This document shows, piece after piece, positions 1 through 64,000 of a DNA stretch of 64,000 nucleotides (positions within the stretch are counted from its first letter, which is position 1; every line of letters starts with the position of its first letter). The stretch is from Stappia sp. TSB10P1A. Its GTDB lineage: Bacteria > Pseudomonadota > Alphaproteobacteria > Rhizobiales > Stappiaceae. The notes under the pieces are model-generated. The model made no database searches, was not told the DNA's origin, and saw only the letters and a list, made by a program, of their open reading frames with translations. A program made the position numbers and the translations under genes. The DNA lies in the NCBI RefSeq assembly GCF_900185725.1, contig NZ_FYAU01000008.1:62001-126000 (forward strand), given 5' to 3'.

Positions 1-163
1 CGACGATCCGCTCGCCGACAATCGCCACATCCGTCTCCGTCAGCGATCCGTCGAGGATGGAGAACAGCCAAACGTTGCGCACGACCAGATCGGCCGGGAT
101 TTCTCCCCGCCCGGCCGCGATCGCCCGCTCCAGAAAGGCGCGTGTTTCCATCGTGTTCGGCAT
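1..163 (-). CDS. Adenine deaminase-like amidohydrolase, N-terminal fragment
   Basis: Only the first 54 codons lie in the window; the gene runs off the left edge. The minus-strand frame begins at an ATG (161-163) preceded by an AGGGAGC ribosome binding site. It reads MPNTMETRAFLERAIAAGRG and continues with PADLVVRNVWLFSILDG and DVAIVGERIV. A short helical lead-in followed by an ADLVIRN-type beta strand and an AIxGxRI strand is the usual N-terminal composite domain of adenine deaminases and related amidohydrolases. The metal-binding motifs fall outside the window, so the substrate is inferred. It is divergent from the ROK regulator gene and shares a 176 bp intergenic region with it. Confidence 0.6.
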   Translation of the reverse strand, partial: MPNTMETRAFLERAIAAGRGEIPADLVVRNVWLFSILDGSLTETDVAIVGERIV

Positions 164-284
164 GTTCTGCTCCCTGGCGTGCGATCCCTGCACCCTGCCT
201 CGCATTCAAGCATGGCACAAGCGCGGCAGGGCGCGCCAGCACCACCCGACGTTGCGGATTCCGCGATGCAGCACGGAAAGCGGA

Positions 285-313
285 TTGACAAGGTCCCCGT
301 TCCGATAATTAAT
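285..313 (+). promoter_or_regulatory. Sigma70-type promoter of the fructose operon
   Basis: A perfect -35 TTGACA (285-290), a 17 bp spacer and a -10 ATTAAT (308-313, four of six matches) lie about 27 bp upstream of the ROK regulator ATG. The stretch 305-335 is AT-rich, unlike the surrounding DNA. The likely start point near 320 gives a short leader. Repressor binding here by the ROK protein is plausible but not demonstrated by the sequence. Confidence 0.55.
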
Positions 314-339
314 AAATCAACTGAAAGAAATAAAACCGC

Positions 340-1689
340 ATGACGATCCGCCCGGCAGAGGCGGAGGCGGATCAGGGGAGGACAGTCGAGGTGGCCAGGC
401 GCCCGCTTGTCGGACAGGGATCGAATTCCGTTCAGTTGCGCCGCTACAACGAGCGCATCGTGCTGCAGGTGCTGCGCCGGGTCGGCGAGGCGTCCAAGGC
501 CGATCTCGCGCGCCTTGCCCAGCTCACCAACGCCGCCATCGGCGGCATCATCCAGGACCTGACGACCAGCGGCCTGATCGAGACCCTGGGCAAGCGGCAC
601 GACGGCGGCCGCGGTCAGCCGGCGACGATGCTGCGCCTGGCGGCGACGGGGGCCTACGGCTTCGGCGTGCGCATCGACCGGACCTCGATCGAGACGGTGC
701 TGGCGGACTTTTCCGGCCGCATCATCGGCCGCCAGTCGCATGACCGCTTCCTGCCCGAACCCGAGCGGGTGGTCGACATCGTCGCCCGCGACATCGCCAG
801 CCTGCTGCGTCTCGTCTCGCCGGAAGAGCATGCGCGCATCGCCGGGGTCGGCGTCGCCATGCCGTTCAACCTCGGCTCCTGGCTGCATGAACTCGGCCTG
901 CCGAGGGCGAACTTCCACCTGTGGGACGACATCGACTTCAAGCAACTCCTGCAGGATGCCATCGACTTCCCGGTCTTCTCCGAAAACGACGGCACCGCCG
1001 CCGCCATCGCCGAGCTGTTTTCCGGCGCCGGCCGACATGCCGACGATTTCCTCTACCTGTTCCTCGGCCCCGCCATCGGCGGCGGCGTCGTCTATGGCGG
1101 CGACTGCGTCAAGGGCGTGCGGGGCAATGCCGGCGACGTCGCGATGATCCCGGTGCCGCGCAGCCGCCTCGCCTCCGCCCCGGCGCCGCGCGGCGAGATG
1201 GACATCCTGCTGACCCGCGCCTCGCTCTCGGCGCTGAAGCGCCACCTTGCCCATCACGGTATCGTCGCCGAGACGCGGGACGATCTCGAGCGGGCCGTGG
1301 AAAGCAACCACCCGGCGGTCGAGGAATGGCTTGCCGACTGCGTCGCCGCGCTGACGCCGGCGATCTGGTCGGCGATCTCGCTGATCGACGTGCCGCTCGT
1401 CGTCATCGACTTCGACATCGACGGCGGCCTGCCGCAGCGGCTGATCGACGAGTTGACCCGCGCGCTGGCGCTGGCCGCGCCGCAGTCGCGCGTGCCGCCG
1501 CGCCTGCAGCGCGGCTCCTTCGGCCAAGACGCGGGCGCCGCCGGCGCCGCCAACCTGCCGATCTTCTTCAACTATTCGCCCCGCACCGCGATCCTGACCG
1601 CGAACGAGGGCAAACAGGGTGCCGCCGATGCCGCCGCGCGCAAGGCGCGAAAGGACATCGAGCCCGCACAGGATGGCCGTCCGGCATGA
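340..1689 (+). CDS. frcR: ROK-family transcriptional regulator of fructose uptake
   Basis: The 449-residue protein has an N-terminal winged helix-turn-helix (about residues 30-85, with [19 protein letters not shown]) followed by a ROK sugar-kinase-like domain (about 105-400, with GIGVAMPFN-like, [12 protein letters not shown] and [13 protein letters not shown] segments). ROK repressors sense sugars or sugar phosphates and control adjacent transport operons. It lies directly upstream of frcB with only 52 bp between them, the arrangement known for fructose (frc) loci in Rhizobium relatives. The start was chosen at the first ATG after the promoter at 285-313; the ribosome binding site is weak (GAAAG). 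The inducer is inferred from the neighbouring genes. Confidence 0.82.
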
Positions 1690-1741
1690 GGAGCCGGGCG
1701 GTCCGCGACGCGATCGCAAAACCAACTGGGAGGAACTGACC

Positions 1742-2758
1742 ATGCTTAGGAAACTGATGCTCGCCGGCACCGTGCTCGGCATCGCCGCCGCCACTCCGGC
1801 GCTCGGCGCCGACATCACGGCCTGCCTCGTCACCAAGACGGACACCAATCCGTTCTTCGTCAAGATGAAGGAAGGCGCCACCGCCAAGGCGGCCGAACTC
1901 GGCATCCAGCTCAAGTCCTATGCCGGCAAGATCGACGGCGACCACGAGAGCCAGGTCGCCGCCATCGAGACCTGCATCGCCGACGGCGCCAAGGGCATCC
2001 TGATCACCGCCTCCGACACCAAGGCCATCGTCGACAGCGTCAGGCAGGCGCGCAATGCCGGCATTCTCGTCATCGCCCTCGACACGCCGCTGGAGCCCAC
2101 CGACGCGGCCGATGCGACCTTCGCCACCGACAATTTCAAGGCCGGCGAACTGATCGGCCAGTGGGCCCTTGCCACCCTCGGCGATGCGGCGGCGGATGCC
2201 AAGATCGCCATGCTCGACCTCGCCGTCAGCCAGCCCTCCGTCGACGTGCTGCGCAACCAGGGCTTCCTGACCGGCTTCGGCATCGACGTGAAGGACCCGA
2301 ACCGCTGGGGCGACGAGGACGATCCGCGTATCGTCGGCAACGACGTGACCGCCGGCAACGAGGAAGGCGGCCGCCGCGCCATGGAGAACCTTCTGACCAA
2401 GGATCCGATGATCAACGTCGTCTACACGATCAACGAGCCGGCCGCCGCCGGCGCCTATGAGGCGCTGAAGGCGATGGGCCGCGAGAAGGACGTGCTGATC
2501 GTCTCCGTCGACGGCGGCTGCCCGGGCGTCAAGAATGTCGTCGACGGCGTCATCGGCGCCACCTCGCAGCAATATCCGCTGCTGATGGCCTCGCTCGGCA
2601 TCGAGGCGATCAAGACCTTCGCCGACACCGGCGCCAAGCCGGAGCCGACGCCGGGCAAGACCTTCTTCGACACCGGCGTGGCACTCGTCACCGACCGGCC
2701 GGCGGAGGGCGTACCCTCCATCGACACCAAGGAAGGTCTGGACAAGTGCTGGGGCTGA
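1742..2758 (+). CDS. frcB: Fructose ABC transporter, periplasmic binding protein
   Basis: The 338-residue periplasmic protein belongs to the ribose/fructose-binding (type I, CUT2) family. A Sec signal peptide covers residues 1-23 with cleavage after ATPALGA. The mature part starts [19 protein letters not shown], followed by [18 protein letters not shown] and a hinge-rich C-terminal lobe with [20 protein letters not shown]. The start at 1742 is supported by GGGAGGAAC just upstream; reading from an earlier ATG would add 41 arginine-rich residues ahead of the signal peptide. It captures fructose for FrcC/FrcA. A strong stem-loop (2786-2816) follows the gene, as is common after binding-protein genes. 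Confidence 0.9.
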
Positions 2759-2785
2759 TGCCCGGCACCAGATACTGAGGAAAGC

Positions 2786-2816
2786 TCCGCGCGGGACGGC
2801 ACCCGCCCCGCGCGGA
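2786..2816 (+). promoter_or_regulatory. Intra-operon stem-loop after frcB
   Basis: A perfect 10 bp stem (TCCGCGCGGG, 2786-2795, with its complement at 2807-2816) closes an 11-base loop and has no T-tract. Stem-loops at this place in ABC operons are known to stabilise the upstream binding-protein mRNA and to cause partial read-through, giving more binding protein than permease. That role is inferred. Confidence 0.55.
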
Positions 2817-2854
2817 CGATCCGCCGGCACCCATCGCCGGCACGGCCGTCCAGG

Positions 2855-2904
2855 CAAGATTGTGGGGCCGGGCAAGGTTGCGGGGCCGGGTAAGGTTGCG
2901 GGGG
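2855..2904 (+). repeat. 18-bp tandem repeat, 2.8 copies, upstream of frcC
   Basis: The unit CAAGGTTGCGGGGCCGGG occurs at 2855-2872 (two substitutions), 2873-2890 (exact) and 2891-2904 (partial, first base T). The array ends about 10 bp before the frcC start codon, and its last GGGGGAGGAG segment doubles as the ribosome binding site. Confidence 0.85.
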
Positions 2905-2914
2905 AGGAGACCCA

Positions 2915-3991
2915 ATGAGCGACGCACAGACATCCGCGAAAGACGACTTCGAGAAAGGCCTTGCCGGGAGTTCGACGCAGGTCGCCGCCTTCGCGCGCGC
3001 CGACCGGCCGCTGATCGACCGCATCCAGCACCGCCTGCACGCCCGGCCGGAATTCGTGCCGCTGATCGTGCTGCTGCTGTCGCTGGTGGTCTTCGGCATC
3101 CTGCTCGGCTCGAAATTCTTCTCGCCCTTCACCCTGACCCTGATCCTGCAGCAGGTCGCCATTGTCGGCATCGTCGGCTGCGCCCAGTCGCTGGTGATCC
3201 TCACCGCCGGCATCGATCTTTCGGTCGGCGCGATCATGGTCCTGTCGTCGGTGGTGATGGGCCAGTTCACCTTCCGCTACGGGCTTCCGGCCGAGATCGC
3301 GGTGCTGTGCGGCCTCGCCTGCGGCGCCTTGTGCGGCTTCATCAACGGCGCCCTTGTCGCCTGGATGCGCCTGCCGCCCTTCATCGTCACGCTCGGCATG
3401 TGGCAGATCGTGCTGGCAACGAACTTCCTGTATTCGGCCAACGAGACGATCCGCAGCCAGGACATCGAGGCAAATGCGCCGATCCTCCAGTTCTTCGGCG
3501 AGAAGTTCACCATCGGCGGCGCCGTCTTCACCTATGGCGTGATCGCCATGCTGGTGCTGGTTCTGGTGCTGAACTACGTGCTCAACCACACCGCCTGGGG
3601 ACGGCATGTCTATGCGATAGGCGACGACCCGGACGCCGCCGAACTCGCCGGCGTGCGCGTCTCCCGCATCCGCATCTCGGTCTATACGCTCGCCGGTCTG
3701 ATCTGCGCGATTGCCGGCTGGGCGATGATCGGCCGGCTCGGCTCGGTCTCGCCGACCAGCGGCCAGTTCACCAACATCGAATCCATCACCGCCGTGGTGA
3801 TCGGCGGCATCTCGCTGTTCGGCGGACGCGGCTCGATCCTCGGCATGCTGTTCGGCGCGCTCATCGTCGGCGTTTTCTCGCTCGGCCTGCGCCTGATCGG
3901 CACCGACCCGCAATGGACCTATCTGCTGATCGGCGTGCTGATCATCGCCGCCGTCGCCATCGACCAGTGGATCAGAAAGGTTGCAGCATGA
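2915..3991 (+). CDS. frcC: Fructose ABC transporter, permease
   Basis: The 358-residue inner-membrane permease is of the RbsC/FrcC (CUT2, BPD_transp_2) type. A polar N-terminus of about 45 residues precedes eight to ten hydrophobic helices, beginning with FVPLIVLLLSLVVFGILLG. The conserved cytoplasmic coupling region appears as LTAGIDLSVGAIM near the middle and AVVIGGISLFGGRGSI near the C-terminus. The start ATG has GGGGGAGGAG at the usual distance. The stop overlaps the frcA start (ATGA), so the two are translationally coupled. Confidence 0.9.
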   Translation: MSDAQTSAKDDFEKGLAGSSTQVAAFARADRPLIDRIQHRLHARPEFVPLIVLLLSLVVFGILLGSKFFSPFTLTLILQQVAIVGIVGCAQSLVILTAGIDLSVGAIMVLSSVVMGQFTFRYGLPAEIAVLCGLACGALCGFINGALVAWMRLPPFIVTLGMWQIVLATNFLYSANETIRSQDIEANAPILQFFGEKFTIGGAVFTYGVIAMLVLVLVLNYVLNHTAWGRHVYAIGDDPDAAELAGVRVSRIRISVYTLAGLICAIAGWAMIGRLGSVSPTSGQFTNIESITAVVIGGISLFGGRGSILGMLFGALIVGVFSLGLRLIGTDPQWTYLLIGVLIIAAVAIDQWIRKVAA

Positions 3992-4767
3992 CCCGCGAAC
4001 CGATCCTCACCGCCCGCGGCCTCGTCAAGCGCTATGGCCGCGTCGTCGCCCTCGACCGGGCGGACTTCGACCTCTATCCCGGCGAGATCCTCGCCGTGAT
4101 CGGCGACAACGGCGCCGGCAAGTCGACCCTGATCAAGGCGATCTCGGGCGCGGTCGTGCCGGACGAAGGCGAGATCCGGCTCGACGGTCGGCCGGTCCAG
4201 TTCACCTCGCCGATGCAGGCGCGCGAGGCCGGCATCGAGACGGTCTACCAGAACCTCGCCCTGTCGCCGGCCCTGTCGATTGCCGACAATCTGTTCATGG
4301 GCCGCGAGTTGCGCCACCCCGGCTGGATGGGCAAATACCTGCGCAAGCTCGACCGCAAGGCGATGGAGAAGATCGCCCGCGAGAAGCTGTCCGAGCTCGG
4401 GCTGATGACCATCCAGAACATCAACCAGGCGGTGGAGACCCTGTCCGGCGGCCAGCGCCAGGGCGTCGCCGTGGCCCGCGCCGCCGCCTTCGGCTCCAAG
4501 GTGGTGATCATGGACGAGCCGACCGCCGCCCTCGGCGTCAAGGAAAGCCGCAAGGTCCTCGACCTGATCCGCGACGTGAAGGCGCGCGGCCTGCCTATCG
4601 TGCTGATCTCGCACAACATGCCGCATGTCTTCGAGGTCGCCGACCGCATCCATATCCATCGCCTCGGGCGTCGTGCCTGTGTCATAAGACCGAACGACTT
4701 CTCCATGTCGGACGCCGTCGCCATCATGACCGGCGCGATGGAACCGCCGCAGGCCGTGGCGGCCTGA
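3988..4767 (+). CDS. frcA: Fructose ABC transporter, ATP-binding protein
   Basis: The 259-residue single ABC domain powers the FrcBC importer. Visible motifs are Walker A GDNGAGKST (39-47), Q-loop YQN (87-89), signature LSGGQRQ (152-158), Walker B VVIMDEP (172-178) and H-loop His209. Unlike RbsA or MglA it has one nucleotide-binding domain, the usual FrcA form of about 260 residues, so it must act as a homodimer. It overlaps frcC by four bases. Confidence 0.92.
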   Translation: MTREPILTARGLVKRYGRVVALDRADFDLYPGEILAVIGDNGAGKSTLIKAISGAVVPDEGEIRLDGRPVQFTSPMQAREAGIETVYQNLALSPALSIADNLFMGRELRHPGWMGKYLRKLDRKAMEKIAREKLSELGLMTIQNINQAVETLSGGQRQGVAVARAAAFGSKVVIMDEPTAALGVKESRKVLDLIRDVKARGLPIVLISHNMPHVFEVADRIHIHRLGRRACVIRPNDFSMSDAVAIMTGAMEPPQAVAA

Positions 4768-4787
4768 GACCCCGGAGGCCCACCTGG

Positions 4788-5777
4788 ATGCGCCTGTTGC
4801 TGACTGCCGCCGTGCTGGCCGCCTCGCTCGCAGCGGCCTCGGCCGCCGAGATCGAGGCGCCCGGCCCGCAGGGACCGCTGCGCGGCCTCCTCGCGGGCCC
4901 GGCCGGGGCTGACGCTCCGGTGGTGCTGATGATCCCCGGCTCGGGCACCAGCGACCGCGACGGCAACCAGCTCCCCGGCATCCGCGCCGCGACGCTGCGG
5001 CTGCTGGCGGAAGGGCTCGCCGCCCGCGGCATCGCCTCCGCCCGCGTCGACAAGCGCGGGCTGCATGGCAGCAGCGAGGCCGTGCCCGATCCGGAAGACG
5101 TGACGCTGGCCGCCTATGCCGACGACGCCCATGCCTGGATCAAGGTCCTGCGCGCGAGAACCGGCGCGCCCTGCGTCTGGATCCTCGGCCATAGCGAGGG
5201 CGGCCTCGTGGCGCTGAAGACGGCAAGCACCCGCCCCGAGGGCATCTGCGGCCTGGTGCTGGCCGCGACCCCGGGCCGTCCGCTTGGCGCCCTGCTGCGC
5301 GAACAGTTCCGCGCGAACCTGCCCGAAAGCCCGCTGCGCCAGCCGACGCTGGACGCGCTCGAGACGCTGCTGTCGGCGCTGGAAGCCGGCCAACCGGCCG
5401 ATCTTTCCAACGTCAACCCGCAGCTTGCCGGGATCTTTCGCCCCTCGGTGCAGCCCTATGTGATCGACCTGCTCGCCCACGATCCGGCGAAGATGATCGC
5501 CGCGACGGACCTGCCCGTCCTGATCCTGCAGGGCACGACCGACCTGCAGGTGACGATGGCCGACGCCGAGGCGCTCGCCGCCGCCCGCCCCGATGCGCGC
5601 CTCGTGCGCCTTGACGGCGTCAACCACATGTTCAAGTCGGCACCGGCCGAGCGGACAGCCAATCTCGAGGCTTACGCGAACCCCGACCTCCCCCTCGCCG
5701 ACGGCGTCCTTGAGGCCATCGCCGGGATGGTTCTCGACGACCCCGGCACGACATCCCGAAGGAGCCCCGTTCAATGA
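4788..5777 (+). CDS. Exported alpha/beta hydrolase in the fructose operon
   Basis: The 329-residue protein has a clear Sec signal peptide (MRLLLTAAVLAASLAAASA, cleavage about residue 19-20). The mature domain is an alpha/beta hydrolase of the dienelactone-hydrolase or prolyl-peptidase-like type: oxyanion segment MIPGSGTSDRDGN, nucleophile elbow GHSEGG, acid in LILQGTTDLQV and histidine in LDGVNHMFK. GGAGG lies eight bases before the start at 4788. It sits 20 bp after frcA and overlaps frcK by four bases (ATGA), so it is an operon member. The substrate is unknown; removal of acyl groups from a sugar ester before uptake is a guess from context. Confidence 0.8.
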   Translation: MRLLLTAAVLAASLAAASAAEIEAPGPQGPLRGLLAGPAGADAPVVLMIPGSGTSDRDGNQLPGIRAATLRLLAEGLAARGIASARVDKRGLHGSSEAVPDPEDVTLAAYADDAHAWIKVLRARTGAPCVWILGHSEGGLVALKTASTRPEGICGLVLAATPGRPLGALLREQFRANLPESPLRQPTLDALETLLSALEAGQPADLSNVNPQLAGIFRPSVQPYVIDLLAHDPAKMIAATDLPVLILQGTTDLQVTMADAEALAAARPDARLVRLDGVNHMFKSAPAERTANLEAYANPDLPLADGVLEAIAGMVLDDPGTTSRRSPVQ

Positions 5778-6703
5778 TCCTCGTCTGCGGCGAAGCGCTG
5801 TTCGACCTGTTCGCCGAGGACGGCGACGGCGGGACGCTGACCCTCGATGCCCGCATCGGCGGCTCGCCCTTCAACGTCGCCATCGGCCTTGCGCGGCTCG
5901 AAGTGCCGGTCGCCTATTTCGGCGGCCTGTCGCGCGACTTCTTCGGCCGCCGTCTCAAGGCGGCGCTGGAGCGGGAGGGCGTCGATACCTCCCTCGTCAT
6001 CGACAGCGACGCGCTGACCACCCTCAGCGTCGTCGGTCTCGATGCCTCGGGCAGCCCGGCCTATTCCTTCTATGGCGAGGGCGCCGCCGACCGTCTCGTC
6101 ACGCCGGGTGACCTGCCGGCGCTTGCGGAGGGCATCGACACGATCCATCTCGGCTCGTTCTCGGCGCTCGTGCCGCCGGTCGGCGACGCCCTGCTGCACC
6201 TGGTGCGGCGCGAACATGGCCGGCGCCTCGTCGCCTATGATCCGAACATCCGGCCCACGGTCGTTGCCGACCTTGCCGCCTGGCGCGGCCGGCTCGACGC
6301 GCTCTTGCCGAATGTCGACCTGTTGAAGATCAGCGCCGAGGACGCGCAGACGCTCTATCCGGGCACCGACCCGGCCGAGCTGGCGCGCGACTGGCTCGCC
6401 AGAGGCCCCGCCCTGGTCGTGGTGACGCGGGGACGCGAGGGCGCGAGCGCCTTCACCGCGACATCGACGGCAAGCGTTGCCGGCCGTCCCGTCACGGTCG
6501 CCGACACGGTCGGAGCCGGCGACACGTTCCAGGCGGCGCTGCTCGCGCGCCTTGGAGACACCGCCGCGCGCAGCCGCGCCGGGCTTTCCGGCCTTGGGGA
6601 CGACGCGCTCGCCGATCTTCTGGAGTATGCAGGCAGAGCCTCTGCCATTACCTGTACCCGGCGCGGAGCGGACCTCCCCCGCCGTGCCGAACTCGCCGCC
6701 TGA
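5774..6703 (+). CDS. frcK: Fructokinase (PfkB family)
   Basis: The 309-residue ribokinase-fold sugar kinase phosphorylates fructose to fructose 6-phosphate. The N-terminal GG motif region (RIGGSPFNVAIGLARL, 28-42) and the C-terminal PfkB signature DTVGAGDTFQAALLA (244-258, catalytic Asp250) are intact. AAGGAG precedes the start, which overlaps the hydrolase stop. Placement after frcBCA and before zwf supports fructose rather than ribose or adenosine as substrate. The product enters the Entner-Doudoroff route through Pgi and Zwf, both encoded nearby. Confidence 0.87.
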   Translation: MILVCGEALFDLFAEDGDGGTLTLDARIGGSPFNVAIGLARLEVPVAYFGGLSRDFFGRRLKAALEREGVDTSLVIDSDALTTLSVVGLDASGSPAYSFYGEGAADRLVTPGDLPALAEGIDTIHLGSFSALVPPVGDALLHLVRREHGRRLVAYDPNIRPTVVADLAAWRGRLDALLPNVDLLKISAEDAQTLYPGTDPAELARDWLARGPALVVVTRGREGASAFTATSTASVAGRPVTVADTVGAGDTFQAALLARLGDTAARSRAGLSGLGDDALADLLEYAGRASAITCTRRGADLPRRAELAA

Positions 6704-6733
6704 GGGCGAAACCGCACAAGTGAAAGGACCGCC

Positions 6734-8206
6734 ATGGCCGCGCGCGTCATCGAAGTCGCCCCGTTTGACCTGATCGTTTTCGGAGCCACCGGCGATCTGG
6801 CCCACCGGAAACTGCTGCCCGCCCTCTATCACCGCGATCTCGACGGCCAGCTCCCGGACGACGCCCGCATCCTCGCCTGTTCGCGGCGCGAGATGTCGAT
6901 CAGCGACTACCGCGAGTTCGCGCGGCAGGCGATCGACGAGCACGTTTCCGACGTCGAGCCCCACTCGCTGGCCCGCTTCCTCGACCGCCTGTTCTATATC
7001 GCGGCGGACGCCGCCGGGGACCGCGGCTGGCCGGACCTCGCCGCCGCCCTGTCCGGCCGCGAGGAGGTGGTGCGGGCCTTCTACCTCGCCGTCTCGCCGG
7101 ACTTCTTCGAGCCGATCTGCGAGCGCATCGGCACCCACGGCCTTGCCACGGAACTTGCCCGCGTCGTCATCGAAAAGCCGATCGGCAAGGACGGCGCCTC
7201 CGCCCGCGAGGTCAATGCCTCGATCGGCGCGGTGTTCCGCGAGGACCAGATCTTCCGCATCGACCACTATCTCGGCAAGGAGACGGTGCAGAACCTGATG
7301 GCCCTGCGCTTCGCCAATGCGCTGTTCGAGCCGCTGTGGAACGCCGCGCATATCGACCATGTGCAGATCACCGTCGCCGAGGCGCTCGGCGTCGAGGGCC
7401 GCGCCGGCTATTACGACACCGCCGGCGCCATGCGCGACATGGTGCAGAACCACATTCTCCAGCTCCTCTGCCTGGTCGCCATGGAGCCGCCCGAGTCGAT
7501 GGATGCGGATTCGGTGCGCGACGAGAAGCTGAAGGTGCTCAAGGCGCTGAAGCCGATGGATGCCGATCTCGCCGCCCGCGCCACGGTGCGCGGCCAGTAC
7601 CGCGCCGGCGCCTCGTCCGGCGGCGCCGTGCCCGGCTATCTGGAGGAGTTGAACGACCCCGCCTCGCAGACCGAGACCTTCGTCGCGGTGAAGGCGGAGA
7701 TCGCCAACTGGCGCTGGGCCAACGTTCCCTTCTACCTGCGCACCGGCAAGCGCCTCGCCGCCCGCGTCTCGGAAATCGTCGTGCAGTTTCACCCGATCCC
7801 GCATTCGATCTTCGGCGAGGAGGCCGGCGCGATCTCTCCGAACCGGCTGGTCATCCGCCTGCAGCCGGACGAGGGCGTGCGCATGCAGGTGATGATCAAG
7901 GACCCCGGCCCCGGCGGCATGCGCCTGCGCCAGGTGCCGCTCGACATGTCCTTCGCCAAGGCCTTCGCCGTGCGCAATCCGGACGCCTATGAGCGGCTGA
8001 TCATGGACGTCATCCGCGGCAACCAGACCCTGTTCATGCGCCGCGACGAGGTCGAGGCGGCCTGGGCTTGGGTCGATCCGATCCTGCAGGCCTGGTCGAC
8101 CTTGAAGGAACCGCCGAAGGGCTACACGTCAGGGACATGGGGACCATCGGCCGCCATCGCCCTGATCGAGCGCGACGGCCGCACCTGGTTCGAGGACCTG
8201 ATCTGA
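6734..8206 (+). CDS. zwf: Glucose-6-phosphate 1-dehydrogenase
   Basis: The 490-residue cytosolic enzyme oxidises glucose 6-phosphate to 6-phosphogluconolactone with NADP or NAD. The N-terminal dinucleotide fold shows GATGDLAHRKLLPAL, and the active-site signature RIDHYLGKE with the catalytic histidine region is present. Length matches the bacterial family. It lies 30 bp after frcK and is probably cotranscribed with it. The common downstream partner pgl is absent; the next gene is edd, after a hairpin and a 14 bp palindrome. Confidence 0.96.
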   Translation: MAARVIEVAPFDLIVFGATGDLAHRKLLPALYHRDLDGQLPDDARILACSRREMSISDYREFARQAIDEHVSDVEPHSLARFLDRLFYIAADAAGDRGWPDLAAALSGREEVVRAFYLAVSPDFFEPICERIGTHGLATELARVVIEKPIGKDGASAREVNASIGAVFREDQIFRIDHYLGKETVQNLMALRFANALFEPLWNAAHIDHVQITVAEALGVEGRAGYYDTAGAMRDMVQNHILQLLCLVAMEPPESMDADSVRDEKLKVLKALKPMDADLAARATVRGQYRAGASSGGAVPGYLEELNDPASQTETFVAVKAEIANWRWANVPFYLRTGKRLAARVSEIVVQFHPIPHSIFGEEAGAISPNRLVIRLQPDEGVRMQVMIKDPGPGGMRLRQVPLDMSFAKAFAVRNPDAYERLIMDVIRGNQTLFMRRDEVEAAWAWVDPILQAWSTLKEPPKGYTSGTWGPSAAIALIERDGRTWFEDLI

Positions 8207-8220
8207 ACGAACGAACTTGC

Positions 8221-8243
8221 CGGGATGCGGTGAACGCATCCCG
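8221..8243 (+). terminator. Perfect hairpin after zwf
   Basis: CGGGATGCG (8221-8229) pairs perfectly with 8235-8243 around a five-base loop, 15 bp after the zwf stop codon. There is no T-run, so it may be a weak terminator or an mRNA 3'-end stabiliser separating the frc-zwf unit from edd-eda. Confidence 0.5.
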
Positions 8244-8256
8244 GTTGAACGGGAAA

Positions 8257-8270
8257 TTAAATCGATTTAA
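8257..8270. promoter_or_regulatory. 14-bp palindrome, candidate LacI-type operator before edd
   Basis: TTAAATCGATTTAA is a perfect palindrome with the central CG typical of LacI/GalR-family operators. It stands out as AT-rich in a GC-rich region and lies 117 bp upstream of edd. No LacI-family gene is in the window, so the regulator would be encoded elsewhere. Binding is inferred. Confidence 0.45.
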
Positions 8271-8386
8271 ACGTCGTGCCGGAACAGGCATTCGCCTGCC
8301 GGTCCAACAGGATCGCCGGTCATCCGAAGTGAGCCATCCGGCCCACTCCCGCCGGACAGACCGCAACCGAAAGGACGGAACCCGCC

Positions 8387-10222
8387 ATGAGCCTTCATTC
8401 CACCATCGCCGCCGTCACCGAGCGCATCATTGAGCGCAGCCGCAACAGCCGCGCCCAGTATCTGGAGCGCATCCGCGCGGCCGCCGAAAACGGCCCGCGC
8501 CGCTCGACCCTGTCCTGCGGCAACCTTGCCCATGGCTTTGCCGCCTGCGGGGTCACCGACAAGGCGCGGCTGGCCGGCGACGTGGTGCCGAACCTCGGCA
8601 TCATCACCGCCTACAACGACATGCTGTCGGCGCATCAGCCCTATGAGCGCTTCCCCGAGCTGATCCGCGAGGCGGCCCGCGAGGTCGGCGCCGTCGCCCA
8701 GGTCGCCGCCGGCGTTCCGGCGATGTGCGACGGCGTCACCCAGGGCCAGGCCGGCATGGAACTGTCGCTGTTCTCCCGCGACGTGATCGCCATGTCGACG
8801 GCCATCGGCCTGTCGCACCAGATGTTCGACGCCGCCGTCTTCCTCGGCATCTGCGACAAGATCGTTCCCGGCCTGATGATCGGGGCGCTGTCCTTCGGCC
8901 ATCTGCCGGCGGTCTTCGTTCCGGCCGGTCCGATGCCCACCGGCATGTCCAACGACGAGAAGGCCAAGACCCGCCAGCTCTATGCGGAAGGCAAGATCGG
9001 CCGCGCCGAACTGCTGGAGGCGGAGAGCCAGTCCTACCATTCGCCGGGCACCTGTACCTTCTACGGCACCGCCAATTCCAACCAGATGCTGATGGAGATC
9101 ATGGGCCTGCACCTGCCGGGCGCCAGCTTCGTGCATCCAAACACGCCGCTGCGCGACGCGCTGACCCGCGAGGCGGCAAAGCGCGCGCTGGCGCTGACCG
9201 CGCTCGGCAATGCCTATACGCCGGTCGGCGAGATGATCGACGAGCGCGCCATCGTCAACGGCGTCGTCGGCCTGCATGCCACCGGCGGCTCCACCAACCA
9301 CACCCTGCATCTGGTCGCCATCGCCGCCACCGCCGGCATCCGCCTGACCTGGGACGATATTTCCGACCTCTCCGACGCGGTGCCGCTGATCGCCCGCATC
9401 TATCCGAACGGGATGGCGGACGTGAACCACTTCCAGGCGGCCGGCGGCATGGGCTACCTGATCGGCGAATTGCTGGAGGCCGGCCTGCTGCACCGCGACG
9501 TGCGCACGGTCAACGGCACCGGCCTCGACGCCTATACCAGCGAAGCGCGGCTGACCGAGGAAGGCGGGGTTGCCTGGGTGCCGGCGACCCGCGAAAGCGG
9601 CGATCCGAAGGTCCTGTCCACGGCAGCCGAACCGTTCCAGAAGAATGGCGGCCTCACCGTTCTGGACGGCAATCTCGGCCGCGCGGTGATCAAGGTCTCC
9701 GCCGTCGCCCCGGAGCGCCGGGTGGTCGAGGCCCCGGCCCGCGTCTTCGCCTCGCAGGAGGCCCTGCAGGCCGCCTTCAAGGCGGGAGAGCTGACCTCCG
9801 ACTTCATCGCCGTGCTGCCCTTCCAGGGCCCGCGCGCCTGCGGCATGCCGGAACTGCACAAGCTGACGCCGGCGCTCGGCGTGTTGCAGGACCGCGGCAT
9901 CAAGGTCGCGCTCGTCACCGACGGGCGCATGTCGGGCGCCTCCGGCAAGGTGCCGGCGGCGATCCATGTCACGCCGGAGGCCGTCGACGGCGGGCCCATC
10001 GCCCGCATCCGCGACGGCGACCTCCTGCGCGTCGATGCGCCCGCCGGGCGGCTCGAAGTACTGGTCGATGCGGCGGAGTTCGCCGCCCGCACGCCGGCGA
10101 CCGCCGACCTTTCGGTCCACCAGCACGGCGTCGGCCGCGACCTCTTCGCCGCCTTCCGCGCCTTCGCCGGCCCCGCCGACCAGGGCGCCCATGTCTTCGG
10201 CACTCACGGCTTCGCCGCCTGA
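8387..10222 (+). CDS. edd: Phosphogluconate dehydratase
   Basis: The 611-residue IlvD/Edd family iron-sulfur dehydratase converts 6-phosphogluconate to 2-keto-3-deoxy-6-phosphogluconate, the first dedicated Entner-Doudoroff step. Expected blocks are present: [48 protein letters not shown] and [13 protein letters not shown] (cluster cysteines), and [18 protein letters not shown] near the C-terminus. Length is typical of Edd (about 600), not of IlvD. GAAAGGACGG precedes the ATG. It is followed 27 bp later by eda. Confidence 0.96.
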
Positions 10223-10249
10223 CGCCGACCCTTCACGGAGACTGACCTT

Positions 10250-10894
10250 ATGGCCACCAGCCAGAACACCGAACGCCTCGACCGGATCATGCAGGCCGCG
10301 CCGGTCATCCCGGTACTGATCGTCGACGACCCCGCCAAGGCCGTGCCGATGGCCCGCGCGCTGGTGCGCGGCGGGTTGCCGGCGATCGAGATCACGCTGC
10401 GCACGCCGAAGGCGCTGGAGGCGATCCGCGCTGTCGCGAGCGAAGTGGAAGGCGCCTTCGTCGGCGCCGGCACCGTGCTCGATGCCGCGCAGTACCAGGC
10501 TGCCGTCGCGGCGGGGGCCACCTTTGTCGTCTCGCCCGGTGCCACCGACCGGCTGCTGGCAGCGGCCGCCAACCACGACGTGCCGCTGCTGCCGGGCAGT
10601 GCCACCGCCTCGGAAGTGATGAAGCTGCTGGAGGCCGGCTACTCGCGGCTGAAGCTGTTCCCGGCCGAGGCCGTCGGCGGCGCGGCGCTGCTGAAGTCGC
10701 TTGCCTCGCCGCTGCCGGCCGCCCGCTTCTGCCCGACCGGCGGGATCACCGAGACGACCGCCCCGACCTATCTCGCCCTGCCCAACGTCGTGTGCGTCGG
10801 CGGCTCGTGGATCGCCGGGCCCGACGCCATCGCCGCCGAGGACTGGGACGGCATCGAGGCCCGTGCCCGCCAGGCGTCGAAGCTTCCGGCCTGA
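10250..10894 (+). CDS. eda: 2-keto-3-deoxy-6-phosphogluconate aldolase
   Basis: The 214-residue class I aldolase cleaves KDPG to pyruvate and glyceraldehyde 3-phosphate. The catalytic glutamate region ([18 protein letters not shown]), the [11 protein letters not shown] strand and the Schiff-base lysine in [13 protein letters not shown] are all present. A CGGAG site precedes the start. It forms an edd-eda operon and completes the Entner-Doudoroff pathway of the cluster. Confidence 0.95.
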
Positions 10895-11040
10895 GACGGC
10901 GCCCGACCGGGGGAGGGAGCGGACCGTGGCAGAAAATATTCCCGCCGCCGGTTTCCCGGCGATCTTGCAGGACCCCGTGCCCGCTCCCATCTGCTTCGGG
11001 TCGCGGATCGCCAGATCCGCATTTCGCGAGGCTGTCTCCC

Positions 11041-11367
11041 ATGTCGAGCTCATCGAACACCACCGCTCCGGCGGTGGCCACCCGTCGGACCGGCGTCCGA
11101 CCGGGGGTTACCTTCTATGTCGTCGTGATTTCCGCCGTGCTGCTGTTTTCCGCCGAGATCTGGACGCTGACCCTCGGCACCCTCTGGGCCTTCATCGGCA
11201 TCCTGTCGCTCGGCTCGGCAGGCACCATCGCCCTTGCCGTTCTGCTTGTCCCCGGTGCCGCCTGGGCCACCTGGCGCCTGGCCACCCTCGCGATCCGCGG
11301 CGAACTCGCCCTCGCCGCCAGCGAGCGCGAGAGGCTTGCCGAGGACACGGCACAGCCTGCGGGCTGA
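11041..11367 (+). CDS. Small two-helix membrane protein, function unknown
   Basis: The 108-residue protein has a polar N-terminus followed by two hydrophobic segments (about residues 24-44, VTFYVVVISAVLLFSAEIW, and 50-72, FIGILSLGSAGTIALAVLLVP) and a charged C-terminal tail (LALAASERERLAEDTA). The family was not recognised. The start at 11041 was chosen because upstream codons give a low-complexity arginine-rich extension; no good ribosome binding site is visible, so the start is uncertain. It lies between eda and the antiporter gene. Confidence 0.55.
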   Translation: MSSSSNTTAPAVATRRTGVRPGVTFYVVVISAVLLFSAEIWTLTLGTLWAFIGILSLGSAGTIALAVLLVPGAAWATWRLATLAIRGELALAASERERLAEDTAQPAG

Positions 11368-11511
11368 TCGCAGTCCCCATCGATGCGCCTGCCGGTCCGG
11401 CCTGTCAGGCGGCGCACTCCTGCGGATATGGGTCGCAGGTCGCGGCAGCCGGATCGCCTCTTTGGGTTCCTCGCGCAGCCTGCCGCCGCGGCGCCCCGGA
11501 TCGGCTCCCCC

Positions 11512-12438
11512 ATGCTCATCGATATGGCTCTCGTCGGCCTCGGTCTCGCCCTGCTGTTCCTCGGCGGCGACTTTCTGGTGCGGGGCGCGGTGGTGCTCGC
11601 CGCACGCCTGCGCATCTCCCCGCTGCTTATCGGCCTGACCGTCGTCGGCTTCGGCACCTCCATGCCGGAACTGCTGGTCTCGCTCAATGCTGCCCTGGCG
11701 GGCCTGCCCGATATCGCCATCGGCAATGTCGTCGGCTCCAACACCGCCAACATCCTGCTGATCCTCGGCCTCGCCCTCGTCGTCGCGCCGCTGTCCTCGC
11801 GCCTGCCCGGCCTTCGGCGCGACCTTCTCGCCATGCTGGCGAGCGCCGCGCTGCTCGCGCTCATCGCCCCCGGCGGGGTCCTTCGCCCCTGGCACGGCCT
11901 GCTCTTCCTGGCCCTGCTGGCGGCCTATCTCACCTACAGCGCGATCCGCGGCCGCTCGCAAGGGGCGACGCTTCCCGACACCGGAACCGCCCTGACGCTC
12001 TGGCAGATGCTCGGCTTCATCGCCGCGGGCCTTGCGGCGCTGGTCTTCGGGGCGGACTTCCTCGTCCAGGGTGCGACGAGCCTCGCCGTCAGGATCGGCG
12101 TCCCCGATGCGGTCATCGGCCTCACCATCGTCGCCGTCGGCACCAGCCTGCCGGAGCTTGCGACCTCCGTCGTCGCGGCGATGAAGCGTCAGCCGGAAAT
12201 CGCCGTCGGCAACGTGGTCGGCTCGAACATTTTCAACATTCTCGGCATTCTGGGCGTGACCGCCGTCCTCGCGCCGATCCCCGTCGCGCCGCAGATGGCG
12301 CGCTTCGACATCCCGGTGATGCTCGCGGTCACCCTTGTCATCGCCGCGCTGCTGGCGGTCGCCCCGCGCGTGCCGAGGCTGGTGGGGCTGGCCCTGCTTG
12401 CCGCCTATGGCTGGTATTGTACGGTGCTGTTCGTCTGA
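11512..12438 (+). CDS. Calcium/sodium antiporter family (CaCA) membrane protein
   Basis: The 308-residue protein is built of two inverted five-helix repeats. Each carries the alpha-repeat signature of the Ca2+/cation antiporter superfamily: [16 protein letters not shown] with [11 protein letters not shown] in the first half, and [17 protein letters not shown] with [11 protein letters not shown] in the second. Length matches YrbG-type prokaryotic exchangers. The start was set at 11512, where the hydrophobic first helix begins; an earlier ATG at 11383 adds an arginine-rich stretch unlikely to be translated. It exchanges Ca2+ for Na+ or another cation across the inner membrane (ion specificity inferred). 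Confidence 0.85.
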
Positions 12439-12514
12439 CGCGCGAACCGGCCCGACCGACACCCCCGACGACACACCGGACGACATACCGGACCCAACAA
12501 GGAGGAGGATGATC

Positions 12515-14140
12515 ATGACCGGGCCCGCACTCCCGCAAGACCTCAAGCAGCGGGCGGAGAGCTTGCGCGCCACCGGCTTGCGCCGTCTCTTCGCCGAAGA
12601 CCCCGGCCGGTTCGACGCCCTCTCCTTCGGCTTCGAGGACATGCTGCTCGACCTGTCGAAGCTGCACTGGGACCGCGACGCGATCGCAGGCCTCGCCGCC
12701 TTCGCCCGTGCGCGCGGCATGGAACACCGCCGCGCGGCGATGTTCGCCGGCGAGCCGATCAACGCGACGGAGGCGCGCGCGGTCCTGCATGTCGCCCTGC
12801 GCAACCGGGGCGAGGCGCCCGTTCTCGTCGACGGCCGCGACGTGATGCCGAGCGTCCGCACGACGCTGGCGCAGATGGAGGCCTTCGCCCGCGGCATCCG
12901 CGACGGCTCGATTCTCTCCGCCGCCGGCCGGCCCTTCACCGATGTCGTCAACATCGGCATCGGCGGGTCGGATCTCGGCCCGGCGATGGTGACGGCGGCG
13001 CTCGCCCCCTTCGCCGACGGTCCGCGCCTGCATTACGTCTCGAATGTCGACGGCGCCCATATCGCCGACACGCTGAAGGGGCTCGATCCCCGCACCACCC
13101 TGATCATCGTCGCTTCCAAGACCTTCACCACCATCGAGACCATGACCAATGCCCGCACCGCGCGGCAGTGGATCGTCAAGGCGCTGGGGGAAGACGCCGT
13201 CGGCGCGCATTTCGCGGCCGTCTCGACGGCTCTCGACAAGGTCGGCGCCTTCGGCATCGACGCGGCGCGGGTCTTCGGCTTCTGGGACTGGGTCGGCGGG
13301 CGCTATTCCGTGTGGTCGGCCATCGGCCTGCCGGTGATGATCGCCATCGGCGCGGAGAATTTCGCGCAGTTCCTGGAGGGCGCCCATGCGCTCGACCGCC
13401 ATTTCCGCGAGGCGGAGGCGCTGGAGAACCTGCCGGTGCTGCTCGCCCTTGCCGGCATCTGGCACCGCAATGTCTGCGGCTTTCCCGCCCGCGCCATCCT
13501 TCCCTACGACCAGCGCCTCGCCCGCCTGCCCGCCTATCTGCAGCAGCTCGACATGGAGTCCAACGGCAAGCGCGTGACGCTGGCCGGCGAGCCGGTCGAC
13601 TGCGCCACCGGGCCGCTGGTCTGGGGCGAGCCGGGCACCAACGGTCAGCACGCCTTCTACCAGCTCCTGCATCAGGGCACGGATGTGATTCCCTGCGAGT
13701 TCATCGTCGCCGCAAACGGGCACGAACCGGACCTTGCCCATCACCACGCCCTGCTGGTGGCAAACTGCCTCGCCCAGTCGGAAGCTTTGATGAACGGGCG
13801 CACGCGCGAAGAGGCCGAGGCGCTGCTGGTCGCCGAGGGCAAGTCGGTGGCGGAAGTCGCCCGCCTTGCCCCGCACAAGGAGTTTCCCGGCAACCGCCCG
13901 TCGCTGACCATCGTCCACGACCGGCTGACGCCGCGCGCCCTCGGCCGGCTCATTGCCCTTTACGAGCACCGGGTCTTCGTCGAAGGCGCCGTCTGGAACA
14001 TCAACTCCTTCGACCAGTGGGGCGTCGAACTCGGCAAGGTGCTGGCCAACGAGTTGCTGCCGATGCTGGACGGACGGGAGCCGGCGACGGGGCGCGACAG
14101 CTCGACCCTCGGCCTCCTCGCCCGGCTGCGAAGGCAATGA
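12515..14140 (+). CDS. pgi: Glucose-6-phosphate isomerase
   Basis: The 541-residue cytosolic enzyme interconverts fructose 6-phosphate and glucose 6-phosphate. Family signatures are intact: [40 protein letters not shown], and near the C-terminus [26 protein letters not shown] (12501-12508) is best spaced for the ATG at 12515, although an ATG at 12509 is also in frame. In this cluster it links FrcK to Zwf, so fructose can enter the Entner-Doudoroff pathway. Confidence 0.96.
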
Positions 14141-14341
14141 TGCCGCTCCGTTAACCGCAGGTGGAAAAGAACCGCCGTCCAATGATCTACGTCACAGCTT
14201 CGCCTCAGCCTGGCGCTAGACTGATCCCGGTTTTGATGCTCAGATAGGCAGCAACGCAAGGGAGACTCCGACCCTCCCTGCTGAAGGGCCTGTCGGGAGG
14301 CGACAGTCGCCGGAACCTTTGGACATGTGAGGAGTTGGAAA

Positions 14342-14611
14342 ATGGTCAGGATTGTTCTCGTGGGTGCAACGGCCCTTCTGCTGGCGGCGTGCCAGTCCGA
14401 CAGCCAGCGTGACCGCGCGCTGGTCGGTGGCGGCCTCGGTGCCGCGACCGGCGCGGTGATCGGCGCGGCGGCGACCGGCGATGTCGGCGGCGCACTGGTC
14501 GGCGGTGTCATCGGCGGTGTCGGCGGTGCCATGGTCGGCTCGGCCACCACGCCGAAGAACTGCATCGCGACCGACCGCTACGGCCGTCGCTACCGGGTTG
14601 CCTGCCCGTAA
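14342..14611 (+). CDS. Glycine-zipper lipoprotein, copy 1
   Basis: The 89-residue protein has a lipoprotein signal ending in LLLAACQ (lipobox cysteine at residue 15), then SDSQRDRALVGGG. A glycine-zipper membrane segment follows (GLGAATGAVIGAAATGDVGG onward, alternating G and A) and a short tail with TDRYGRRYRVACP. Glycine-zipper lipoproteins of this kind sit in the outer membrane or periplasm and resemble the YmgG/OmpA-linker class; the role is unknown. GTGAGGAG precedes the ATG. A paralog of equal length follows 126 bp downstream. Confidence 0.75.
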   Translation: MVRIVLVGATALLLAACQSDSQRDRALVGGGLGAATGAVIGAAATGDVGGALVGGVIGGVGGAMVGSATTPKNCIATDRYGRRYRVACP

Positions 14612-14737
14612 GAGGCGACCTCGCCCGCCCGAGAGGGACATGCCTGACCGCCGCAACGCAAGCTTCGGCCGACCGTTGCGGTGGTGCATGCGTTTCTCGC
14701 GAAACGCAGTCCGGCCAACCAATCGGAGGCGAATTTG

Positions 14738-15007
14738 ATGAATAAGATCGTGATCGTTACGGCGGCGACCCTGCTGATTGCCGCCTGTCAGGCCGACAGC
14801 CAGCGTGACCGCGCGCTGGTCGGCGGTGGCCTCGGCGCCGCCACCGGCGCTGCCATCGGAGCCGCCGCAACGGGCGATGTCGGCGGTGCACTCGTGGGCG
14901 GTGCCATTGGCGGCGCCAGCGGCGCGGTGATCGGCTCGGCCACCACACCCCGCAACTGCGTCACCACCGACCGCTACGGCCGTCGCCACTATGTGGCCTG
15001 CCCCTAG
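14738..15007 (+). CDS. Glycine-zipper lipoprotein, copy 2
   Basis: The 89-residue paralog of the preceding gene is nearly identical from the lipobox onward (LLIAACQADSQRDRALVGGG, the same zipper, TDRYGRRHYVACP). The differing signal peptide and 3' end indicate an older tandem duplication rather than an assembly artefact. CGGAGGCG (14724-14731) lies before the ATG at 14738. Its TAG stop (15005-15007) is part of the CTAG terminus of the double-hairpin repeat that starts at 15004. Confidence 0.75.
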   Translation: MNKIVIVTAATLLIAACQADSQRDRALVGGGLGAATGAAIGAAATGDVGGALVGGAIGGASGAVIGSATTPRNCVTTDRYGRRHYVACP

Positions 15008-15169
15008 TCACCCGAATCTGAAGTTCGTCACATGTCTCGGCATGCTCTGAACGAACTTCAGATTCAAAAGGGTGACTAGCAAGTCTATGTTTCTAGTGTG
15101 GTTTTCGAATTTGAAATACGCTCGCGGCACGCTGCAAAAATGAGGCGTATTTCAAATTCACCACACTAG
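15004..15169. repeat. Double-hairpin interspersed repeat, copy 1
   Basis: This 166 bp AT-richer element consists of two long palindromes. Palindrome A pairs 15004-15028 with 15051-15079 (25 bp, perfect except for an AAAA bulge at 15066-15069) around a 22-base loop. Palindrome B pairs 15093-15121 with 15145-15169 (a TTTTC block on the left opposite a single base) around a 23-base loop. A 13 bp spacer joins them. Each palindrome starts and ends with CTAG. A second copy lies at 54198-54365. No open reading frame is carried, so it is a non-autonomous element or a structured RNA or DNA site. Confidence 0.9.
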
Positions 15170-15213
15170 GTCACGGTTTCAAGCGTTCGCACACCAAACA
15201 AGGTTTGCACACA

Positions 15214-15248
15214 AGCGAGGCCGGCCAGGGATCCTGGCCGGCCTCGCT
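15214..15248 (-). terminator. Strong hairpin terminator after ald
   Basis: A perfect 16 bp stem (15214-15229 with 15233-15248) closes a three-base loop, 22 bp beyond the ald stop on the minus strand. It is followed there by TTGTGTGC, a short T-rich stretch. Confidence 0.7.
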
Positions 15249-15270
15249 GCGTTCAGCCCTGCGGCCGCGA

Positions 15271-16407
<1,137 letters not shown>

Positions 16408-16544
16408 TCTTGTACCTCCTCCGTGCTCGACCGCCCGGCGGTCGGGATAATCGGGAATGTTACGCGAAAACGCCTCGAATTTGCTTGCGTTGTCGGCCTC
16501 GTCTTCGCAATCTGCGCAAGATTGAAGCGCAGAATGGCTGATTG

Positions 16545-17045
16545 ATGAAACATTCTTCGAAGGAAGTCGCAAAGCTGGATCGGATCGACCGGCATATCCT
16601 TGCCCTGCTGCAGGTCGACGGGCGCATCGCCAATGCCGATCTTGCGGACGCCGTCGGCCTGTCCGCCTCCGCCTGCCTGCGCCGGGTGCGGATGCTGGAG
16701 GACAGCGGCGTCATCGACCGCTATGTCGCCCTGCTCGACCAGACCCGCATCGGCCGGCGGATGAACATTTTCGTGGAGATCTCGCTCACCTCCCAGTCGA
16801 ACGAGGTGCTGACCCGCTTCGAGCAGGCCGTCGCCCGCTCGCCGGAGATCATGGAATGCCATCTGATGGCGGGCGACGCCGACTATCTGCTGCGCATCAC
16901 CGCCGCCGATCCGATCGACTTCGAGCGCATCCACCGCGACCATCTCGCCCGCCTGCCGGGCGTCTCGCGCATGCGCTCCTCCTTCGCGATCCGCACGATT
17001 TCCCGCAGCACCGCCTATCCGCTGCCGGAAGACGACGACAGATAG
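16545..17045 (+). CDS. Lrp/AsnC-family regulator, probably of ald
   Basis: The 166-residue protein has an N-terminal AsnC-type helix-turn-helix (about residues 10-60, LDRIDRHILALLQVDGRIANADLADAVGLSASACLRRVRMLEDSG-type pattern) and a C-terminal RAM effector domain (about 75-150, with MECHLMAGDADYLLRI). Lrp-type proteins beside ald activate it in response to alanine in other bacteria. The ATG at 16545 is preceded in frame by TTG; the ATG was preferred. The intergenic region contains TTGCGCAA-like inverted half-sites that could be its operator. Confidence 0.85.
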   Translation: MKHSSKEVAKLDRIDRHILALLQVDGRIANADLADAVGLSASACLRRVRMLEDSGVIDRYVALLDQTRIGRRMNIFVEISLTSQSNEVLTRFEQAVARSPEIMECHLMAGDADYLLRITAADPIDFERIHRDHLARLPGVSRMRSSFAIRTISRSTAYPLPEDDDR

Positions 17046-17173
17046 CGCCGCCGCCCCGACCGCCGACCCGGCCAGAAGGTCGCAGGCCGACCTTATGGCA
17101 CCCTGTCTAATTTACTGATAGACTGATTAAGCGCTCGGGATTTTTCGCGAGGCTCAGCCTTGGCGGTCCAGGT

Positions 17174-17653
17174 ATGAAGGCAGCAGGTATATCCAGGGGC
17201 CTATCCGGCTTGACGCTCCTGATCGTCGACGACGATCCGGACGACCTGTGGATGTTCGGCCATCTGCTGCAGCGCGCCTGTCCCGAACCCGAAACGCTCT
17301 CGCTCGTCACCGCCGCCGACGGCGCTACCGCCCTTGCCGAGATCGACCGGACGATCTCGGCCGGCCTTCCCCTGCCCGACGCCATCCTGCTCGACATGAA
17401 CATGCCGGGCCTGACCGGGCTCGACGTGCTCGCCGCCCTGCGCGCCCGGCGCTGCCTCGATGCCACGCCGATCATCATCCTGTCGACGACCGAAAGTGCC
17501 CGCACCGCCGAACTGGCCCTGCGCGCCGGTGCCGACGCGGTGGTCACCAAGCCCGACAGCATGGCCAGCATCCAGCGGCTCGCGGCCGATCTTCTCCGCG
17601 ACACCCTGGCCGCCCGCCATCCGCCGCGCGCCTGCGCCAGGGCGCGCGCCTGA
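17174..17653 (+). CDS. Single-domain response regulator
   Basis: The 159-residue protein consists of a receiver domain only, with no output domain. It has the acidic triad DDD (19-21), phospho-acceptor Asp74 in LLDMNMPG, Ser104/Thr105 in IILST and Lys126 in VTKP. An insertion between beta2 and alpha2 (AEIDRTISAGLPLPDA) resembles Rcp1-like stand-alone receivers that work with phytochrome or hybrid kinases. No kinase gene is adjacent, so the partner is encoded elsewhere. The basic C-terminal tail is rich in Ala and Arg. Confidence 0.85.
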   Translation: MKAAGISRGLSGLTLLIVDDDPDDLWMFGHLLQRACPEPETLSLVTAADGATALAEIDRTISAGLPLPDAILLDMNMPGLTGLDVLAALRARRCLDATPIIILSTTESARTAELALRAGADAVVTKPDSMASIQRLAADLLRDTLAARHPPRACARARA

Positions 17654-17762
17654 GGCCGCGCTTTTCCACGGCCCCAATCCTTTTGCCGCAAGACGCTTGA
17701 TCGCACGCCCGCCTCGTCCGACAACGGGGGACCGTTTTCAGGACGATCCCCGAGGAGGACCG

Positions 17763-18644
17763 ATGGCCCACGCGATTTCCCGTCTCAGCGACACCCGCTG
17801 CGAGCTTGCCGAAGGCCCGACCTGGGACGAGCGCACCGGGCGCCTCTACTGGTGCGACATCCTCGGCAAGCGCATCCACGCGCGCGACTGGCAGAGCCGA
17901 ACCGAGCGCCACTGGGACCTGCCGGATGTGGTCGGCTCGCTCGGCCTGACTGAGGACGACGACCGCCTCATTGTCGCCCTGCGCGACCGCGTCGTCCTGT
18001 TCACCCTGTCAACCGGCGCCATCGAGACCCTGGCGGAGATCGAGGCCGGCGATCCGCGCACCCGCCTCAACGACGGCAAGGTCGGCCCGGACGGCGCCTT
18101 CTATGTCGGCACCATGGACGACCGGCCGGACCGCCAGCCGATCGGCGCGCTCTACCGGGTCACCCGCGACGGCACCACCACGCGGCTCGTCGAGGGCGTG
18201 ACCGTCTCCAACGGTCTTGCCTGGTCGCCCGACGGGACAGTGCTCTATCATGCCGACAGCCGGCCGGGGCATATCGAGGCCTGGGATTTCGACGCGGCGC
18301 GTGGCGCGATCTCCGGGCGGCGCCTCTTCGCCCAGCTCACCAACGAGACCGGGCGCCCGGACGGCGGCACGGTGGACGCCAAGGGGCGCTACTGGTCGGC
18401 GGGCGTCTCCGCCGGCCTGCTCAACTGCTTCGCCCCCGACGGCACACTCCTCGAGGCGATCCCGATGCCGGTGCCGCGCCCGACCATGCCCTGCTTCTGC
18501 GGCCCGTCGCTGGAGGAGATGGTGGTGACCAGCCTGCGCCCGCCCAACGCCCCGGACCTCTTGGCGCAATATCCGGACTCCGGCTGCCTGTTCCTGCTGA
18601 AGCCCGGCGCGACCGGCCTGCCGGCCTGCCGCTTCAGCCTTTAG
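17763..18644 (+). CDS. SMP-30/gluconolactonase-family hydrolase
   Basis: The 293-residue six-bladed beta-propeller belongs to the SMP-30/Gluconolaconase/LRE-like family. The metal-binding glutamate lies in [11 protein letters not shown]. The central blade motifs [19 protein letters not shown] and [18 protein letters not shown], and the late [14 protein letters not shown], match sugar lactonases. CGAGGAGG is upstream of the ATG at 17763. It probably hydrolyses an aldonolactone. It ends convergently with trhO, overlapping by 11 bp. It is the only lactonase-type gene in the window, although the Entner-Doudoroff cluster lacks pgl. Confidence 0.87.
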
Positions 18645-19422
18645 CCGCCTCCGCGATGTCGCGCGGCAGCACGGGCAGCGCCTCGTCCGGGGCGTTGCGG
18701 CCCCAGGTCGGGCGCAGATCGTGGTCGACGGCGATCCGCTCGTCGAAGACGAAACAGTCGCCGCGCCACAGGCTCTCCGCCTGCGGCACCTTTTCCAGGT
18801 AGTTCAGGATGCCGCCTTCGAGGTGATAGACCTCCTCGAAACCTTCCGAGAGCAGCAGCGCGCTCGCCTTCTCGCAGCGGATGCCGCCGGTGCAGAACAT
18901 CGCCACCTTGCGCGGGGCGGAAGTCCCCCCTGCCTGCCGCAGCCATTCGGGGAAGGCGCGAAACGAGCGGGTGTCCGGCGAACAGGCGCCCTCGAACGTG
19001 CCGAAGGCCACCTCGTAGTCGTTGCGCGTGTCGATGACCAGCACGTCCGGATCGCTGATGAGAGCGTTCCAGTCCTGCGGCGGCACATAGGTACCGACCT
19101 CGCGGGTCGGGTCGATGCCGGCAACGCCGAGGCTGACGATCTCCCGCTTCAGCCGCACCTTCAGCCGGGCGAAAGGAAGGCGCTCGGCCCAGGAGGCCTT
19201 TTCCTGGAGGCCGGAAAGACGGCAATCGCTCCGCAGCCAGGCCAGCACCTGCGCAACGCCCTCCTCGCTTCCGGCGATCGTGCCGTTGACGCCCTCGCTC
19301 GCCAGCAGGATCGACCCGCGTATGCCGGCCGCCAAGGCCGTGTCCAGCAGTGGTTGCCGCAACGCCTCGAAGTCCGGCAGGGACGCGAAGTGATAGAAGG
19401 CGGAAATCCGGATGTCGGTCAT
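18634..19422 (-). CDS. trhO: tRNA uridine(34) hydroxylase, rhodanese-like
   Basis: The 262-residue protein matches the TrhO (YceA) family: an N-terminal acylphosphatase-like domain ([15 protein letters not shown] to about residue 95, including [13 protein letters not shown]) and a rhodanese domain with the active-site cysteine in [13 protein letters not shown]. It hydroxylates uridine 34 in certain tRNAs. Length and N-terminal extension separate it from simple sulfurtransferases. It converges with the SMP-30 gene. Confidence 0.88.
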
Positions 19423-19509
19423 GTCTGCGTTGGGGCTCGTCGGCTAAGGTGTCGGCCTGCCGAGCCTTCTACACGTCCCCTTTCCCCGCTGGCAACAGGT
19501 CGCCCCGCG

Positions 19510-20223
19510 CTACCAGGGCAGCCTTTCGCCGTCATGGGAGAGAAACGCGCCGCTGTCCTCGCGCCCCGCACCGTCGATCACCGACAGCAGCCGGCGTGCC
19601 GCCTCGTCCGGCGTGCGCACCGTCAGCCCGGCGCGGGCGAAGGGGCGAGACAGTCCCGTATCCACAGTGCCCGGATGCAGCGCCAGCAGCACCAGCTCCG
19701 GCTGGCGCCGGGCAAGCTCGATCGACGCGGTGCGCAGGATCTGGTTCAGCGCCGCCTTGGAGGCCCGGTAGCTGATCCAGCCGCCGAGGCGGTTGTCGCC
19801 GATGCTGCCGACCTTGGCCGACAGGGTGGCGAACACGCTTCTGCCCTCGCGCGGAAACAGCGGCGCGAAATGCTTGATGAGCAGTGCCGGCCCGATGGCG
19901 TTGATGCGGAACGAGCGCTCCATGGCCACCGGGTCGATCTGGCGCAGCGCCTTTTCCGGTTGCATCTGCGCATCGCTCAAGAGGCCGGTCGCATCGACGA
20001 ACAAGCGCAGCGGCCCCATCGCGCCGATCCGCCGGGCCGCGGCGGCGATGCTGTCCTCGTCCTCCAGGTCGAAGCCCGGCGCAAGGCTGCGCGCGAGCCG
20101 CTCCACGGCATCGAAGCGCCCGCTTGCCTCGATCCGGCGGGCCAAGGCGGAGCCGATGCCGCCTGTTGCGCCGGCAACCACGGCAATGCCGCCCCGGGTG
20201 AAACTGGTGAGATCCTCGGTCAT
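19510..20223 (-). CDS. Short-chain dehydrogenase/reductase (CsgA-like)
   Basis: The 237-residue Rossmann enzyme has the cofactor motif GATGGIGSALARRI (TGxxxGxG type, residues 18-31), a catalytic serine region TLSAKVGSIGDN and the YxxxK motif YRASK. It resembles C-factor-like SDRs, which are short and have an early strand order VVAGATGGIG. The substrate cannot be told from the sequence. It is monocistronic, upstream of trhO on the same strand with an 87 bp gap. Confidence 0.8.
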   Translation of the reverse strand: MTEDLTSFTRGGIAVVAGATGGIGSALARRIEASGRFDAVERLARSLAPGFDLEDEDSIAAAARRIGAMGPLRLFVDATGLLSDAQMQPEKALRQIDPVAMERSFRINAIGPALLIKHFAPLFPREGRSVFATLSAKVGSIGDNRLGGWISYRASKAALNQILRTASIELARRQPELVLLALHPGTVDTGLSRPFARAGLTVRTPDEAARRLLSVIDGAGREDSGAFLSHDGERLPW

Positions 20224-20430
20224 GGGAGAGCATACGCTGCGGCAGGGTCGGCGGTTTTGTCGAAACCCGAGCAGTTAACGAAGCGTTAGCCTGGCAACGA
20301 GCCCCGCCCCACTGGCCGGTTGGCAAGCGGCGCCCGACCATGCCACAGTCTCGCCCGTCGTCGGCTCCGTCGGCGCAACCCGAAGTCCGGCAAGGCGAAA
20401 CGCCGTCGCCGCCCAGCAGGGAACCTCACG

Positions 20431-21348
20431 ATGCCCCGACGCTTCTTTGTCCTCGACGTGTTCACCAATCAGGCGCTTGCGGGCAATCCCCTGGCTGTCG
20501 TGCTGGACGCGGAAGGGCTGTCGGATGCCCGCATGCAGGCCATCGCCCGCGAATTCAACCTCTCGGAGACGGTCTTCGTGCTGCCGCCGGACAATCCGGC
20601 CCATTCAGCCAGGCTGCGCATCTTCACCCCGGCGCGCGAACTGCCCTTTGCCGGGCACCCGACCGTCGGCACCGCGATCCTGCTTGCCAAGGAGCGCTTC
20701 GGCGACATCGAGTCCGATGCCGATCACAATGCCATGGTGGTGCTGGAGGAAGGTGTCGGCAACGTGCGCTGCGGCGTCGTGCTGAAGAACGGGGCGGCGG
20801 GCTTTGCGGAATTCGATGTGCCGCGCCTGTCCCGGCCCTGCGATCCCCTGGGCGACCGGGAGATCATTGCCGCCGCCGTCGGCCTGGAGCCGAGCGAGAT
20901 CGGCTTCGAGAACCATCGTCCCTGCGCCTTCGAGGCGGGCGTCCCCTTCGCTTTCGTTCCGGTGGCGAACCTTGCCGCCCTGTCGCGGGTCACCCCGGTG
21001 CATCGCTATTGGGTGGACGCCTTCGGCCATGGCGGCGAGATCGGCGCCTATCTCTATTGCCGCCAGACCAATTCCCAGGACAGCACCTTCTCCGCCCGCA
21101 TGTTCGCCCCCCATATGGGCATCGGCGAGGATCCGGCGACCGGCGCCGCCGCGGCCGCCTTCGCCGGCGTCGTGCGCCATTTCGACAGGTTGACGGACGG
21201 AACCCACTACCTGCGCATCGAGCAGGGCTGCGACATGGGCCGCCCCTCCCTGATCGATCTGGAAGTGGACATATCGGCCGGGGCGCTCAACGCCGTGCGC
21301 ATCGGCGGCCAGGCCGTCATCGTCTCAAGCGGCGAACTCTTCCTCTGA
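20431..21348 (+). CDS. PhzF-family isomerase/epimerase-like protein
   Basis: The 305-residue two-lobed PhzF fold protein begins [20 protein letters not shown]. The catalytic glutamate lies in [14 protein letters not shown] and the second lobe carries [19 protein letters not shown]. These motifs are diagnostic. Members include phenazine-pathway isomerase and diaminopimelate-epimerase-like enzymes, but most bacterial homologs, including this one, have no known substrate. The start at 20431 gives the canonical N-terminus. Confidence 0.88.
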
Positions 21349-21384
21349 CGCCAGGCCGGGAAGGCCCGCAAGGCGCGGCTGCGG

Positions 21385-21741
21385 TCAGTGCAGCCGTTCC
21401 CGTTCCCGCTCGCGGTCGAGAATGCGCGGACTGTCGAGCGAGGAGATCGGTGTCGAAAGATCGCGCGGAATGTCGCCGCTCAGTTGCAGCGCCAGATAGC
21501 GCCCGCAGCAGACCCGCAGGAACGAGGCGAAATTGCCGAGATCATGGCCCGCCTCGATGGATTCGTGATGGAGCCTTGTGATCAGTTGCACCAGGGTCAT
21601 GCCGTCGCGGGTGGCGATCTCCTCCAGCACCGTCCAGAAGAAGGCTTCCAGCCGCACGCTGGTCGCCATCCTGTCGATCCTCAGCGACTTCGTGGCGCTT
21701 TCCCACAAGGCCGGATCGGCCTCGATGAACAATTTGCACAT
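21385..21741 (-). CDS. Ribbon-helix-helix (RHH_4-type) domain protein
   Basis: The 118-residue protein contains a ribbon strand MATSVRLEAFFWTVLEEIA, then helices with TLVQLITRLHHESIEAGHDLGNFASFLRVCCGRYL. This matches the alphaproteobacterial ribbon-helix-helix domain family also seen at 48510-48746. Family members are thought to be DNA-binding regulators. The start at 21741 is preferred over 21747 because GGGAGG lies six bases upstream of it. An arginine/glutamate-rich tail (RERERERLH) ends the protein. Confidence 0.7.
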   Translation of the reverse strand: MCKLFIEADPALWESATKSLRIDRMATSVRLEAFFWTVLEEIATRDGMTLVQLITRLHHESIEAGHDLGNFASFLRVCCGRYLALQLSGDIPRDLSTPISSLDSPRILDRERERERLH

Positions 21742-21827
21742 GCGCATCCTCCCTGCGGCAGTCGTTCGAGAGCTTGCGGCCGTCCGTCGGCGGCCGCAAG
21801 CCTTGTCCGAGCAAGCGAGGGAGCGGC

Positions 21828-22397
21828 TCAGGCCGCGAGCACGGTCATGAACTGCGACAGCCAGGCCGGATGCGCCGGCCAGGCGGGTGCGGTGACCAGA
21901 TTGCCGTCGGTGACGGCGCCGTCGATGGCGATCTCCGCATAGGTGCCGCCGGCCAGTTCCACCTCCGGGCGGCAGGCCGGATAGGCCGAGACGGTGCGCC
22001 CCTCGATCACCCGCGCCGCCGCCAGCAGTTGCGCCCCGTGGCAGATCGCGGCGACCGGCTTCCCGGCCTCGAAGAAATGCTTCACGGCGGCGATCACATC
22101 CGCGTCGAGCCGCAGATATTCGGGCGCCCGTCCGCCGGGGATCACCAGCGCGTCGTAATCGGCGGGATCGACCTCGGCGAAGGTGGCGTTGAGCGCGAAA
22201 TTGTGGCCGCGCTTTTCGCTATAGGTCTGGTCGCCCTCGAAATCATGGATGGACGTGGCCACCGTCTGCCCCGCCTTCTTGCCCGGACACACCGCATGCA
22301 CCTGGTGCCCGACCGCAAGCAGGGTCTGGAACGGAACCATCGTCTCGTAGTCCTCGGTGAAGTCACCGGTGATCATCAGGATCTTCTTCGCGGCCAT
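21828..22397 (-). CDS. DJ-1/PfpI-family protein
   Basis: The 189-residue class I glutamine amidotransferase-like protein shows the nucleophile elbow [11 protein letters not shown] with the conserved cysteine, and [10 protein letters not shown] preceding it. The sequence resembles YhbO/PfpI-like glyoxalase III or general stress proteins and acts in the cytosol. The start [13 protein letters not shown] at 22397 follows an AGGGAGGAC site. Whether it is a deglycase, protease or chaperone cannot be decided. Confidence 0.85.
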
Positions 22398-22635
22398 GCT
22401 GCTGTCCTCCCTGGCAGTGTGACGACCGGTCCGCGGCACCCGTGAAGGCACTGCCCGCCGGTCTTTCGACCGCAACAACCCTAGCAAGCCGGCCGGGCGC
22501 GCGGGTATTAGCGCGCTACTACAGACCCCCGATCAGCAAGCCCCGATCGCCAAGCCCCCGCACGACGAACGGGCCACGCCCCGGCGCGGCCCGTCCCGCC
22601 CTCACCGATCACTGGACCGATCGCCAAACCATCGA

Positions 22636-23226
22636 TCACTGTGCCGTGCTCGGAGGATTGGCCGGATCGACCGTCATCGGCCGGTCTGCCCCCATCTCCC
22701 GCTGGGCGCGGATGGCTTCCTCTTCCTGCCGCTTCTGCACCAGCGTCTTGAAGTCCGGCGCCGCCTCGATCTCCTCGGCGGTGGTCGCCAGGATCAACTG
22801 GTGGTCCCCCGGCTCGCTGGTGATGTGCTCGACCGCCTCGAACGGCACGGCGATCTGCCTTGCGCCAAGGCCGAGGAAGCCGCCCACGGTCATCACCAGC
22901 GAGGTCACCTGACCCTCGGGGCCGATTTCCAGAGCCACGACCTGGCCGATGGAGTCGCCGTCCGGAGTGAGCACGTTCCGGCCGATCAGGTTGCTGGTCA
23001 GCCAGTGGCCTTCCTGCTGCTCGGCGAGGAAACTCGCGGCGCCCGCCTGCGGCAGGCCGGCCTGCGGAACAACGGTCTCCGGCACCTGGTCGGCAGGCAT
23101 GGCCGCGCCCGGCGTCGTTTCCTCGATGAGAGGTTCATCGACCTGCGGCTCCGTCGCCGACTGGGCCCAGGCCGCCCCCATCGAAAGGACTGCGAGCGTT
23201 GCGGTCGTGGCAAGTAGCGTCTTCAT
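22636..23226 (-). CDS. Exported PRC-barrel domain protein
   Basis: The 196-residue protein has a Sec signal peptide (MKTLLATTATLAVLSMGAAWAQ). A Pro/Glu-rich spacer follows, then a PRC-barrel domain (about 85-160: NLIGRNVLTPDGDSIGQVVALEIGPEG and LVMTVGGFLGLGARQIAVPFEAV) and a charged tail. PRC-barrel proteins of this type are periplasmic or membrane-associated and often stress-induced in Hyphomicrobiales. AGGGAGAC precedes the start. Confidence 0.82.
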   Translation of the reverse strand: MKTLLATTATLAVLSMGAAWAQSATEPQVDEPLIEETTPGAAMPADQVPETVVPQAGLPQAGAASFLAEQQEGHWLTSNLIGRNVLTPDGDSIGQVVALEIGPEGQVTSLVMTVGGFLGLGARQIAVPFEAVEHITSEPGDHQLILATTAEEIEAAPDFKTLVQKRQEEEAIRAQREMGADRPMTVDPANPPSTAQ

Positions 23227-23420
23227 CGTCGTCTCCCTGGTCGCGTCCTCTGACCGCGCCGCCGGAATGGCGCCGGGCGGGACAGTCAGACATAGACTAA
23301 GGAACGATCGTGATCTTTTTCCGGCCCCTCACCGAGGCGGCAAGACCTTTGAAAACAGGCGTTTAATATTTTTGAAAAACGCGCTCATACACCACAATCC
23401 TGGCAAGAGGATGGCCCGTA

Positions 23421-24278
23421 TCAGCGCGCGGGAGGACCATAAAGCCATTGCACGCCGGAAATGTCCGCCGCCTGAAGACCTTGGAAAATTTCACTATACT
23501 TGAAATGCATGATCGACGGCCCCTGCAAGTGATGGTCGAGGCCGATGGCATGGCCGATCTCATGCGCGAACGTGTAGCGCAGGTCATAGGCCGCAAGGTT
23601 GCCGTCGAATCCGATCTTCCAGTCGTGCCGGGGGTTCAGGCAGATGGCCGAACGGGTGATCGAAGCCACCCAGGCGGCGACCGGCGCGGTCTTGCCCTCG
23701 CCCGTCTCACTCGCGACCGGCAGGCTCAGCCCGCGCCCGTCCGAGCCACCGGCCTCGATCAGGCCGGACCCATCCTGCCGGGCGAAATCGACATTGGTGA
23801 AGGCGTATCCCCTCGGCATCGCCTGGGCGCCGAGCAGGATGTTCGCCGTCTCCTCGCTCGCCGCTTCCTCGAAGACGAGGCCGCTCGCCTCGCCCCACAT
23901 GCGGAAGGCGGCAACGGCTTCGGCGCGCACGGCCGCGGGCGCCTCGCCGGAGGCATCCGCCAGAGTGTCGAAGTCCTGCATCTGCCGGCAGTTGCGCGCC
24001 TCCGGCCGGTTCACCGGACCGCTGGCGAAGGCATAGGTCACCCGCGCCGGCGTGCCCACCTGCGGCGCGCCCCATTTGAGGATCGCTCCCTCCAGCCGCA
24101 ACGGCGTGAACAGCCGCGCCAACGGCAGGCGGGCCCTGTCCGGCGAGGCCGGCTGCAATGCCCTGGCGCCGACGGCAGGCGCCTGCGGGGCCGCCGCCAC
24201 GGCAACGCTCCCCGGCAGGGCCAGGGCCGATGCGAGCGTCAGGACACGGAGCGAAGAGGAGAAAGCGACGTAGGTCAA
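23421..24278 (-). CDS. Exported matrixin-like zinc metalloprotease
   Basis: The 285-residue secreted or periplasmic protein has a hydrophobic signal segment (residues 10-30). The C-terminal metzincin catalytic site is HEIGHAIGLDHH (HExxHxxGxxH, zinc ligands His238, His242 and His248), followed by the Met-turn region SIMHFKYSE. The N-terminal half is Ala/Pro-rich and contains an ILKWGAPQVGTPARVTYAFA start of the ZnMc fold, as in matrixins. The protein substrate is unknown, and neighbouring genes give no hint. Confidence 0.82.
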   Translation of the reverse strand: MTYVAFSSSLRVLTLASALALPGSVAVAAAPQAPAVGARALQPASPDRARLPLARLFTPLRLEGAILKWGAPQVGTPARVTYAFASGPVNRPEARNCRQMQDFDTLADASGEAPAAVRAEAVAAFRMWGEASGLVFEEAASEETANILLGAQAMPRGYAFTNVDFARQDGSGLIEAGGSDGRGLSLPVASETGEGKTAPVAAWVASITRSAICLNPRHDWKIGFDGNLAAYDLRYTFAHEIGHAIGLDHHLQGPSIMHFKYSEIFQGLQAADISGVQWLYGPPAR

Positions 24279-24861
24279 CGCAAGGCGTATCCGCTAACCG
24301 GAGTTTTACCGAAGATCATGCGGGTCCTCGCTCTCGCTGGCCGGCCTCATGCCGGTCGCCATCCAGTGCCGGATGTCGGGACCCCCCATCTGCGGTTGGG
24401 GACCCTAGCGCAAAACCGCTGCGCCTCGAAGCCCGCTTTCGCGAGGACTCCCAAAACACCCATGTCAGGACTACCAGCCTGCGCCCGATTCCCCTGCGTC
24501 GGCAAGGACAAGTCACCACCCCTGCGGCAGATCGTCCGGCCCGCGTGTTTTCCGTGCAACGCCGGACGGCAGCCAACCTCGGCGACGGCGCGTCTTGGGC
24601 CGCCGCACCCATCCCCTCCCGCCGCCGCCGACCGCCACCGCGCGATGACAGCCGTTTTCCCCTTGACGCGTCCACGCATCCGCGCGAGTGTGCCCGCCGA
24701 ACCGTACCGTACGGTACCAAGCTTTTCTCACACCGGATCCGCCAGGCGTCCACCTGAACGGTCCACTCCCGAAGCCTGATCCCGAAGCCCGGTCACGAAG
24801 CCCACTTCCGAACCCCGGTCCCGACGCCTCGCTCTCCGCAACCGACGATCGCACAGCCGCC
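24279..24861. other. 583-bp intergenic region between protease and TetR genes
   Basis: No convincing coding frame is seen: reading frames here are Pro/Arg-rich in every direction. The region separates two divergent genes. It holds a TTGACG hexamer at 24663-24668 and the 14 bp palindrome listed at 24704. Nothing else stands out. Confidence 0.6.
24704..24717. promoter_or_regulatory. 14-bp palindrome, candidate TetR operator
   Basis: GTACCGTACGGTAC is a perfect palindrome 145 bp upstream of the TetR-type gene, the usual position for an autoregulatory operator. Only one copy is seen, and no -10 element could be fixed with confidence, so the function is inferred. Confidence 0.4.
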
Positions 24862-25515
24862 ATGCCCCCCGTCCCCGACAGCGATTTCACGCCGCGCCAG
24901 AACGAGGTCCTCGCCTCGGCGCTGCGTCTTGTCGTCGACGGCGGCGAGAAGGCGCTGACCACGGCGGCGGTGGCGCGTGCGGCGAACTGCTCCAAGGAGA
25001 GCCTCTATCGCTGGTTCGGCGACCGCGACGGCTTGCTCGCCGCCATCGTCGCGCATCAGGCCGCCAAGGTCCGGGTGCCGAGCGAAAGCGCCGGCGCCCT
25101 CGACCTTGCCGAGTTCCGCGGCCGGCTTGCGACCTTCGCCGAGGATCTGCTCACCGTGCTGGCCGGCGACACCTCGCTGGCGCTCAACCGCATCGCCATC
25201 GCCCATGCCAGCCGCCACGGCGCCCCGCTCGGCCGCCTGCTGCTGGAGCGCGGCCGCGAGCGCATCGCCACCCGCGCCCGCACCCTGCTGGAGGCCGGCC
25301 GCGACCAGGGCCATGTCGATTTCGACGATGCGACGGAGGCCTATCGCACGCTGTATGGCCTCATCGTCCGCGATGCCCATGGCCGCTGGCTGCTCGGCCA
25401 GCCGCCGCTTGGCGAGGACGCCGATTTCGCCGGTCAGGCGCGCCGCGCCGTCGACCAGTTCATCACCCTTCATCCGCCCCTGTCGCACAAGAGCGCGGCC
25501 GCGGGACGGAGCTGA
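24862..25515 (+). CDS. TetR-family transcriptional regulator
   Basis: The 217-residue protein has an N-terminal TetR helix-turn-helix (about residues 10-57: RQNEVLASALRLVVDGGEKALTT, then AAVARAANCSKESLYRWFGDRDGLLAAIV) and a helical ligand domain with a TetR_C-type pattern. Starting at 24862 gives the canonical N-terminus. It lies 54 bp upstream of ilvC on the same strand. A link to ilvC control is possible but not shown; such regulators are often encoded next to ilvC by chance. Confidence 0.83.
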   Translation: MPPVPDSDFTPRQNEVLASALRLVVDGGEKALTTAAVARAANCSKESLYRWFGDRDGLLAAIVAHQAAKVRVPSESAGALDLAEFRGRLATFAEDLLTVLAGDTSLALNRIAIAHASRHGAPLGRLLLERGRERIATRARTLLEAGRDQGHVDFDDATEAYRTLYGLIVRDAHGRWLLGQPPLGEDADFAGQARRAVDQFITLHPPLSHKSAAAGRS

Positions 25516-26589
<1,074 letters not shown>

Positions 26590-26629
26590 TCCGCACGCGC
26601 TTTCCCGCGCGTTCCGAGCAAAACGGAGA

Positions 26630-26653
26630 CGGCCCGCACCCGCGGGCCGTTTT
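26630..26653 (+). terminator. Intrinsic terminator of ilvC
   Basis: The stem CGGCCCGC (26630-26637) pairs with 26642-26649 around ACCC and is followed by TTTT (26650-26653), 40 bp after the ilvC stop. Confidence 0.85.
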
Positions 26654-26710
26654 CATTTGAGGGCGAGGGCGCTACTACAGGCGCCGACGACCACCCGCCA
26701 GGAGCCGGAC

Positions 26711-27247
26711 ATGACCGCATCCGCAAGACCCGAGATCGTGCTCGTCGCCGCCGTCGGCGAGAACGACGTGATCGGCGCGGACGGCGACATGCCCTGGAAG
26801 CTCTCCACCGACCTGAAGCATTTCAAGCGCCTCACCCTCGGCCATCCCATGGTGATGGGCCGCAAGACCTTCGAGTCCATCGGCCGGCCGCTGCCCGGCC
26901 GCCGCACCATCGTCGTCACCCGCGATGCCGGCTGGGCGCATGAGGGCACCACCCGCGCCGGCTCGCTCGACGAGGCCTTCGCGCTTGCCGCAGATGCCGC
27001 CGCCGAGGCCGGCGTCTCGGCCATCATGGTGGTCGGCGGCGGCACGATCTACGCCGCCGCCCTTCCCCTCGCCGACCGGCTGGAGATCACCCGCGTGCAT
27101 GCGGCGCCCGAGGGCGACACCCTGTTCCCGAAGATCGATCCGCAGGAGTGGCGGGAAGTCACGCGCGAAACGCCGCCGCGCGGGGAAAAGGATACCGCGG
27201 ACGTCACCTTCCTGACCTATCGCCGCTGTACACAGGCGGCGTGCTGA
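26711..27247 (+). CDS. folA: Dihydrofolate reductase
   Basis: The 178-residue enzyme reduces dihydrofolate with NADPH. Characteristic blocks are [31 protein letters not shown] (the acid at the active site is the Asp of the LSTDL segment), [21 protein letters not shown] and the second cofactor loop [23 protein letters not shown] precedes the ATG. In many relatives folA follows thyA; here thyA lies about 19 kb away on the other strand. Confidence 0.95.
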
Positions 27248-27365
27248 AACAACTGTTTGTCGCCTCGGGCCTTTCGTCCGCCGGCCCAATTTCCTAGGAT
27301 CGCTGTCCAAAGCGGGGCGGAACCGGATTCCCCCTCTCCAATCGTCCCATAGCCGGAGGTTTTCC

Positions 27366-28475
<1,110 letters not shown>

Positions 28476-28576
28476 TCAAAGCGGGCCGGGAGCGGACGAC
28501 GCCTTCCGGCCCGCACCACGCCCCGCCTGCGGGGCCGGCCGCACCTGCGGTCGACACAACACAACCGGGGGGAACG

Positions 28577-28987
28577 ATGAGCGAAACCGGAACCATGTGG
28601 GCCGAGCCCCGTGACGGCGACAGCATCGGCGGGCGCATCCGCCGTGCACGCGAGGCGGCGAACTTCTCCTCCGCCCAGCTTGCCCGGCGCATCGGCGTCA
28701 AGACCGCGACCGTCACCGCCTGGGAAACCGGACGCTCCGAACCCCGCGCCAACCGGCTGACCATGCTGGCCGGCTTTCTCGGCGTCAGCCCCACCTGGCT
28801 GCTCTACGGCCTCGGCGACGCGCCCGCCGAGACGCCGCTCGCCAGCGAGATGGCGCTGATCGCCTCGAGCCTCAAGCTGCTGCGCGAGACGCATGAGCGC
28901 ACCGGCGAGGCGCTCGCCCGGCTGGAGGCGCAGGTCGAGCAGATCGGCCGGCTGATCGGCAAGGACACGCAAGGTCCCGGCGCGTGA
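28577..28987 (+). CDS. XRE-family helix-turn-helix regulator
   Basis: The 136-residue protein has an HTH_3 domain (about residues 17-75: GGRIRRAREAANFSSAQLARRIGVKTATVTAWETGRSEPRANRL-type, ending SPTWLLYGLGD) and a short coiled C-terminal helix (LIASSLKLLRETHERTGEALARL). It lies between adhC and an ElaA-like gene, with a GTGA overlap to the latter. Control of the formaldehyde genes is suggested by position only. GGGGGGAAC precedes the ATG. Confidence 0.82.
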   Translation: MSETGTMWAEPRDGDSIGGRIRRAREAANFSSAQLARRIGVKTATVTAWETGRSEPRANRLTMLAGFLGVSPTWLLYGLGDAPAETPLASEMALIASSLKLLRETHERTGEALARLEAQVEQIGRLIGKDTQGPGA

Positions 28988-29532
28988 GCGCAGCCATGAC
29001 CGCCCGCCCCGTCGACGATCCCGCCCTTCCGGCGATTGCCGGCAGGCCGCCCCTTACCGCCTTCTGGGCGGAGATGGACGCGCTCACGCCGCGCCAGCTC
29101 CATGACCTGCTGCGCCTGCGCGTCGATGTCTTCGTGGTCGAGCAGGCCTGCCCCTATCCGGAGATCGACGGCCGCGATCCGCAGGCCCGTCATCTTCTGG
29201 TCACCGCTCCCGGCGAGGGCGGCGCTGGCGACACGGAGCTTGCCGCCTGCCTGCGCCTGCTGCGACCCGATGCGCCGGGAGCCCCGCTGCGCATCGGCCG
29301 CATCGTCGTTGCCCCGGCCTGGCGCGGCACCGGCCTTGGCGACTATCTGATGCGCGCCGCCCTTGCCGAAGCCCGGCGCATTGCCCCAGACCATCCGCAG
29401 GCGCTGTCGGCGCAGGCGCATCTGACCGCCTTCTATGCCGCGCACGGTTTCGTGCCGGTATCCGAGACCTATCTGGAAGACGGGATCCCGCATGTCGACA
29501 TGCTGCGCGATCCCGCTTGCCACGACACCTGA
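28984..29532 (+). CDS. ElaA-like GNAT N-acetyltransferase
   Basis: The 182-residue GNAT protein has the ElaA-type N-terminus (DALTPRQLHDLLRLRVDVFVVEQ, CPYPEIDGRD) and the acetyl-CoA-binding loop VAPAWRGTGLGDYLMRAAL, followed by AQAHLTAFYAAHGFVPVSE. A GTG at 28984 overlaps the preceding stop codon; an ATG at 28996 is an alternative start. The substrate is unknown. Translational coupling to the XRE gene and proximity to fghA suggest a cotranscribed module. Confidence 0.8.
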   Translation: MSAAMTARPVDDPALPAIAGRPPLTAFWAEMDALTPRQLHDLLRLRVDVFVVEQACPYPEIDGRDPQARHLLVTAPGEGGAGDTELAACLRLLRPDAPGAPLRIGRIVVAPAWRGTGLGDYLMRAALAEARRIAPDHPQALSAQAHLTAFYAAHGFVPVSETYLEDGIPHVDMLRDPACHDT

Positions 29533-29557
29533 TCCCCTCACGCGAGAGCCGATATCC

Positions 29558-30400
29558 ATGACCCTCGACCTCATCTCCTCAGCCCGCGCCTTCGGCGGCG
29601 AGCAGCGCGTCTATCGCCATGCCTCCGCCGCCACCGGCACCGACATGGAATTCGCCGCCTTCCTGCCGGCCGAGGCGCTGCGCGGCGAGGCCTGCCCGAC
29701 GCTCTTCTATCTCTCCGGCCTCACCTGCACCTGGGAGAACGCCACCACCAAGGCCGGCTACCAGCGCCTGGCCGCCGAATACGGATTGATCCTCGTCGCC
29801 CCGGACACCAGCCCGCGCGGCGAGGGCGTCGCCAATGACGCCACCTACGACCTCGGCCAGGGCGCCGGCTTCTATATCGACGCGACTGAGGCGCCCTGGG
29901 CGCCGCATTTCGCGATGGAAAGCTATGTTGCGCGCGAGCTCTTCGACCTCGTCGCGGCCGAACTGCCGGTGTGGGAGGGCGCCGTCGGCGTCACCGGCCA
30001 TTCGATGGGCGGCCACGGCGCCTTGACCCTGGCGATGAAGCATCCCGACCGCTTCCGCTCGGTCTCCGCCTTCGCTCCCATCGTCAACCCGCTCGACTGC
30101 CCCTGGGGCGAAAAGGCCTTCACCGCCTATCTCGGCAAGGACCGCGCGGTCTGGGCCGCGCACGACGCCTGCCACCTCGTCGAGCATACCGGCTGGTCCG
30201 GCGACATCCTGATCGACCAGGGCAGCGCCGACGGCTTCCTCGAAGAGCAGCTCAAGCCCTGGGCGTTCGAGCGGGCCTGCCGCAAGGCCGGCGTCGACCT
30301 CACCCTGCGCATGCAGGGCGGCTACGACCACTCCTATTATTTCATCTCCACCTTCCTTGCCGATCACGTCGCCTGGCATGCCGCGCGCCTGACCGGCTGA
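29558..30400 (+). CDS. fghA: S-formylglutathione hydrolase
   Basis: The 280-residue serine esterase releases formate and glutathione from S-formylglutathione, the second step after AdhC. The conserved start LDLISSARAFGGEQRVYRH, the block FYLSGLTCTWENATTKAGYQ, the nucleophile GHSMGGHGALTLAMKHP, the acid in DILIDQGSADGFLEEQL and the histidine in GGYDHSYYFISTF place it in the FrmB/FghA family. It lies 25 bp after the ElaA-like gene. Confidence 0.95.
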   Translation: MTLDLISSARAFGGEQRVYRHASAATGTDMEFAAFLPAEALRGEACPTLFYLSGLTCTWENATTKAGYQRLAAEYGLILVAPDTSPRGEGVANDATYDLGQGAGFYIDATEAPWAPHFAMESYVARELFDLVAAELPVWEGAVGVTGHSMGGHGALTLAMKHPDRFRSVSAFAPIVNPLDCPWGEKAFTAYLGKDRAVWAAHDACHLVEHTGWSGDILIDQGSADGFLEEQLKPWAFERACRKAGVDLTLRMQGGYDHSYYFISTFLADHVAWHAARLTG

Positions 30401-30632
30401 GGCGGGAGGGGTCCTTGTTCCAGGCGGCGGCCTTCGCCGCCCGGAGGCGTCGGACGGCTGCGCCAATTCGTCACCGCCTCGTGCGAACGGCGTTTTCCCG
30501 CCGGTCGCACATTGACATCGCGCCCTGCCATCGCCAATTCCACGAGGTGATGTATCCGCCGGCTTTCGTTGAAAGCCGGGGCCAATCTCCCTATAACCCG
30601 ACTAGGCCCGTGTGGCGTGTCGACGAACAACC

Positions 30633-30655
30633 GGAAACGGTACGGTGCCGTTTCC
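30633..30655. promoter_or_regulatory. Inverted repeat upstream of hflK
   Basis: GGAAACGG (30633-30640) and its complement (30648-30655) flank a seven-base centre that is itself nearly symmetric. It ends 19 bp before the hflK start codon. It could be an operator or a 5' UTR hairpin; no T-tract follows. Confidence 0.4.
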
Positions 30656-30674
30656 CCAGTGTAAGGATGTCTTG

Positions 30675-31844
30675 ATGCCTTGGAGCAACCAGAACGGTGG
30701 CGGCGGCTGGAAGGGCGGCGGGGGCGGTGGCCCCTGGGGCGGTTCCGGCGGTGGCGGTCCCTGGGGGGGCGGTCCGCAGCGCGGCGGTGGCGGCGGTGGC
30801 AACCCGCCGGATCTGGAAGAGCTGCTCAAACGCAGCCAGAACACCCTGAAGACGGTGCTGCCCGGCGGCGGCAATCTCGGCTTCAAGGGCATCCTTCTCG
30901 CGGTGATCATCGCCGCCGGCGTCTGGCTCGCCACCGGCTTCTACCGGGTCGAGCAGGGCCAGGTCGGTGTCGAGCTGGTCTTCGGCGAGGTCACCAACCA
31001 GACCGCTCCCGGCCTGAACTACAACTGGCCCTATCCGGTCGGCGCCGTCTACACGCCGGAAGTCCTGCGCATCCGCGAACTGACCGTCGGCATGCGCGAG
31101 ACCGTCAGCGGCAACCGCGTCACCACGCAGGATGTCGCCGAGGAAAGCCTGATGCTGACCGGCGACGAGAACATCGTCGATGTCGACTTCAAGGTGCAGT
31201 GGCGCATCCGGAACACGCCGGAGGGCGTCTCCAACTTCCTGTTCAACATCCAGGACCCGGATGGAACGGTGAAGGCGGTCGCCGAAAGCGCCATGCGCGA
31301 AGTGGTCGGCGAGAGCAACATCGACGCCATTCTCGGCGAGAACCGCACGCCCATCCAGGTCGCGGTGCAGAGCCTGATGCAGACCGCGCTCGACACTTAC
31401 GGTGCCGGCGTCGAGGTCACCCAGGTCCAGATGCAGAAGGTCGACCCGCCGCAGCAGGTCATCGAGGCCTTCCGCGACGTGCAGGCCGCGCGCGCCGACC
31501 AGGAGCGCATCCAGAACGAGGCCCAGGCCTATGCCAACCGCGTCGTGCCGGAGGCCCGAGGCGAGGCGGCCCGGCTGCTTGAAGCAGCCAACGCCTATCG
31601 CGACCAGACGGTCGCCGAGGCCAACGGTCAGGCGCAGCGCTTCGTCAAGATCCTGGACGAGTACCAGAAGGCTCCGTCCGTGACCCGCGAGCGTCTCTAT
31701 CTGGAGACGATCGAGCAGGTTCTCGGCCGCAACGCCAAGATCATCATCGACGAGGGCACCAGCGGCTCGGGCGTCGTGCCCTATCTGCCGCTCGACCAGC
31801 TCAACCGAAACCAGGGCGCCGCCCGCAGCGGAGGCAACCAGTGA
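30675..31844 (+). CDS. hflK: HflK, modulator of membrane protease FtsH
   Basis: The 389-residue SPFH/band 7 protein begins with a glycine/tryptophan-rich stretch (MPWSNQNGGGGWKGGGGGGP and on, to about residue 45), as in other HflK proteins. One transmembrane helix follows (about 77-97, GILLAVIIAAGVWLATGFY) and then a periplasmic SPFH domain (GVELVFGEV to about residue 300). HflK and HflC form a cage around FtsH and restrain proteolysis. AAGGATGTCTTG precedes the ATG. The stop overlaps the hflC start. Confidence 0.95.
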   Translation: MPWSNQNGGGGWKGGGGGGPWGGSGGGGPWGGGPQRGGGGGGNPPDLEELLKRSQNTLKTVLPGGGNLGFKGILLAVIIAAGVWLATGFYRVEQGQVGVELVFGEVTNQTAPGLNYNWPYPVGAVYTPEVLRIRELTVGMRETVSGNRVTTQDVAEESLMLTGDENIVDVDFKVQWRIRNTPEGVSNFLFNIQDPDGTVKAVAESAMREVVGESNIDAILGENRTPIQVAVQSLMQTALDTYGAGVEVTQVQMQKVDPPQQVIEAFRDVQAARADQERIQNEAQAYANRVVPEARGEAARLLEAANAYRDQTVAEANGQAQRFVKILDEYQKAPSVTRERLYLETIEQVLGRNAKIIIDEGTSGSGVVPYLPLDQLNRNQGAARSGGNQ

Positions 31845-32776
31845 TGAAGAACGGTATTTTCGGGATCGGCGGCATTATCGTCGCCGTCGCAGCGCTCGCC
31901 TTCTACCTGTCCGTGTTCATCGTCAACCCGGCCCAGCAGGCCCTGGTGCTGCAGTTCGGCGAGATCAAGCGGGCCGAGCAGGAGCCGGGCCTGAAGTTCA
32001 AGATCCCCTTCGTCCAGAACGTGGTCTATTTCGACAAGCGCGTGCTCGACCTGAACATGCCGCTGATCGAGCCGATCCTGTTCGACAAGAAGCGGCTGGT
32101 GGTGGACGCCTTCGCGCGCTATCGCATTACCGATCCGGTCCTGTTCTTCCAGACGGTGAACAACACCAGCGAGGCCAATCAGCGCCTGTCCACCTTCCTG
32201 CAGTCGAGCCTGCGTTCGGTGCTCGCCCGCGCCACCTTCGTGCAGATGGTGCGTGACGACCGCGCCGGGCTGATGGACCAGATCCGTCAGGACGTCGCCG
32301 CCCGCGCCGCGCCGATCGGCATCGAGGTGGTGGATGTGAAGATCCGCCGCGCCGACCTGCCGCAGACCAACTCCGACGCGGTGTTCCGCCGCATGCAGAC
32401 GGAGCGTCAGCGAGAGGCGACGGAGATCCGCGCGCAGGGCGCCGAGCAGGCGCAGCGTATCCGCTCGCGCGCCGACCGCGACTCCACCGTCATCGTCGCC
32501 GAAGCCAATCGCGACGCCGAGGTGATCCGCGGTGACGGCGATGCGGAGCGGAACCGCATCTTCGCCGAGGCCTTCAACCGCGATCCGGAGTTCTTCAGCT
32601 TCTATCGCTCGATGCAGGCCTATTCGGAAGGCCTCAAGACCGGCGACACCTCGATGGTGCTGTCGCCGACCTCGGAGTTCTTCCGCTACTTCCGCGATCC
32701 CAGCGGACGCAACCAGCCGCAGCCGCCCGCCGCCACCGGCGAGGCGCCGGTGGCCCGGGGTCCGCTCGCCCAGTGA
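31844..32776 (+). CDS. hflC: HflC, modulator of membrane protease FtsH
   Basis: The 310-residue band 7 protein has an N-terminal membrane anchor (GIGGIIVAVAALAFYLSVFIV) followed by the SPFH domain (ALVLQFGEIKRAEQEPGLKFKIPFVQNV). The typical RSRADRDSTVIVAEANRDAEVIRGDGDAERNRIFAEAF helical region lies near residues 205-245. The ATG at 31844 overlaps the hflK stop (TGATG). A GTG one codon earlier is possible. It works with HflK at the inner membrane. Confidence 0.95.
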   Translation: MKNGIFGIGGIIVAVAALAFYLSVFIVNPAQQALVLQFGEIKRAEQEPGLKFKIPFVQNVVYFDKRVLDLNMPLIEPILFDKKRLVVDAFARYRITDPVLFFQTVNNTSEANQRLSTFLQSSLRSVLARATFVQMVRDDRAGLMDQIRQDVAARAAPIGIEVVDVKIRRADLPQTNSDAVFRRMQTERQREATEIRAQGAEQAQRIRSRADRDSTVIVAEANRDAEVIRGDGDAERNRIFAEAFNRDPEFFSFYRSMQAYSEGLKTGDTSMVLSPTSEFFRYFRDPSGRNQPQPPAATGEAPVARGPLAQ

Positions 32777-32958
32777 GCGACCTGTGGGTTGCGCTTGGCC
32801 TCGTCCTGGCTCTCGAGGGGGCGCTTTATGCGCTCGCCCCGGGAGCCATGAAACAGGCGATCCGGCAGATGCTGGAACTGCCGGACGGGGTCTTGCGGAC
32901 GGGCGGACTGATTGCCGCCATAATCGGCGTCTTCATCGTCTGGCTCGTCCGCGGATAG
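32773..32958 (+). CDS. DUF2065 small membrane protein
   Basis: The 61-residue protein has two hydrophobic helices (LWVALGLVLALEGALYALAP and TGGLIAAIIGVFIVWLVRG) separated by KQAIRQMLELPDG, the pattern of the DUF2065/YjeT family regularly encoded after hflC. GTG is the start and overlaps the hflC stop by four bases. It probably belongs to the same operon; its function is unknown. Confidence 0.85.
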   Translation: MSDLWVALGLVLALEGALYALAPGAMKQAIRQMLELPDGVLRTGGLIAAIIGVFIVWLVRG

Positions 32959-33075
32959 CCTTGCGCGGAAATCGGACGTAGGTTTGCCGGGGTCGGCCGG
33001 GGCGCAACGCGCTCCGTCCGGCCGCAAGACATCGCGGGGCACCGGACCCCGAACCCAGATGGAGGACAACGGCCT

Positions 33076-34599
33076 ATGGCCCTGTTGAACACCGACCCGC
33101 GTCAGGCCGGCCCGTCCGGCAAGGCCGGCACCCGCCGCATCGCGCAGCGTCTCGCCGCGGCCGCCCTTGCCCTTGCCCTCGCCGTTCCCGCCGCCGTGGT
33201 CGACCACCGCGCCGCACGCGCCCAGGCGCCCGAATCGATCCCGGACCTCGCCGAGTCCCTGCTCGATGCGGTGGTCAACATCTCGACCGCCCAGAACGTC
33301 ACCGCGCAGCGCTCCGTGCCGCTGCCGCAGGTGCCGGAAGGCTCGCCCTTCCAGGAGTTCTTCGACGAGTTCTTCAACCGCCAGAACCGCGACAATGCCC
33401 GCCCGCGCCGGGTGCAGTCGCTCGGCTCGGGCTTCGTCATCGACGGCGAACAGGGCATCATCGTCACCAACAATCACGTGATCGAGGGGGCCGACGAGAT
33501 CACTGCCAACTTCAACGACGGCAGCAAGCTTGTCGCCGAGGTGATCGGCCGCGACAGCAAGACCGACATCGCCGTGCTGAAGGTGACCTCGCCGACACCG
33601 CTGAAAGCCGTGTCCTTCGGCGATTCGCGCGCCCTGCGCGTCGGCGAATGGGTGATGGCGATCGGCAACCCCTTCGGCCTCGGCGGCACGGTCACCACCG
33701 GCATCGTCTCCGCCCGCAACCGCAACATCAATTCCGGCCCTTACGACAACTACATCCAGACCGACGCCTCCATCAACCGGGGCAATTCCGGCGGCCCGCT
33801 GTTCAACCGCAACGGCGAGGTGATCGGCATCAACACCGCGATCATCTCGCCCTCCGGCGGCTCCATCGGCATCGGCTTCTCGATTCCCTCCGAGATCGCC
33901 ACCAGGGTCATCGCCCAGTTGCGCGAGTTCGGCGAGACCCGCCGCGGCTGGCTCGGCGTGCGCATCCAGGAAGTCACCGACGAGATCGCCGAGAGCCTCG
34001 GCATGGACAAGGCCGAAGGCGCGCTGATCGCCGGCATCACCGAGGGCGGACCGGCCGAGGAGGCCGGTTTCGAGGCCGGCGACGTGGTGATCGAGTTCAA
34101 CGGCGCCCGCGTTCCGGCCATGCATGACCTGCCGCGCATGGTCGCCGACACGCCGGTCGGCGAGGAAGTCTCGGTCGTCGTCCTGCGCAAGGGCGAGGAG
34201 GTCACGCTCCAGGTCAAGCTCGGCCGTCTCGAGGAGGCCGACGCCTCCGCTGCCGCCGACAGCACGGCTCCCTCCGACCAGGCCCCGGCCACCGACACCC
34301 CGACGGTGCTCGGGATGACGCTGTCCACCCTCACCGACGAGTTGCGCAGCCAGTATTCGATCGCCGCCGACGTCAAGGGCGTCGTCGTCACCGCCGTCGA
34401 AGATGGCTCGGGCGCTGCCGAAAAGCGCATCGCTGCCGGCGACGTGATCGTCGAGGTGGCGCAGGAGACCGTTACCGACCCGGCCGATATCATCGCCCGC
34501 ATCGAGGCCCTGAAGGGCGAGAGCCGCCGCCTGGCGCTGTTCCTCATCGCCAATGCGCAGGGCGAGGTCCGCTTCATCCCGCTCTCCATCGAGCAGTAG
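33076..34599 (+). CDS. Periplasmic Do-type serine protease (DegP/MucD)
   Basis: The 507-residue trypsin-like protease of the HtrA family has a signal peptide (to about residue 49, ending HRAARAQA), catalytic His134 (TNNHVIEG), Asp164 (KTDIAVLKV) and Ser238 (RGNSGGPLF), and two PDZ domains (about 275-375 and 405-500). It degrades or refolds damaged periplasmic proteins. TGGAGG precedes the start. Location directly after hflKC-DUF2065 is conserved in alphaproteobacteria and links cytoplasmic-membrane and periplasmic quality control. An intrinsic terminator follows. Confidence 0.93.
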   Translation: MALLNTDPRQAGPSGKAGTRRIAQRLAAAALALALAVPAAVVDHRAARAQAPESIPDLAESLLDAVVNISTAQNVTAQRSVPLPQVPEGSPFQEFFDEFFNRQNRDNARPRRVQSLGSGFVIDGEQGIIVTNNHVIEGADEITANFNDGSKLVAEVIGRDSKTDIAVLKVTSPTPLKAVSFGDSRALRVGEWVMAIGNPFGLGGTVTTGIVSARNRNINSGPYDNYIQTDASINRGNSGGPLFNRNGEVIGINTAIISPSGGSIGIGFSIPSEIATRVIAQLREFGETRRGWLGVRIQEVTDEIAESLGMDKAEGALIAGITEGGPAEEAGFEAGDVVIEFNGARVPAMHDLPRMVADTPVGEEVSVVVLRKGEEVTLQVKLGRLEEADASAAADSTAPSDQAPATDTPTVLGMTLSTLTDELRSQYSIAADVKGVVVTAVEDGSGAAEKRIAAGDVIVEVAQETVTDPADIIARIEALKGESRRLALFLIANAQGEVRFIPLSIEQ

Positions 34600-34625
34600 G
34601 ACCGCGACCCCGCCCCGAAGACACG

Positions 34626-34655
34626 AAGGCCGCGGGTTCGCCCGCGGCCTTTTTT
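34626..34655 (+). terminator. Intrinsic terminator after degP
   Basis: AAGGCCGCGGG (34626-34636) pairs perfectly with 34641-34651 around TTCG and runs into a T-tract (34650-34655). The convergent serB gene ends 22 bp further on. Confidence 0.9.
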
Positions 34656-34677
34656 CCAGTCCCTCGAAAAGCGCGAT

Positions 34678-35577
34678 TCAGCCGGCGGCGAACTCGCCGG
34701 CCCGGTAACCCTGGAAGTAGAGCAGCGCGGTCAGGTCGCCATGGTCGACCCTCGCGTCGGCCGCCGCCGCCACTGCCGGCTTGGCCCGATAGGCAACGCC
34801 CAGCCCGGCGCGCTCGATCATCGCCAGGTCGTTGGCCCCGTCGCCGACGGCCACCGACGCCTCCGCCTCGATCCCCTTCTCCACGAGCAGTTCCTCCAGC
34901 CGCTGCCGCTTGGCCTCGCGCCCGAGGATCGGCTCGCCCACCTTGCCGGTCAGCCGTCCCTCGGCAATGCCCAGCGTGTTGGCCCGGTTCTCGTGGAAGC
35001 CGAGCTGCGCCGCGATCTGCGAGGTGAAGGCCGTGAAGCCGCCGGAGACCAGCGCGCAATAGGCGCCATGCGCCCGCATCGTGCCGACCAGTTCGCGCGC
35101 GCCGGGCGTCAGGGTGATCTGCGACTTCAGCACCTCGCCGATCACCTCTTCCCCGAGGCCGGCCAGCATCGCCGCGCGCTCGCGCAGGGCCGGCTCGAAC
35201 TCCAGCTCGCCCCGCATCGCCCGTTCGGTGATCGCCGCGATCACGTCCTTCTTGCCGACGGCGGCGGCCAGTTCGTCGATGCATTCCTGGCCGATCATGG
35301 TGGAATCCATGTCGGCGATCAGCAGGCGCTTGCGTCGGCCCTCGCGCTTCTGCACAAGGACGTCGACGGGCGCGTCCGCCAGCACCTGGCGCAAGGCCGC
35401 GTCGAACGCGCCGGCATGCGCCGGATCGCCGTCGACGGCAAGGTCGCAGGCGATGCCGGCGGCGAGCCAGTCGGCGGCAGCGGCGCCCACGGGCAGCACA
35501 TGCAGCGCCCGCGCGACGAGCGTCTCGTCGAGGACCGGGCGCGAGGGATTGGCGACAAGGGTTGCGACGAGCGACAT
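34678..35577 (-). CDS. serB: Phosphoserine phosphatase
   Basis: The 299-residue HAD-family enzyme carries out the last step of serine synthesis. It has the nucleophile motif DMDSTMIGQECIDE (motif I), motif II SGGFTAF, and motif III/IV VGDGANDLAMIERAGLGVAYRAKP. The N-terminal domain of about 85 residues is ACT-like, as in many alphaproteobacterial SerB proteins. The start MSLVATLVANPSRP was preferred over an upstream frame extension. It diverges from miaA; the two start codons are 33 bp apart. Confidence 0.94.
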   Translation of the reverse strand: MSLVATLVANPSRPVLDETLVARALHVLPVGAAAADWLAAGIACDLAVDGDPAHAGAFDAALRQVLADAPVDVLVQKREGRRKRLLIADMDSTMIGQECIDELAAAVGKKDVIAAITERAMRGELEFEPALRERAAMLAGLGEEVIGEVLKSQITLTPGARELVGTMRAHGAYCALVSGGFTAFTSQIAAQLGFHENRANTLGIAEGRLTGKVGEPILGREAKRQRLEELLVEKGIEAEASVAVGDGANDLAMIERAGLGVAYRAKPAVAAAADARVDHGDLTALLYFQGYRAGEFAAG

Positions 35578-35609
35578 CGTGAGGCGCCTTGAAAGGGAAT
35601 GAGGAAGAC

Positions 35610-36521
35610 GTGGCGAAACCGGTGACGTTGATAGCCGGACCCACGGCAAGCGGCAAGTCGGCGCTGGCCCTGGACCTGGCGGAGCGCGATGGCGGCTGGA
35701 TCGTCAACGCCGACAGCATGCAGGTCTATGCCGATCTCGACGTGCTCACCGCCCGCCCCTCGCCGGCGGATCTCGCCCGGGCACCGCACCGCCTCTACGG
35801 CCATGTCGATGCCGCCGAGCCCTGGTCCGTCGCCCGCTGGCTGGAGGACATCGCCAAGGTGCTGGACGAGGCGCGCACCGCCGGGCGGCCGCTGATCATC
35901 GTCGGCGGCACCGGCCTCTATTTCCGCGCCCTTGCCGGCGGCCTGTCCGCCGTGCCGCCGATCCCGGAGGAGATCCGCACCCGCCTGCGCACTGAAGCAG
36001 CGGATGCACCCGCCGGCGCGCTGCACCAAAGGCTGGCCGAGGTGGATCCGCCGATGGCCGCGCGGCTCGAGCCCGGCGACACCCAGCGCATCTTGCGGGC
36101 CCTGGAGGTGATCGAGGCGACCGGCCGTTCGCTCGCCTATTGGCAGCGGCAGCAGGGGCCGGTTCTGGTCGGACCGGAGGCTGCCCGTGTCGTTCTCGCC
36201 CCGCCGCGTCCCTGGCTGCACGCGTGCATCGCCGACCGCTTCCGCGCCATGGTCGATCAGGGCGCCATGGAGGAAGCCCGCCGCCTGCTGGCCCGCGAGC
36301 TCGACCCGGACCTGCCGGCGATGAAGGCCATCGGCCTGCGCGAGCTTGGCCGCCTTGCGCCCGACCTTGCCGGGCTGGACCCGGCCATCGACAAGGCGAC
36401 CACCGAGACCCGCCGCTATGCCAAGCGACAGGAGACCTTCTTCAGAGGCCAGCTCGGCGACTGGCCCCGCCTTGATCCGGCGGACGCCGCCGCCTGGCAC
36501 CGCTTTCTGCGTGGAGAATAG
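35610..36521 (+). CDS. miaA: tRNA dimethylallyltransferase
   Basis: The 303-residue enzyme adds dimethylallyl to A37 of tRNAs reading UNN codons. The P-loop GPTASGKSALALDLAE, DSMQVYADLDVLTARPS, the catalytic block VGGTGLYFRALAGGLS and the late ETRRYAKRQETFFRGQ are diagnostic. GTG at 35610 is chosen because GAGGAAG lies just upstream; an in-frame TTG at 35589 would add seven residues. Loss of MiaA affects translation of Leu and Phe codons and hence leader-peptide attenuation in other bacteria. Confidence 0.93.
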   Translation: MAKPVTLIAGPTASGKSALALDLAERDGGWIVNADSMQVYADLDVLTARPSPADLARAPHRLYGHVDAAEPWSVARWLEDIAKVLDEARTAGRPLIIVGGTGLYFRALAGGLSAVPPIPEEIRTRLRTEAADAPAGALHQRLAEVDPPMAARLEPGDTQRILRALEVIEATGRSLAYWQRQQGPVLVGPEAARVVLAPPRPWLHACIADRFRAMVDQGAMEEARRLLARELDPDLPAMKAIGLRELGRLAPDLAGLDPAIDKATTETRRYAKRQETFFRGQLGDWPRLDPADAAAWHRFLRGE

Positions 36522-36563
36522 CGGGCGCCACAGCCTTTGATTGCAATGTCATCATTTGCCCAT

Positions 36564-36583
36564 AAACTCCATCTATGGAGTTT
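36564..36583. promoter_or_regulatory. 20-bp inverted repeat upstream of the GNAT gene
   Basis: AAACTCCAT and ATGGAGTTT flank a two-base centre, giving nine perfectly paired positions per arm. The site is AT-rich, 200 bp upstream of the acetyltransferase start and 43 bp after miaA. The shape suits a dimeric repressor such as MarR or GntR type, but none is adjacent. Confidence 0.4.
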
Positions 36584-36784
36584 CCCGCTCGCCACGCCCC
36601 GGTGCATTCCGGCCACGGTTCGGCGGGCTCTGTCCGGCGCATCCCATCATGCGCCACCCCGCCCGACGCGGCGCAGATCGCGCGGGTTGTCTTCCGGAGG
36701 AAGGGCCGACAGGTCCCGATCCCGCCAGACCGTCTTTTACGGACACCGCGCCCTCCACGGGCGACGGACCGCAAGGAGAGAGAC

Positions 36785-37327
36785 ATGGCGGACACTGCGA
36801 TACTCGAGACACCACGCCTGCGGCTTGCCGCCTTCACGCCAGCCGACGTGGGCGATCTCCATACCCTGCACAGCGATGAGAACGTCAATCGTTTCCTCGC
36901 CTCCCACGAGGCGATCCGCTCGCGCGAGGACGCCGAGCAGCACCTGCGCGACTATATCGAGGGTCAAGACCACCGCGGCTTCAGCCAGTGGAAGACGACC
37001 CTGCGCGATGGCGGCTTTGCCGGCCGGGCAGGCTTCTCCGTCTTCCCCGAAACCTCGGAAGTGGCGCTGAGCATCTGCCTGAAGCCGCAGTTCTGGGGCA
37101 AGGGCTATGCCTCGGAACTGGCCGGCGCCCTGGTGACCTGGTTCTTCGAACGCACCTATTTCACCCACCTCATCGCCTTCGTCGCCGCCGGCAACGATCC
37201 GGCCCGCCGCATGGTGGAAAGCATCGGCTTTTCGATACGCCAGCGCATGGTGATCGACGGCAACGTCTTCGACTGCCTGCAGGTGCTCTCGCCCGCCCTT
37301 GCCCGCTACGCCCGCGCCAGCGCCTGA
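36785..37327 (+). CDS. GNAT acetyltransferase, RimJ/RimL type
   Basis: The 180-residue protein starts MADTAILETPRLRLAAFTPAD, the usual RimJ/RimL-like N-terminus, with ALSICLKPQFWGKGYASELA forming the acetyl-CoA loop and NDPARRMVESIGFSIRQRM following. It probably acetylates an amine or protein N-terminus; the substrate is unknown. AAGGAGAGAGAC precedes the ATG. It stands alone between miaA and a toxin-antitoxin pair. Confidence 0.85.
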   Translation: MADTAILETPRLRLAAFTPADVGDLHTLHSDENVNRFLASHEAIRSREDAEQHLRDYIEGQDHRGFSQWKTTLRDGGFAGRAGFSVFPETSEVALSICLKPQFWGKGYASELAGALVTWFFERTYFTHLIAFVAAGNDPARRMVESIGFSIRQRMVIDGNVFDCLQVLSPALARYARASA

Positions 37328-37606
37328 GGCGCGGCGGGCCAAGCTGCCTTCACATCGCTTTCTCTTGCGAACGCAATCGGCGATCCTCAGCGTCCTTTGC
37401 GATTACGGGAATCCGACAACTCCGCGGCCCCATTAACGTTCTTTGCGCTCGATAGCGGTTTTCGATCGCTGCGGCTGGAAAATCGGAGATGTAGCGCTTA
37501 TTTCATTTATTGCGGTTATTTCGATTGTCGACGACAGTGTTGAAAACACCGGGGACGAACCGGCTCAAGAGGAGCCGGCTCTTCGACGAGCTACAGGAGG
37601 GATAGG

Positions 37607-38071
37607 ATGCTTGCGCTCATGGACCAGACGCATCAGCCGTTTGTCGCCGATGAGGCGGAAGCGGTCATTGCCCGAAAGGCTGCGGATCGCTTGCGGGCGG
37701 TCGCCGAAACCAACGAGAGCATCAGAATTACCGTTGATGGGAAGGGGGACGACAAGATCATCGTTCCCCTGCCCGCGCGCGCCGTTGCTCTCATTTACGA
37801 GGTGCTGGAAGCAATGGCCAACCGCACCCCGATGTCGCTGATCCCGCATGAGGCGGAACTGACGACGCAGCAGGCCGCCGATTATCTGAATGTTTCCCGG
37901 CCCCATTTGATCCGGCAACTGGAAGCTGGAAAGATCCAGTACCGGAAGGTCGGCAGTCACCGCCGAGTGCGCTTCGCGGACCTGATCCGATATGAGAACG
38001 CTTGCCGCGAGGAACAGAAAAAGGCCCTCGTCGATCTCGGTGATGAGGCAAGGCGACTTGGGCTCGAATGA
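37607..38071 (+). CDS. Antitoxin with excisionase-type helix-turn-helix
   Basis: The 154-residue protein has an MerR/excisionase-like DNA-binding domain in its second half (about residues 83-135: LTTQQAADYLNVSRPHLIRQLEAGKI, then RKVGSHRRVRFADLI) and an acidic N-terminal part likely to bind the toxin. It overlaps the PIN-domain gene by four bases (ATGA). ACAGGAGGGAT is a strong ribosome binding site. Its GC content is lower than that of the neighbours, suggesting transfer. Antitoxin assignment comes from the family and the coupling to a PIN toxin. Confidence 0.82.
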   Translation: MLALMDQTHQPFVADEAEAVIARKAADRLRAVAETNESIRITVDGKGDDKIIVPLPARAVALIYEVLEAMANRTPMSLIPHEAELTTQQAADYLNVSRPHLIRQLEAGKIQYRKVGSHRRVRFADLIRYENACREEQKKALVDLGDEARRLGLE

Positions 38072-38661
38072 TCTCGACCTTCACCGCGTTCTTCGATGCC
38101 AATGTCTTCTATGGCGCGAGGCTTCGCAGCCTCGCGCTCTTCGTTGCACAGACAAAGCTCTTCCGCGCCAGGTGGTCGGAGCGAATTCACGATGAGTGGG
38201 TGCGAAACCTGATCAAGAACCGACCCGATCTCGCTCCGGAAGATTTGGCGAAGACCCGCGCGGCGATGAACGCGGCAGTCCCGGACTGCCTCGTGGAAGG
38301 ATATGAACCACTCATACAGAGTATTGAACTGCCGGACCCGGATGATCGGCATGTGGTCGCCGCCGCGATTCTCACCCGCGCCAGCGTCATCGTTACCTTC
38401 AACGAGAACGACTTTCCGCCCGCCGCCCTGGCGGGATTTCGCCTGCATACGAAACACCCCGACGATTTTCTCAGGGACGTTTTCGACCTCGCACCTGAGC
38501 TGTTCATCGAGGCGGTTCGCAGTGATTTCCTCCACTACGTCAACCCGTCCCTGGATTATGCGGACTATCTCGCGAGCTTGGCGAGGTCCGGCGTTCCGCG
38601 TTTGGCGAAGGACCTCGCGGCGTTTGAAGTTCTGATGCCCTCGGACGGCAACGGCGTGTAA
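38068..38661 (+). CDS. PIN-domain toxin, probable ribonuclease
   Basis: The 197-residue PIN_3-type protein has the first acidic residue in FTAFFDANVFYGARLRS, ERIHDEWVRNL as the second acidic segment, and DPDDRHVVAAAI followed by VIVTFNENDFP carrying the remaining metal-binding acids. PIN toxins of type II systems are Mg-dependent RNases held inactive by the cognate antitoxin encoded upstream. A C-terminal helical extension of about 70 residues follows the PIN core. Confidence 0.83.
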   Translation: MISTFTAFFDANVFYGARLRSLALFVAQTKLFRARWSERIHDEWVRNLIKNRPDLAPEDLAKTRAAMNAAVPDCLVEGYEPLIQSIELPDPDDRHVVAAAILTRASVIVTFNENDFPPAALAGFRLHTKHPDDFLRDVFDLAPELFIEAVRSDFLHYVNPSLDYADYLASLARSGVPRLAKDLAAFEVLMPSDGNGV

Positions 38662-38757
38662 ACCCCGCAGGTTCCTGACGCCCCCTTGGGCCTTCCGATA
38701 AATCCCCGCTCTCCGCGCCGCCGGCCAGCCCGCAAGGGATGACGCTCCGCACTTTAC

Positions 38758-38792
38758 AAAAAGCCCCCGGCGGATCGCTCCGCCGGGGGCTT
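38758..38792 (-). terminator. Intrinsic terminator of leuA (bidirectional shape)
   Basis: AAGCCCCCGGCGGA (38761-38774) pairs perfectly with 38779-38792 around TCGC. On the minus strand the stem is followed by five Ts (38758-38762), 33 bp past the leuA stop; on the plus strand it could also end the toxin transcript. Confidence 0.85.
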
Positions 38793-38824
38793 TGTCCTGG
38801 GGCAAGTCCGGTCAGGCCGGCGGC

Positions 38825-40372
38825 TCAGACGGCGCGCAGTTCCTGATGGTCCGGCTTGCTCTGGCGGGCGATCAGCCGGTTGAGCGCCGAGATATAGGCG
38901 CGGGCCGAGGCCACCAGCGTGTCGGTGTCCGCGCCCTTGCCGGTCGCCATGCGGCCGTTCGACTCGAGCCGGACGGACACCTCCGCCTGCGCGTCGGTCC
39001 CTTCCGTCACCGCATGCACCTGATAGAGCGACAGGCGCGCGTCGTGCGGCACGATGGCCTTGATCGCGTTGAAGGTGGCGTCGATCGGGCCGTCGCCGGT
39101 GCATTCGCGGGTCTCGTGGCGGCCGTTGACGTCGAGCGTCAGGATCGCCTTGCCGGCGGCGCCGGTGCCGGCGATCACGGTCAGCGCGATCACCTTGATC
39201 TGCTCGCCCTGGGTCGCGATCTCGTTCTCGACCAGGGCCTCGATGTCCTCGTCATAGACGTGCTTCTTGCGGTCGGCGAGATCCTTGAACCGGCGGAAGG
39301 CGTCCTCGAAGGCGTTGTCGCCGATCTCGTAGCCCAGTTCCTCCAGCTTCTGGCGGAAGGCGTGGCGGCCGGAATGCTTGCCCATCACCAGCGAGGTGGC
39401 CTTCACGCCGACATCCTCGGGGCGCATGATCTCGTAGGTCTCGGCATTCTTCAGCATGCCGTCCTGGTGGATGCCGCTTTCATGCGCGAAGGCGTTCTTG
39501 CCGACGATCGCCTTGTTGAACTGGACCGGGAAGCCGGACACCGCCGAGACCAGCTTGGAGGCGCGGGTGAGGTAGCGCGGCTCGACCGCGCAGCCATAGG
39601 GCAGCACGTCGGAGCGGGTGCGGATCGCCATGACGATCTCTTCCAGCGCCGCATTGCCGGCACGCTCGCCGAGGCCGTTGATCGTGCATTCGATCTGCCG
39701 CGCGCCGCCGGCGACGCCGGCCAGCGAGTTGGCGACGGCGAGGCCCAGGTCATTGTGGCAGTGCACGGAGAAGATCGCCTTGTCCGCGTCCGGCACCCGG
39801 GCGCGGATCTGCTCGAACATCGCCTTGTACTCGTCCGGCGTCGCATAGCCGACCGTGTCCGGCAGGTTGATCGTCGTCGCGCCGGCGCGGATCGCCGCCT
39901 CGACGCAGCGGCACAGATATTCGATCGGCGTGCGGGTGGCGTCCATCGCCGACCATTCCACGTCGTCGATCAGGTTGCGCGCCCGGCCGACCGTGTCGGT
40001 GATGATGTCGAGCACCTGCGCCTCGGTCTTCTTCATCTGGTGCTCCAGATGGATCGGCGAGGTGGAGACGAAGGTGTGGATACGGCCGCGCTCGGCATGG
40101 CGTACCGCCTCGCCGGCCCGGTCGATATCGGCATGGATGGCACGGGCGAGGCCCGCGATCACCGAACGCTTGGTGCGCTTGGCGATCTCGGAGACCGCCT
40201 CGAAGTCGCCGTTGGAGGCGATCGGAAAGCCCGCCTCGATGATGTCGACGCCCATGTCGTCGAGAATTTCGGCCACCTGCAGCTTCTCCTCCAGCGTCAT
40301 GGAGGCGCCGGGCGACTGCTCGCCGTCGCGCAAGGTGGTGTCGAAAATGAAGATCTGATCCTGGGCAGACAT
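38825..40372 (-). CDS. leuA: 2-isopropylmalate synthase
   Basis: The 515-residue enzyme condenses acetyl-CoA with 2-oxoisovalerate, the first leucine-specific step. It has the N-terminal HMGL-like barrel beginning [18 protein letters not shown], the metal motif [32 protein letters not shown], the linker with [13 protein letters not shown], and a C-terminal regulatory domain for leucine feedback ([24 protein letters not shown]). AAGGGAAACGG precedes the ATG. A leader peptide with four consecutive Leu codons (40503-40604) lies 130 bp upstream. Confidence 0.96.
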
Positions 40373-40459
40373 TATCCGTTTCCCTTCGGGTCGGGCCCTG
40401 CGCCGCTCGCGTGTCCATGGGGCGCGGGCCGAAAATGCATCGGTCGGTGAAGGTTTCGT

Positions 40460-40509
40460 CCCCTGAGCGCCCGCCTCCGTTCCGCTGGGAGGCAGCCGGT
40501 GCTCAGGGG
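40460..40509 (-). promoter_or_regulatory. Leader hairpin between leuL and leuA
   Basis: CCCCTGAGC (40460-40468) pairs with GCTCAGGGG (40501-40509). The outer stem thus includes the leader-peptide stop codon, and an inner GCCTCC/GGAGGC stem lies within. A ribosome stalled at the Leu codons or resting at the stop would open the outer stem. No T-tract follows, so this is not a standard intrinsic terminator. Confidence 0.55.
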
Positions 40510-40604
40510 CAGATAAGGAGAAGGAGGCCGCCGCGACGCAGGGCTCCGCCGCGCGCCGTGCGCGCGTCGATCGCAAAAGCGGCAGATGTGCCAGCGGCGA
40601 TCAT
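40503..40604 (-). CDS. Leucine-rich leader peptide of leuA
   Basis: The 33-codon frame starts with ATG (40602-40604) and ends TGA (40503-40505). Near its end it reads RRGGLLLLICP, with leucine codons CTC CTT CTC CTT in a row and another CTG upstream. It has no homology of its own; the position and codon run are those of an attenuator leader. Leu-codon stalling would couple leuA expression to charged tRNA-Leu. Its start codon has only a weak GGACGA-like site, so an internal start is possible. Confidence 0.7.
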   Translation of the reverse strand: MIAAGTSAAFAIDARTARGGALRRGGLLLLICP

Positions 40605-40793
40605 GCGGGTCGTCCAGTCCTTGCGTCTCGCCCGTCCGTTGCGGGCCGGTGGCACGGGAGACTGCGCCAAGCTTGCGCAAGATGTCCCGAAAGAAGCGTT
40701 AGTGCATCAAGGTGGTATCCGATCGCCCGCGCGCTTGCAAGATCCTTGCGCGGACTTTCATGGATCTCGCGCGGCAGGCTTGCGCACGAAGCG

Positions 40794-40817
40794 AAACGGG
40801 CGGGATCGCTCCCGCCC
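40794..40817 (-). terminator. Hairpin after ilvH
   Basis: GGGCGGGA (40798-40805) pairs perfectly with 40810-40817 around TCGC, 11 bp past the ilvH stop on the minus strand. It is followed there by GTTTCGC, a weak T-tract. Confidence 0.6.
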
Positions 40818-40828
40818 TCTCCGCACTG

Positions 40829-41401
40829 TCAGATGCCTTCCGGGCCGCGCTGCAGCGCTGCAACGCCGGAGCGCGAGACTTCCACCAGGCCGAGCGGCTT
40901 CAGGATGGCGATGAACTGCTCCACCTTGTTGGTCCGCCCGGTGATCTCGAAGACGAAATGCTCCGCGGTCGCGTCGATCACCGTGGCGCGGAACGCATCC
41001 GCCAGCCGCAGCGCCTCCAGCCGCTTCTCGCCGATGCCGGCCACCTTGATCAGGGCCAGCTCCCGCTCCAGCGGCTTCTCGAAATTGCGGCGCCGCGCCT
41101 CCACCGTCAGATTGGTCACCCGGTGCACCGGCACCAGCCGCTCGAGCTGATGGTGGATCTGCTCGATGACCATCGGCGTGCCGGTGGTGACGATGGTGAT
41201 CCGCGACAGGTGCTTCTCGTGCTCGGTCTCCGAGACGGTCAGGCTGTCGATGTTGTAGCCCCGGCCCGAGAACAGGCCGATGACGCGGGCAAGCACGCCC
41301 GGCTCGTTGTCGACCAGCACCGAAAGCGTGTGGCTCTCGACCGGCTCGACCACCTCGGCCATGAAATAGGCGGAGGGCGCATTGAGGTTCTGTGCGTTCA
41401 T
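40829..41401 (-). CDS. ilvH: Acetolactate synthase, small (regulatory) subunit
   Basis: The 190-residue subunit has an N-terminal ACT domain (HTLSVLVDNEPGVLARVIGLFSGRGYNIDSLTV) that binds valine for feedback control, and the C-terminal ALS_ss domain (ELALIKVAGIGEKRLEALRLADAFRATVID and KVEQFIAILKPLGLVEVSRSG). It lies 19 bp after ilvI. It activates the large subunit and confers valine sensitivity. Confidence 0.95.
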   Translation of the reverse strand: MNAQNLNAPSAYFMAEVVEPVESHTLSVLVDNEPGVLARVIGLFSGRGYNIDSLTVSETEHEKHLSRITIVTTGTPMVIEQIHHQLERLVPVHRVTNLTVEARRRNFEKPLERELALIKVAGIGEKRLEALRLADAFRATVIDATAEHFVFEITGRTNKVEQFIAILKPLGLVEVSRSGVAALQRGPEGI

Positions 41402-41420
41402 CTCGTTCGTCTCCGCGATC

Positions 41421-43187
41421 TCAGACCAGCGCCTTGCCGGCCGCGCCGATGGCTTTCGCCACCGCCTCGTCATTGGCCTCGTCGGGCAGCAGCATCTCGT
41501 TATGCGCCTTGCCCGAGGGGATCATCGGGAAGCAGTTGGCAAGGTTGGCCACCCGGCAGTCGAAGATCACCGGCTTCGGCGTCTCGATCATCTCCTGGAT
41601 GGCGCCGTCGAGATCGCCCGGCTTGTCGACGATGATGCCGTGGCCGCCGAAGGCCTCCGCCAGCTTCACGAAGTCCGGCAGGCTGTCCATGTAGGAATGC
41701 GACAGCCGGTTGCCATGCAGCAACTGCTGCCACTGGCGCACCATGCCCATGTACTGGTTGTTGAGGATGAAGACCTTCACCGGCAGGCCGAACTGCACCG
41801 CCGTCGACATCTCCTGGATGTTCATCAGGATCGAGGCGTCGCCCGCGATGTCGATGCACAGCGCGTCCGGATGCGCCACCTGCGCGCCGATCGCCGCCGG
41901 CAGGCCGTAGCCCATCGTGCCGAGCCCGCCCGAGGTCAGCCAGCGGTTCGGCGCCTCGAAGCCGAAGAACTGGGCCGCCCACATCTGGTGCTGGCCGACC
42001 TCCGTGGACACGAAGGTCTTTCGCCCCTTGGTCGCCTCGTAGAGCCGCTGGATGGCGTATTGCGGCATGATGATGTCGTCCGACGGCCGGTAGGCGAGCG
42101 AGTTGCGCACGCGCCAGCGGTCGATCTGCTCCCACCACCCCTTCAGCCCGGCGGCGTCGAGCTTGTGCCCGCCGGTCCGCCACAGCCGCACCATGTCCTC
42201 CAGCACATGGGCGACGTCGCCGATGATCGGAATGTCGACCTTGACCGTCTTGTTGATCGAGGACGGGTCGATGTCGATATGCACCTTGAAGGACTTCGGC
42301 GAGAAGGCGTCGAGCCGGCCGGTGATGCGGTCGTCGAAGCGCGCGCCGATGCAGATCATGACGTCGCAGTCGTGCATCGCCATATTGGCTTCATAGGTGC
42401 CGTGCATGCCGAGCATGCCCAGCCACTGCTTGCCGGAGGCCGGATAGGCGCCGAGCCCCATCAGCGTCGAGGTGATCGGCGCGCCGGTCAGTTGCACCAG
42501 CTCGCGCAGGAGCTGCGTCGCCGCCGGGCCGGAATTGACGACGCCGCCGCCGGTATAGAGGATCGGCTTCTTCGCCCGCGCCAGCAGCTCGACCGCATGG
42601 CGGATCGCCTCGATGTCGCCCTTGACCTTCGGCCGGTACGACTTGTGGGCGATGTTGGTCGGCGGCTCGTAGATGCCGGTGGCGAACTGGATGTCCTTCG
42701 GCACGTCGATGACGACCGGTCCCGGACGGCCGGTGGTCGCGACATAGAAGGCCTCGTGCAGGATGCGCGGCAGGTCCTCGATCCGCTTCACCAGCCAGTT
42801 GTGCTTGGTGCAGGGGCGGGTGATGCCGACCGTGTCGCATTCCTGGAAGGCGTCGCTGCCGATCAGATGCGTCGGCACCTGGCCGGTGATGCAGACGAGC
42901 GGGATGGAATCGAGCAGCGCGTCGGTGAGCGCGGTGACCATGTTGGTCGCGCCCGGGCCGGAGGTGACCAGCACGACGCCCGGCTTGCCGGTCGAGCGGG
43001 CGTAGCCCTCGGCAGCGTGGCCGGCGCCCTGCTCGTGGCGCACGAGAACGTGCTCGATGTCGTCCTGCTGGATGATCTCGTCATAGATCGGAAGCACGGC
43101 ACCGCCGGGATACCCGAACACATGCTTGACCCCCTGGTCCTTGAGTGCCTGCAGCACCATTTCGGCGCCGGTCATCTCGCGCTTCAT
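41421..43187 (-). CDS. ilvI: Acetolactate synthase, large catalytic subunit
   Basis: The 588-residue ThDP- and FAD-dependent enzyme catalyses the first common step of branched-chain amino acid synthesis. ThDP motifs include YPGGAVLPIYDEI, the catalytic glutamate in VRHEQGAGHAAEGYAR, and the GDGSF-type block as CIDIAGDASILMNIQEMSTAVQF. The start at 43187 (MKREMTGAEMVLQAL) follows AGGACAGGAAC. It is cotranscribed with ilvH and preceded by a leader peptide and attenuator. The name ilvB is used for the same subunit in some genomes. Confidence 0.95.
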   Translation of the reverse strand: MKREMTGAEMVLQALKDQGVKHVFGYPGGAVLPIYDEIIQQDDIEHVLVRHEQGAGHAAEGYARSTGKPGVVLVTSGPGATNMVTALTDALLDSIPLVCITGQVPTHLIGSDAFQECDTVGITRPCTKHNWLVKRIEDLPRILHEAFYVATTGRPGPVVIDVPKDIQFATGIYEPPTNIAHKSYRPKVKGDIEAIRHAVELLARAKKPILYTGGGVVNSGPAATQLLRELVQLTGAPITSTLMGLGAYPASGKQWLGMLGMHGTYEANMAMHDCDVMICIGARFDDRITGRLDAFSPKSFKVHIDIDPSSINKTVKVDIPIIGDVAHVLEDMVRLWRTGGHKLDAAGLKGWWEQIDRWRVRNSLAYRPSDDIIMPQYAIQRLYEATKGRKTFVSTEVGQHQMWAAQFFGFEAPNRWLTSGGLGTMGYGLPAAIGAQVAHPDALCIDIAGDASILMNIQEMSTAVQFGLPVKVFILNNQYMGMVRQWQQLLHGNRLSHSYMDSLPDFVKLAEAFGGHGIIVDKPGDLDGAIQEMIETPKPVIFDCRVANLANCFPMIPSGKAHNEMLLPDEANDEAVAKAIGAAGKALV

Positions 43188-43298
43188 CGTTCCTGTCCTC
43201 GATCGTCGCGGCGTCCTCGCCCCGACCGCTTCGTTTCCGTCATCCGCCACGTCGTCCCGCGCAAGTCAGGTCCGGGCGCCCTCCGGCATGCGGCCAAT

Positions 43299-43323
43299 AA
43301 AAAAGGCCTCCGGTGGAGGCCTT
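43299..43323 (-). terminator. Attenuator terminator upstream of ilvI
   Basis: On the minus strand the stem AAGGCCTCC (43315-43323) pairs perfectly with its complement at 43303-43311 around a three-base loop and runs into TTTTTT (43299-43304). It lies 31 bp after the leader-peptide stop and 112 bp before the ilvI start, exactly where an attenuator belongs. Confidence 0.85.
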
Positions 43324-43354
43324 GCGCGCGCTGAGCTGTCTGGGAACCCGAGTG

Positions 43355-43414
43355 TTACCTCGTCCCGGCCGCGCGCGCCCCGCATACAAGAATGAGCCCG
43401 ATGCTCTTCGTCAC
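43355..43414 (-). CDS. ilv leader peptide with Ile-Leu-Val control codons
   Basis: The 19-residue peptide MTKSIGLILVCGARAAGTR starts at GTG (43412-43414) behind an AGGACGGA ribosome binding site and ends TAA. It carries ATC, CTC, ATT, CTT and GTA in a six-codon window, matching control by all three branched-chain amino acids, and is followed by an intrinsic terminator. GCG/CGC codons after the control region can pair with the GCGCGCGC just before the terminator stem, a possible switch. This organisation matches transcription attenuation of ilvBN known in proteobacteria. Confidence 0.82.
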   Translation of the reverse strand: MTKSIGLILVCGARAAGTR

Positions 43415-43547
43415 GTCAAATCCGTCCTGTCCGGCGGTGTTGCCAAAACCCGTCCTGAACCCGGCCCGTGGCCTGTCCGTCTGGGCAATCGGTCGGCGGA
43501 CGCTGATGACAGGGTCATCTGGCGACTTACCCGATCCGACGCCGCGC

Positions 43548-43576
43548 AACCTAGACGCAGCGTCTGGCCCGGTCAA
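43548..43576 (-). promoter_or_regulatory. Candidate promoter of the ilvIH operon
   Basis: On the minus strand TTGACC (43571-43576), a 17 bp spacer and TAGGTT (43548-43553) form a sigma70-like pair. This implies a start near 43540 and a leader RNA of about 125 bases before the leader peptide. The -10 match is modest. Confidence 0.45.
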
Positions 43577-43824
43577 GCGCATTATCCGGAAATTTCGCAA
43601 AGCATCCTGCGGACTTGCCGAATCTTGCCAGCGCCCCCGCGCACCGGCCGAACGCCCCGGGCGAGGCCGGCGCGCCCTCCCCGTTCCGCCGGCCTGCGCC
43701 CAGGTTCGCCCCCCGCCCTGCCTGGTCAAAAGATATCCCCAGGGGCAAAGCCGCGGTTTTGCGCGCCAAAGGCCGCGTCCGCACCCCGTTTCAACGGCCA
43801 GTTCCATGATCGCCGAAAAGAAAC

Positions 43825-43853
43825 TTGCATCTCCCGGCAAGCCTCTGTATACA
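43825..43853 (+). promoter_or_regulatory. Promoter of tRNA-Lys
   Basis: TTGCAT (43825-43830), a 17 bp spacer and TATACA (43848-43853) form a good sigma70 promoter about 110 bp upstream of the tRNA. Confidence 0.6.
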
Positions 43854-43964
43854 CCCGTCTCACAGCGGTCGGCGACACACGCTTTCCGCTGCGGGATGCT
43901 GTTGCAGCAAAGCCTGATCATCAGGATCGCATGCAGGGCAGTCCCGAACGGCCGCAAGGCTTGT

Positions 43965-44040
43965 GGGTGTATAGCTCAGTTGGTAGAGCAGCTGACTCTT
44001 AATCAGCCGGTCCTGGGTTCGAATCCCCGTGCACCCACCA
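43965..44040 (+). tRNA. tRNA-Lys (anticodon CTT)
   Basis: The 76-nt cloverleaf has acceptor stem GGGTGTA/TGCACCC, D arm GCTC...GAGC with AGTTGGTA loop, anticodon stem GCTGA/TCAGC with loop CTCTTAA (anticodon CTT, reads AAG), T arm CTGGG TTCGAAT CCCCG, discriminator A and an encoded CCA at the 3' end. Confidence 0.97.
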
Positions 44041-44304
44041 CTTCCTTCTCTCTGAAATCGCCGGAAAATTCGCCGGAAGGCACGCGGGCTTTTCCCGTCA
44101 GCCGATCCGCGCGCGCGCCCTGGCGCATCGGGATGCGCGGCCCCGCGGGCCTCCCCGCCCCAATCTTTTTCCCCGCACGGGTTGGTTGAACCACCCGATC
44201 GTTCCTATATGGGTCGCAACCCCGGTTCGAGACGGCCTCCCCAACGCCGGTCGAGCCCGCATTGCCCCGCGCGTTCCCTTTCCCTCTCTCATCCGGCCCT
44301 GTTC

Positions 44305-45231
44305 ATGGCACCCATCCTTTCCATTTCCGATCTGTCGAAAACCTATGACACCGGCTTTCAGGCGCTGAAAACCGTGTCGCTCGAGATCGAGAAGGGCGAG
44401 ATCTTTGCCCTTCTCGGCCCCAACGGCGCCGGCAAGACGACGCTCATCAGCATCGTCTGCGGCATCGTCAATGCCTCGTCGGGCACCGTCACGGTGGATG
44501 GCAACGACATCGTCCGCGACTACCGCGCCGCCCGCTCCCTGATCGGCCTCGTGCCGCAGGAGCTCACCACCGACGCCTTCGAGTCGGTCTGGGCGACCGT
44601 CTCCTTCAGCCGCGGCCTGTTCGGCAAGCCCAAGGCCCCGGAGATCGTGGAAAAGGTGCTGCGCGACCTCTCCTTGTGGGACAAGAAGGACAGCAAGCTC
44701 GTCACCCTGTCGGGCGGCATGAAGCGCCGCGTGCTGATCGCCAAGGCGCTCGCCCACGAGCCGCGCGTGCTGTTCCTCGACGAGCCGACCGCCGGCGTCG
44801 ATGTGGAGCTGCGCCGCGACATGTGGCGGGTGATCCGCGAATTGCGCGACACCGGCGTCACCATCATCCTCACCACCCATTACATCGAGGAGGCGGAGGA
44901 GATGGCCGACCGGGTCGGCGTCATCAACAAGGGCGAGATCGTCCTTGTCGAGGAAAAGGCCGAACTGATGCGCAAGCTCGGCCGCAAGCAACTGGCCCTG
45001 CACCTCGCCGTCCCTCTCGCCGCCGTGCCGGACGGGCTTTCGGCGCACAATCTCGAACTCTCCGACGATGGAGAGGAGCTGATCTACACCTACGACACGA
45101 CGGGCGAGCGCACCGGCATCACCACCCTGCTGCAGGACCTCAACGCCACCGGCATCCGCTTCCGCGACCTGCAGACCCGGCAGAGTTCGCTGGAGGAGAT
45201 CTTCGTCAACCTGGTGAGGACGCCGTCATGA
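44305..45231 (+). CDS. ABC-2 type exporter, ATP-binding protein
   Basis: The 308-residue ABC domain has Walker [10 protein letters not shown] (about residue 37), signature LSGGMKRRV, Walker [14 protein letters not shown] and switch His in [20 protein letters not shown]. The C-terminal extension of about 75 residues ends [15 protein letters not shown], as in DrrA/NodI/YadG-type exporters. With the overlapping permease gene (ATGA) it forms a complete two-gene exporter. The substrate is unknown. It lies 264 bp after tRNA-Lys. Confidence 0.9.
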
Positions 45232-45989
45232 ATATCCATGCCATCAAGGCGATCTACAGGTTCGAGATGGCCCGCACCGGCCGCACCCTGTTCCAGAGCA
45301 TCGTCTCCCCGGTCATCTCCACCTCGCTCTATTTCGTGGTCTTCGGCGCGGCCATCGGCTCGCGCATCGCCGAGGTCGACGGCGTCAGCTACGGCGCCTT
45401 CATCGTGCCCGGCCTGATCATGCTGTCGCTGCTGACCCAGAGCGTGTCGAACGCCTCGTTCGGCATCTATTTCCCGCGCTTCACCGGCACGATCTACGAG
45501 GTGCTCTCCGCCCCGGTCTCCTATCTGGAGATCGTCATCGCCTATGTCGGGGCGGCGGCGACGAAGGCGATCATCGTCGGGCTGATCATCCTGGCGACGG
45601 CCGCGCTCTTCGTGCCGCTGGAGATCCAGCATCCGGGCTGGATGCTGCTGTTCCTGCTGCTGACGGCGGTCACCTTTTCCCTGCTCGGCTTCATCATCGG
45701 CATCTGGGCCGACAATTTCGAGAAGCTGCAATTCGTGCCGATGCTGATTATCACGCCGCTCGCCTTTCTCGGCGGCAGCTTCTACTCGATCTCGATGCTG
45801 CCGCCCTTCTGGCAGAAGGTGACGCTGTTCAACCCGGTGGTCTACCTGATCAGCGGCTTCCGCTGGAGCTTCTACGGACAGGCCGATGTCGGCGTCGGCG
45901 TCAGCCTCGCCATGACGCTACTGTTCCTCGGGCTCTGCCTTGCGGTGATCTGGTGGATCTTCCGCACCGGTTACCGGCTGAAGTCCTGA
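45228..45989 (+). CDS. ABC-2 type exporter, permease
   Basis: The 253-residue integral membrane protein has six hydrophobic helices, starting near residue 24 with [21 protein letters not shown]. The ABC-2 family pattern continues with [27 protein letters not shown] and the C-terminal [19 protein letters not shown] and [16 protein letters not shown]. It resembles YadH/NodJ. Translation is coupled to the ATPase gene by a four-base overlap. Confidence 0.9.
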
Positions 45990-46004
45990 CCTTCGAAAGT
46001 GGTG

Positions 46005-46025
46005 CGGGCCGCAAGGCGGCCCGCC
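46005..46025. terminator. Hairpin between ABC permease and thyA
   Basis: GCGGGCCGC (46005-46013) pairs perfectly with 46017-46025 around AAG. It lies between two convergent genes and has no T-tract on either side. Confidence 0.5.
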
Positions 46026-46041
46026 CGTCAGCGCTTGGCGC

Positions 46042-46836
46042 TCAGACGGCGACCGCCGCCTTGATATGCGGGTGCGGGTCGTAGCCGGTGAGCTCGAAGT
46101 CCTCGTAGCGGAAGGCGAAGAGGTCGGTCACCGCCTCGTTGATCTTCATCTGCGGCAGCGGCCTTGGCGCGCGCGACAGTTGCTCCTTCGCCTGCTCCAG
46201 ATGGTTCAGGTACAGATGCGCATCGCCGAACGTGTGGATGAACTCGCCCGGCGCGTAGCCCGTCACCTTGGCCACCATCATCGTCAGCAGCGCATAGGAG
46301 GCGATGTTGAACGGCACGCCGAGGAAGACATCGGCCGAGCGCTGGTAGAGCTGGCAGGACAGCCGCCCCTCGGCGACATAGAACTGGAAGAAGGCGTGGC
46401 AGGGCGGCAGCGCCATCTCGTCGACCAGTGCCGGGTTCCAGGCCGAGACGATCAGCCGGCGGCTGTCCGGCGTCTTGCGGATCTGCTCCAGCAGCTTGGC
46501 GATCTGGTCGATGGACGAGCCGTCCGGCGCCGGCCAGGAGCGCCACTGATAGCCATAGACCGGGCCGAGATCGCCGGTCTCGTCGGCCCATTCGTCCCAG
46601 ATCCGCACGCCGTGGTCGTTGAGGTAGCGGATATTGGTGTCGCCGGCCAGGAACCACAGCAATTCGTGGATGATCGACTTCAGGTGCAGCTTCTTGGTCG
46701 TCACCATCGGAAAGCCGTCGGCAAGGTCGAAGCGCATCTGGTGGCCGAACACGGAGAGGGTTCCCGTGCCGGTCCGGTCGGTCTTCTTCACGCCCTCGTC
46801 GAGGATGCGCTGCATCAGCTCGTGATAGTGCCGCAC
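46042..46836 (-). CDS. thyA: Thymidylate synthase
   Basis: The 264-residue enzyme methylates dUMP to dTMP using methylenetetrahydrofolate. Key blocks are [18 protein letters not shown], the catalytic Cys146 in [35 protein letters not shown] and [15 protein letters not shown]. The GTG start at 46836 gives exactly the canonical length and puts the nucleophile at position 146 as in Escherichia coli; longer in-frame extensions would add a Gly/Arg-rich stretch and are rejected. folA lies about 19 kb away rather than adjacent. Confidence 0.95.
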
Positions 46837-47026
46837 GCTGCCGTCCGCCTGCCGATTCTGTTCCGCGCCATCGTCGCCCGGCCGCAAGCCGAGGGCAAGC
46901 ACGCCGGCGCCCCCGTCCCTGCAATCCACCGGCCGGCGCGGCACCAAGACTGCCCCGGCCGCCACGCGCCCCCCAGCCGCTGCGCGAGGCAAAGTCGCCA
47001 GTCGCGATTTCACCGACAAGCGCCCC

Positions 47027-47055
47027 TTTTCAGCCGCCCTCCCTGCCCCTATATT
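47027..47055 (+). promoter_or_regulatory. Promoter of ssrA
   Basis: TTTTCA (47027-47032), a 17 bp spacer and TATATT (47050-47055) predict a transcription start near 47062, just before the acceptor piece of the tmRNA. Confidence 0.5.
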
Positions 47056-47061
47056 CGGTGT

Positions 47062-47389
47062 GCCGGCGCAAGCCGGCTATGGCGATAAACGGACTTCGGA
47101 ATAAGCCTATCGGACCCGGGGGCGGTACCCGGCGCCTCCACCCAAGCCCGCCGCACGATCTGTTGGTCGGCGGGTTTCGGCGGGGGCGAAATAGGATCGA
47201 CGAGGGTGTAAAGGTCGTTCTTTTGCTCGGCATGGTTCCGCCGTTATCGGGCCGTCTCAATAGTTGCAAATGACAACTATGCTATGGACAACGCTGTCGC
47301 CGCGTAATGCGGTGCCGGTAGTCCTTTAAGCCCTGGCGGTTAGCCCCGTCAGGCGGGGTCCGGAGGCACCTGGCAACAGAAGCCTCCAC
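47062..47389 (+). ncRNA. ssrA: Two-piece (permuted) tmRNA
   Basis: The gene has the alphaproteobacterial permuted order. The acceptor piece (about 47062-47140) ends with the T-arm-like CGGACCCGGGGGCGGTACCC and acceptor strand CGCCTCC plus discriminator A (47140). An intervening segment with a CCCGCCG/CGGCGGG hairpin follows (about 47141-47181). The coding piece begins at 47182 with GGGGGCG, which pairs over seven positions with CGCCTCC. The tag frame (47266-47304, stop 47305-47307) encodes ANDNYAMDNAVAA, and the piece ends near 47389 after a GGAGGC/GCCTCC hairpin. CCA is not encoded (CCC instead). Outer ends are approximate. Confidence 0.92.
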
Positions 47390-47630
47390 TCGATTTCCGC
47401 CTGGCCTCGGCCCGCCTGACCCGCGCCCCGCCTGGCTCGCGCATGGGCAAGCGGCGGCGCCTTGAGGCCGGCGATGGCGGCGTCCAGCGGCTCGCCCTCG
47501 CGAAAAAAAGCGGGGCAAGGGGCAAAAGGCCGGTGCAAGCACCGATCGGCGCTTTTCATTCTCCCCTGCGCAAGCCATGTTGGGCGCGACCTGATTCACA
47601 CTTTCAGATTCTCACGCTCAGTTAAGTGCG

Positions 47631-48230
47631 ATGGCCGAAGACCTGATCCGCTACGATATCGTCATTCAGGACGCCCTGCGCGGTGCCGTCCGCAAGATCC
47701 TCTCCGAGGTCGGCCGTGTCGGCCTGCCGGGCGAGCATCATTTCTATATCGCCTTCGACACCACCGCTCCGGGCGTGCGCATCTCCTCGCGGCTGCATGA
47801 GCGCTATCCGAAGGAGATGACCATCGTCCTGCAGCATCAGTTCTGGGACCTTGCCATCGGCGAGCACGCCTTCGAGGTCGGCCTCTCCTTCGGCGGCATC
47901 CCCGAAAAGCTGTTCGTCCCCTTCTCCGCCATCAAGGGCTTCTTCGACCCGTCCGTCCAGTTCGCGCTCGAGTTCGAGCCTGGCAAGACGGCCGAGGAAC
48001 TGCCCGAGGAACTGGTCGAGGCGGCCCGCGAACAGGAGCGGGCGGAGGCCACGCTCGCCAGCGTCGAGAAAACGACGGTTGACGCGAAATTGGACAAGGT
48101 TTCGCAAGTTCACAGCAAAAATTTGCAAAATTCTGATCAACCCGAAAAGCCGGTGTCCAAGGAGGACAAGTCCGGCGAGCCGGGCGGCGCCGATGTGGTC
48201 TCGCTCGACGCCTTTCGCAAGAAGACCTGA
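47631..48230 (+). CDS. sspB: ClpXP adaptor SspB (alpha type)
   Basis: The 199-residue protein contains the SspB fold: IRYDIVIQDALRGAVRKILSEVGRVGLPGEHHFYIAFDTTAPGVRIS, followed by the beta-rich IVLQHQFWDLAIGEHAFEVGLSFGGIPEKLFVPFSAIKGFFDPSV that binds ssrA tags. A flexible acidic linker and a short C-terminal motif (VVSLDAFRKKT) for ClpX binding follow. It delivers tmRNA-tagged proteins to ClpXP. It lies 241 bp downstream of ssrA. No clear ribosome binding site is seen before the ATG. Confidence 0.93.
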   Translation: MAEDLIRYDIVIQDALRGAVRKILSEVGRVGLPGEHHFYIAFDTTAPGVRISSRLHERYPKEMTIVLQHQFWDLAIGEHAFEVGLSFGGIPEKLFVPFSAIKGFFDPSVQFALEFEPGKTAEELPEELVEAAREQERAEATLASVEKTTVDAKLDKVSQVHSKNLQNSDQPEKPVSKEDKSGEPGGADVVSLDAFRKKT

Positions 48231-48276
48231 GGATCGGCCGGACCGCGCAAGCAGCTCCGACCGCGAAGGACGGATG

Positions 48277-48507
48277 ATGAGCGGGGATATCGTCAATCTG
48301 AGGCAGGCGCGAAAAGCGCGCGCGCGGCGCGACAAGGACGAGAAGGCAGCGGCCAACCGCAGCCTGTTCGGCCGCACCAAAGCCGAGAAAACCCGCGATC
48401 GCACGCTTGCCGAGGCCGCCACGCGCCACGTCGAGGGCCATCGCCGCGAGCTCTCTCCGGCGGACACGTCCGGCGGGGACAATCACGGCAACGGCGAGGG
48501 CGGCTAG
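48277..48507 (+). CDS. DUF4169 family small basic protein
   Basis: The 76-residue protein begins MSGDIVNLRQARKARARRDK and contains AAANRSLFGRTKAEKTRDR, the conserved DUF4169 pattern, with a disordered acidic/glycine tail. GAAGGACGG lies six bases before the ATG at 48277; an ATG three bases upstream is too close. Its function is unknown. It follows sspB by 46 bp and is followed two bases later by an RHH gene, so the three are probably one operon. Confidence 0.78.
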   Translation: MSGDIVNLRQARKARARRDKDEKAAANRSLFGRTKAEKTRDRTLAEAATRHVEGHRRELSPADTSGGDNHGNGEGG

Positions 48508-48509
48508 CC

Positions 48510-48746
48510 ATGCTCGCCAAGCGCTCCCTGACCCTGCACGGCCACCGCACCAGTCTGGCGCTCGAGCCGGAGTTCTGGGAGGTGCTGGAGGAAATGGCCG
48601 AGGCCGGGAATATCAGCCTTCCTGCCCTGGTCGCCCGCATCGATGATGCGCGCGAAATTGAGACAGTGGGCGGCGGCGACCTGCCATCGTCCTTGTCCTC
48701 GGCCCTGCGGGTTGCCGCCCTTGCCCATTGCCGGGCCAAGGCCTGA
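48510..48746 (+). CDS. Ribbon-helix-helix (RHH_4-type) domain protein
   Basis: The 78-residue protein begins MLAKRSLTLHGHRTSLALEP, with EFWEVLEEMAEAGNISLPALVARIDDARE forming the helices. This is the same family as the product of 21385-21741. It is a likely DNA-binding dimer with unknown targets. It starts two bases after the DUF4169 stop, and the pairing with DUF4169 suggests a functional link. It ends one base before the AsmA-like gene end on the other strand. Confidence 0.78.
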   Translation: MLAKRSLTLHGHRTSLALEPEFWEVLEEMAEAGNISLPALVARIDDAREIETVGGGDLPSSLSSALRVAALAHCRAKA

Positions 48747-48747
48747 C

Positions 48748-51700
48748 TCACTGGTCCGGCGTTCTACCAATGAAAACAGGGGGTTCGAGCGGCGGCAGCA
48801 GCGGCATCGGCTGACCCCTGCCCGGTTCCGCACCCGCCGTTCCCGTGCTTCCCGGATCGTCCAATGCCCGCCGGATGCGCTCGCCGAAGCTCGCCGCCGG
48901 CGTTGGCTCTGCTGCCGGCTGCTCGCCCTGTTGTCCCCGCCGCCGCTCGGCCGCTGCCCGTTCCGCCGCCTTGCGCGCCTCCTCGGCTTTCCGGGCCGCC
49001 TCGGCTTTCCTCGCCTCCTCGGCTTTCCTCGCCTCCTCGGCCTTGCGGGCGTCGTTCGCCCTGCGCGCCTCCTCGGCCTTTCGAGCCTCTTCGGCCTTGC
49101 GCGCCTCTTCGGCTTTCCGCGTCTCCTCGGCCCTGCGGGCTTCGTCCGCCTTGCGCGCCTCCTCGTCCAGCAACTGCCGCTCCTGCCGGCGCTTTTCCTC
49201 GCGCTGCCGCCGCATTTCCCGCATCAATCGGTCGCGCTCGGTGATCTCGGCCTGCAGTTCCTCCACCCGGCGCACCTCCTGTTCGAAAGCGCGCAGGGTC
49301 AGGAAGGCGGTGAAGGGGGCGATGTCGATGGTGCGCTGCGGCTCGGCCAGCGGCCCGGCGAAGACGAGGCCCACCTGCGCCTCCGCTCCGGTCACCGCCT
49401 CCTCGCCCGGATCGACCCGCAGCGAGAAATCGCTCTGCAGGCTCAAGGCCTTGAGGTCGATCTGGGCATTGCCGAACACCCGTGCCTCGCGGTTGTCGAC
49501 CCGCGCATTGCTGATCCGCGCGACCCCGCCGGCGATCGAGGCGCTCGCCTCCAGTTCTGCGAAGGGCAGCACGCCGGCGTCGAGATGGCTGGCGAAGGCG
49601 GTGCGGATCGCTGCGTCGTTGAGATCGAGCCCGGCGTCCACCGCGCGGATCACCAGCGCGAAGGCGTCCGGGTTGAGGCCGCGGATTTCCCCGTTCTCGA
49701 CGCTGAGCGTCCCCCCGCCGGAAAGGCTTGAGACGATGCCGGCGAGCGAGCGGCCGCTGCCCTCGACATCGAGATTGATGTTCGCCGCGCCCGTCGCCAC
49801 CGGACGCCCAGCGCGCCGCCAGACCAGTTCCTCCAGCCGCGCCCCGTCGAGATGCAGCGAGGCGGTCATCCCCGCCTGGCCGCCCGACCGCTTCAGCGTG
49901 TAGGCGCCCGTCAATCCTCCGCCGGCAAAGCCGGCCTTGCTGACATCGAGCGACAACGCATCGTCCTTCAGCGACAGCCGCGCGGCGACATCGCTGGCCG
50001 GCGGCAGCGGTGCCAGACCCATCCGCCGCGCCGTGACGTCGAGCGACAAATCCACGCCCGAGACGACCGGCGGTCCGAAGGCCGCTTCCGACCACGTGCC
50101 CCCGGTGGAGGCGGCGAGTTGGTCGGAGCCGAGCAGCAGGTCGCTGAGCTCGGAAATATCGAGTTCCGACAAGGAGATCGTGCCTCTGACCTGCGGGTCG
50201 AGGCTGGCCATGGCGCGGCGCAGGTCGACGCGCAGATCCGCATCGAGCCGCAGGCCCGCGACATCGCCGGAAAGGCCCGACAGGGTGAACCTGTCCCCCT
50301 CGCCCTCCAGCGTCGCCGCCAGGTCGACGGCCGCGGTCGAGGCATCGAGCGAGGGCAGCCGCCCGGTCAACAGCGCCACGGGCACCAGGTCCGGCGCGCG
50401 CACGGCAAGGTCGGCCGTATACTGGCTATCCCCGCTCGCCGGCAGGGCGAGCCGGCCGACCCCGCTCAGCACCGCTTCGCCAAGATAGAGCCGGGCATGC
50501 CCCTCCAGTCCGTCCTCGGCAATCCCCGCCGCGCCGATCTCCACCCGCGCCTCGCCGAGACTGCCGACCGGCAGCAACGTCGCACCGACTTGCTCCAGCA
50601 GGTCGCCCGCCTCCGGCGCCGCAAAGCTTGCCTCGAAATCCACCGTCGCGGCGCGCCAGTCGTCGAGCCGGCCATCGAGGCCAAGGTTCACATCGATTGC
50701 GGTACCGCCGACCGAGCCGCGCGCCACAAGGCTCGCCAGCGTACCGGCCGCCGCGCCGCCGCGGTTCGCCTCGCCCTCGAAGCTCAGCTTCAGATCCGCC
50801 GGCGCAAAGGCTCCCGGCCGGGCGGCGAAGCTCCGCACCGCGCGATTGTCCGGCGCCAGAGCCAGCAGCAGCGCCGCGACGCCGTCGAGCCGCTCGGCGT
50901 CGACATCCAGTTCCAGCGCGCCCGACGGCGCCGTCGACAGCCGCTCGATCCGCCCCTTGGCGCCGAGGCGCGCGCCGGACAGGTCGGCGACCTGGGCCTC
51001 GTCGATCACCAGCGTGTCGTCGCGATAGGACGCCCGCAGCCGCGTTGCAGCGGCCGACAGCGTGCCGAAATCGACCCGTTCGGCGAACAGGCGCAGGACC
51101 AGTTCGGTGCCGGTGCCGGCGATGCCGGCCGCCAGTCCCTGCTCCCGGCCGAGGAACAGACGGGCAAGCTGGGCCACCTGATTGCCGTCGATGCGCTTGG
51201 CATCGAGATCCGCCTCGAAGACCGGCGTGCCGCCCTCCGGCGCCGACCAGGCGAGCGCGCCCTGGCCGCTGTCCTCGCCGATCTCGAACAGCAGGTCGGT
51301 CAGTGCGACATGGCCCGGCGCGGCGTCGAGCCGGCTTTCCAGGGCAAAGGGCATCGCTGCGATCCCGCTTGCCCCGTTCTTGCGCCACCAGTCGGCAAAG
51401 GCGACCGGCTGCGCCACCGAGGCCGCGAAGCTGCCCCGGAACGCCGGCTCCGGCTGCAGGCCGAGATCGCCGCGCACGAGGAACTCGGTCCGGCCCGGCA
51501 TCCGCCCCGAAAGCTCAGAAATCCGCCAGCCGCTGGCCAGGCGATCCGCCTTGAGCAACACGTCCTGGGTCAGCCCGCCGCCGGACAGGAAGCTGGGCAC
51601 GGACAGTTCGACATGGCCGTCGAGGGGCGGGTGCGGCAGCCCGCGCAGTGCCGCCAGCAGCGTCGCTCCCGTCTCCGCCGCCGCCAGCGTATCCGTCGGC

Positions 51701-52632
51701 CCGCGCCCGGAAATGCGATCGAGGTCGATCTGCCGGGCCGTCGCCTTGACGTCGAAGCGATAGGGCTCGGCGAGCGTGATCTCCGCCCCGCCCTCCAGCG
51801 TCACCGGCCGTTCCTCGAGGCCGTAGCGGAAACTGGCCTCGCTCAGCGCCAGCCGGGCGATGTCGAGGGCGAACCGCCCCTCGCTGCGCCAGGCCTGCCG
51901 AGCCTCCTCGGCAGGCGTCACGGAGGCGAGCGTGTAGGCACCCTCATAGCCCGGGCGGCTGTCCGACAGGGTCAGCGTGCCGTCCATCACCAGGTCGACA
52001 GGCACGGAAACCGGCGTCACTCCGGCGCGCAGGCGCAAGCCGCCGGCCGGATCGCGGCGGCCGGTCGCCAGCACCACGGTTGCCCGCTGGCCGTTCAGGC
52101 TCGCCATGCCGTCCAGCTTGAACGGCCCCAGCATCGAGCGGGCGGTGACCAGCAGGTCGATATTCTCGATCTTGTGGTTCTGCCCGTTTCGCGCGTCGAT
52201 CACCGTCAGTTCGCCGTCGCGGATCGAGGCCTGCTCCAGCATCACCAGGTCCGGATCGACCTCGGAAATCAACCCGTTGCGAGAGCGGGCGGTGAACCAG
52301 TCGAGCCGCCCCTGCTCGTCGATCGACAGGCGCAGGCTCGGCCGCTCCATCGTCAGGTCGATGATCCGCACCTCGCCCTTCAACAGCGGCGGCAGTTCGA
52401 TGCGCATCTCAAAGCGGCGCACCGCCAGCAGCGGGTCTTCCGGCTCGCCGACCCGCACGTCCGAGAAGGTCAGGGTCGGCGTCGGCAGCAGGCGCATCTC
52501 CGCCTCGCCCATCACCGCGACGCGGTGACCGAGCAACTGCTCGCCATAGCGCTCGAACGTGGTGCGATAGGCCGTCCAGTCGATGAGGAACGGTCCGACC
52601 AGCGCTGCCAGCAGCACCGCGATCACGGCCAC
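48748..52632 (-). CDS. AsmA-family protein with KAEEAR-repeat tail
   Basis: The 1294-residue envelope protein has an N-terminal membrane anchor (MAVIAVLLAALVGPFLIDW). An AsmA/TamB-like beta-rich body follows: LLPTPTLTFSDVRVGEPED at the N-terminal AsmA domain, and GAANINLDVEGSGRSLAGIV with LSGGGTLSVENGEIRGLNPDAFA in the AsmA_2 domain near residues 945-1000. The last 130 residues are a charged coiled coil and a Pro-rich end. AsmA-like proteins are implicated in lipid transport to the outer membrane. The hydrophobic segment extends nine codons further upstream in frame (LNSIYITIG) without ATG, GTG or TTG, so the true start could be a CTG at 52659. Confidence 0.88.
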   Translation of the reverse strand: MAVIAVLLAALVGPFLIDWTAYRTTFERYGEQLLGHRVAVMGEAEMRLLPTPTLTFSDVRVGEPEDPLLAVRRFEMRIELPPLLKGEVRIIDLTMERPSLRLSIDEQGRLDWFTARSRNGLISEVDPDLVMLEQASIRDGELTVIDARNGQNHKIENIDLLVTARSMLGPFKLDGMASLNGQRATVVLATGRRDPAGGLRLRAGVTPVSVPVDLVMDGTLTLSDSRPGYEGAYTLASVTPAEEARQAWRSEGRFALDIARLALSEASFRYGLEERPVTLEGGAEITLAEPYRFDVKATARQIDLDRISGRGPTDTLAAAETGATLLAALRGLPHPPLDGHVELSVPSFLSGGGLTQDVLLKADRLASGWRISELSGRMPGRTEFLVRGDLGLQPEPAFRGSFAASVAQPVAFADWWRKNGASGIAAMPFALESRLDAAPGHVALTDLLFEIGEDSGQGALAWSAPEGGTPVFEADLDAKRIDGNQVAQLARLFLGREQGLAAGIAGTGTELVLRLFAERVDFGTLSAAATRLRASYRDDTLVIDEAQVADLSGARLGAKGRIERLSTAPSGALELDVDAERLDGVAALLLALAPDNRAVRSFAARPGAFAPADLKLSFEGEANRGGAAAGTLASLVARGSVGGTAIDVNLGLDGRLDDWRAATVDFEASFAAPEAGDLLEQVGATLLPVGSLGEARVEIGAAGIAEDGLEGHARLYLGEAVLSGVGRLALPASGDSQYTADLAVRAPDLVPVALLTGRLPSLDASTAAVDLAATLEGEGDRFTLSGLSGDVAGLRLDADLRVDLRRAMASLDPQVRGTISLSELDISELSDLLLGSDQLAASTGGTWSEAAFGPPVVSGVDLSLDVTARRMGLAPLPPASDVAARLSLKDDALSLDVSKAGFAGGGLTGAYTLKRSGGQAGMTASLHLDGARLEELVWRRAGRPVATGAANINLDVEGSGRSLAGIVSSLSGGGTLSVENGEIRGLNPDAFALVIRAVDAGLDLNDAAIRTAFASHLDAGVLPFAELEASASIAGGVARISNARVDNREARVFGNAQIDLKALSLQSDFSLRVDPGEEAVTGAEAQVGLVFAGPLAEPQRTIDIAPFTAFLTLRAFEQEVRRVEELQAEITERDRLMREMRRQREEKRRQERQLLDEEARKADEARRAEETRKAEEARKAEEARKAEEARRANDARKAEEARKAEEARKAEAARKAEEARKAAERAAAERRRGQQGEQPAAEPTPAASFGERIRRALDDPGSTGTAGAEPGRGQPMPLLPPLEPPVFIGRTPDQ
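48937..49152 (-). repeat. KAEEAR-type coding repeat within the AsmA gene
   Basis: About 72 codons (roughly residues 1161-1232) encode successive degenerate RKAEEA units such as RKAEEARKAEEARKAEEARR. The matching DNA is a degenerate 15-18 bp tandem repeat. The encoded segment should be a single alpha-helix or coiled coil similar to TolA domain II. Confidence 0.85.
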
Positions 52633-52696
52633 GCCGATCGTGATGTAGATCGAATTCAGCGCCCTGGTCTCCCGTTCACGCGATCCGCGGCAAGCC

Positions 52697-54112
52697 TCAG
52701 TCCAGCCTTACGATCTTGCCCGGATTGAGGATGTTGTCGGGATCGAGAGCCTTCTTGATCGCCGCCATCATGTCGAGGCCCGCGCCATGTTCGCGGGCCA
52801 GATACTTCATCTTGCCCTGGCCGACGCCATGCTCGCCGGTGCAGGTGCCGCCCATGTCGATGGCACGCCAGTTGAGCCGTTCGATGAAGGCTTCAGTCTT
52901 GGCGATCTCCTGCGGATTGTCGACATCTACCAGCACCAGGACGTGGAAATTGCCGTCGCCGACATGACCGACCAGCGGCGCGAGCAGGCCGTTGGCTTCG
53001 ACGTCCCTGTACGTCTCGCCGATGCATTCCGCCAGCCGCGAGATCGGCACGCAGACATCGGTGGAGACGCCCTTGCAGCCGGGCCGGAGGCCGAGCGCGG
53101 CCCAATAGGCATTGTGCCGCGCCGCCCACAGGCGCGTGCGGTCCTCGGCCTTGGTGGCCCAGACGAACTCGCCCCCGCCGCTGTCGCGGGCGATCTCGCC
53201 GAAGATCTCGCTCTGCTCGCGCACGCCCGCTTCCGTGCCGTGGAACTCCACGAACAGCGTCGGCGTCTCCTGCAGGTCCAGCTTGGAATAAGCGTTGCAG
53301 GCGCGGATCTGGTTGGCGTCGAGCAGTTCGATCCGCGCCACCGGCAGGCCGCACTGGATGGTGGTGATCACCGCGTTGCAGGCGGAGCCAAGATCCGGGA
53401 AGGGGCAGACGCCGCCGGACACCGCTTCCGGGATGCCGTAAAGGCGGAGCGTCACCTCGGTGATGATGCCGAGCGTGCCTTCCGAGCCGACCATCAGCCG
53501 GGTGAGATCGTAGCCGGCCGCCGTCTTCTTGGCCCGCCCGCCCGTGTGGACGATACGCCCGTCCGCCGTCACCACGGTCAGCGCCAGCACCACGTCCTTC
53601 ATCGTGCCGTAGCGCACCGCATTGGTGCCGGACGCGCGCGTTGCCGCCATACCGCCAAGGCTCGCATCCGCGCCCGGATCGATGGGAAAGAACAGGCCCG
53701 TGTCGCGCAGATAGTCGTTGAGCTGGGTGCGGGTCACGCCGGCCTCGACCACGCAGTCGAGATCCTCCGCATTGACCTGCAGCACCCGGTTCATCTGCGA
53801 CACGTCGACGGAAATGCCGCCGGCCGGCGCGTTGACATGGCCCTCCAGCGACGAGCCGGTGCCGAAGGGAATGATCGGCACCTTGTGCTGCGCGCAGACC
53901 TGCACCACATCGGCGACCTCTTCGGTCGAGCGGGCGAAGACCACCCCGTCGGGCGCCTGATTCGGCAGCCAGGTGGTGGTGTGGCCGTGCTGCTCGCGCA
54001 CCGCCGCGGAGGTCGAAAACCGGTCGCCGAACCGTTGCGCCAGGATCTTCAGCGCCAGGTCTATCCCCTCGTCGTTGCGCTGAACCGCCGCCTGAAGGCT
54101 TGCAAGACTCAT
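52697..54112 (-). CDS. FAD-linked D-lactate dehydrogenase/glycolate oxidase-type enzyme
   Basis: The 471-residue flavoprotein of the FAD_binding_4/FAD-oxidase_C family has the FAD-binding PIIPFGTGSSLEGHVNAPAGGISVD, GADASLGGMAATRASGTNAVRYGTM and GSEGTLGIITEVTLRL. The metal/substrate-binding GHVGDGNFHVLVLVD and ends with CTGEHGVGQGKMKYL and ALDPDNILNPGK are also present. These match the cytochrome-linked D-lactate dehydrogenases (LDHD/Dld). D-lactate or another D-2-hydroxyacid is the likely substrate; glycolate is possible. CGGGAGAGAG precedes the ATG. Confidence 0.88.
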   Translation of the reverse strand: MSLASLQAAVQRNDEGIDLALKILAQRFGDRFSTSAAVREQHGHTTTWLPNQAPDGVVFARSTEEVADVVQVCAQHKVPIIPFGTGSSLEGHVNAPAGGISVDVSQMNRVLQVNAEDLDCVVEAGVTRTQLNDYLRDTGLFFPIDPGADASLGGMAATRASGTNAVRYGTMKDVVLALTVVTADGRIVHTGGRAKKTAAGYDLTRLMVGSEGTLGIITEVTLRLYGIPEAVSGGVCPFPDLGSACNAVITTIQCGLPVARIELLDANQIRACNAYSKLDLQETPTLFVEFHGTEAGVREQSEIFGEIARDSGGGEFVWATKAEDRTRLWAARHNAYWAALGLRPGCKGVSTDVCVPISRLAECIGETYRDVEANGLLAPLVGHVGDGNFHVLVLVDVDNPQEIAKTEAFIERLNWRAIDMGGTCTGEHGVGQGKMKYLAREHGAGLDMMAAIKKALDPDNILNPGKIVRLD

Positions 54113-54197
54113 TACTCTCTCCCGCTCGAGCGACCACCGGCATCTCCGCCCCGTAGGTGGGCGCCTTACGCGATTTGCGTATCCTGCCGATCTCGGA

Positions 54198-54365
54198 CTA
54201 GTCTCGCGAATCTGAAGTTCGTCACAGGTCGCAGCACGCTCTCAACGAACTTCAGATTCAAAAGGGAGACTAGCAAGTTTGTGTTTCCAGTGTGGTTTTC
54301 GAATTTGAAATACGCTTCTACGGTCGCTGCCGAGAACAGAGCGTATTTCAAATTCACCACACTAG
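54198..54365. repeat. Double-hairpin interspersed repeat, copy 2
   Basis: This 168 bp element matches copy 1 (15004-15169). Palindrome A: 54198-54222 with 54245-54273, one mismatch and the same AAAA bulge (54260-54263). Palindrome B: 54287-54315 with 54341-54365, the same TTTTC asymmetry. The 13 bp spacer (54274-54286) differs at two positions from copy 1. Stems are conserved while both loops differ. It lies between the divergent dehydrogenase and thioesterase genes. Confidence 0.9.
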
Positions 54366-54467
54366 GTTTGGCGCACACTAGCAAAAACGGCAATCGCGGC
54401 CAAAGACTTCCGCCCGCTTCGCCCGCGACAGGAACGCCGCGGCCGATCGCAAGGAGCCAGAAGCGCC

Positions 54468-54962
54468 ATGTCACAGCCGAGCCGCACGCCGGCCCCCTTC
54501 ACCGGCTCGATCCAGACGGTCCGCAGCGAGTGGCTCGACTATAACGGCCATCTCAACATGGCCTATTACAATGTCCTCTTCGACACCGCCCTGGACGAGG
54601 CCTTCATCCATCTCGGCCTTGGGCCGGACTATGCGCGCGAGCGCGGCGCCTCTTTCTTCACCGCCGAAACGCATCTGTGCTACCTGCGCGAACTGAACGG
54701 GGGAGATCCGGTCCGCGCCACCGTGCAACTCGTTGATTTCGATGCGAAGCGCGCGCATCTCTACCAGGAGCTCCATCATGCGGACGACGGGTTCCTCTCG
54801 GCGACGTCCGAGCAGGTATCGCTGCATGTCGATCTTCAGGCGCGCAAGGTGATACCCTGGCCGCAGGATGTGCTGGAGCGGCTTGAGGAGATGAGGGAGA
54901 GCCACGCGGTGCTTGGCCGGCCCGAGCGCTGCGGGCGGCGGATCTCCCTCGAGAGGCGCTGA
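54468..54962 (+). CDS. Hotdog-fold acyl-CoA thioesterase
   Basis: The 164-residue 4HBT-type protein has EWLDYNGHLNMAYYNVLFDTALDEAFIHLGLG, with the catalytic aspartate-region motif DYNGHLN. This resembles thioesterases of the carnitine/betainyl-CoA pathway, which carry the same DYNGHMN motif. The substrate is not certain, since no carnitine genes are nearby. CAAGGAGCC precedes the ATG. It is followed by the ClC gene 48 bp later. Confidence 0.83.
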   Translation: MSQPSRTPAPFTGSIQTVRSEWLDYNGHLNMAYYNVLFDTALDEAFIHLGLGPDYARERGASFFTAETHLCYLRELNGGDPVRATVQLVDFDAKRAHLYQELHHADDGFLSATSEQVSLHVDLQARKVIPWPQDVLERLEEMRESHAVLGRPERCGRRISLERR

Positions 54963-55010
54963 CGGGAAACGCCTCGGCCCTTGCGGGCCCGGCGGACGGC
55001 TGGACGAGCG

Positions 55011-56654
55011 ATGACCGGTCTGCTGACGCAATTGCAACGCCTTGCCGTGCTGGCGGCCGGTTGGATCAAGCCCAACCTCCGGCTGTTCCGTTCAACGCGC
55101 CTGCCGCTGGTCTGGCTGCTGGCTATCGTCATCGGCGTGCTGACGGCGATCGCCGCGATCCTCTTCCGTGTCGCCATCGGCGCCGTCCAGTGGCTGTGGC
55201 TCGGCACCGCGGAGGAAACCGTCATCACCGCCGCCGCCGGCATCCCCTGGTGGGTGATCCTGCTGGCGCCGGCCACCGGCGGCCTGTTCGTCGGCCTCTA
55301 CCTGCAGGCGATCCAGCCCAAGCAGCGCGCCGGCGGCGTGCCGGACGTGATCGAGGCACGGGCCCAGGGCGGGCGCGGCCTGCCGTTCTGGCCGGGCATT
55401 TCCTCGGCCTTTCTCACCTCCGTCTCTCTCGGCTGCGGCGCCAGCGCCGGCCGCGAAGGGCCTGTGGTACATCTCGGCGCCACCATCGGCACCGCGCTCT
55501 GCCAGACCTTCCGCCTGCCCGACGCCGCCCGCCGCATCCTGCTGGCCTGCGGCGTCGCCAGCGCGGTTTCCGCCTCGTTCAACGCGCCGATCGCCGGCGT
55601 GCTCTTCGCCCATGAGGTGATTCTCGGCCATTATGCCATGTCCGCCTTCGTGCCGATCGTCATCGCCTCGGTGCTCGGCACGCTGATGTCGCGCCTGTGG
55701 TTCGGCGATGTCGCCGCCTTCTCGATCCCCGAATACCAGATCACCTCGATGCTGGAGATGCCGGCCTTCGCCCTGCTCGGCCTGACCTGCGCCGCCGTGG
55801 CGGTGATCTTCCAGTTCTCGCTGATCGGCACCGACTGGGTGGCGCGCAACATCGCCATGCCGCTGTGGCTGCGCCCGGTGATCGGCGGGCTGGCGGTGGG
55901 GGCCATCGGCATCGTCTTCCCCGGCGTGCTCGGTGTCGGCTACGAGGCGACAGACCTTGCGCTGCGCCAGGAACTGCCGCTCCTCACCATGCTGGCGCTG
56001 CTCGTCACCAAGACGGCGGCGACCTCGATCACCCTCGCCTCGCGGTTCGGCGGCGGCATCTTCTCGCCGGCGCTCTATCTCGGGGTGATGACGGGCGGGG
56101 CCTTCGGCCTCATCGCGGCGGCGGCGTTCCCCGAGCTTGCCTCCTCGCACGGGCTCTATGCCATCCTCGGCATGGGCGCCGTTGCCGCCGCCGTTCTCGG
56201 CGCGCCGTTTTCAACCACGATGATCGTGTTCGAGCTGACCGGCGGCTATGCGCTGTCCATCGCGCTGCTGATCGCCGTGTCCATCGCCACCGGCCTGACC
56301 CAGGCGGTACACGGGCGCTCCTTCTTCCACTGGCAGTTGGAAATGCGCGGCGTGATGCTCCACGAGGGCGCGCATCGCTGGGTGGTGCGCATCGTCCAGG
56401 TCTCCGACTTCGTCGAGCGGCTGCCGCGGGACGCCGAGCCGCAAACCCACGACCCGCAGACGGACGGCCCCAGCCTGACGCTCGACGACACGCTGGAAAC
56501 CGCCCTGCAGCTCTTCGACGACAGCGGCGCGAGCCGGCTGCCGGTGGTCGATCGGGTCGATCCGACGAAAGTCGTCGGCCATGCCAGCCATGTGCGGGCG
56601 CTGCGCTTCTTCAATGCCGAACTGATCAGCAACCAGGTCGAGGAGCACCGCTGA
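55011..56654 (+). CDS. ClC-family chloride channel/antiporter with CBS domain
   Basis: The 547-residue membrane protein has the ClC selectivity motifs GCGASAGREGP (142-151 region, gating Glu149), an internal ASRFGGGIFSPALYLG segment and LGAPFSTTMIVFELTGGY. It ends in a cytoplasmic CBS-like region (about 475-540, LTLDDTLETALQLFDDSGASRLPVVD). The conserved gating glutamate is present. Whether it is a channel or a Cl-/H+ exchanger cannot be settled from motif reading. The start at 55011 was chosen before the first amphipathic helix. Confidence 0.9.
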   Translation: MTGLLTQLQRLAVLAAGWIKPNLRLFRSTRLPLVWLLAIVIGVLTAIAAILFRVAIGAVQWLWLGTAEETVITAAAGIPWWVILLAPATGGLFVGLYLQAIQPKQRAGGVPDVIEARAQGGRGLPFWPGISSAFLTSVSLGCGASAGREGPVVHLGATIGTALCQTFRLPDAARRILLACGVASAVSASFNAPIAGVLFAHEVILGHYAMSAFVPIVIASVLGTLMSRLWFGDVAAFSIPEYQITSMLEMPAFALLGLTCAAVAVIFQFSLIGTDWVARNIAMPLWLRPVIGGLAVGAIGIVFPGVLGVGYEATDLALRQELPLLTMLALLVTKTAATSITLASRFGGGIFSPALYLGVMTGGAFGLIAAAAFPELASSHGLYAILGMGAVAAAVLGAPFSTTMIVFELTGGYALSIALLIAVSIATGLTQAVHGRSFFHWQLEMRGVMLHEGAHRWVVRIVQVSDFVERLPRDAEPQTHDPQTDGPSLTLDDTLETALQLFDDSGASRLPVVDRVDPTKVVGHASHVRALRFFNAELISNQVEEHR

Positions 56655-56688
56655 GCGGCGCTCCCCCACCCGTTAGAGCGGCTCCCCC

Positions 56689-58503
56689 TTACAGCGGCGC
56701 CGTCGCCCGCTCCAGCCAGGCCCGCGTCGCCGTGTCGACCAGCGGCCCGATCTCGCCCAGGACGCGCGCGTGATAGGCGTCGACCCAGGCCCGCTCCTCG
56801 GCGCTGAGCATCTCCACGACCACCGCCCGCCGGTCGATCGGCGCCAGCGTCAGCGTCTCGAAGCCGAGCATCGGCCGCTCGCCGCCCTCGATGGCCGTCG
56901 CCGGCGTCACCAGTTCCAGGTTCTCGATACGGATGCCGTGGCTGCCGTCACGATAGTAGCCCGGCTCGTTGGAGACGATCATGCCCGGCTCCAGCGGCGC
57001 GTGGCCGGTCTTGGCGATGCGCTGCGGCCCCTCATGCACGGAGAGATAGGAGCCGACCCCATGCCCCGTGCCGTGATCGAAGTCGAGCCCGGCCTTCCAC
57101 AGGGCGATGCGGGCGAGCGCGTCGATCTGCGCCCCGCTGGTGCCAACGGGAAAGCGCGCCGTGGCAATGGCGATATGCCCCTTCAGCACCAGCGTGAAGT
57201 GGCGCTTGTGCTCCTGCTCCACCTCGCCGACGGCGATGGTACGGGTGATGTCGGTGGTGCCGTCTTCATATTGGGCGCCCGAATCGATCAGGAACAGGCT
57301 GTCCGCCGGGATCGGCAGGTTGCTGCTCCGGTCGACATGATAGTGGCAGATCGCAGCGTTCGGGCCGGCAGCCGAGATGCTGTCGAAGGAAATCTCCTTC
57401 AGCTTGCCGGTCTCGGCCCGGAAGGCCTCCAGCCGCTCGGCGACCGCGATCTCGTCGAGCCCGCCGGCCGACGCCGCCCCGTCGAGCCAGCACAGGAAGC
57501 GGGCAAAGGCCGCCCCGTCGCGCAGATGCGCGGCCCGCGCCCCGGCGATCTCCGCCGCATTCTTCACCGCCTTGGCCTTGGTCACCGGGTCGGCGCCGTG
57601 CTTCACCTTGCCGCCGGCGGCAAGCACCGCGCTTGCCAGCGCATCGCCCGCCCAGTCGGGATCGACCAGCACCGTCGCGCCCGCAGCTCCCAGCGCGCTC
57701 AGCGCGCCCGTCAGCCCGTCCGGCCCCGCAATATCGGCCAGCGCCTCCAGATGGTCGCGCGAGGCATTGGTGAGCTTGCGCCCATCGATGAAGATCTGCG
57801 GGCGCCCTTCGCGCGGCAGGATGGCGAAGGACAGCGGCAGCGGCGTGTGCGACACGTCGCTACCGCGGATGTTGAAGAGCCAGGCGATGGAATCGGGCTG
57901 GGTCAGGACGAAGGCATCGCCGCCGGCGCGGCGCACCTCGGCGGCCATGCGCGCGATCTTCTCCTCGGCCGCCTCGCCGGCAAACTCCTGCCCGTGCACG
58001 CGCACCTGGCCAAGCGGCGGCTGCGGCCGGTCCTCCCACACCGCATCGAGCGGATTGCCATCCACCGGCACAAGCTCCGCCCCGGCCCTGGCACAGGCTT
58101 CGGCCAGGCGCTTCACGCCGCTCACCGTATGCAGCATCGGATCGTAACCGAGCTTCTGGCCCGGCTGCAGCGTCTCGGCCAGCCACTCGGACGGCGGCGT
58201 CTCGATCAGGTGCATCGGCCGGAACACGCTGGTGTCGACCTGCTCGCGCACCTGGATCGTGTAGCGCCCGTCGACGAAGATCGCCGCCGCATCCGCCAGC
58301 ACCACCGCCATGCCGGCGGATCCGGCAAAGCCGGTCAGCCAGAAAAGCCGCGCGTCGCTGGGCGGCACATATTCGCCCTGATGCGCGTCGGCGCGCGGAA
58401 TGAGGAAACCGTCGAGGCCCCTGCGGGCCAGCTCGCGCCGCAGCGCCGCGCAACGCGCGGAACCGACGGACGGGTCGATGACATTGTCGAAGGACTGGAA
58501 CAT
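56689..58503 (-). CDS. pepP: Xaa-Pro aminopeptidase (M24B)
   Basis: The 604-residue three-domain aminopeptidase P has two creatinase-like N-terminal domains (PRADAHQGEYVPPSDARLFWLTGFAGSAG and the middle domain) and the C-terminal pita-bread fold. Metal ligands are visible in LIDSGAQYEDGTTDITRTIA, FDHGTGHGVGSYLSVHEGPQ and MIVSNEPGYYRDGSHGIRIENLELV. The long form matches eukaryote-like APP1 enzymes common in alphaproteobacteria. It cleaves N-terminal residues before proline. Confidence 0.93.
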   Translation of the reverse strand: MFQSFDNVIDPSVGSARCAALRRELARRGLDGFLIPRADAHQGEYVPPSDARLFWLTGFAGSAGMAVVLADAAAIFVDGRYTIQVREQVDTSVFRPMHLIETPPSEWLAETLQPGQKLGYDPMLHTVSGVKRLAEACARAGAELVPVDGNPLDAVWEDRPQPPLGQVRVHGQEFAGEAAEEKIARMAAEVRRAGGDAFVLTQPDSIAWLFNIRGSDVSHTPLPLSFAILPREGRPQIFIDGRKLTNASRDHLEALADIAGPDGLTGALSALGAAGATVLVDPDWAGDALASAVLAAGGKVKHGADPVTKAKAVKNAAEIAGARAAHLRDGAAFARFLCWLDGAASAGGLDEIAVAERLEAFRAETGKLKEISFDSISAAGPNAAICHYHVDRSSNLPIPADSLFLIDSGAQYEDGTTDITRTIAVGEVEQEHKRHFTLVLKGHIAIATARFPVGTSGAQIDALARIALWKAGLDFDHGTGHGVGSYLSVHEGPQRIAKTGHAPLEPGMIVSNEPGYYRDGSHGIRIENLELVTPATAIEGGERPMLGFETLTLAPIDRRAVVVEMLSAEERAWVDAYHARVLGEIGPLVDTATRAWLERATAPL

Positions 58504-58771
58504 GCGACGACGCTAGCGCCAATGCAGCCGTCGCGAAAGGGCATTGAAGAGGGATCGCGGCGGCTTTTGCACACCCGGCGGGCACCGGAGCGCCACGGAA
58601 TTCGGCATGTGCTGCACCGCATTGCAAAATCACGCATTCGCACATGCAGCAATCGCAGCGCAGCCATGCACTTATCGACCTTTTCTCATGCGTCGGCGAT
58701 CCCCATACTCTGTCTTGAGAGTTTGAGGGAGGAAGCTCTAGACAGAGACCTCGAACTGGAGACTTAAGATC

Positions 58772-58996
58772 ATGGCCATTGCCACCACGACCACCACCGC
58801 CATCTCGGGCGTATCGCGCAGCTCTTCCAAGAGCGTGTTCCGCAAGGCGCTCGACTCGATGATCGCCGCCCGTGAGCGTCAGGCTCGCCGCTATGTCAAC
58901 GGCTACCTTCTGTCGCTCGACGACGCCACGCTCGCCGCCTACGGCTACGACCGGGCCGATCTGGAGCGCAACAGCTCGCTGACCTCCGCGTTCTGA
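58772..58996 (+). CDS. DUF1127 small protein
   Basis: The 74-residue protein has a Thr/Ser-rich start and the C-terminal DUF1127 pattern (ARERQARRYVNGYLLSLDDATLAAYGYDRADLER). Small DUF1127 proteins are abundant in Hyphomicrobiales and have been linked to RNA binding and to phosphate, carbon or stress responses; the role here is not known. AACTGGAGAC precedes the ATG, and a strong terminator follows, suggesting an independent, well-expressed transcript. Confidence 0.85.
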   Translation: MAIATTTTTAISGVSRSSSKSVFRKALDSMIAARERQARRYVNGYLLSLDDATLAAYGYDRADLERNSSLTSAF

Positions 58997-59023
58997 TACC
59001 GGCGGTCGCTGACTGGACAGAAA

Positions 59024-59060
59024 CGGGCCCGGCGGTTCCTCCGCCGGGCCCGTTCCTTTT
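59024..59060 (+). terminator. Intrinsic terminator of the DUF1127 gene
   Basis: CGGGCCCGGCGG (59024-59035) pairs perfectly with 59041-59052 around TTCCT and is followed by TTCCTTTTT. Confidence 0.9.
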
Positions 59061-59083
59061 TGGGGCAGGCTCTTTCCGGGGCT

Positions 59084-59974
59084 TCAGCCCTCGTGACGGC
59101 CGCGCACCAGCGTCAGCGTCAGCCAGCCGTCGCGGTTCTGCCGGCGCACCAGGTGGAACCCTTGCGTGCCATAGGCGAAAAGGATGCGCGGTCCGTCCTC
59201 CTCGCGCAGGCCCGACAGGACCAGCGTCGCCGAGCGGGTCATCCGCGCCGAAAGCCCGGCGGCCATGCGCATCAGGGGCCGGGCGAGGATGTTCGCCACC
59301 ACCAGATCGAAGGGACCGGCCTCCGCGAAAATGCGGCTGTCGACGCCGGCCGCCGTTGCCGTGCGCACCAGCGTGCCGGCAAGATTGTGGACGGCATTGG
59401 CGCGCGCGGTAATGGTCGCCACCGGATCGATATCCGTCGCCAGCACCGGACGGCGGGACAGCCGCGCCATGGCGATCGCCAGAACGCCGGTGCCCGTGCC
59501 CAGATCCAGCATCCGCGCATAGGACCGGCGGGTCAGAAGCCGGTCGATCTCGATCAGGCAGCCGGCGGTCGTCCCGTGATGGCCGGTGCCGAAGGCGAGC
59601 GCGGCCTCGATCTCGATGGCAATGCCGGCGAGCGGGCGCTTCGCCCGGTCATGCGCGCCATGAATGAAGAAACGGCCCGCCTGCACCGGCGACAGGCCTT
59701 CAAGGCTCTTCTCCACCCAGTTGATGTCTTCCAGCTCGACCGCCTCGACCGGCGCGGCGAAGGCGTCCGCGCCCAGCCGGTCCTTGACCAGATCGGCGGC
59801 CTCGCTCGCGCTCATGTCGAACAGCAGGATCTCGGCCGTCCACTCGCGCCCGTCCGCCGAAGCCTCGAACACCGTCACCGGGTTGCCGTCATCCTCGAAG
59901 TCGCGCGACAGCAGCTCGTAGATGCGCTTCGCCTCGATCTCAAGGGCGGTGATGCGGACACGGATGGTGGACAT
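59084..59974 (-). CDS. prmA: Ribosomal protein L11 methyltransferase
   Basis: The 296-residue SAM-dependent enzyme trimethylates L11. An N-terminal substrate-recognition domain (about 1-110) precedes AFGTGHHGTTAGCLIEIDRLL, the SAM-binding LDLGTGTGVLAIAMARL and the substrate motif VVANILARPLMRMA. AFGTGxHxTT and NILA are diagnostic for PrmA. GGAGAGATC precedes the ATG. It converges with the DUF1127 gene. Confidence 0.94.
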   Translation of the reverse strand: MSTIRVRITALEIEAKRIYELLSRDFEDDGNPVTVFEASADGREWTAEILLFDMSASEAADLVKDRLGADAFAAPVEAVELEDINWVEKSLEGLSPVQAGRFFIHGAHDRAKRPLAGIAIEIEAALAFGTGHHGTTAGCLIEIDRLLTRRSYARMLDLGTGTGVLAIAMARLSRRPVLATDIDPVATITARANAVHNLAGTLVRTATAAGVDSRIFAEAGPFDLVVANILARPLMRMAAGLSARMTRSATLVLSGLREEDGPRILFAYGTQGFHLVRRQNRDGWLTLTLVRGRHEG

Positions 59975-60069
59975 GATCTCTCCGGAGACAGGAAACAGCG
60001 CCCGCCCTATAGCGCCCGCAAGCGGGCCGCATCAATCGCATTCGCACCGGATAGCGAAACGAGCACCGC

Positions 60070-62505
60070 TCAGTGCCGCTCGACGAAGCTGTCGAGCACC
60101 TTCTTGCGGCCCGCCTTGTCGAACTGCACGGTCAGCTTGTTGCCCTCGATGCCGACGATCTCGCCATAGCCGAACTTGAGGTGGAACACCCGCTCGCCCA
60201 TCGCGAAGGCCGACGGCGTGTCGGACACCGACTTGGCGACCAACTCGCCCTCGATCATCCGCGGCCCGCCCGACTGCCTGCCCGACTGCCGGCCACTGGT
60301 CGACCCCATCCGCCCGGCGAACCCGCCACCACCAGCGCCGCCCTGCGCTTGCGAACGCTGCGCCCGCTGCCAGCCCGGCGTCGAATAGCTCGACTTGAAG
60401 GGATCGCGCGTGTCGAAGCGGCTGGCGCCGTATCCCCCGCCGCCATAGCCGCCGTAATTGCTGGACTGCTCCACCACCTCGACATGATCGGCCGGCAATT
60501 CGTCGAGGAAGCGCGAGGGGATCGAGCTCTGCCACATGCCGTGGATGCGCCGGTTGGAGGCGAACCAGATCTTCGCCCGCCGCCGCGCCCGCGTGATGCC
60601 GACATAGGCGAGCCGGCGCTCTTCCTCCAGCCCGGCGCGGCCGCTCTCGTCGAGCGCGCGCTGATGCGGGAAGAGCCCTTCCTCCCAGCCGGGCAGGAAC
60701 ACCGTGTCGAATTCCAGCCCCTTGGCCGAATGCAGCGTCATGATCGACACCGCCTCGTTGCTGCCGCCCGCGTCCCGGTCCATGACCAGCGCCACATGCT
60801 CCAGGAAGCCGGCGAGCGATTCGAACTCGTCCATCGAGCGGATGAGCTCCTTCAGGTTGTCGAGCCGGCCCGGCGCCTCCGCCGAGCGGTCGTTGCGCCA
60901 CATCTCGGTATAGCCGCTCTCGTCGAGGATGATCTCGGCCAGCTCCGTATGCGACATGGCCGGCACCAGGTCGCGCCAGCGGTCGAAATCGGCGAGCAGC
61001 ATGCGCAGCGTCGTGCGCGCCTTCGGCTTCAGCTCCTCGGTCTGGCACAGGTCCGAGGCCGCCTGCATGAGCGGGATCCGGTTCGCCCGCGCATAGGCAT
61101 GGACCAGCTTCAGGCTGGCCTCGCCGAGACCGCGCTTCGGCGTGTTGACGATCCGCTCGAAGGCGAGGTCGTCGGCCGGCTGCACGACGCAGCGGAAATA
61201 AGCCATCGCATCGCGGATCTCCATGCGCTCGTAGAAGCGCGGGCCGCCGACCACCCGGTAGTTGACGCCGAGTGTGACGAACCGGTCCTCGAACTCGCGC
61301 ATCTGGAACGACGCGCGCACCAGGATCGCCATGCTCTCGAGGCTGTGACCCTTGGACTGCAGCGCCTCGATCTCGTCGCCGATGGCGCGGGCCTCTTCCT
61401 CGGAGTCCCAGGCGGCGGCGACGCTGACGCGCAGTTCCTCGCCGTCCGGGTCGACGACATCGGTGAACAGCGTCTTGCCCAGACGCCCCTCGTTATGGGC
61501 GATCAGATGCGAGGCGGCGGCGAGGATATGGCTGGTCGAGCGGTAATTGCGCTCCAGCCGGATCACCTTGGCGCCGGGAAAGTCGTGCTCGAAGCGCAGG
61601 ATGTTGTCGACCTCGGCGCCGCGCCAGCCATAGATCGACTGGTCGTCGTCGCCGACGCAGCAGATGTTGCGGTTGCCCTGCGCCAGCAGCCGCAGGAACA
61701 GGTACTGCGCGATGTTGGTGTCCTGATACTCGTCCACCAGCATGAAGCGGAAGCGGGCCTGATACTCGGCCAGCACGTCCGGATTGTTGCGGAACAGCGT
61801 GATGACATGCAGCAGCAGGTCGCCGAAATCGGCGGCATTGAGGATCGACAGCCGCTCCTGATACTGCTCGTAAAGCGCCCGGCCCTTGCCGTTGCCGAAG
61901 GAGCGCGCCTCGCCCTCCGGCACCTGGTCGGGCGTCAGGCCGCGGTTCTTCCAGCCATCGAGCTGGCTGGCGAAGGCCCGCGCCGTCCAGCGCTTGTCGT
62001 CCAGCCCCTCCGCCTGGATGATCTGCTTGATCAGGCGGATCTGGTCGTCGGTATCGAGGATCGAGAACCCGGATTTCAGGCCGATCAGTTCGGCATGCCG
62101 GCGCAGGATCTTGACGCAAATCGAGTGGAAGGTGCCGAGCCAGGGCATCCCTTCCGCGCTCTCGCCGATCAGCCGCTCGATCCGCTCCTTCATCTCGCGG
62201 GCGGCCTTGTTGGTGAAGGTCACCGCCAGGATCTGGCTCGGGAAGGCGCGCCGTGTCGCCAGGATATGGCCGATGCGCGTGGTCAGGACGCGGGTCTTGC
62301 CGGTTCCCGCCCCCGCCAGCACCAGCACCGGGCCGTCCAGCGCCTCCACCGCCTCGCGCTGCTCCGGGTTGAGCCCGTCGAGATAGGAGCCGGGTTCGGG
62401 CGGCCGCGGCCCGAGCGCTGCCCGCGCGCGCGCGGCAATGCCGCTGCCGGAGGGAGTGGCGCTCCGCTGCAGGGCGGAAAGGCGGTCGCCTTGGGAATCG
62501 GGCAT
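60070..62505 (-). CDS. uvrD: UvrD/PcrA-type superfamily 1 DNA helicase
   Basis: The 811-residue ATP-dependent 3'-5' helicase has motif Ia/I LVLAGAGTGKTRVLTTRIGHIL, motif II MLVDEYQDTN, motif III GDDDQSIYGWRGAEVDNIL, motif IV RLERNYRS, motif V MTLHSAKGLEFDTVFLPGWEEGLFPH and motif VI EEERRLAYVGITRARR. A Gly/Ser-rich linker precedes the C-terminal Tudor-like domain (VFHLKFGYGEIVGIEGNKLTVQFD), as in PcrA. It acts in mismatch and nucleotide excision repair. It is 144 bp from ligA on the same strand. Confidence 0.94.
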   Translation of the reverse strand: MPDSQGDRLSALQRSATPSGSGIAARARAALGPRPPEPGSYLDGLNPEQREAVEALDGPVLVLAGAGTGKTRVLTTRIGHILATRRAFPSQILAVTFTNKAAREMKERIERLIGESAEGMPWLGTFHSICVKILRRHAELIGLKSGFSILDTDDQIRLIKQIIQAEGLDDKRWTARAFASQLDGWKNRGLTPDQVPEGEARSFGNGKGRALYEQYQERLSILNAADFGDLLLHVITLFRNNPDVLAEYQARFRFMLVDEYQDTNIAQYLFLRLLAQGNRNICCVGDDDQSIYGWRGAEVDNILRFEHDFPGAKVIRLERNYRSTSHILAAASHLIAHNEGRLGKTLFTDVVDPDGEELRVSVAAAWDSEEEARAIGDEIEALQSKGHSLESMAILVRASFQMREFEDRFVTLGVNYRVVGGPRFYERMEIRDAMAYFRCVVQPADDLAFERIVNTPKRGLGEASLKLVHAYARANRIPLMQAASDLCQTEELKPKARTTLRMLLADFDRWRDLVPAMSHTELAEIILDESGYTEMWRNDRSAEAPGRLDNLKELIRSMDEFESLAGFLEHVALVMDRDAGGSNEAVSIMTLHSAKGLEFDTVFLPGWEEGLFPHQRALDESGRAGLEEERRLAYVGITRARRRAKIWFASNRRIHGMWQSSIPSRFLDELPADHVEVVEQSSNYGGYGGGGYGASRFDTRDPFKSSYSTPGWQRAQRSQAQGGAGGGGFAGRMGSTSGRQSGRQSGGPRMIEGELVAKSVSDTPSAFAMGERVFHLKFGYGEIVGIEGNKLTVQFDKAGRKKVLDSFVERH

Positions 62506-62649
62506 CGACTGTCGGATCTCGGGCTCGATGGGTTCGCTCGCGAAGCGTCTTCGCGAATCTGTTCGCTATTTGGACCAATATAGCAAGTTTGCCGCCACTT
62601 GGCAGGGCCGCGCCTGCACACGGCGTCCGTCCGCCGGCGCAACCGCCCG

Positions 62650-64000
<1,351 letters not shown>

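Follow-up and report, generated by a model that had tools for sequence, protein, structure and literature searches.

The segment at 15004-15169 of the window (the whole 64,000-nucleotide stretch of DNA that was analysed) raises the question of what a pair of large palindromes with CTAG at their feet might be, and how it came to stand a second time at 54198-54365. An earlier note, made from the sequence alone, had reported these two copies, and both lie where it placed them. Measured from CTAG to CTAG, copy 1 is 166 bp and copy 2 is 168 bp long, and 140 of 168 aligned columns are identical.

Two double hairpins in one window

Folding each copy bore out the anatomy that had been read from the letters, namely two long palindromes, a 13-bp spacer and bulges in both copies. 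Each hairpin has a single four-base bulge, always on its linker-facing arm; in both copies AAAA is unpaired in the inner arm of hairpin A and TTTT in the inner arm of hairpin B. In copy 1, on the plus strand, hairpin A occupies 15007-15076 and carries the IS630-type terminal sequence GTCACCCGAATCTGAAGTTCG in its outer arm, the spacer between the inner CTAGs occupies 15080-15092, and hairpin B, with its TTTT bulge, occupies 15096-15166. CTAG stands at seven of the eight hairpin ends, the exception being a CCAG at 54287-54290 (plus strand) that forms the left foot of hairpin B in copy 2. When one half is compared with the other on opposite strands, about 75% of positions match, as expected of two diverged hairpins arranged head to head. 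The copies are AT-rich, as had been claimed, with 45% and 46% GC against 68.0% for the window, and the supposed rarity of CTAG also held, the window having 17 occurrences where its trinucleotides predict about 51; 7 of the 17 fall inside the two copies. Each copy has two GANTC sites, which in copy 1 lie in the stem, at 15014 and 15061. In Rfam the element has no match, and a local scan gave nothing better than microRNA matches at chance level, well under the threshold.

Copy 1 lies at the 3' ends of a convergent gene pair, formed by a glycine-zipper protein gene (14681-15007, plus strand), whose TAG stop consists of TA and the first G of copy 1, and the adjoining alanine dehydrogenase gene (15271-16572, minus strand). 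Copy 2 lies between a divergent pair, with a FAD-linked oxidase gene on its left (52697-54112, minus strand) and a 4HBT thioesterase-like gene on its right (54468-54962, plus strand). The glycine-zipper gene beside copy 1 is one of two similar lipoprotein-like genes in tandem, at 14327-14611 and 14681-15007.

Spread, true ends and target of the element

The element proved to be a dispersed mobile repeat, as a count of copies proposed in the earlier note would establish, with at least 20 places in its own genome (G000; 5.13 Mb in 64 contigs). One search found 18 distinct places in it, one of them interrupted by an insert, and two weaker ones came from further searches, so that chance likeness is far from sufficient as a cause; four further copies, at different sites, share 98% identity with copy 1. 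With copy 1 as query, 20 of 101 genomes match (the own genome, which is counted, and 100 relatives), and 7 of the 13 other genus members have no match to it. Under strict filters, a covariance model built from 51 copies, chosen for variety among 103, matches 18 of 384 other alphaproteobacterial genomes, or 19 of 385 in 16 genera when the own genome is included. A scan with the arm pattern reached at least 117 stretches in named genomes, including Bradyrhizobium, Afipia, Nitrobacter and Hyphomicrobium as well as Caulobacter, Phenylobacterium, Parvularculaceae and Magnetospira, and 4 more in viral contigs. The frequent form reads CTAG-TGTCCCGATTCCGAAGTTCG...CGAACTTCGGAATCGAA(AA)GGACA-CTAG-linker-CTAG-TGTGG...CCACA-CTAG, and the length from CTAG to CTAG is 163-168 bp in 129 of 153 distinct related copies (parsed from 147 loci). 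In a tree of 100 copies both window copies group with one from Hongsoonwoonella zoysiae (Stappiaceae), a stretch that contains the corresponding stretch of the relative G024 letter for letter. The window therefore probably derives from a member of Stappiaceae. The whole element, in the form found in G469, had no match among plasmids.

Departures from the common form were also seen. Variants of 130-133 bp occur in six places of G156 (including L195) and four places of G435. Derivatives with a single hairpin, about 63 bp long, join the left end of A to the right end of B and occupy three sites (L168, L169 and L177, in G060), and from these forms the outer ends alone may be enough for movement. 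The inner C-TA-G is interrupted by a short hairpin-like insert in L173, just outside the window (G000:C30:128500-129300; AGCGATTTCCGATC...), and in L284 of Bradyrhizobium pachyrhizi (AAAGCGCGATGAG...).

Empty orthologous sites, a further check that the earlier note had proposed, were found for copy 2 and for two other copies, L006 and L008. Copy 2 is present in G002 and G012, and the site is empty, reading ACTAGG (CTCGG-ACTAGG), in 7 of 7 aligned relatives; alone, this site fits a duplication of either CTAG or TA. The L008 copy is bounded by CTAG...CTAT in the own genome and in G002, and the empty site reads C-TA-T in G005, G012, G008 and G003; in four more distant relatives it reads CTAG (G006), CTAA (G007 and G004) and GATA (G009). 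It follows from the L008 sites that TA is duplicated, that the left G and the right C belong to the element, and that the outermost bases are the host's. The empty site of L006 reads CTAG in the three relatives read, and a 4-bp duplication of CTAG was dropped after the L006 and L008 sites. The unit's own ends are thus not CTAG. Copy 1, a double-hairpin MITE on the plus strand, runs for 160 bp from G15007 to C15166, as delimited by sequence, fold and empty sites, and applying the TA rule from the empty sites places its target duplications at 15005-15006 and 15167-15168. Copy 2, also on the plus strand, runs for 162 bp from G54201 to C54362 by the filled and empty sites of relatives, between TA duplications at 54199-54200 and 54363-54364.

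Other sites are less easily read. L048 is filled as TTAG...CTAG and reads TTGG when empty in G012 and G002, which would suit a T-TA-G target, although the TA itself is missing; L015 has no readable empty site; and at the site of copy 1 there are 33-87 bp between the matched flanks in G002, G005, G008 and G012, so that it is not cleanly readable. One copy inserted in another's inner C-TA-G was found at L324, and end-to-end copies sharing a CTAG at L306 and L308.

Base counts were made on those 128 of 153 distinct copies in which no foot departs from CTAG at more than two of its four bases, a criterion biased towards CTAG. The bases adjacent to the element are nearly fixed (G in 127 and C in 126 of 128), and the outermost bases are C in 122 and G in 115 of 128. 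The contrast between inner and outermost bases is significant when pooled (Fisher p=0.0007) and on the right side (p=0.006) but not on the left (p=0.12), and in a family-level set of 76 copies it is not significant (p=0.17). This recount on distinct copies weakened the argument from base counts; the deciding empty site at L008 is unaffected, and the odds were therefore kept. The preference for C on the left and G on the right points to a symmetric double-stranded target.

CTAG-like targets would also suit a MITE of the IS5 family that duplicates a 4-bp CTAG/YTAR target, and in G002 an IS5-family element (DUF4096, DDE_Tnp_1) abuts one copy, L117, exactly at its CTAG foot. Such an origin is nevertheless very unlikely, since the empty site of L008 gives TA rather than CTAG as the duplicated target, and the G002 element ends in AGGCCTGTGGGG, unlike the double hairpin, so that comparison of terminal repeats disfavours it. 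This DUF4096 element is present in at least 5 copies; its end abuts TTAG at L389, L394 and L117, and once it stands at a double-hairpin foot.

One consequence of a TA target concerns stop codons. TAA and TAG both begin with TA, and the G supplied by the element completes a TAG again, so a gene hit in this way is spared. In a set of 156 copies whose flanks are distinct, TAG stands at 221 junction sides, and at 43 of these exactly one long GC3-rich open frame comes in; the junction TAG is the stop of the incoming frame in 35 of the 43, the other two frames accounting for 4 and 4. Pfam domains were present in 9 of 10 tested frames that stop at the junction TAG. Since CTAG may simply be commonest at stops, this placement can be explained by target bias together with purifying selection.

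The IS630-type terminal repeat and its presumed partner

A tblastn search with the remnant protein of G010 returned 796 plasmid records. Eight were examined, and seven of these have an annotated IS630 transposase, in elements of 1.16-1.19 kb. A script for inverted ends, which considered TA-flanked ends only and in which the TA is therefore present by construction, found element-like terminal repeats in 6 of the 7, the pair in Paracoccus being poorer. Three of the 7 plasmid elements agree with the left end of copy 1 at 20 of its first 21 bases. Against the right ends of L444 to L450 the left end of copy 1 agrees at 24, 25, 24, 21, 23, 22 and 22 of 30 positions, respectively, the maximum among 2000 shuffled ends being 18 of 30. 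The hosts include Sphingobium indicum pUT1 (L444), Sinorhizobium meliloti (L445), Bradyrhizobium (L446), Komagataeibacter (L448) and Martelella (L449). The DDE_3 domain was confirmed in the Sphingobium indicum pUT1 and Sinorhizobium meliloti elements; the right end of the Sphingobium element reads GTCACCTGAATCTGAAGTTCGGCTCATTG, and the other right ends are alike.

The likeness is uneven among the ends. The right (B) end of copy 1 is weaker than the left, with 21 of 30 at best (shuffle maximum 18). Copy 2 gives 22 of 30 on its left (shuffle maximum 23) and 19 of 30 on its right (shuffle maximum 18), and for the GTGTCCC subfamily, which is widespread, the left end gives 20 of 30 (shuffle maximum 20). 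Used alone, the 35-base left end finds 98 plasmid records, and among the 40 listed, 15 coincide with an annotated IS630 transposase gene; the 41-base end of the GTGTCCC subfamily finds two, of which one is at an IS630 gene. The predicted partner of this subfamily would be IS630 elements with GTGTCCCGATTCCGAAGTTCG ends.

Within the genus of the window no intact IS630 element with these ends was found. Of 12 element-bearing genomes searched for the DDE_3 domain (PF13358), 10 gave no match, the own genome (64 contigs) and single-contig ones among them; in the other two there were only sub-threshold fragments (G008) and a broken remnant (G010). Of four element-free congeners, G004 and G013 have PF13358. 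The element is found in many families of the class, and in most of the hosts tested no DDE_3 gene was found. A fuzzy search for lone ends, covering 443 loci, gave 7 matches, of which 6 are truncated or diverged copies. The seventh, in one of five DDE_3 loci, lies beside the broken IS630 gene of G010 and reads C-TA-GTTACGTGAATCTAAAGTTCGCCAC. Lone ends in G005 and G008 had been considered as ends of an autonomous element and were rejected as truncated copies. In G010, a frame at L441 1357-1995 fuses an IS481-like helix-turn-helix with C-terminal sequence from an IS630 transposase.

Taken on this comparative evidence, the element is very probably a non-autonomous MITE of the IS630 family that would have formed by inverted duplication of one hairpin. 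It duplicates TA, shares a terminal repeat with IS630 elements, clearly so for one end only, and is short (160-162 bp), non-coding and multicopy, in at least 20 places. An autonomous partner in the same genome, which is usual for such elements but not defining, was not found, PF13358 giving no match in the 64-contig assembly. Against this reading stand the lack of PF13358 matches in most of the genomes tested, even though four other copies in the own genome are 98% identical to copy 1, and the poorer B end.

IS630 is said to prefer the TA in CTAG, to go by the title of a 1991 paper by Tenzen and Ohtsubo. The element shares with an IS630 group both a C-TA-G preference and the terminal repeat. 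For ISY100, in vitro work from 2007 shows that a transposase of the IS630 family suffices by itself for cutting, pasting and the duplication of TA (PMC2170065). From the ISY100 work and the CTAG preference of IS630 we infer a similar cut-and-paste mechanism for the element, in which the transposase would bind the outer terminal repeats, excise the element and paste it into TA. The proposed mover is an IS630 transposase whose element has a GTCACCYGAATCTGAAGTTCG end and which would act on the 160-bp unit. The unit may have arisen when one hairpin, which in itself amounts to two paired arms resembling terminal repeats, was duplicated in inverted orientation, and the four-base bulges of the inner arms would spoil both inner ends, causing the pair to travel as one. 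The source IS630 gene would be absent or lost here, the copies being either orphaned or awaiting a plasmid-borne transposase.

Palindrome upkeep and relation to known repeats

In an alignment of the 51 copies picked from 103, the two-hairpin structure, taken from copy 1, pairs in 84.9% of cells, compared with 81.2% in shuffled alignments and at most 42.9% when the structure is slid. Changes on both sides occur in 40 of 63 pairs (shuffled mean 20.4, with shuffles that ignore relatedness). The outer and inner tetranucleotides behave similarly: counting only junctions at which both differ from CTAG, they are exactly complementary at 27 of 43 junctions across the class (shuffled mean 6.6, maximum 15) and at 24 of 54 family-level junctions (shuffled mean 8.3, maximum 19). 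Complementary feet other than CTAG are found, for instance, at L200, L221, L259, L278, L299 and L311, the outer ones being partly host DNA. At L006 the simplest account is that insertion preceded the outer change, because the empty sites of three relatives read CTAG. In L087 and L039, TTTT has been gained on the outer arm opposite the A-rich bulge of the inner arm, and in L171 and L151 parts of the hairpins are inverted. Strand-switching repair of imperfect palindromes would explain the rewriting of both arms and tetranucleotides, and if it operates, covariation in the element is no proof of an RNA function.

This bears on the idea that the element is a structured repeat selected by the host, as a terminator, an mRNA stabiliser or a CcrM-linked regulator, with IS630-driven spread as its origin only. 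The conservation of both hairpins across orders, the two-sided changes, the frequent coincidence of the junction TAG with a gene's stop and the two GANTC sites per copy would agree with such a role. It has little probability all the same, as the sites of copies vary among species and more than half of the other genus members have no match, copies decay, with single-hairpin and truncated forms among them, and the arm conversion in L087 and L039 suggests that palindrome repair rather than selection lies behind the covariation; the shuffles, moreover, ignore relatedness, and one of the aligned sequences itself supplied the structure. The copies also offer many natural replicates both of palindrome repair and of insertion at stop codons.

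Repeats of comparable shape have been named before. Chen and Shapiro reportedly described CIR, the Caulobacter CcrM-associated intergenic repeats, in 2003, and RIME, the Rhizobium-specific intergenic mosaic elements, were reportedly described by Osteras in 1995. RIME contain two large palindromes, in rhizobial genomes, and resemble the element by description only. REP/BIME hairpins, for their part, come in inverted pairs. Open-licence literature searched with biological terms and sequence strings yielded no paper recognised as describing this element.

IS630/Tc1-mariner MITEs, such as RUP with IS630-Spn1 and Correia/NEMIS, are described in the relevant entries of a review as non-coding, dispersed and flanked by a TA duplication, as the element is (PMC2229807). 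Those entries give them as one hairpin closed by both ends, whereas the element has two, set head to head across a linker and with bulges facing inward; its outer left and right ends also differ. The body plan is therefore unusual for an IS630-type MITE, being a double hairpin, a shape known from CIR. As characterised in the same review, CIR share with the element their occurrence in Alphaproteobacteria, two stem-loops with a linker, TA termini and GANTC, and they are intergenic, as both window copies are (PMC2229807). They are, in contrast, about 110 bp long, with GANTC at or near the terminal loop rather than in the stem, and are listed without terminal inverted repeats and with target duplication unknown, where the element duplicates TA (PMC2229807). 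The element fails as a CIR on size and GANTC position, and the review's description sets it apart; the 130-133-bp variants mentioned above lie between the two in size. The review's section on CIR regards them as only partly MITE-like and calls for more information on their mobility (PMC2229807). Now that a repeat of CIR-like shape can be assigned precise ends, a duplicated TA and a terminal repeat of IS630 type, that question becomes directly testable. It is conceivable, though rather doubtful, that these elements are ancient, class-wide, four-ended passengers, in which each hairpin would be an IS630 arm pair, the bulges would silence the inner ends so that both hairpins always move together, and strand-switching after insertion would go on rewriting the arms, target bases from the host included, and so keep the outer and inner tetranucleotides complementary, with CIR and RIME as shorter members.

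REP/BIME with RAYT resemble the element in having hairpins with a four-base tag, but, as set out in the passages on their feet, these read GTAG and no target is duplicated, whereas the foot of the element is TA plus C/G, with the target duplicated (PMC3733652). Least probable of all the readings is a REP/BIME-like one, in which a RAYT/Y1 (HUH) enzyme would cut single-stranded hairpins at CTAG, the inner CTAGs pairing as guides with the outer, for although two inverted hairpins, short tagged feet, bulges and complementary tetranucleotides would fit it, Y1_Tnp (PF01797), the tyrosine transposase domain, has no match in the own genome, the one searched, the right outermost base follows the empty target at L008, C on the left and G on the right indicate a symmetric double-stranded target, the complementary change at L006 is most simply post-insertion, and the element carries an IS630 terminal repeat. 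Guide pairing was dropped on the L006 and L008 sites, and the RAYT-type enzyme suggested in the earlier note found no support in a genome lacking PF01797 matches, with TA duplicated and a left end of IS630 type. Apart from the element, the window contains an alphaproteobacterial (permuted) tmRNA at 47023-47390.
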